Positions 1 to 20,385 of a stretch of 20,385 bases of DNA are shown piece after piece. The stretch is from a virus. The notes under the pieces are model-generated. The model did not search any database. It was given only the letters and a program-made list of their open reading frames with translations, and was not told where the DNA came from. The position numbers and the translations under genes are program-made. Each line of letters begins with the position of its first letter. The stretch's first letter is position 1. Location of the stretch: positions 1 to 20,385 of IMG/VR virus record IMGVR_UViG_3300025917_000062; one strand, 5' to 3'.

Positions 1-1
1 A

Positions 2-838
2 CGCGAGAGCGTAGCTTTCGCGCTGGCACGTGAGACGTGCCGCGCGCACATGACGCTGCCCGTGCCCATCTATGGCCTGTTGCTGTCGGACCTGATCGAG
101 CTTGGCCTCTACCGCCGGCCGATGGAGTGGCGGCCTTCGGCCGCCGATCGACCGATCCTCTGGGACGTTCTCTCCGACGCGCCGATGGCAACCGAGCACG
201 CCAACGCCCGCTTCTTCGTGCCCTTCCTCGCGCGCACCGGCTGGGCGCTGTTCACCGATGGTGACGTGCTGTTCCGCGACAATGTCTGCCGGCTGTTCGA
301 CCAGCTTGATCGCCGCAAGGCGGTCTATTGCGTGCATCACGACCATCGGCCGAAGGAAGATCGCAAGATGGATGGCCAGATTCAGACGCGCTATGCGCGA
401 AAGAACTGGACAAGCGTCATCGCCTTCAACTGCGACCACCCGGCGAACAAGGCTGGCCTGACACTCGATCTTCTCAACTCCGCGCCCGGCCGCGACCTTC
501 ACCGTCTGTGCTGGCTCGACGATGGCGACATCGGCGAATTGCACGCCGAATGGAATTGCCTTGTCGGCCACTCCGGCGAGGACGTGAACGCGAGAATTGC
601 GCACTTCACCAGCGGAGTCCCGGACATGCCGGGCTACGAGAATCAGCGCTACGCCGATGAATGGTTCAAGGCGCGCGAGGCATGGATACGCGGTGGAACA
701 AGGCTCTTGGTGGACTCATGGGATATGGGGATGAGATCATTGGCTCTGGCCTCGCCAAAGGCGCGGCCGAGCGCGGGGTGCGCATCGCCTTCGGGCAGGC
801 CGGCCGGATCATCTGGCACGCAACGAACGCCCCTTTAA
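2..838 (+). CDS. Glycosyltransferase (GT-A-like, DGD motif), 5' partial
   Basis: The frame is open to the left edge of the window. Residues encoded upstream of the first ATG (position 50), including a RESVAFALARETCRAH stretch, look like the normal N-terminal part of such enzymes, so the true start lies outside the window. The segment FTDGDVLFRD at 251-280 carries a D-x-D motif typical of the metal- and nucleotide-sugar-binding site of GT-A enzymes. Further on, a Trp-rich segment (CWLDDGDIGELHAEWNCLVG, about 511-570) resembles the acceptor-side region of phage-borne glycosyltransferases of GT8-like type. It presumably transfers a sugar from a nucleotide donor in the cytoplasm; substrate and acceptor are unknown. 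The last about 45 codons overlap the next gene by 157 bases and read like out-of-frame sequence, so the functional protein may end near 700. The family call is from motif recognition only. Confidence 0.7.
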   Translation, partial: RESVAFALARETCRAHMTLPVPIYGLLLSDLIELGLYRRPMEWRPSAADRPILWDVLSDAPMATEHANARFFVPFLARTGWALFTDGDVLFRDNVCRLFDQLDRRKAVYCVHHDHRPKEDRKMDGQIQTRYARKNWTSVIAFNCDHPANKAGLTLDLLNSAPGRDLHRLCWLDDGDIGELHAEWNCLVGHSGEDVNARIAHFTSGVPDMPGYENQRYADEWFKAREAWIRGGTRLLVDSWDMGMRSLALASPKARPSAGCASPSGRPAGSSGTQRTPL

Positions 839-1614
839 TTTTTCAGGGCAATCCTAACGTGGCGCCGCCCGGCTCCGAGCGTGGCGGTGGCCTCGAATGG
901 ATCGAGCACTACCCGGGCAGGCGCGTCTATTGCCGCCTGATCGAGCAAGGCGGCCGGAGGCGGTGGCATTTCAAGGCCGGGCAAATTCGCGCCGGCGAAT
1001 TGTGGTTGACGCAGAAGGAGCATGATGAGGCGGCTGCACTGACGGGCGATTCCGATCGGCTGGTCATCATCGAGCCGAACACCAAAGACAGCGCACCCAA
1101 CAAGCGATGGGGATATGATCGATACGCATCGGTCGCTCGATTACTGGCAAAGGCGGGCTATCGGGTGGCTCAATTCGCTGCCGGGGGGATGGCTCTTGCT
1201 GGTGTCGAGCAAATTCGGCCCCCGGGCTTTCGTCTCGCGTGCGCGGTTCTGCAACGCGCCCGACTGTACGTCGGACCTGAAGGCGGCCTGCACCATGCCG
1301 CCGCAGCGCTCCGCACACCCGCCGTCGTGATCTTCGGCGGCTTCATCTCGCCGACGGTCACCGGCTATCGCACCCAGCGCAACCACTTCGCCGGCGAAGG
1401 GCTGGGCTGCGGATCAATCGATCCCTGTGAGCACTGCCGCGCCGCTATGGACAAAATCAAAGTCTCGGCCATAGAGTGCGACGCCATGTCGCTATTGGAG
1501 GAAGGAGAGCCATGTCCGTCAGTCGCACCGTCGCCGCCCTTGTCGGAAGAGTCCCCGTCGGCTTTGTTGAAACGATCGCCATCCCGCAAGCTGAGGCGGT
1601 TCAATCGACCGTAG
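682..1614 (+). CDS. Glycosyltransferase family 9-like protein (heptosyltransferase fold)
   Basis: A 310-residue protein with GT-B features. It has an N-terminal GYGDEIIGSG loop (about residues 14-23), an EPN...NKRW segment opening the second Rossmann domain (131-143), and a GPEGGLHHAAAA motif (198-209) that corresponds to the donor-binding G-x-x-H-x-A region of ADP-heptose:LPS heptosyltransferases. Three Cys (243, 249, 252) form a C-x5-C-x2-C cluster near the C-terminus, as often seen in this family. It probably transfers a sugar to a growing glycan in the cytoplasm. ATG 682 was chosen over ATG 661 because the family-like sequence starts there; ATG 718 is a further alternative, and none has a well-spaced ribosome site. 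The start lies inside the upstream glycosyltransferase frame. The last about 34 codons overlap the next gene and are Ser/Pro/Arg-rich, unlike the rest. Confidence 0.72.
   Translation: MDTRWNKALGGLMGYGDEIIGSGLAKGAAERGVRIAFGQAGRIIWHATNAPLIFQGNPNVAPPGSERGGGLEWIEHYPGRRVYCRLIEQGGRRRWHFKAGQIRAGELWLTQKEHDEAAALTGDSDRLVIIEPNTKDSAPNKRWGYDRYASVARLLAKAGYRVAQFAAGGMALAGVEQIRPPGFRLACAVLQRARLYVGPEGGLHHAAAALRTPAVVIFGGFISPTVTGYRTQRNHFAGEGLGCGSIDPCEHCRAAMDKIKVSAIECDAMSLLEEGEPCPSVAPSPPLSEESPSALLKRSPSRKLRRFNRP
1497..1508 (+). promoter_or_regulatory. Strong Shine-Dalgarno site for the 88-residue gene
   Basis: The purine run GGAGGAAGGAG lies just upstream of ATG 1512 and inside the 3' end of the GT9-like gene. It decides the start of the small downstream gene at 1512 instead of the in-frame ATG at 1476. 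Confidence 0.7.
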
Positions 1615-1778
1615 TCGCAGCCATCGCCACCGCACTCGAACAACTGGCGGCCGAGCTTCGCGCGAACCCGGCCGTCATTGCGATCGACAAGGTCCAGATG
1701 CAGATGGCGCCGGCGATCCCGCGCCAGACAGGCGCGTCCTTCCAAGTCTCGATCCTGCTGACGGAGCCTTCGGCATGA
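1512..1778 (+). CDS. Small phage protein of unknown function (88 aa)
   Basis: An 88-residue protein with an Ala/Val-rich predicted helix in the middle (AVQSTVVAAIATALEQLAAEL) and a beta-like C-terminal half ending SFQVSILLTEPSA. There is no Cys, no signal peptide and no clear membrane segment. The start is set by the strong ribosome-binding site at 1497-1508. The gene starts 103 bases before the end of the GT9-like frame, and its stop overlaps the next start as ATGA (1775-1778), so it sits in the translationally coupled cassette. The family is not recognised. Its place between a glycosyltransferase and a methyltransferase suggests, but does not show, a role linked to glycan modification; a small structural protein is equally possible. 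Confidence 0.6.
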   Translation: MSVSRTVAALVGRVPVGFVETIAIPQAEAVQSTVVAAIATALEQLAAELRANPAVIAIDKVQMQMAPAIPRQTGASFQVSILLTEPSA

Positions 1779-2419
1779 AACAGGTCCGCGGTTTCTGGCT
1801 GCCCGACTATGAAGAGCACCTCGTCGACATGATCATGAACAGCCCGGAGTTTGCTGGCGGTCCGACCTATCAGTTCCACAAATTTCAACTGTGCTTCAAG
1901 TACATCAAGAATTTCGGCCTTGGTGTCGATATCGGCGGGCATTGCGGATTGTGGTCGCGGGTGATGGCAAAATGCTTCACCAAGGTGATCGCGTTCGAGC
2001 CGGTCGAAGAGCACGCCAAGTGCTTTCACGCCAACGTCACCGATGACAATGTCACGCTGCTGGACTATGCGCTCGGTGCGGGTGCGATCGACAGCGTGCG
2101 TCTGACCACCGGCAAAAATTCAAGTGGCGATACCTTCATCACCACGGACGGCGAGCACGAAGCAACGATGCGCACGCTCGACAGCTTCGACCTGCCGCGC
2201 GTCGACTTCATCAAGATCGATTGCGAGGGCTACGAAAACTTCATCATTCAGGGCGGTGCCAGCACCATCCGGAAATGGCGACCGGTGATGATTGTCGAGC
2301 AGAAGCCGGGCAAGGGCCGATCGTTCGGCTTGCGCGATCTCGCCGGCGTAGAGCTTCTGCAAAGCTGGGGCGCGCGGCTGGTCGAGAGCTACGCCGGCGA
2401 CTACGTGATGGCATGGTGA
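1775..2419 (+). CDS. FkbM-family SAM-dependent methyltransferase
   Basis: A 214-residue class I methyltransferase of the FkbM type. SAM-binding motif I is GVDIGGHCGLWS (about residues 50-61), the acidic residue that contacts the ribose is in AFEPVEEH (73-80), and the FkbM hallmark KIDCEGYE is at 147-154, followed by a VMIVEQKPG strand. FkbM enzymes methylate hydroxyls, usually on sugars or polyketides, so in this context a glycan O-methyltransferase is the natural reading. It starts four bases inside the preceding gene (ATGA at 1775) and its stop overlaps the next start (TGATG at 2417-2421). The full motif set and compact length argue for an active enzyme; the acceptor cannot be told from sequence. 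Confidence 0.88.
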   Translation: MKQVRGFWLPDYEEHLVDMIMNSPEFAGGPTYQFHKFQLCFKYIKNFGLGVDIGGHCGLWSRVMAKCFTKVIAFEPVEEHAKCFHANVTDDNVTLLDYALGAGAIDSVRLTTGKNSSGDTFITTDGEHEATMRTLDSFDLPRVDFIKIDCEGYENFIIQGGASTIRKWRPVMIVEQKPGKGRSFGLRDLAGVELLQSWGARLVESYAGDYVMAW

Positions 2420-2517
2420 TGCAGCACGACAGTCATTTGTGGAGCTATTATGCCGAGATAATCTGGCGCCGACTGCTGCCCAAGCACATGCGCGAAGCCT
2501 TGAGGCGCGGCTGGTGA
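2419..2517 (+). CDS. Tiny coupled gene product (32 aa), function unknown
   Basis: An ATG at 2419 overlaps the methyltransferase stop as TGATG, and its own TGA (2515-2517) is followed without a gap by the ATG of the next gene. The reading frame thus exactly fills the space between two genes. The product, beginning MQHDSHLWSYYAEIIWRRL, is rich in Trp/Tyr and basic residues and looks like one amphipathic helix. An alternative start at 2413 adds two residues. No family is recognised. It may be a real micro-protein or a leader that keeps ribosomes coupled across the cassette. Confidence 0.5.
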   Translation: MQHDSHLWSYYAEIIWRRLLPKHMREALRRGW

Positions 2518-3324
2518 ATGCTCTGGTGTTGCATCGAGCCGGAGCGCGAGGAGAAGACTGCCACCATCATGCAGGCGGTGGCGCACGGTTTCGGCGGTCG
2601 AACGTGCATCGGCGAGCCCCCGGACGATGGCGAGATGTTCATCGTCTGGGGGCAATTGTGGACCGCGCTCAAGGCGATCCAGAAGGCGCGTGAGACGGGA
2701 CGGCCGTATCTTCATCTCGACAACGGCTATGTGAAGCCGGCGCGCGGCATGCCGATTGGCTACTACCGCATCACCTATTGCTCGCCCGCGCCGATCCTGC
2801 TGGATGACCCGCCGAAAGCGAGGGTAAAGGTCCCGATGCACCCATGGCGGACGCAGGGCCGCCATGTGCTGATCGGCATCCCCGGCGCCGACTATGGCAA
2901 GGCGTGGGGCATGGACATGCAGGCGTGGCTGCGGACCTGCGTCACCATCCTGCGGCGGCACACCGAGCGGCCGGCCTACACCCGGCACAAGAAAAGCCAC
3001 ATGCCGCTGGCGCGCGACTTCCGCAATTGCTGGGCCGTCTACACCCATTCCAGCAACATCGGGGTTGACGCGGTGCTCGCCGGCATCCCGCTTTTCTGCG
3101 CCGAAACCAACCCGGCGGCGCCGGTCGGGAACATCGACATCGCCGACATCAGCCGGCCGGCCATGCCGGACCGGCAGCGCTGGTTCGACAGCTTAATGGC
3201 CCAGCAATACACCTTGAGTGAAATGCGCTCCGGCCTCGCCCGGGAATACGTCGGGGCGGTGATCCAACAAGCGAAAGCGAGCGCAGCATGTCAACCCAGA
3301 TCGCCTATGCTGACGGCAATCTGA
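2518..3324 (+). CDS. GT-B-like phage protein, probable glycan-related enzyme of unknown function
   Basis: A 268-residue protein. The segment VYTHSSNIGVDAVLAGIPLF (174-193) resembles the donor-site loop of GT-B or surface-carbohydrate synthesis proteins, where a Ser/Asn-rich turn precedes a helix and an A-G-I/V-P motif. It is followed by DRQRWFDSLMAQQYTLSEMRSGLA (218-241), a Trp/Gln/Thr pattern I associate with similarly placed phage proteins. The N-terminal half has Trp/Tyr-rich strands (FIVWGQLWTAL, PYLHLDNGYVK). The ATG directly abuts the preceding stop. Its end overlaps the beta-helix gene by 37 bases. A role in glycan transfer is inferred from this one motif and from the neighbouring glycosyltransferases; no catalytic residue can be named with confidence. 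Confidence 0.55.
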   Translation: MLWCCIEPEREEKTATIMQAVAHGFGGRTCIGEPPDDGEMFIVWGQLWTALKAIQKARETGRPYLHLDNGYVKPARGMPIGYYRITYCSPAPILLDDPPKARVKVPMHPWRTQGRHVLIGIPGADYGKAWGMDMQAWLRTCVTILRRHTERPAYTRHKKSHMPLARDFRNCWAVYTHSSNIGVDAVLAGIPLFCAETNPAAPVGNIDIADISRPAMPDRQRWFDSLMAQQYTLSEMRSGLAREYVGAVIQQAKASAACQPRSPMLTAI

Positions 3325-6300
3325 CCGGCTCGACCACCTTCAAGGCTGCGGAGACCGGCACATCCGCGCTCGCCATGGTCCGCGCCAACACCACGACACT
3401 TGCCTCGAACGCCAACGTTTCCTCGCCCTCCTTCACCATCACCAACGCCAAGGTGATCGAAGGCGTCATGCTGTTTTTGATGGCGAACCAAGCCGCGCCC
3501 GCCGGCACGCTTCTGGTCGAATTGCAGAAGAGCGGCACGACGCAGGCGAGCGTCACCGTCAACACGGCCGATCTTCCGCACAGCGCCACCGGCACCAACG
3601 ACGTGCTCGCCGTGGTGCCGTGCTTCTTCAAGTTTTCGTCCACGGCGACAGGCGATGGCGCGACCGGCTGGACCGTCAAGCTCACACTCAACAACACAAG
3701 CGGCAACGGCATCACTTATAGCCGCAACTCGGCGACCGCCGGCGACATGACGCGCGCGCTGCGCACGTCCACGGCCGGCGCGCCATCCGCCGCAGATGAT
3801 CTTTACATCCTCGGCGAACTGACCGGCCAAGGCACGCACAACGCCCGCGCCGTCACGATGGATTCGACGGCGACCACGGCCTACGGCAGCGGCACCGTCA
3901 ACTCGACCAGCGCCAACGGCGGCGGCATCCGGATTGCGTGCTACGGCACGCTGGCCTACGGCACCACCGGCTCGACCGCCTATAATCTTCGCGTCAATGG
4001 CGACGTGGAGGTGATGTGGAATGGCACGCTCGACATCGGCTCTTCAGGATCGGAGATTCCGCGATCGTCGGCGGCCGTGCTCGAATTGCAAATGGCCTCG
4101 GCCAATCTCGACTTCGGCCTGTTGGTGCGCAACCTAGGTGTGCTCAACATTGCAGGTCTCTCGCGCACTAGCGGCAAGAATGTCGCCAAGTGCAAGCTGA
4201 CCGCGGACCTTGCCGGCGCCACCGTCCTGACGTCGGGCCCTTCCGCAACAAATGCGACGAACACGCTGCTAGGCTCGCAGGACCCGACCGGCGTCTCGCT
4301 GCTGGCATCCTCGGTGGTCGACACGACCACGAACGCAACGCACAGCCTCGCATGGTCGGCGCCCAGCATCACCAACACCACCCAGACGGCGCAAGTCTGG
4401 CTCGCACGCGGGTCCGGCACCAACAACCGCTTCGTGCGGTTCTGCGTCGGCAATGCCACCAACTTCGCCAGCGTCACGAACGGCTTCTATGTCGACGTCG
4501 ACTTGTCGGCCGGTACGGTAGGAACGCCGACGGCGGTCGGCACGGGCGCGGCGACCAGCGCGTCCATCACGGCCGTGGGCGCCGGCTATGTCGTCACGCT
4601 GACCGGCAAGGTCGCCTCCGGTGCGGCAACGCCAAGCGTCCTGATCAACATCTGCTCGGCGTCTGGCACGACGAGCTTTGCCGGCGCCAACAATCAGGCC
4701 CTGATCTATGAGGGCGTGCAGCTTGTCACGGCATCCTCGATCTCGACCACGTTTAGCGTCGACACGGATACCGGCTGGCTTTCCGGCGACAAAGTCTGCA
4801 TCGCCGCGACCATGCGCACGCCCGGCGATAGCGAGGATTTCGTTCTCAGCGCTGATGCCGGCTCGACGTCCTTTGCCAGCGCGCTCTATCCGTTCGGCTA
4901 TGGTGGCCCGACCACCTCGATCGCCGGCACGCACAGCGGTACCTCGCCGACGCAGGCCGAAATCGGGCTGCTCACCCGCAACGTCAAGATCAGGTCGGTC
5001 TCTTCGTCGCTGTGGGGCTATGTGCAGGCCGAGCCGCTCGCAACCGTGAGCGCCTCATGGGCCGAGTTCTACTATCTGGGCGCCAACACCGTGAACAAGT
5101 ACGGCCTCGCGCTTTTCGGCGGCGCCGTCACCAACGCCAAGAGCGTTGCACATTGCGCGCTTCACGATATGTACGTCGGCTGCTACGTGGTCGGCGGCGG
5201 CCTGACGTCCGCCGGCGTGACGCTATCCAGCAACGTGGTGTGGAACACCACCTCGATCGGCATCGACATTTCAAGCACCATCGCCGACGGCGACTATTCG
5301 CTGGATGGCAACCTTGCGATCAAGACCGGCTCCTACGGCTACTTCCTCAACGATGGCGCATCGGGAACGATCACCAACAATGTCTCGGCGAGCTTCACCA
5401 CCTATGGCTTCAATGTTTCGTCCGGACTGACCGGCGCGGTCGCCATCGGAACATTCCAAAACAACACCGCGCACTCTGGCGCCGGAACTGGCATGCTGTT
5501 CTCCCCTTCCATCAGCTACGGCACGATTGATGGCTGGACGGCCTATCGCAACAGCACCGCAGGCATTCAATGCGGGACCGGCTCGATGTCGGACGCGCTC
5601 TTTACCAACCTGACGCTCTTCGGTAATGGCAACGGCATCCTCTTCGATAACGATGTGCTCAACATCTCGACTGGCGTCATCTGCGGAGACAGCAGCTTCG
5701 CGCAAGCCTCCGGGATTCTGATCACGGGCACGCTGGCCATGCGCATGAACCTTGCCAGCATCGACTTCAGCCCCGGCACTGGCATCTATGTCGCCAACAG
5801 CACAGCCGACATCAATTTCTCGATCAGCAATTGGCGGGTGCTTGTCGAGGCCTTCCTCAATGACTGCCACAATGGCACGACACCGCTGACCGGCAACGGC
5901 AGCACGAAGGCAAGCTGGTCAAGCGGCAGCTTCGTCGCCTATCAGGCCTACAATCAGACGGCCGGCGATCACCGCTTTGAGACGCTATATGGGCAACTGA
6001 AGACAGATACCTCGATCTTCAAGACGGCGTCACCCTCCATGCGCATGACGCCGAACGTCACGCCGGCAACGCCGGTAGCGTGGACCTTGCTCGCTCAGAC
6101 GACCCAGTATGGCGCCGGGCCCTCCACCGCGATCGACACCACCGATGCCGACCTGATCACCATCACCTCGGCCGGCGACCAGAGCGCGCCGTTTCCGAGC
6201 TTCACCGACAGCGAAGGCAACAGCTTTACCAACGCCCTTTCGTTCGACAATGGCAACGGCCGCATGAGCGGCGCGATCTATGTCTGCCAGAATCCTGTGC

Positions 6301-7064
6301 AGAGCGCCTCGCACACCTTCACCAAGAGTTCGTCCGCCGATGGCTCGTTTCAGGTGCAGGCATGGAAGGGGTCGTCAGGCGGCGCCAACATCGTCGACCA
6401 GACGATCCACGCTTCGTTTGTCGGCGGCACGGGGCAGACGGATTTCCAGCCGGGCAGCATCACGCCGACTGAAGGCAACGAGCTATTGCTTGTCTATCTC
6501 GGTCTTGACGATCCAGCCGACACCGGCTCGCCGCAGTTCTCGGCCGACAGCGGCTTCACCGTGCTCGATGCCTCAGACGTGGTCCCGGCCTCGAACTATG
6601 GTGGCGTCGGCGCCTACCTTGTGCAGACATCGCCGGCGGCCATTAACCCGACGATCACGCGCTCGAATGCGCTCGGCAGCGGCAAATCCGTCGTCATGCT
6701 GATGCTCTCGCTGCGCGGCGCGCCGCAGACGTCGGGCGCCGGGCGGCTGGAAAGCGCCTCGAAAGGCCGCGGCATCCAGAAGAAGGCAACGAATGGCGCG
6801 GCAACCAGCATCTCGGTTTGGGTGCGCACCTCCACGGTCGGCGACGGCGCCGCCTATAACGGCGACGCGCCGCGCCTGATCCAGCGCGCCAACGCGGCGC
6901 TCGGCGTGACCAATGACGTCGTGCTCGCCACCTCGGCGGGCTCGGCCGGCACATGGACGCAACTCACCGCGACCAGCAGCGTGCCGACCGACGATGGGGT
7001 GTGGGAGTTCGTTGTCGACTGCGACGGCACCGCCGGCTGGGTCAACGTGGATGACTGGACATGA
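3288..7064 (+). CDS. Large beta-helix surface protein with carbohydrate-binding-like modules (tail spike/fibre-like)
   Basis: A 1258-residue protein, very rich in Ser/Thr/Gly/Ala and poor in Lys and Cys. Residues 1-300 are beta-rich. Residues about 329-480 look like a lectin/CBM-type beta-sandwich common in phage fibres, with strands such as AQVWLARGSG and GFYVDVDLSAGTVG. Residues about 490-850 contain many short N-x-x-x-N and G-I-x-hydrophobic turns (e.g. GIDISSTIADGDYSLDGN), typical of a right-handed parallel beta-helix. Residues about 924-1150 appear to be an inserted domain. Residues 1151-1258 close with a second sandwich ending DGTAGWVNVDDWT. Such proteins bind or cleave surface polysaccharide, but no catalytic pair can be assigned. 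The ribosome site is weak (GAAAGCGAG), and the start overlaps the upstream gene by 37 bases. The position before the connector genes, not after the tail tip, is unusual for a receptor-binding protein, so a head- or neck-decorating role is possible. Confidence 0.7.
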   Translation: MSTQIAYADGNLTGSTTFKAAETGTSALAMVRANTTTLASNANVSSPSFTITNAKVIEGVMLFLMANQAAPAGTLLVELQKSGTTQASVTVNTADLPHSATGTNDVLAVVPCFFKFSSTATGDGATGWTVKLTLNNTSGNGITYSRNSATAGDMTRALRTSTAGAPSAADDLYILGELTGQGTHNARAVTMDSTATTAYGSGTVNSTSANGGGIRIACYGTLAYGTTGSTAYNLRVNGDVEVMWNGTLDIGSSGSEIPRSSAAVLELQMASANLDFGLLVRNLGVLNIAGLSRTSGKNVAKCKLTADLAGATVLTSGPSATNATNTLLGSQDPTGVSLLASSVVDTTTNATHSLAWSAPSITNTTQTAQVWLARGSGTNNRFVRFCVGNATNFASVTNGFYVDVDLSAGTVGTPTAVGTGAATSASITAVGAGYVVTLTGKVASGAATPSVLINICSASGTTSFAGANNQALIYEGVQLVTASSISTTFSVDTDTGWLSGDKVCIAATMRTPGDSEDFVLSADAGSTSFASALYPFGYGGPTTSIAGTHSGTSPTQAEIGLLTRNVKIRSVSSSLWGYVQAEPLATVSASWAEFYYLGANTVNKYGLALFGGAVTNAKSVAHCALHDMYVGCYVVGGGLTSAGVTLSSNVVWNTTSIGIDISSTIADGDYSLDGNLAIKTGSYGYFLNDGASGTITNNVSASFTTYGFNVSSGLTGAVAIGTFQNNTAHSGAGTGMLFSPSISYGTIDGWTAYRNSTAGIQCGTGSMSDALFTNLTLFGNGNGILFDNDVLNISTGVICGDSSFAQASGILITGTLAMRMNLASIDFSPGTGIYVANSTADINFSISNWRVLVEAFLNDCHNGTTPLTGNGSTKASWSSGSFVAYQAYNQTAGDHRFETLYGQLKTDTSIFKTASPSMRMTPNVTPATPVAWTLLAQTTQYGAGPSTAIDTTDADLITITSAGDQSAPFPSFTDSEGNSFTNALSFDNGNGRMSGAIYVCQNPVQSASHTFTKSSSADGSFQVQAWKGSSGGANIVDQTIHASFVGGTGQTDFQPGSITPTEGNELLLVYLGLDDPADTGSPQFSADSGFTVLDASDVVPASNYGGVGAYLVQTSPAAINPTITRSNALGSGKSVVMLMLSLRGAPQTSGAGRLESASKGRGIQKKATNGAATSISVWVRTSTVGDGAAYNGDAPRLIQRANAALGVTNDVVLATSAGSAGTWTQLTATSSVPTDDGVWEFVVDCDGTAGWVNVDDWT

Positions 7065-7795
7065 GCACGGCCTACGGTTGGACCCGCGGCCTCCCGGGCG
7101 GCCTGCCACAGGACGGTAGCCAGAAATACTGGCGCGACGGCCTGCCGCTCAATTACCCGCCCACGGTCTCGATCTATGACGAGGCGATCACGCTCGGCAT
7201 CGCGGTTGGCGCGTCCGCCGCGGCCACCATCGACATGGACGCCTCGATCAGCCTGCCGGCGGCCGTTGGAACCTCCACCGCGGCCGGCAACAGTGTCGAT
7301 GCCGGAATAGCCCTCGGCCTCGCTGCGGGGCTCGCTGGTAGCGCCTCCCTGTCCATGGACGAAAGCATCACCCTCGCCGCCGCACTCAGCCACAGCGCCA
7401 CGGCTGCCTTGGGGATCGACGTTTCCGTAGAACTGGACCTTGTCGCGGGGATTTCAGGTTCGGCCGGCCTCGTATTCGAGGGCGCGATCACGCTGGGCGT
7501 GGGCGTGGGGGCTTCCGCCAGCGCCACCGCCGACATGGCCGAAACGGTCCTATTCGCCGTCACGATGACTGGCGAGGCGGCCGCGGCAATGGAGATCGAG
7601 GCGGCGGCGACCTTGGCTGTCCATCTCGCCATGCGCGCCACCACCGGCGGCAAGCCGATCGGCACGGTCATCGCGCTACAGGGAACGGTAAGCAATCTTT
7701 ACAGCCTTGCCGGTATCAAATCGACCACCGCCGCGGTCGAGGGCGTTCTCGACGTCACGATCAGGCTTTCCGGACAGGTCGACCAACCCAACTGA
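7061..7795 (+). CDS. 20-residue-repeat phage protein (244 aa)
   Basis: ATG overlaps the beta-helix gene stop as ATGA. An N-terminal segment with two GLP motifs (GLPGGLP and RDGLPLNYPP, residues 10-34) is followed at residues 40-199 by eight contiguous units of exactly 20 residues. The pattern is roughly D/E-x-[AS]-I-[TS]-L-x-x-A-V-G-x-S-x-x-A-x-x-x-[MI]. A non-repeat tail (200-244) of beta character ends the protein. Composition is Ala/Gly/Ser/Thr with hardly any charged residues other than one acidic residue at the start of most units, which suggests a regular beta solenoid or a stack of beta-hairpins. There is no Cys and no signal peptide. No family is recognised. Coupled translation with the beta-helix protein and shared Ser/Thr-rich composition suggest the two act together on the virion. 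Confidence 0.65.
   Translation: MSTAYGWTRGLPGGLPQDGSQKYWRDGLPLNYPPTVSIYDEAITLGIAVGASAAATIDMDASISLPAAVGTSTAAGNSVDAGIALGLAAGLAGSASLSMDESITLAAALSHSATAALGIDVSVELDLVAGISGSAGLVFEGAITLGVGVGASASATADMAETVLFAVTMTGEAAAAMEIEAAATLAVHLAMRATTGGKPIGTVIALQGTVSNLYSLAGIKSTTAAVEGVLDVTIRLSGQVDQPN
7178..7657 (+). repeat. Eight tandem 60-bp coding units (20-residue repeats)
   Basis: Units start at 7178, 7238, 7298, 7358, 7418, 7478, 7538 and 7598. The period is exact at the protein level, with no indel across eight units. Units 1 and 6 are the closest pair (14 of 20 residues identical) while the others have diverged, which suggests old duplication with the fold maintained by selection. Confidence 0.75.
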
Positions 7796-7804
7796 GGGGC
7801 CAAG

Positions 7805-8368
7805 ATGAAAAACGTTCAATCCGCCACGTTTGGCCTCAAAACTGGCGCAGGGCTCGATGCCAAGGCCGCGGCGCCGATCGGTGGGATAGGCCTCAAGAGC
7901 AGCTATCATTTCGAATGCTTCGGCGCCGATGGCAAGCTGAAGTGGGAGGAGACGGCCGAAAATCTGGTTGTGAACGTCGGGCTCAATGACGTCCTCTCGC
8001 AATACTTCAAGGGTTCGAGCTACACCGCCGGCTTCTTCGTGGGCCTGAAGGACACCGGCACGATCGCCGACAGCGACACGATGGCCAGTCATTCGGGCTG
8101 GACGGAGGACACGACCTATTCCAACGCGACGCGGCCGGCCTTCACGCCGGGCTCGGTCTCCGGCCAGTCGGTCGACAACTCGGGTTCGAAAGCGGTGTTC
8201 AACATCAACGGATCGAGCACGATCTATGGTGCGTTCATGACGACATCGAGCACCAAGGGCGGCACCACCGGCGTGCTCTATGGTGCCGTCGACTTCGGCG
8301 CGCAGCGTTCGGTCGAATCCGGCGATACCTTGAACGTCACCGTCACGGCGACCGCGAGCGCTGCGTAA
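7805..8368 (+). CDS. Conserved phage structural-region protein, function unknown
   Basis: A 187-residue protein with an AGGGG ribosome site (about 7795-7799) ahead of ATG 7805. It contains YHFECFGADGKLKWEE (about 34-49), ENLVVNVGLNDVLSQYF (52-68), GFFVGLKDTGTI (76-87) and a C-terminal series of beta strands ending GDTLNVTVTATASAA. This combination recurs in small proteins of many phage structural operons (tryptic 'ECFG..GKLKW..N.V.N.GLN' pattern), which have no settled function to my knowledge; decoration or tail-associated roles have been guessed. The stop overlaps the next start as TAATG. The recognition is from memory of the pattern and not from a search. Confidence 0.65.
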   Translation: MKNVQSATFGLKTGAGLDAKAAAPIGGIGLKSSYHFECFGADGKLKWEETAENLVVNVGLNDVLSQYFKGSSYTAGFFVGLKDTGTIADSDTMASHSGWTEDTTYSNATRPAFTPGSVSGQSVDNSGSKAVFNINGSSTIYGAFMTTSSTKGGTTGVLYGAVDFGAQRSVESGDTLNVTVTATASAA

Positions 8369-8796
8369 TGCCGGGGCCGGCGACCAGCCAGACGGTGACC
8401 ATGTGGGCCGGCGACACGGTCACCATCTACATCCCCGTGCTCGATGACGACGGCAACGAGGTCGATCTCGGCGGCGCGACGGCAGTATGGTGGATGGGCA
8501 AGAGCGCGAAGGCCGTTCCGCCCGACGTCTACATCACAAAGCGAAGCGACCAGACGATGACGGGCGACGATGGCGTCACCCGTCCCCAGATCGAAATCGC
8601 CCATGAGACGGACCGCTGGGCCTTGTCGATCCACCTCAATCGCGCCGACACCGAGACCGGTGTCGGCTCCAACCCTCCGCCCAAGACCTACTACCACGAA
8701 GCCGGCATCATTGACGCCAGCGGCAACAAGGCTACGGTGACCACCGGCCCCTTCGTCCTCAACCCGGCGATCGGAGGCAATCAGGCCAATGGCTGA
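8368..8796 (+). CDS. Ig-like / BppU N-terminal-like phage protein
   Basis: A 142-residue all-beta protein. It starts with a GDTVTIYIPVLDDDGNEVDL strand pair (about residues 15-34), continues with a Trp-rich strand (TAVWWMGKS) and closes with YYHEAGIIDASGNKATVTTGPFVLNP. That is the usual pattern of phage beta-sandwich domains that resemble the N-terminal domain of baseplate protein BppU and of Ig-like attachment domains. Such domains attach fibres or decorate virions. The gene is coupled at both ends (TAATG at 8366-8370; eight-base overlap ATGGCTGA at 8789-8796). The fold is a motif-level guess; the exact role is not known. Confidence 0.5.
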   Translation: MPGPATSQTVTMWAGDTVTIYIPVLDDDGNEVDLGGATAVWWMGKSAKAVPPDVYITKRSDQTMTGDDGVTRPQIEIAHETDRWALSIHLNRADTETGVGSNPPPKTYYHEAGIIDASGNKATVTTGPFVLNPAIGGNQANG

Positions 8797-9202
8797 TCTC
8801 GACACCATTCGTGTGCTGGTCGGCGACGTCGACGACGGCTCCTCGACGCTCCTGATCGATGACGATTCCATCAACCTGATCGCGGCGAGCTACACCTCGA
8901 ACATCAGCGCGGCGGCGGCCGTTGCCGACGCGATTGCCGCGAAGTTCTCGCGCAAGGTCGACTTCCGCCTTGAAGGCCTGTCCTTTTCCAATTCGCAGAA
9001 GGCCAAGGCCTACATGGCGCTGGCGCAGCGGCTTCGCGTGCAGGCCAACAACGAGGATTCGAGCCAGATGGGCGTCTCCATCACCGGCACTTCGATCTCC
9101 GAAATGGATGGCGTGCAGGAGAACGTCGACCGTCCCGGCTCGCTGTTCAAGGTCGGCATGCAGCAGGACCCGGAGGTTGGCGGAGGTAACGACGCACAAT
9201 GA
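8789..9202 (+). CDS. Head-tail connector/adaptor protein (gp6-like)
   Basis: A 137-residue protein beginning with DLDTIRVLVGDVDDGSSTLLIDD. This N-terminal pattern, followed by an Ala-rich helix (AAAAVADAIAAKFSRKVDF, about 38-59) and SNSQKAKAYMALAQRLRVQA, is characteristic of the small helical adaptors (HK97 gp6 / phage connector type) that bind below the portal. The ring they form joins the portal to the head-closure protein. It is the first gene of the connector block and overlaps the next gene as ATGA (9199-9202). Length matches the family. Portal and capsid genes should lie to the left of the window. Confidence 0.75.
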   Translation: MADLDTIRVLVGDVDDGSSTLLIDDDSINLIAASYTSNISAAAAVADAIAAKFSRKVDFRLEGLSFSNSQKAKAYMALAQRLRVQANNEDSSQMGVSITGTSISEMDGVQENVDRPGSLFKVGMQQDPEVGGGNDAQ

Positions 9203-9567
9203 GCCTCGCGACCGACCTTCAGGACGATATCGGCGAACTGCTCGACGATCCGGATGTGGGGCGCGACATCACGATCACGCGCGATGTGCCGGGCACCTAT
9301 GATCCGGAAGACGGCTCGGTTGTGGAAACCGCGCCTCTCACATGGAAGACGCGCGGCCTGCTGCTCAACTACAATGACGCTCTGGTGAACGGCGAGGACA
9401 TCAAGCGCGGCGACCGGCGCCTGTATGTGAAGATCAAAAACACGACCTATGTCGCGGCGATCGGCGACAAGGTCGACGTCAAGACGGCGGTATTGACCGT
9501 CGTCAACTTCAAGACGATCGAGCTAACCGCGACCACCATCGTCTACATCTTGCAGGTCCGGCAATGA
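9199..9567 (+). CDS. Head closure / head-tail joining protein
   Basis: A 122-residue mostly-beta protein. The segment DITITRDVPGTYDPEDGSVV (about 23-42), then LTWKTRGLLLNYNDALVNGEDIKRGDRRLYVK, is the common layout of phage head-closure (stopper) proteins: an OB-like or beta-barrel strand pair, a flexible loop and a GDR(R)LYV strand. It is expected to sit under the adaptor ring and seal packaged DNA. Gene order (adaptor, closure, gp10-like, terminator, tube) supports this as strongly as the sequence. It is coupled at both ends by four-base overlaps. Confidence 0.72.
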   Translation: MSLATDLQDDIGELLDDPDVGRDITITRDVPGTYDPEDGSVVETAPLTWKTRGLLLNYNDALVNGEDIKRGDRRLYVKIKNTTYVAAIGDKVDVKTAVLTVVNFKTIELTATTIVYILQVRQ

Positions 9568-9974
9568 TCGGCGTGAATTTCGATCTCGACACGGTGATGG
9601 CCCAGCTTGATCACGCGCAGGACAAGCTGAAGGAGTTCGCCGTCGAGTTCATTCAGGACATGAACCAAGAGGTGGTCGAGAATACGCCCTACAAGACAGG
9701 CAACCTTCGCGGCTCATGGTACGCGGCCCTCAACGACATGCCGAATGCGGCGAACGGACCGCCCGACGCCGGCGGCGGCGCGGTCGCCCGGCTCAATCTC
9801 ACGGTGGCGGATATCAAGCTTGGCGACGTCTATTATGCGGTGAACGGCGCCAACTATGCCGTCTTCGTCGAGTACGGCACGGTCCACATGGAGGGGCGCT
9901 TCTTCGTGCAGAACACGGTCGGCAATGCACCTTCGATCGCGGCGGCGACGCTGGCAAGGATTGCCGAAACATGA
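9564..9974 (+). CDS. HK97 gp10-like neck / tail-completion protein
   Basis: A 136-residue protein with the signature of the HK97-gp10 family: a first helix (FAVEFIQDMNQEVVENTP), the motif TPYKTGNLRGSWYA (about 41-54), a beta segment and YAVFVEYGTVHMEGRFFVQN (about 100-119) near the C-terminus. Members lie between head closure and tail terminator in siphovirus operons and take part in joining the tail to the head. A Gly/Ala/Pro loop (NGPPDAGGGA) separates the halves. The gene overlaps the one before it and the one after it as ATGA. Confidence 0.82.
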   Translation: MIGVNFDLDTVMAQLDHAQDKLKEFAVEFIQDMNQEVVENTPYKTGNLRGSWYAALNDMPNAANGPPDAGGGAVARLNLTVADIKLGDVYYAVNGANYAVFVEYGTVHMEGRFFVQNTVGNAPSIAAATLARIAET

Positions 9975-10393
9975 CGATTGCACAGGACATCCGCGGCGCG
10001 CTTCAGGGCGTGCTAGATACCATCGACGGCTTCCCGCCGGCGAGCCAGCGCGGCTATGACGGCGTGGTGTTCTCGCCGACCGCCGGCATCCCGTGGGCGC
10101 GGATCAATCTGATCACCAATGCCGGCATGCCGTTCTCGCTCAATACCAGCGACGTCGAAGGCGGCTTCCTTCAGGTCAGCTACTTCTTTCCCGGGCCCAG
10201 CAAGGGCACGGCCGCGGCCGAGGCGATGGCGGACACGATCGCCAATGCCTACCGCGCCTTCTATCGCGGCGGCCTGTCGAAAGGCGCCGCACGGCTCTGG
10301 ATCGGCTTTGTCCGCCGCGGACCGCTGCTCCCGGACGCCGACTATATTCAGGCGCCTGTGCGGGTCGGCTGGCGCTGTTTAACGGCCTCTTGA
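9971..10393 (+). CDS. Tail terminator protein (DUF4128-like)
   Basis: A 140-residue protein starting at the ATGA overlap at 9971. It carries the pattern GIPWARINLI (about 38-47), then a beta segment FLQVSYFFPGPSKGTAAAEAMADTIANAYRAF, which matches the alpha/beta fold of tail terminators: a strand, a G-x-G-containing helix, and a final strand (PVRVGWRC). The protein caps the tail tube at its head-proximal end and sets its final length with the tape measure. The conserved longer frame upstream of 9971 is only a shadow of the gp10-like gene. After it comes a 93-base gap before the tail tube gene. Confidence 0.78.
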   Translation: MTIAQDIRGALQGVLDTIDGFPPASQRGYDGVVFSPTAGIPWARINLITNAGMPFSLNTSDVEGGFLQVSYFFPGPSKGTAAAEAMADTIANAYRAFYRGGLSKGAARLWIGFVRRGPLLPDADYIQAPVRVGWRCLTAS

Positions 10394-10486
10394 GAATTTT
10401 GGCCCTAACTCTCCGACCGATCACCAATTCATGGCCAAGGCTGCGGCGTTTTCTGAAACCGGCCACCATCCTTAAAGGAGCACGCA
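10394..10486 (+). promoter_or_regulatory. Intergenic leader of the tail tube gene with strong ribosome site
   Basis: This is one of two sizeable non-coding gaps. It ends in AAAGGAG at 10474-10480, six bases before ATG 10487, which is the clearest ribosome-binding site of the block and fits the need for many tube subunits. I see no convincing -35/-10 pair and no strong hairpin, so a promoter is not claimed. Confidence 0.5.
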
Positions 10487-10954
10487 ATGGGTACAGCCGG
10501 CCTCGTCAACGCCTCACTCGGCTGCACGATCTCGATCGGTACCACGGCTGACGATCAGGTCAGCGACACCTATGTCGAAATCGGCGAAGTCGTCACCATC
10601 CCGCCGATCGGCCTCGCCTACGACTCGATCAACTTCGCCGCGCTGGCCGATGGTTTCGAGCGCTTCTTCAAGTCGATCGGCAAGGGCGGCAACCCGCAGC
10701 TTGGCGTCGGTCGAAAGTCCTCGGACGCCGGTCAGGCCGCGGCCTTGGTCGCACTGTCCTCGCATCTCGACTACAACTTCGTGGTGGAGTTGAACGATTC
10801 GTCCGAAGCGACTGGCAGCCACGGCACCAAGATTTACTTCAAGGCCAAGGTCATGAGCTATCAGACTGGCCCCTTCACGATCACGTCGGTGGTCATGGCG
10901 ACGATCCAGCTTGGCATCAACGCCGCGACGTTTATCGACGTCGACGCGACCTAA
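10487..10954 (+). CDS. Major tail tube protein
   Basis: A 155-residue protein. MGTAGLVNASLGCTISIGTT and YVEIGEVVTIPPIGLAYDSINFAAL give the opening strands of a tail-tube/Hcp-like beta-barrel, and a single helix-like segment (AAALVALSSHLDYNFVVELND) is followed by strands ending SVVMATIQLGINAATFIDV. Size, position after the terminator and before the chaperones, its own strong ribosome site and a terminator-like hairpin downstream all fit the most abundant tail protein. It lacks a C-terminal Ig-like decoration domain. The exact family (lambda gpV type or GTA tube type) cannot be decided by eye. Confidence 0.78.
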   Translation: MGTAGLVNASLGCTISIGTTADDQVSDTYVEIGEVVTIPPIGLAYDSINFAALADGFERFFKSIGKGGNPQLGVGRKSSDAGQAAALVALSSHLDYNFVVELNDSSEATGSHGTKIYFKAKVMSYQTGPFTITSVVMATIQLGINAATFIDVDAT

Positions 10955-10959
10955 CTTTC

Positions 10960-11011
10960 TCCTGCGACCTTGGGCGTGGGAGGATGACGCGCCTCCCGCG
11001 AAATAGCAGGA
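10960..11011 (+). other. Imperfect nested hairpin after the tail tube gene
   Basis: An inner stem pairs 10975-10983 (CGTGGGAGG) with 10992-11000 (CCTCCCGCG) with one G-T wobble and an eight-base loop. An outer six-base stem pairs TCCTGC (10960-10965) with GCAGGA (11006-11011). It lies directly upstream of the stronger hairpin at 11020-11044. It may protect the 3' end of the tail tube mRNA. There is no T run behind it, so it is not a terminator by itself. Confidence 0.45.
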
Positions 11012-11019
11012 AAACTTGA

Positions 11020-11050
11020 GGGGCCTCGCATGGTGCGGGGCCCCACTTTT
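11020..11050 (+). terminator. Rho-independent-type terminator behind the tail tube gene
   Basis: An 11-bp stem pairs 11020-11030 (GGGGCCTCGCA) with 11034-11044 (TGCGGGGCCCC), with one G-T wobble, around a three-base TGG loop. ACTTTT follows at 11045-11050 and AAAAC precedes it at 11011-11015. The T tract is short, so partial termination is more likely than a full stop. That would reduce transcription into chaperone and tape measure genes, which are needed in low copy. The ATG at 11030 sits on the hairpin itself. Confidence 0.65.
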
Positions 11051-11052
11051 GC

Positions 11053-11057
11053 GGAGG
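11053..11057 (+). promoter_or_regulatory. GGAGG ribosome site supporting a TTG start at 11066
   Basis: The GGAGG lies just 3' of the terminator hairpin and 8 bases before TTG 11066, in frame with the gpG-like chaperone. It supports the downstream start. A GAGG at 11060-11063 is also near. Confidence 0.45.
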
Positions 11058-11065
11058 ATGAGGCT

Positions 11066-11518
11066 TTGGGTTTCGATCTCGGTAAAATTGAAACGCGCAA
11101 ATACGCCGACGAAGGCAAGTATTTCCCGATCCGGCATCCCGTCACGGGCGAGCCCGTGCTCGATGACAACAAGAAACCCGTCGAGATTTTGATCTCCGGG
11201 GCCGATGCCAGTCGCATCAAGAATGCCGTGGAAGAGCGCCAGCGCACGCGCCGCGCCGCGGTCGAAGCGGCGGCCAACAAGCCGGCCGATCAGCGCCCTG
11301 ACTACAATGGATGGCAGACACGCGAGAAGGACATGATCGATGATCTTGTGCTTCTCACCGAGGGGTGGACCGACAACCTCGAACTGGACGGCAAGCCGCT
11401 GCTGTTTTCGAAGGAGAATGCCGCCATTCTCTACCAGCGATTCCCGGAAATCGCAGAGCAGATGACGCGCAACGCGACCAACCGCATCAATTTTATGCCG
11501 GCCTCGCCGAAGAAGTAA
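11066..11518 (+). CDS. Tail assembly chaperone, gpG-like
   Basis: A 150-residue protein (162 if ATG 11030 were used). Its features are GFDLGKIETRKYADEGKYFPIRHP at the N-terminus, then a helical middle, and a C-terminal LTEGWTDNLELDGKPLLFSKENAAILYQRFPEIAEQM, the W-x-(5-8)-G-x-x-x-x-F-S-x-x-N-A-x-x-L-Y pattern of chaperones that coat the tape measure protein during tail assembly. I prefer TTG 11066 as start. It follows GGAGG at 11053-11057 with 8 bases spacing, and the upstream ATG 11030 lies in the stem of a terminator-like hairpin where initiation would be hindered. Against this, GAGGGG at 11018-11023 is a usable site for ATG 11030. The adjacent gpT-like frame is in -1 register. Confidence 0.75.
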   Translation: MGFDLGKIETRKYADEGKYFPIRHPVTGEPVLDDNKKPVEILISGADASRIKNAVEERQRTRRAAVEAAANKPADQRPDYNGWQTREKDMIDDLVLLTEGWTDNLELDGKPLLFSKENAAILYQRFPEIAEQMTRNATNRINFMPASPKK

Positions 11519-11922
11519 TCAACTTCGCTGAGGCCGAAATTCTCAAAGCCCTCGGGCTCGGTGACATGGTTGCGTGGCAGCCGCCATCGAGCCCGATGAC
11601 GCGGCAACTCTGGCGCTGGTTCTGCCAGATCGATGAAAGCCGCGACCAGCTTCGCCTTACCGAGCCGACCACCACCATGACGGGCGCGCTCGCGTGGAAG
11701 GTCACCTCGCGCATCATGCGCGCCAAGCCGTCCGAGATTCTGGCGTGGTTCGAGTTGACTGGCACGCGGCCGGACCACCCTTGGCAGGTCGCCGCGCTTC
11801 TCCTCATTGACGATTTCTTTGTCCGGACCCGCAATGATCCGCCGGCGCCACAGGTCAAGGCCACGGGCACGGCGCTCAAAGCCATGTTCGCCGCGATCGG
11901 CAAGAGGAAGAAGAAAAAATGA
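11494..11922 (+). CDS. gpT-like extension of the tail chaperone (-1 frame), probably expressed by frameshift
   Basis: The frame -1 to the gpG-like gene codes, beginning before the gpG stop at 11516, for FAEAEILKALGLGDMVAWQPP and then MTRQLWRWFCQIDESRDQLRL...AWKVTSRIMRAKPSEILAWFEL, ending in a Lys-rich tail (KRKKKK). The sequence is coding-like from 11521 onward. Between 11494 and ATG 11566 there is no ATG, GTG or TTG in frame, and 11566 has no good ribosome site. A gpG-gpT fusion by -1 frameshift, as in lambda and many siphoviruses, is therefore the best reading. I find no canonical X-XXY-YYZ heptamer; candidates are TTTT at 11491-11494 and AAGAAG at 11510-11515. The start coordinate given is the first possible codon after the TTTT slip. 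The stop overlaps the tape measure start (ATGA at 11919). Confidence 0.6.
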   Translation, partial: YAGLAEEVINFAEAEILKALGLGDMVAWQPPSSPMTRQLWRWFCQIDESRDQLRLTEPTTTMTGALAWKVTSRIMRAKPSEILAWFELTGTRPDHPWQVAALLLIDDFFVRTRNDPPAPQVKATGTALKAMFAAIGKRKKKK

Positions 11923-14900
11923 CCGACATTGCCAATGTTGGCTTTTCGACGGACACCGGCCCGCTGAAAAGCCTGTCCGATCAGGTCGATAGCACCAAGC
12001 AGAGCGTCAAGGGCCTCAACGACGAGATGCAGCGGACGCCGCCGGCGGCACAGGCCGCGGCGGCCTCGCTCAATCAGGTGAACGCGGCGGCGCAGTCGGT
12101 GAAGAATGCCGGCGCCGACACCGCCATGTCGAACGTCAGCCAAGGGCTGGCCAAGACCGGCGATGCCGCATTGCAGGCCGCCACCGGCATGACGCAAGTC
12201 GGCACGGCAACCAAGACGGTGGCGCAGTCTCTCGACGGCAGTCTATCGCCCTCGGTGCAGCGCGCGACCGGCTTCCTTTCCACCTTCCGGCAGGCCTTCC
12301 TCGACAGCTTCAACAACGCGATCTCGCAAGCCAGCGCGCCGATCGCAGAGGCCGGCAAGGTCACCCAGCAGCTTGAAGACTACGTCTCGCGAACCGGCGC
12401 GTCCTACACGCAGGCGGCCGAGGCGATCAAGACAAGCACCGCCGCTCAAGCGGCGATGAATGAGACGACCAAGACATCCGGATCGGTATGGCAGTCGATC
12501 AAGGATACCGTGCTCGGCTACGCGAGCGGCCTTGGTGGCGCAACCTCGGCCATGGGCACGCACACCACCGCGACGAAGAGCATGGAGGCGGAGCATGAGC
12601 GGGCCAACGCGACCGCATCCGAGTTGCGCGAGACCATGCACACCTTGGAGGCGCCGCTCGATGCGCTCGGCCTGAAGTTCTCGACCATCTCGCAGTTCTC
12701 CGGCGCCGCTCGCGCCGGCCTGCTTGCGCTCGGCGCCTCGATCGCCGGCGACGTGCTGGTCGAGATGCAGAAGATGGCGGATGAGTCCGAAATCCTGCGC
12801 ACGCGGCTCGAAGGATTGGCGGGTCTATCCATCGGCGATCGGTTGGCCGAGGAGTTCGAGAAAGCCGTCAATGGCGTCGACAAGCTCCCCGAATCGACCT
12901 CGGCCGCGGTGGAAGCCATCGTCAAATTCCAACAGGTGCAACTGCCGCAGTTCATCACACCGGCGCAGGTTGCGGGCTTCCAAGACCTGAAGGTCAACTC
13001 CGAAGCGGCCGTCGAAGCGGTCAAGACACTCTATGAGCAGATGCGGCTTGGTGGCGCGTCAAGCTCGGAGGCCATCGCAGCAACCAACAAGTTCTTTCAG
13101 GAGGCGCAGCAGAACGGCAAGATCACCGCACAATCGTTCCAGCAATTGCAGGATGCCTCGCCCGCCGCAGCGCAGGCGATCACCAACGTTTTCTTCCAAG
13201 GCCGAGCATCGGCATCCCAGTTTATCGAGGCGTTGAAGCAGCAGCCGGCGAGCGTGCAGTCGATCATCCGAGCGTTGCAGCAGATGTCGACCGCGACGGA
13301 CTCTTCGTTCCGCAGCATGATCGCCAACCCGAAGACGGTGCAGGACGCCCTCGAAAAATTGCGCGGCGCCTTCAACGATCTCGGACACGATGCCAATCAG
13401 GCTTTCCTCGGCGCCGATCAGGGGCCGGGCATGGTCACGCGCGCGATCAACTTCTTGGCTGATGGCATTGAGGAAATCAACCGCGACCTGCCGGGCATGA
13501 AGGCGCAGTTTGATCTCACCAGTGCGGCGACGAAGTCGTGGTCGGACATGATCAAGACCACGGCCGATGACACGACGTTGTTCGGCACGCGCATCGACAT
13601 CGACATCGTCGGCGCCGTCGAGAAAGCGCTGATCACGATTGGCGACTTCGTCAATCAGGCACCGCAGCAGATGGCGGATTTCGCCAATAGCTCGATCGCC
13701 TCGATCGAGGGTTGGGCGACAAAATTCGTGCAGAGCATCTCGACGGCGCTCTCCACCGCACTCTCGAACATCCAGAGCTTCGCCTCGCAAGCGCTCGCCG
13801 CGCTTCAGAGCGTAAGCTCCGCCATCACGAGCGCTGCCGGCAGCGCAGCCAATGCCGCCAGCGGCGCGATCGGCGCCAACATGGCCAATGCCGCGAGCCC
13901 GACCGGCGTCGACATGACCGGCGCGTCCTTCGACAACTCCAACATCACGCAGTCGACCGACAGCAACGTGGTGCCGGACTCGCCGTTCCCGGGGTTCGCC
14001 ACCGGCGGCAGCTTTACCGTCGGCGGCTCCGGCGGCACCGACAGCCAGCTTATCCAGTTCATGGCCACCCCGGGCGAGCAGGTCACGATCGACCAGCCGG
14101 GCGGCTCTGCAACGGGTGGCACGGCAGCCGCCGGCGTCACGCTGGGCTCGCTCATTCCCGGACCCGATACCGGCCCGGCGAGCGCTGGCGCGCCGGCCGC
14201 CTCGCCCGATCTTTTGGTAGCCGGCATCAAGCAGGCGCTCGATGAGGAGACGGCGAAGCTGACCGACGCCGGCAGCAACAATGCCACCAACATCGCAGCC
14301 GCGGTCAACACGTCCTCGACCAACATCGTCAATCAACTGAAGCTGATGAGCGGTGTTGCCGCGCCGGTCACGACCACCGGAACGGGCGCGCCGAGCACGA
14401 CTTCGGGCGCTTCTGGCGCGGCATCGTCTTCAACATCTTCGCTGCCGTCTGGCGGTGGTGGCGGCGGCACTGGCAACGCCTTCAAGGATATCGATGCTGC
14501 ACAAAAAGCCGCGGACCAAGAGGCGGCACAGGAGCAGCAGGCGAGCGCTAGAGCGGCGGCATCCGGGTTCAATCCGATCGGCGGAACGCCCGGGATTGGC
14601 CAGTCGATCGGAGACTCTTCGGAGCAGACGAGCGGCGGTGGCGGTCAGCCAAAGCAAAAAAGGCCGACGGATTACGGCGCCACCCAATCGAACCAGCCGC
14701 TCGGCGCGAATGGCTTGCCTGTCACTGGGCCGTCGGGCTCGCCGGACCTTCAGCAGTACGGCCCGCTCAACAACATCGACACCAGCCAACCCTCGCCCGG
14801 CACAGTGCCGGTCACGGTGAACGGCAAGACCACCTATGTGCCGAAGGAGGAGCCCGGCGCGCCGGTCCAAGGCTATGGCACGATGCAGGAGGTGCCGAGC

Positions 14901-17057
14901 GGCGGCTCCGGCGATCTCAAGCAACAGACGGACACACTCAAATCATCGCAGGACACCGGCTTCAAGTCGGTTTCCGACGCCGTCCAGCAGCAGGCGGACG
15001 CGGCTCGCCAAGCCGGCGATCAAACCGCGCAACGCTCGCAGCAGGTCGCGGATGCCGTGCAGCAGCAGGGCCAGCAGGCGCAACAGATCGGCCAGCAGAC
15101 GATCGCGCAGGCGCAACAGGACTCGGCCACCGCGACGCAGGGCAACTCGCTTGCGCAGGCCGGCAACGACCTTACGCAGTCGATTGGCGACCAAACCGAC
15201 CAGACGCTTCAGCAGGGCAATTCGCAGGCCCAGTCGGCGAGCGACCAGAACGTGCAGGGCTTGCAGGCCAACCAGCAGGCCACCGAAACCGGCGCGAGCG
15301 ACGTTGCCAACGCGACCACGACAGGCAGCGGCAATGTCACCGACGCCGTCAACACCAGTGCGAGCACGATCTCACAGGCGATCTCGCAGGCTATCGGCAG
15401 CCTTGCTTCAAGCATGTCCGCGGCACAGGCCAGCAGCGCCACAGGCGCAAGCGATACAGGTGGTGACACGGGCAGCTTCAACGACACCGGCAGCAGCGAC
15501 GTCAGCGGCGTCGGCGATATCGGGGGCACCGGCACCTCGATCGGCGACAATATGAACGGCGCCGGCGGCTTGCCGATGGAGGAGGGCTTTGCGACCGGCG
15601 GCCAGTTCCTTGTCCGCGGCCCGGGGCATGCCGACACCGAGCATATTTCGTTCATGGCAAGCCCGGGCGAGACCATTACCATCACGCCGCCCGGCGGCGC
15701 ACCACCACCCAACCCGTCGATGGATTCGCATGCGGCTGGCGGCCGAAAGTCCGGCTATGCGACCGGCGGCCAAATGACGCTTGGCGGCGCCATGGGCACG
15801 CCGACCGTGCCGCAGGAGTCTGCCGATCTCCTCACCTCGCACATGGCAAGCCTGCTTTCCAATCAGGCCGCGCAGATCAGCGACAAGATCGGCGTCATGG
15901 GGCAGAACATTATTGCCTCGGCAAACGATTCCGCCTCCACGATCCAGCAGGCGATCAGCACAGTCGCCTCGAAAATCCCTGATCCTGTGGCTCCGGTCGC
16001 TGCGGCACAATCATCGTCTTCGGTGGCCGGAAGCGCGTCGAGCGGCGGAAGCTCCGGGCTAACCATGCAAAATGCATTTGGCCCGGTAAACCAGCTTACC
16101 TCGGACGGTGCCTATGTGAACGGCGTCAAGTACCTGATGGGGCCGAACGGGTATCAGAAGGCCTTCGCTACCGGTGGCCAGTTCATGGTTGGCGGCGGCA
16201 CGGGCCTGCCCAGCTTCGCCACCGGCGGCCAGATCACAGCCGGTAGCAACGACAACGCCGATCCCGGCGCTGATGTCGTTTCCAACTCGATCGACAGCAA
16301 GGTCGCGAATGCGACCGATGCTATGAAGAAGAAGATCGACACCGCGACCGGCTCGATCAGCAATGCGATGAGCAGCAACAATAACTCGATTGTTGCAGCG
16401 GTGAACGCGATCGGAGATCGTTTCGATGCGTGGCACGCATCGGTGGATATCTCGCCGCATCAAATCGCGGCGCCAGCAATGAGCGGCTTTGCGAGCAGCA
16501 GCGGCTCGGCAAGCGGCCCATTCGTTGGAGCCAGTGGGCAGGGGCTCAACATGCTCACTTCCGATGGTGCCATAGTGAACGGCTCAAAGTACGTCATGGG
16601 GCCCAATGGATATCAGCAGGTTGGGTTTGCCACCGGCGGACAATTCACTGTCAACCGCGGGCTTGCCGATGGCGGCGTGCTCACCGTGCCGGGTGGCCAA
16701 AGCGGAACGGACAGCGTCGACGTGCAGGTCAAGGCCGCGCCCGGCGAGAAGATCATGGTGCTGCCAGCCGATCAGGCCGCGAAGATGAAAGCGCAGGCCA
16801 AGGATACACAGCAGATATCGGCCGAGCCGATCGAGGATTACCTGCCGAAGCCACTCAGCGTGCCGGGTAACAGCGGCGCGACCGCGACCAGCAGCGTTGC
16901 TTCCGGCATGTCGTCAGCCTCCGCGCCAGTCGCGGCAAACAGCAACAGGTCCGGCGGCGCCGGTGGCGACCGGCCGATCATCATCCAAGTGCAGCAGGGC
17001 GTCACGGCTGACCAATTCATTCGCTCGCGGGCGCAGATTGCCGGAGCCTTCAAATGA
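11919..17057 (+). CDS. Tape measure protein
   Basis: A 1712-residue protein in the expected place between chaperones and tail tip. The N-terminal third is Ala/Gln-rich and helical with coiled-coil character. Residues about 350-450 carry a NGKITAQSFQQLQDASPAAAQAI-type segment similar to the TIGR02675 tape measure domain. Residues about 265-285 (ARAGLLALGASIAGDVLV) are hydrophobic and may insert into membrane during DNA ejection. From about 640 on it becomes low-complexity. Six [FY]ATGG motifs (residues 693, 1224, 1280, 1416, 1433, 1570) precede strand segments of the type F-x-V-x-G...D...PGE, and a Gln-rich stretch lies at about 1000-1165. The protein sets tail length. At about 0.15 nm per residue a tail near 250 nm is expected if the whole chain is stretched. 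The start overlaps the chaperone stop, and the end overlaps the DUF2460 gene. Confidence 0.88.
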   Translation: MTDIANVGFSTDTGPLKSLSDQVDSTKQSVKGLNDEMQRTPPAAQAAAASLNQVNAAAQSVKNAGADTAMSNVSQGLAKTGDAALQAATGMTQVGTATKTVAQSLDGSLSPSVQRATGFLSTFRQAFLDSFNNAISQASAPIAEAGKVTQQLEDYVSRTGASYTQAAEAIKTSTAAQAAMNETTKTSGSVWQSIKDTVLGYASGLGGATSAMGTHTTATKSMEAEHERANATASELRETMHTLEAPLDALGLKFSTISQFSGAARAGLLALGASIAGDVLVEMQKMADESEILRTRLEGLAGLSIGDRLAEEFEKAVNGVDKLPESTSAAVEAIVKFQQVQLPQFITPAQVAGFQDLKVNSEAAVEAVKTLYEQMRLGGASSSEAIAATNKFFQEAQQNGKITAQSFQQLQDASPAAAQAITNVFFQGRASASQFIEALKQQPASVQSIIRALQQMSTATDSSFRSMIANPKTVQDALEKLRGAFNDLGHDANQAFLGADQGPGMVTRAINFLADGIEEINRDLPGMKAQFDLTSAATKSWSDMIKTTADDTTLFGTRIDIDIVGAVEKALITIGDFVNQAPQQMADFANSSIASIEGWATKFVQSISTALSTALSNIQSFASQALAALQSVSSAITSAAGSAANAASGAIGANMANAASPTGVDMTGASFDNSNITQSTDSNVVPDSPFPGFATGGSFTVGGSGGTDSQLIQFMATPGEQVTIDQPGGSATGGTAAAGVTLGSLIPGPDTGPASAGAPAASPDLLVAGIKQALDEETAKLTDAGSNNATNIAAAVNTSSTNIVNQLKLMSGVAAPVTTTGTGAPSTTSGASGAASSSTSSLPSGGGGGGTGNAFKDIDAAQKAADQEAAQEQQASARAAASGFNPIGGTPGIGQSIGDSSEQTSGGGGQPKQKRPTDYGATQSNQPLGANGLPVTGPSGSPDLQQYGPLNNIDTSQPSPGTVPVTVNGKTTYVPKEEPGAPVQGYGTMQEVPSGGSGDLKQQTDTLKSSQDTGFKSVSDAVQQQADAARQAGDQTAQRSQQVADAVQQQGQQAQQIGQQTIAQAQQDSATATQGNSLAQAGNDLTQSIGDQTDQTLQQGNSQAQSASDQNVQGLQANQQATETGASDVANATTTGSGNVTDAVNTSASTISQAISQAIGSLASSMSAAQASSATGASDTGGDTGSFNDTGSSDVSGVGDIGGTGTSIGDNMNGAGGLPMEEGFATGGQFLVRGPGHADTEHISFMASPGETITITPPGGAPPPNPSMDSHAAGGRKSGYATGGQMTLGGAMGTPTVPQESADLLTSHMASLLSNQAAQISDKIGVMGQNIIASANDSASTIQQAISTVASKIPDPVAPVAAAQSSSSVAGSASSGGSSGLTMQNAFGPVNQLTSDGAYVNGVKYLMGPNGYQKAFATGGQFMVGGGTGLPSFATGGQITAGSNDNADPGADVVSNSIDSKVANATDAMKKKIDTATGSISNAMSSNNNSIVAAVNAIGDRFDAWHASVDISPHQIAAPAMSGFASSSGSASGPFVGASGQGLNMLTSDGAIVNGSKYVMGPNGYQQVGFATGGQFTVNRGLADGGVLTVPGGQSGTDSVDVQVKAAPGEKIMVLPADQAAKMKAQAKDTQQISAEPIEDYLPKPLSVPGNSGATATSSVASGMSSASAPVAANSNRSGGAGGDRPIIIQVQQGVTADQFIRSRAQIAGAFK
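14910..15420 (+). repeat. Gln/Ala-rich low-complexity segment of the tape measure gene
   Basis: About 165 codons with runs of CAG/CAA (e.g. VQQQADAARQAG, VADAVQQQGQQAQQIG) and loosely repeated Q-Q-x-x-A-x-x-A heptad-like spacing. This indicates a long helical or coiled-coil rod inside the otherwise Ser/Gly-rich C-terminal half. Confidence 0.6.
16095..16184 (+). repeat. First copy of the SDGA-VNG-KY-MGPNGYQ-FATGG module (tape measure)
   Basis: Codons 1393 to about 1422 read LTSDGAYVNGVKYLMGPNGYQ and then FATGGQFMV. Eighteen of the first 21 residues are identical to the second copy at 16554. Confidence 0.7.
16554..16646 (+). repeat. Second copy of the SDGA-VNG-KY-MGPNGYQ-FATGG module (tape measure)
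   Basis: Codons 1546 to about 1576 read LTSDGAIVNGSKYVMGPNGYQ and then FATGGQFTV, 153 codons after the first copy. The two copies are an internal duplication in the C-terminal part of the tape measure protein. Confidence 0.7.
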
Positions 17058-17683
17058 CCCTGACTGTCTTCACACAACTCCCGGATTCGGTCGCGCTCGG
17101 CGCGCAAGTCTCCTTCATGCCATCGACGGCGAAGAACCCAAGCGAGAGCGGCAACAATAACCGCTTCTCGCTGCGCCCGATCAAACGGAATTATACCGTC
17201 TCGATCAGCCCAGACGATTCGGATGAGATGCAGGCCATCATCATGGCTCTCTTGGGCGATCGCTTCCCGCTCGCCATGCGCGACTACGCGGCCTATCAGG
17301 TCACTGCGGAGGATTGCCAGTTCGACAATCTCACCGGCGATTGGCTGATGGGCCGAACATGGGCGCCATCAACCGGCAATTTCCAGTTCTTCGAGCGCAT
17401 CCTCGTACCCGAAAGCATGGTGGTGTCGCTCAATGGATCGCCGGCGACGACATCGAGCTACGCCATCAGCGACTTCGGCCGCATCCAGTTTTCCGGCGGT
17501 GTCACGACAAGTGACACGGTCTCTATCACCGGCACCTACCTGACGCCGGTCGCGCTCATGGACGCGCCGGCCCTGCAACTATTCGGCTCGATCGGGGGCG
17601 TCCCGCAATCGCAGTTTTCATCCATGCGATTCGAGCAGCTTTATGAGAAAGAACTGATCGACATCTTGGCGGAGGCGACGTGA
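17054..17683 (+). CDS. DUF2460 / TIGR02217-family distal tail protein (GTA g12-like)
   Basis: A 209-residue protein starting at the ATGA overlap with the tape measure. The N-terminal LPDSVALGAQVSFMPS matches the LP-x(5)-GA opening of the family. Then follow RFSLRPIKRNYTVSISPDDSDEMQAIIMALLGDRFPLAMRDYAAYQV, FFERILVPESMVVSLNG and a C-terminal FSSMRFEQLYEKELIDILAE. In gene transfer agents and related phages this is the distal tail protein that docks the tube to the tip hub. It is followed directly by the DUF2163 gene, as in the RcGTA order g12-g13. Confidence 0.82.
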   Translation: MTLTVFTQLPDSVALGAQVSFMPSTAKNPSESGNNNRFSLRPIKRNYTVSISPDDSDEMQAIIMALLGDRFPLAMRDYAAYQVTAEDCQFDNLTGDWLMGRTWAPSTGNFQFFERILVPESMVVSLNGSPATTSSYAISDFGRIQFSGGVTTSDTVSITGTYLTPVALMDAPALQLFGSIGGVPQSQFSSMRFEQLYEKELIDILAEAT

Positions 17684-18741
17684 GGGACATTCCTTTTTCC
17701 CAGAATGCGAGAGGGCTTGAATATGCGATCTCGATCACCCAGCCGAATGAGACCATCCGCATCGTTACTGGCGTTGACGACATCATGCTCAACGGCCTGC
17801 TTTACGAGGCGCGCAACTCGCTCAACGTGACCCAGATCGCTTTCTCGGCCGATGGCACGGCATCCAACGCCGACGTTCGTATCTCGGCCTCGCAAACCTC
17901 GGTGCGCCCCGGCATCGGCGCCCGCGGCCTGATCGATGGCCTGCAAATCACCATCGAGCTTTACGACCCGCGCCACCCCGAGCTTGGTACGGTCGACATG
18001 ATGCCGGGCGCGACGATCGGCAGCGTGTCCGAAGACACCAATCGCATCATCGTGTTCGCCGTGCAGGGACCGTTGTCCGGCCTCAAGGCGCCGATGTGCG
18101 AGGTGCATACCGTCGTCTGCCGCGCGCGCCTTGGCGACGCGCGCTGCAAGGTCCCGCTTGCGGTCGACGATGTCGCGCGCAACACCGCCTATTTCAAAAA
18201 GGACACCAACAGCAGCCTGACTGCCGGCCCATGGGATACGTGGGCTCGCAAGCAGGAAGGCGGGAGCTACAACGACCGTGTCTATGAATGCACCACCGCC
18301 GGCACCACGGCGGCGACCGCTCCGACCTATCCAACCACGATCGGCGATACCGTCACCGACGGCACAGCCGTGTTCACATGCCGGCAGGCATGGCTATGTG
18401 CTGCGAGCGGCGAGGCGCTGGACTTCTTCAACATCCAACTGGACGCCGACCCCTCCATTGATGTTGCGGTCTCTCCCAACTTCACGCTCGGAAACATCAT
18501 CCCGCGCACCGGCGACCTGAAGGACACGCTGATACCGATCAAGTTCTATGATCCGGACACCTTCATCGTGACGACATGGCAGCCCTTTGCGCCCAGCAAC
18601 TTCCCGAGCGGCACCGTCTTCGAAATCCATCCCGGTTGCGACCGCCTCATGACGACATGCATCAACACTTTCAACAATCTGAACAACTTCAGGGGCACGC
18701 CCTACGCCCCAAACTCTGACCTACAAACCGGGAGGGCATAA
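17680..18741 (+). CDS. DUF2163 / phage BR0599-family tail tip protein (GTA g13-like) with inserted module
   Basis: A 353-residue protein with GTG start at 17680 (TGA of the previous gene overlaps; GGAGG at 17671-17675 gives a good ribosome site). Hallmarks are CEVHTVVCRARLGDARCKV (about 144-162) and the C-terminal HPGCDRLMTTCINTFNNLNNFRGTPYAP (about 322-348). Both are Cys-containing motifs of this family, in GTA thought to bind an iron-sulfur cluster within the tail hub. Between them, residues about 168-236 form an extra module (TWARKQEGG...RVYECTTAGTTAATAPTYP...DGTAVFTC) that resembles the sugar-binding-type modules repeated in other phage proteins. With it the protein is longer than the usual 270-300 residues. 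Confidence 0.85.
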   Translation: MRDIPFSQNARGLEYAISITQPNETIRIVTGVDDIMLNGLLYEARNSLNVTQIAFSADGTASNADVRISASQTSVRPGIGARGLIDGLQITIELYDPRHPELGTVDMMPGATIGSVSEDTNRIIVFAVQGPLSGLKAPMCEVHTVVCRARLGDARCKVPLAVDDVARNTAYFKKDTNSSLTAGPWDTWARKQEGGSYNDRVYECTTAGTTAATAPTYPTTIGDTVTDGTAVFTCRQAWLCAASGEALDFFNIQLDADPSIDVAVSPNFTLGNIIPRTGDLKDTLIPIKFYDPDTFIVTTWQPFAPSNFPSGTVFEIHPGCDRLMTTCINTFNNLNNFRGTPYAPNSDLQTGRA

Positions 18742-20385
18742 ATGTCCTACGCAGACGACCCGGTCACCTACTCGACGAATGCCCAAGGCCAGACTGTGGC
18801 GACGTGGACCGGAGGGCCGAACCCCGGCACATTCGTCTATGAGCAAGACCAGCCGAACGGAAACTATGGTTGGGACAAGATTGTCACGGCCACGCCGACC
18901 GGCCCGATCGCCCCGCCGGCGCCGACCCCGGTCGCGCCGCATCTTCAGTTTTCCAATGCAACGATCGGCAGCAACATCTTCCTGATGTACGGCGATTGCC
19001 GGCTGCCCGGGCAGATCGCATGGGCTCCCGGGATCGACGCCACCAACAATGTGCTCGACACATCCTTCCTCACCTTTATGACCGTGTACGGCGAGCCGCT
19101 CGACCCGAGCGAGTCCGTCGAGATCGCGAGCATGTCGGCGAACGGCACGACGTTCTATCAAAGCGGAGGCGTTGTCACGGTCGACAATCTCTCGGCCGAT
19201 GCACAGGCCGCGCTCGCGACCAGCGTTGCAACCATGGCAGTCTATACCGGCAGCGAGACGCAACTGCCCGATCCGACCATGGAGGACTATCTCGGTGTCG
19301 GCAACGTGCCGGCCTATCGTGGTCTTCGCTACATCGTCTTTCAGGACTTCCCGATCGAAATCACCAACGGCGCCGTCCCGAACATCATCGTTGAATGGCG
19401 GCGCACTGGCGGCTTGCTCAACGTCTCGGATGTTATGGCCAAGCTGATCAACCGGGTGAACTGGCGCTCGCAATATGCCCAGTCTCGCGCCACCATCTTC
19501 TTCGGAGCGCCGACGATCGATGGCATCGACGATCTTTGCCAAGGGATTCAGGTCACCTCGCAAAGCTCGCTGCTCGACCACCTCAACAACCATCGCAACC
19601 TCTACAATTTCCAGATCAAGGAAGAGAATCCAGTCAAGGTCGTGCGGCGCGCGGTAGCCTCTGATCTTGTCATCGACATCTCCGTCAATGAGGCGGACCT
19701 TGCCGTCGATAGTGGAGCACCTGCACTCACGACCAACCGCGCCAACCCGGCCGACTTTCCTGTCGGCTTGAACCTGTCCTATTGCGATCCTGATCACGCC
19801 TTCGACATCAAGGTAGCGCCGGCCGTGTTCGATGGTACGGCGCCGGGAAGGTCGACGGCGACATCATCCGCCATCCTCACGGCGCAGATGGATTACGTGG
19901 TCGACGCCACGACCGCGCGAACGATCGCTTACAATGCGATGTTCGACCTGCGATCGTATGCCGCCCGCGCACAGCTTGTTCTCAAAGACCTTCGTGCCGA
20001 GGTCGGCGACGTGGTGGCGGTGACCACCGCAAACGGCGATGAGTATGTGCTCTTGGTCAATCAGCAGACGATCACCAAGACGCGGTCGAATGCGATGCAG
20101 TGCCTGCAACTGTTGTCGGCCGCCGGCGGCGACGTCAACGGCGATGGCGGCAACGATGGCGGCTCGGCAACCCGGCTGCACTGGCCCGACGAAGTGACGC
20201 GACAAGACATCATCGCGACTGCGGACAAGATTTACACGACCTGCGACAGCCTCGGCACGGTCATCAGCTTCAACCTCCGCGACACTCCGTTGCGCAAGGT
20301 CACCAAGAGCAAGTGGCGCAATCTGGGGCAGATTGACCCGAATGGTCTCAACTGGGGTGGCGATGCCTTCTACCTTGAGATCGGC
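18742..20385 (+). CDS. Tail hub / host-specificity protein (GTA g15-like or gpJ-like), 3' partial
   Basis: The ATG at 18742 directly follows the TAA of the DUF2163 gene; GGGAGG at 18730-18735 is the ribosome site. The frame is open for 548 codons to the right edge. After a Pro/Thr-rich N-terminal part (residues 45-66), the segment NVPAYRGLRYIVFQDFPIEITNGAVPNIIVEW (about 187-218) is the characteristic PAYRGLxYVVFxDFPL region of phage tail hub proteins. It is followed by ANPADFPVGLNLSYCDPDHAF and a LKDLRAEVGDVVAVTT strand pair. This protein forms the baseplate hub and often carries the host-binding end. Function beyond the hub cannot be judged because the C-terminus is missing. Confidence 0.8.
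   Translation, partial: MSYADDPVTYSTNAQGQTVATWTGGPNPGTFVYEQDQPNGNYGWDKIVTATPTGPIAPPAPTPVAPHLQFSNATIGSNIFLMYGDCRLPGQIAWAPGIDATNNVLDTSFLTFMTVYGEPLDPSESVEIASMSANGTTFYQSGGVVTVDNLSADAQAALATSVATMAVYTGSETQLPDPTMEDYLGVGNVPAYRGLRYIVFQDFPIEITNGAVPNIIVEWRRTGGLLNVSDVMAKLINRVNWRSQYAQSRATIFFGAPTIDGIDDLCQGIQVTSQSSLLDHLNNHRNLYNFQIKEENPVKVVRRAVASDLVIDISVNEADLAVDSGAPALTTNRANPADFPVGLNLSYCDPDHAFDIKVAPAVFDGTAPGRSTATSSAILTAQMDYVVDATTARTIAYNAMFDLRSYAARAQLVLKDLRAEVGDVVAVTTANGDEYVLLVNQQTITKTRSNAMQCLQLLSAAGGDVNGDGGNDGGSATRLHWPDEVTRQDIIATADKIYTTCDSLGTVISFNLRDTPLRKVTKSKWRNLGQIDPNGLNWGGDAFYLEIG

Follow-up and report, generated by a model that had tools for sequence, protein, structure and literature searches.

A glycosyltransferase and methyltransferase cassette among phage head and connector genes, probably serving to coat virions with a methylated glycan

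Introduction

Genes for sugar-transferring enzymes in the middle of a phage's particle-building block raise the question of what these enzymes modify: the virion, the surface of the host or the phage DNA. Such a run opens the sequence studied here, a linear IMG/VR contig of a soil phage, 20,385 bases long, that constitutes the entire record (hereafter the window). Its position inside the particle-building block, together with related sets in matching spots of unrelated phages, makes it probable that these phages cover their own particles with a methylated sugar chain. Few phages are documented to glycosylate their virions. If the reading is true, soil and freshwater phages would commonly have a glycan coat, made by an enzyme set of its own and already open to testing in cultured Caulobacter phages; the module would also involve glycosyltransferases without a known donor and a possible initiator of protein glycosylation outside flagella. 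That one of the genes is placed repeatedly in unrelated head modules is informative regardless of the target.

Layout of the cassette

The initial annotation described two glycosyltransferases (GT-A and GT9), an FkbM-type methyltransferase and a GT-B-like protein in one coupled run, leading into Ser/Thr-rich surface proteins and the connector block. Gene calls and searches recovered all four enzyme genes on the + strand at the same positions, and this description holds throughout. The features are as follows.

2 to 838, + strand: GT-A glycosyltransferase with a predicted GT8-like fold (phrog_28018), 5'-truncated; the frame is open from base 2 to 838, the homologous end lies at about 731 and the frame continues into the GT9 gene
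718 to 1614, + strand: GT9-family glycosyltransferase (PF01075) with the motif GPEGGLHHAAAA; the ORF is listed from 661, homology from about 718 marks the true start, and identity to G003 and L005 supports the call
1512 to 1778, + strand: small ORF in a frame that is open from 1476; G003 has a weak counterpart at the matching position (42896-43171)
1775 to 2419, + strand: FkbM-family SAM methyltransferase, presumed sugar O-methyltransferase (PF05050 and TIGR01444 above cut-off; 62% identity to G003)
2518 to 3324, + strand: GT-B glycosyltransferase with a KpsC-like fold according to model and fold search; QxxxD and (K/R)xHP absent
3288 to 7064, + strand: beta-helix surface or fibre protein, accessory; overlaps the GT-B gene by 37 nt and is not conserved with the cassette
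7061 to 7795, + strand: 20-residue-repeat protein, with a counterpart in G003 (31% identity)
7805 to 8368, + strand: phrog_8123 protein, kept in G003 (71%)
8368 to 9202, + strand: two conserved genes ahead of the connectors (8368-8796 and 8789-9202), the second being phrog_1732
9199 to 10393, + strand: head closure Hc1, Neck1 and tail terminator genes

After the phrog_8123 gene, the window continues with the connector and tail genes Hc1, Neck1, tail terminator, major tail protein, chaperone, tape measure and hub. Neighbouring genes overlap repeatedly: the GT-A frame with GT9, the small ORF with FkbM (4 nt), GT-B with the beta-helix gene (37 nt) and the latter with the next gene (4 nt), as is typical of a single transcript. 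The small ORF between GT9 and FkbM had not been part of the initial description. No genes for nucleotide-sugar supply (Kdo synthesis or aminotransferase type) were found in the window.

All four enzyme genes are syntenic in two relatives, G003 and L005, at 59-74% amino-acid identity. Compared to relatives, pN/pS is 0.32-0.54 for the cassette genes and 0.19-0.51 for structural control genes; the cassette is thus under purifying selection comparable to that on its structural neighbours. Given this synteny and the pN/pS values, the cassette is not a chance assembly.

Since the window starts inside the GT-A gene and an exact 29-mer scan for an upstream extension returned no overlapping contig, the picture of the upstream end is supplied by G003, a 62,290-base relative that carries the genes of the window. 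Its order is scaffold/cement protein, major head protein (phrog_1005, E 1.6e-78), an MptE-like gene, GT-A, GT9, a class I methyltransferase that is missing from the window, a small gene, FkbM, GT-B, surface proteins and connectors. An MptE-like gene probably also lies just 5' of the window edge in the window's own genome, as it is present in G003, L005 and L073. Among the relatives, the gene upstream of GT-A matches PF01973 above the cut-off in the fusion L101 and below it in L122 and L016; the L005 copy has no Pfam match, and no NCBIfam match was found for the MptE-like gene. It resembles Maf/MptE-like (DUF115) and GT42 sialyltransferase-like enzymes through these PF01973 matches, above the cut-off in L101 only, and, lacking any NCBIfam match, differs from established Maf/MptE enzymes and is best called a putative enzyme.

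Enzymes of the cassette

G003 has a complete homologue of 268 aa, to which the GT-A protein is 74% identical; by this comparison the contig edge has cut off about 22 residues at the N terminus. It has no match to a Pfam glycosyltransferase profile, and its DxD aspartates are invariant in 57 relatives. A model built on the complete G003 homologue (pLDDT 90.4) resembles type GT8 best, with LgtC at Z 16.9 (rmsd 3.6, 206 aligned residues). With a predicted GT-A fold and a DxD motif, the protein can be classed as a GT8-like GT-A enzyme.

The GT9 protein matches PF01075 with 42.6 bits (cut-off 22) and is 59-65% identical to its G003 and L005 counterparts. Against the NCBIfam equivalogs of LPS heptosyltransferases I, II and III it remains below cut-off (25.6 bits vs 134.6, the others lower). 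The methyltransferase exceeds the cut-offs of both PF05050 (53.9 bits, cut-off 22.7) and TIGR01444 (74.7, cut-off 37.7). FkbM enzymes methylate small molecules and sugars, and this one is a presumed sugar O-methyltransferase. As search bait, it yielded no confirmed viral relatives.

The GT-B protein has no Pfam match. Its model (pLDDT 93.9) has a GT-B fold, with KpsC as the best match (Z 11.6, rmsd 4.6, 217 aligned), followed by WbbB (Z 10.1) and KrkA (8.8), with UDP-GlcNAc epimerases just behind at 8.8. In sequence, two collinear stretches align weakly with KpsC, and among the families on the VIA list none is nearer than KpsC/WbbB. The overall fold is shared with KpsC (GT107), WbbB (GT99) and KrkA (GT140); these retaining beta-Kdo transferases are defined by a QxxxD nucleophile and a (K/R)xHP CMP-binding motif (PMC10148158, PMC12887879), both absent from the window protein. 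QxxxD is absent at the expected domain start (about 112-135), the sole QxxxD being at 220, and RHKK stands at 156-159 instead of (K/R)xHP. Only 6 of 48 family members have RxHP near the equivalent place. The protein as a canonical retaining beta-Kdo transferase was therefore rejected, and a Kdo donor is not assignable to it; its mechanism is perhaps different from that of the beta-Kdo transferases.

Distribution among head modules

A scan with the GT-A alignment confirmed at least 580 viral stretches with relatives, 80 of which were kept, and 58 genome contigs. Genes were called and clustered in 143 loci. By head module, 29 viral loci are HK97-type, 15 podovirus and 8 phrog_1005, with 30 unassigned, many of them short. 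The GT-A gene occupies a matching place in three unrelated head modules, marked respectively by the phrog_1005 major head protein, by an HK97-type protease/major head protein with portal, and by the phrog_9953 podovirus type; in typed loci it lies between the major head protein or portal and the connector or tail genes. The typical HK97-type order is protease-major head protein, portal, collagen-like protein, MptE, GT-A, GT9, two methyltransferases, a second glycosyltransferase, GT-B and adaptor. The podovirus-type order is portal, major head protein, cement-like protein, GT-A, MptE-methyltransferase and tail genes. In an apparent prophage of Mesorhizobium jarvisii LMG 28313 (L016), the cassette stands between the major head protein and the portal.

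Wherever a structural gene was recognised (58 viral loci), the one nearest to GT-A is on the same strand (58/58), at a median distance of 896 bp. In seven loci the end of GT-B shares 1-47 nt with the beginning of the following gene, which encodes a head-tail adaptor (cluster 56) or belongs to the connector block (cluster 96). In L106 and L146, the counterpart of the pre-connector gene phrog_1732 of the window (8789-9202) lies directly 3' of GT-B.

Based on the GT-A tree, which has quick-tree support only and draws on metagenomic contigs, at least seven head-module changes are needed against a shuffled mean of 18.9; the modules are therefore partly inherited along the tree. The clade with the window, supported at 99%, contains all three module types. 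The GT-A gene has moved between head modules.

Some relatives carry genes for nucleotide-sugar supply. KdsA stands beside tandem GT-B genes in L134 (354 bits, equivalog cut-off 242) and L117, L134 also having a KdsB-like cytidylyltransferase below the NCBIfam cut-offs, and L097 encodes a DegT aminotransferase, an oxidoreductase and a hexapeptide transferase.

Comparison with known systems

Runs of the same kind occur in cultured Caulobacter phages. Phage C1 encodes an MptE-like protein (gp162), two GT-B proteins (gp163 and gp164), GT-A (gp165), a methyltransferase (gp166, cluster 8) and GT9 (gp167), and CcrColossus gp126-gp131 form a like run after the tail genes and before the lysis genes. 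As in the window and its relatives, MptE-like, GT-B, GT-A and GT9 genes stand in one run, with HMM E-values of 3e-51 to 2e-76 for GT-A, GT-B and GT9 and of 2e-43 to 9e-47 for MptE. Unlike the window, these are jumbo siphophages in which the run is flanked by tail and lysis genes rather than head and connector genes, GT-B is duplicated and the methyltransferase of C1 is a different one. Most genes of both runs are annotated as hypothetical, gp126 of CcrColossus being annotated as sialyltransferase-like in GenBank; the words 'glycosyl' and 'sialyl' are absent from the paper describing that phage. The link between these phages and the cassette appears to be undescribed in the open-licence papers searched.

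Virion glycosylation by phages is itself already known. As cited in PMC11256854 and PMC12619734, Freeman (2023) reported phage-encoded glycosyltransferases and a glycan on the capsid protein for the mycobacteriophages Che8 and Rita. The window shares with them phage-encoded glycosyltransferases and virion proteins as proposed targets. The initial annotation had also stated that such genes in actinobacteriophages lie next to structural genes, a parallel that is weakened by the F1 phage Maravista, a relative of Che8, whose glycosyltransferase genes are located close to the 3' genome end (PMC11256854); the cassette of the window stands inside the head block. A further likeness is found in chlorovirus PBCV-1, where A064R and A061L are enzymes of the capsid N-glycan (PMC9614988) and a GT-A fold glycosyltransferase occurs together with a methyltransferase that caps that glycan. 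Foldseek listed domain 1 of A064R (2p6w) among its matches for GT-A (E 3.5e-5), a likeness at the level of fold; PBCV-1 is a eukaryotic virus with fused domains, and its glycan involves rhamnose. In the open-licence papers searched, we found no description as a system of this enzyme set with its head-connector placement and spread, a weak negative.

Virion glycosylation and its alternatives

The cassette is, on balance, likely to be a late-expressed module for virion glycosylation. In the probable full set, synthesis of a glycan on at least one head or neck protein would begin with the MptE/sialyltransferase-like enzyme; GT-A, GT9 and GT-B would add further sugars, most of them supplied by the nucleotide-sugar pools of the host, and methylation by the FkbM enzyme would fall on the glycan rather than on another target. 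Enzyme families and folds, purifying selection, the overlaps with structural genes, the placement in three head modules and the movement of GT-A between them are observed; a virion protein as acceptor, the order of steps, MptE as initiator, the sugars and the target of methylation are inferred. This reading is favoured because the cassette sits in the head block of unrelated phages and its enzymes appear soluble, without membrane components. Glycosyltransferase genes lie in or beside the structural block, as would be expected of a phage virion glycosylation system, and the gene order of G003, the same-strand structural neighbours, the three head modules and the Caulobacter phage runs all point the same way. 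So do the nucleotide-sugar genes of some relatives and the scarcity of integration genes in long contigs, fragments included: no tyrosine integrase was found in 18 of 25 and no serine recombinase in 24 of 25.

Other observations count against virion glycosylation. No acceptor emerges from the comparison: each of the three modules has an unrelated major head protein, and the cassette also occurs without the beta-helix protein. In Pelagibacter phage Mosig, the glycosyltransferase/methyltransferase run adjoins nucleotide-metabolism genes rather than structural ones, and in some contigs, e.g. L097, L115 and L149, no structural gene was recognised beside GT-A. Moreover, operon membership shows timing, not target. 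What stands of the earlier proposal is thus an in-operon cassette tied to head and connector genes, with a virion purpose as the likelier one; the beta-helix protein as acceptor is weakened.

The main rival is late masking of the host surface, in which the enzymes would act on sugars in the LPS core, capsule or S-layer of the infected cell, either sparing progeny from loss to debris or shutting competitors out of the cell. We consider this possible, if unlikely. A host-surface target keeps some weight since GT9, the heptosyltransferase family, classically acts on LPS; Kdo synthesis genes occur in some relatives, and in the Caulobacter phages the run stands directly ahead of the lysis genes. 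Against this, the GT9 protein falls far under the LPS heptosyltransferase cut-offs, GT-A is repeatedly placed among head genes of unrelated modules, and the core genes include no polyprenyl-linked initiator, flippase or polymerase. No transmembrane segment, as a Gtr-type flippase or polytopic glucosyltransferase would have, was found in any core enzyme (maximum 19-residue hydropathy 1.36). The initial annotation had argued that a superinfection function would be expected in lysogeny; the late location does favour virion glycosylation but is not proof of it, as surface masking can act late in lytic infection too.

A more far-reaching version of virion glycosylation has a small chance of holding as a whole. 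It would make the cassette a mobile protein-glycosylation system widespread in phages of Alphaproteobacteria, in which a capsid or neck protein receives a CMP-ulosonate (Kdo-type) sugar from the MptE/sialyltransferase-like enzyme, GT-A, GT9 and KpsC-fold enzymes together with methyltransferases build a methylated glycan resembling LPS core, and the module moves between unrelated head blocks, each time settling beside head-neck genes.

That the cassette specifically glycosylates the beta-helix and 20-residue-repeat proteins, the acceptors first proposed, has become improbable. The beta-helix protein contains 24% Ser+Thr and its gene is overlapped by that of GT-B, and L073 keeps both cassette and beta-helix gene. 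Yet four beta-helix relatives (L159, L160, L161 and L163; 44-51% identity) have no detected cassette gene in the surrounding DNA that was retrieved, HK97-type loci carry the cassette but no beta-helix gene, GT-B leads directly into the connector block without one in L106 and L146, and an unrelated protein fills the slot in G003. The co-occurrence check suggested earlier thus turned out negative, and the beta-helix protein was rejected as an obligate partner, each occurring without the other. The 20-residue period of the repeat protein itself is real, with autocorrelation peaks at 20 and 40.

That the enzymes glycosylate modified bases of the phage genome as a defence against restriction is highly improbable: the cassette lies among head genes and not replication genes, FkbM enzymes act on small molecules or sugars, and a thymidylate synthase/hydroxymethylase-like gene was found in just one of 25 long contigs and not in G003, although contigs may be fragments and only 20 kb of the window's genome is at hand. 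Phage glycosyltransferases that hypermodify DNA have been reported (Pyle 2024, as cited in PMC12619734).

Recurrence of the phage and genes near the cassette in relatives

The window phage recurs, since contigs from three other metagenomes (L002, L003 and L162) encode proteins that are approximately 99-100% identical to parts of the window. The tail hub genes, at window 17680-20385, have relatives among the gene-transfer-agent-type tail proteins of alphaproteobacterial phages. Several related loci carry further genes near the glycosyltransferases.

Genes accompanying the cassette in related loci
L134:3429-5151, viral contig, KdsB-like cytidylyltransferase, cupin and KdsA genes, immediately 5' of GT-B genes
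L117:2795-4577, viral contig, same three genes in the same position
L097:17267-20200, single phage contig, genes for a Gfo/Idh/MocA oxidoreductase, a hexapeptide transferase and a DegT aminotransferase, 3' of the cassette
L077:4695-5654, within a podovirus cassette, GDP-mannose 4,6-dehydratase lookalike, recognized by eye
L123:6803-7534, contig with the phrog_1005 head protein type, protein with a radical-SAM-like CxxxCxxC stretch, a short way past GT-A

Because the KdsB-like, cupin and KdsA genes directly precede the GT-B genes in L134 and L117, a phage-encoded CMP-Kdo supply is suggested for these two. A divergent GT-A homologue is found amid conserved chromosomal genes of Roseibium, Labrenzia and Stappia (L039-L050 and L072), apparently outside any prophage.

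Reading frames and the protein following GT-B

The GT-A frame (window 50-838) is about 35 codons longer at its end than its homologues and runs through the GT9 start, which could reflect either a natural extension or a frameshift. In the relative G003, the protein encoded after GT-B (L012:4717-5976) has no match in Pfam or NCBIfam. By eye only, its N-terminus resembles a Hint/intein-like domain terminating in HSYIVDGITVHN-A, with no obvious catalytic Cys where this domain begins. In the window, a possible tiny ORF (2413-2517) occupies the gap between FkbM and GT-B, its stop codon immediately abutting the GT-B start.
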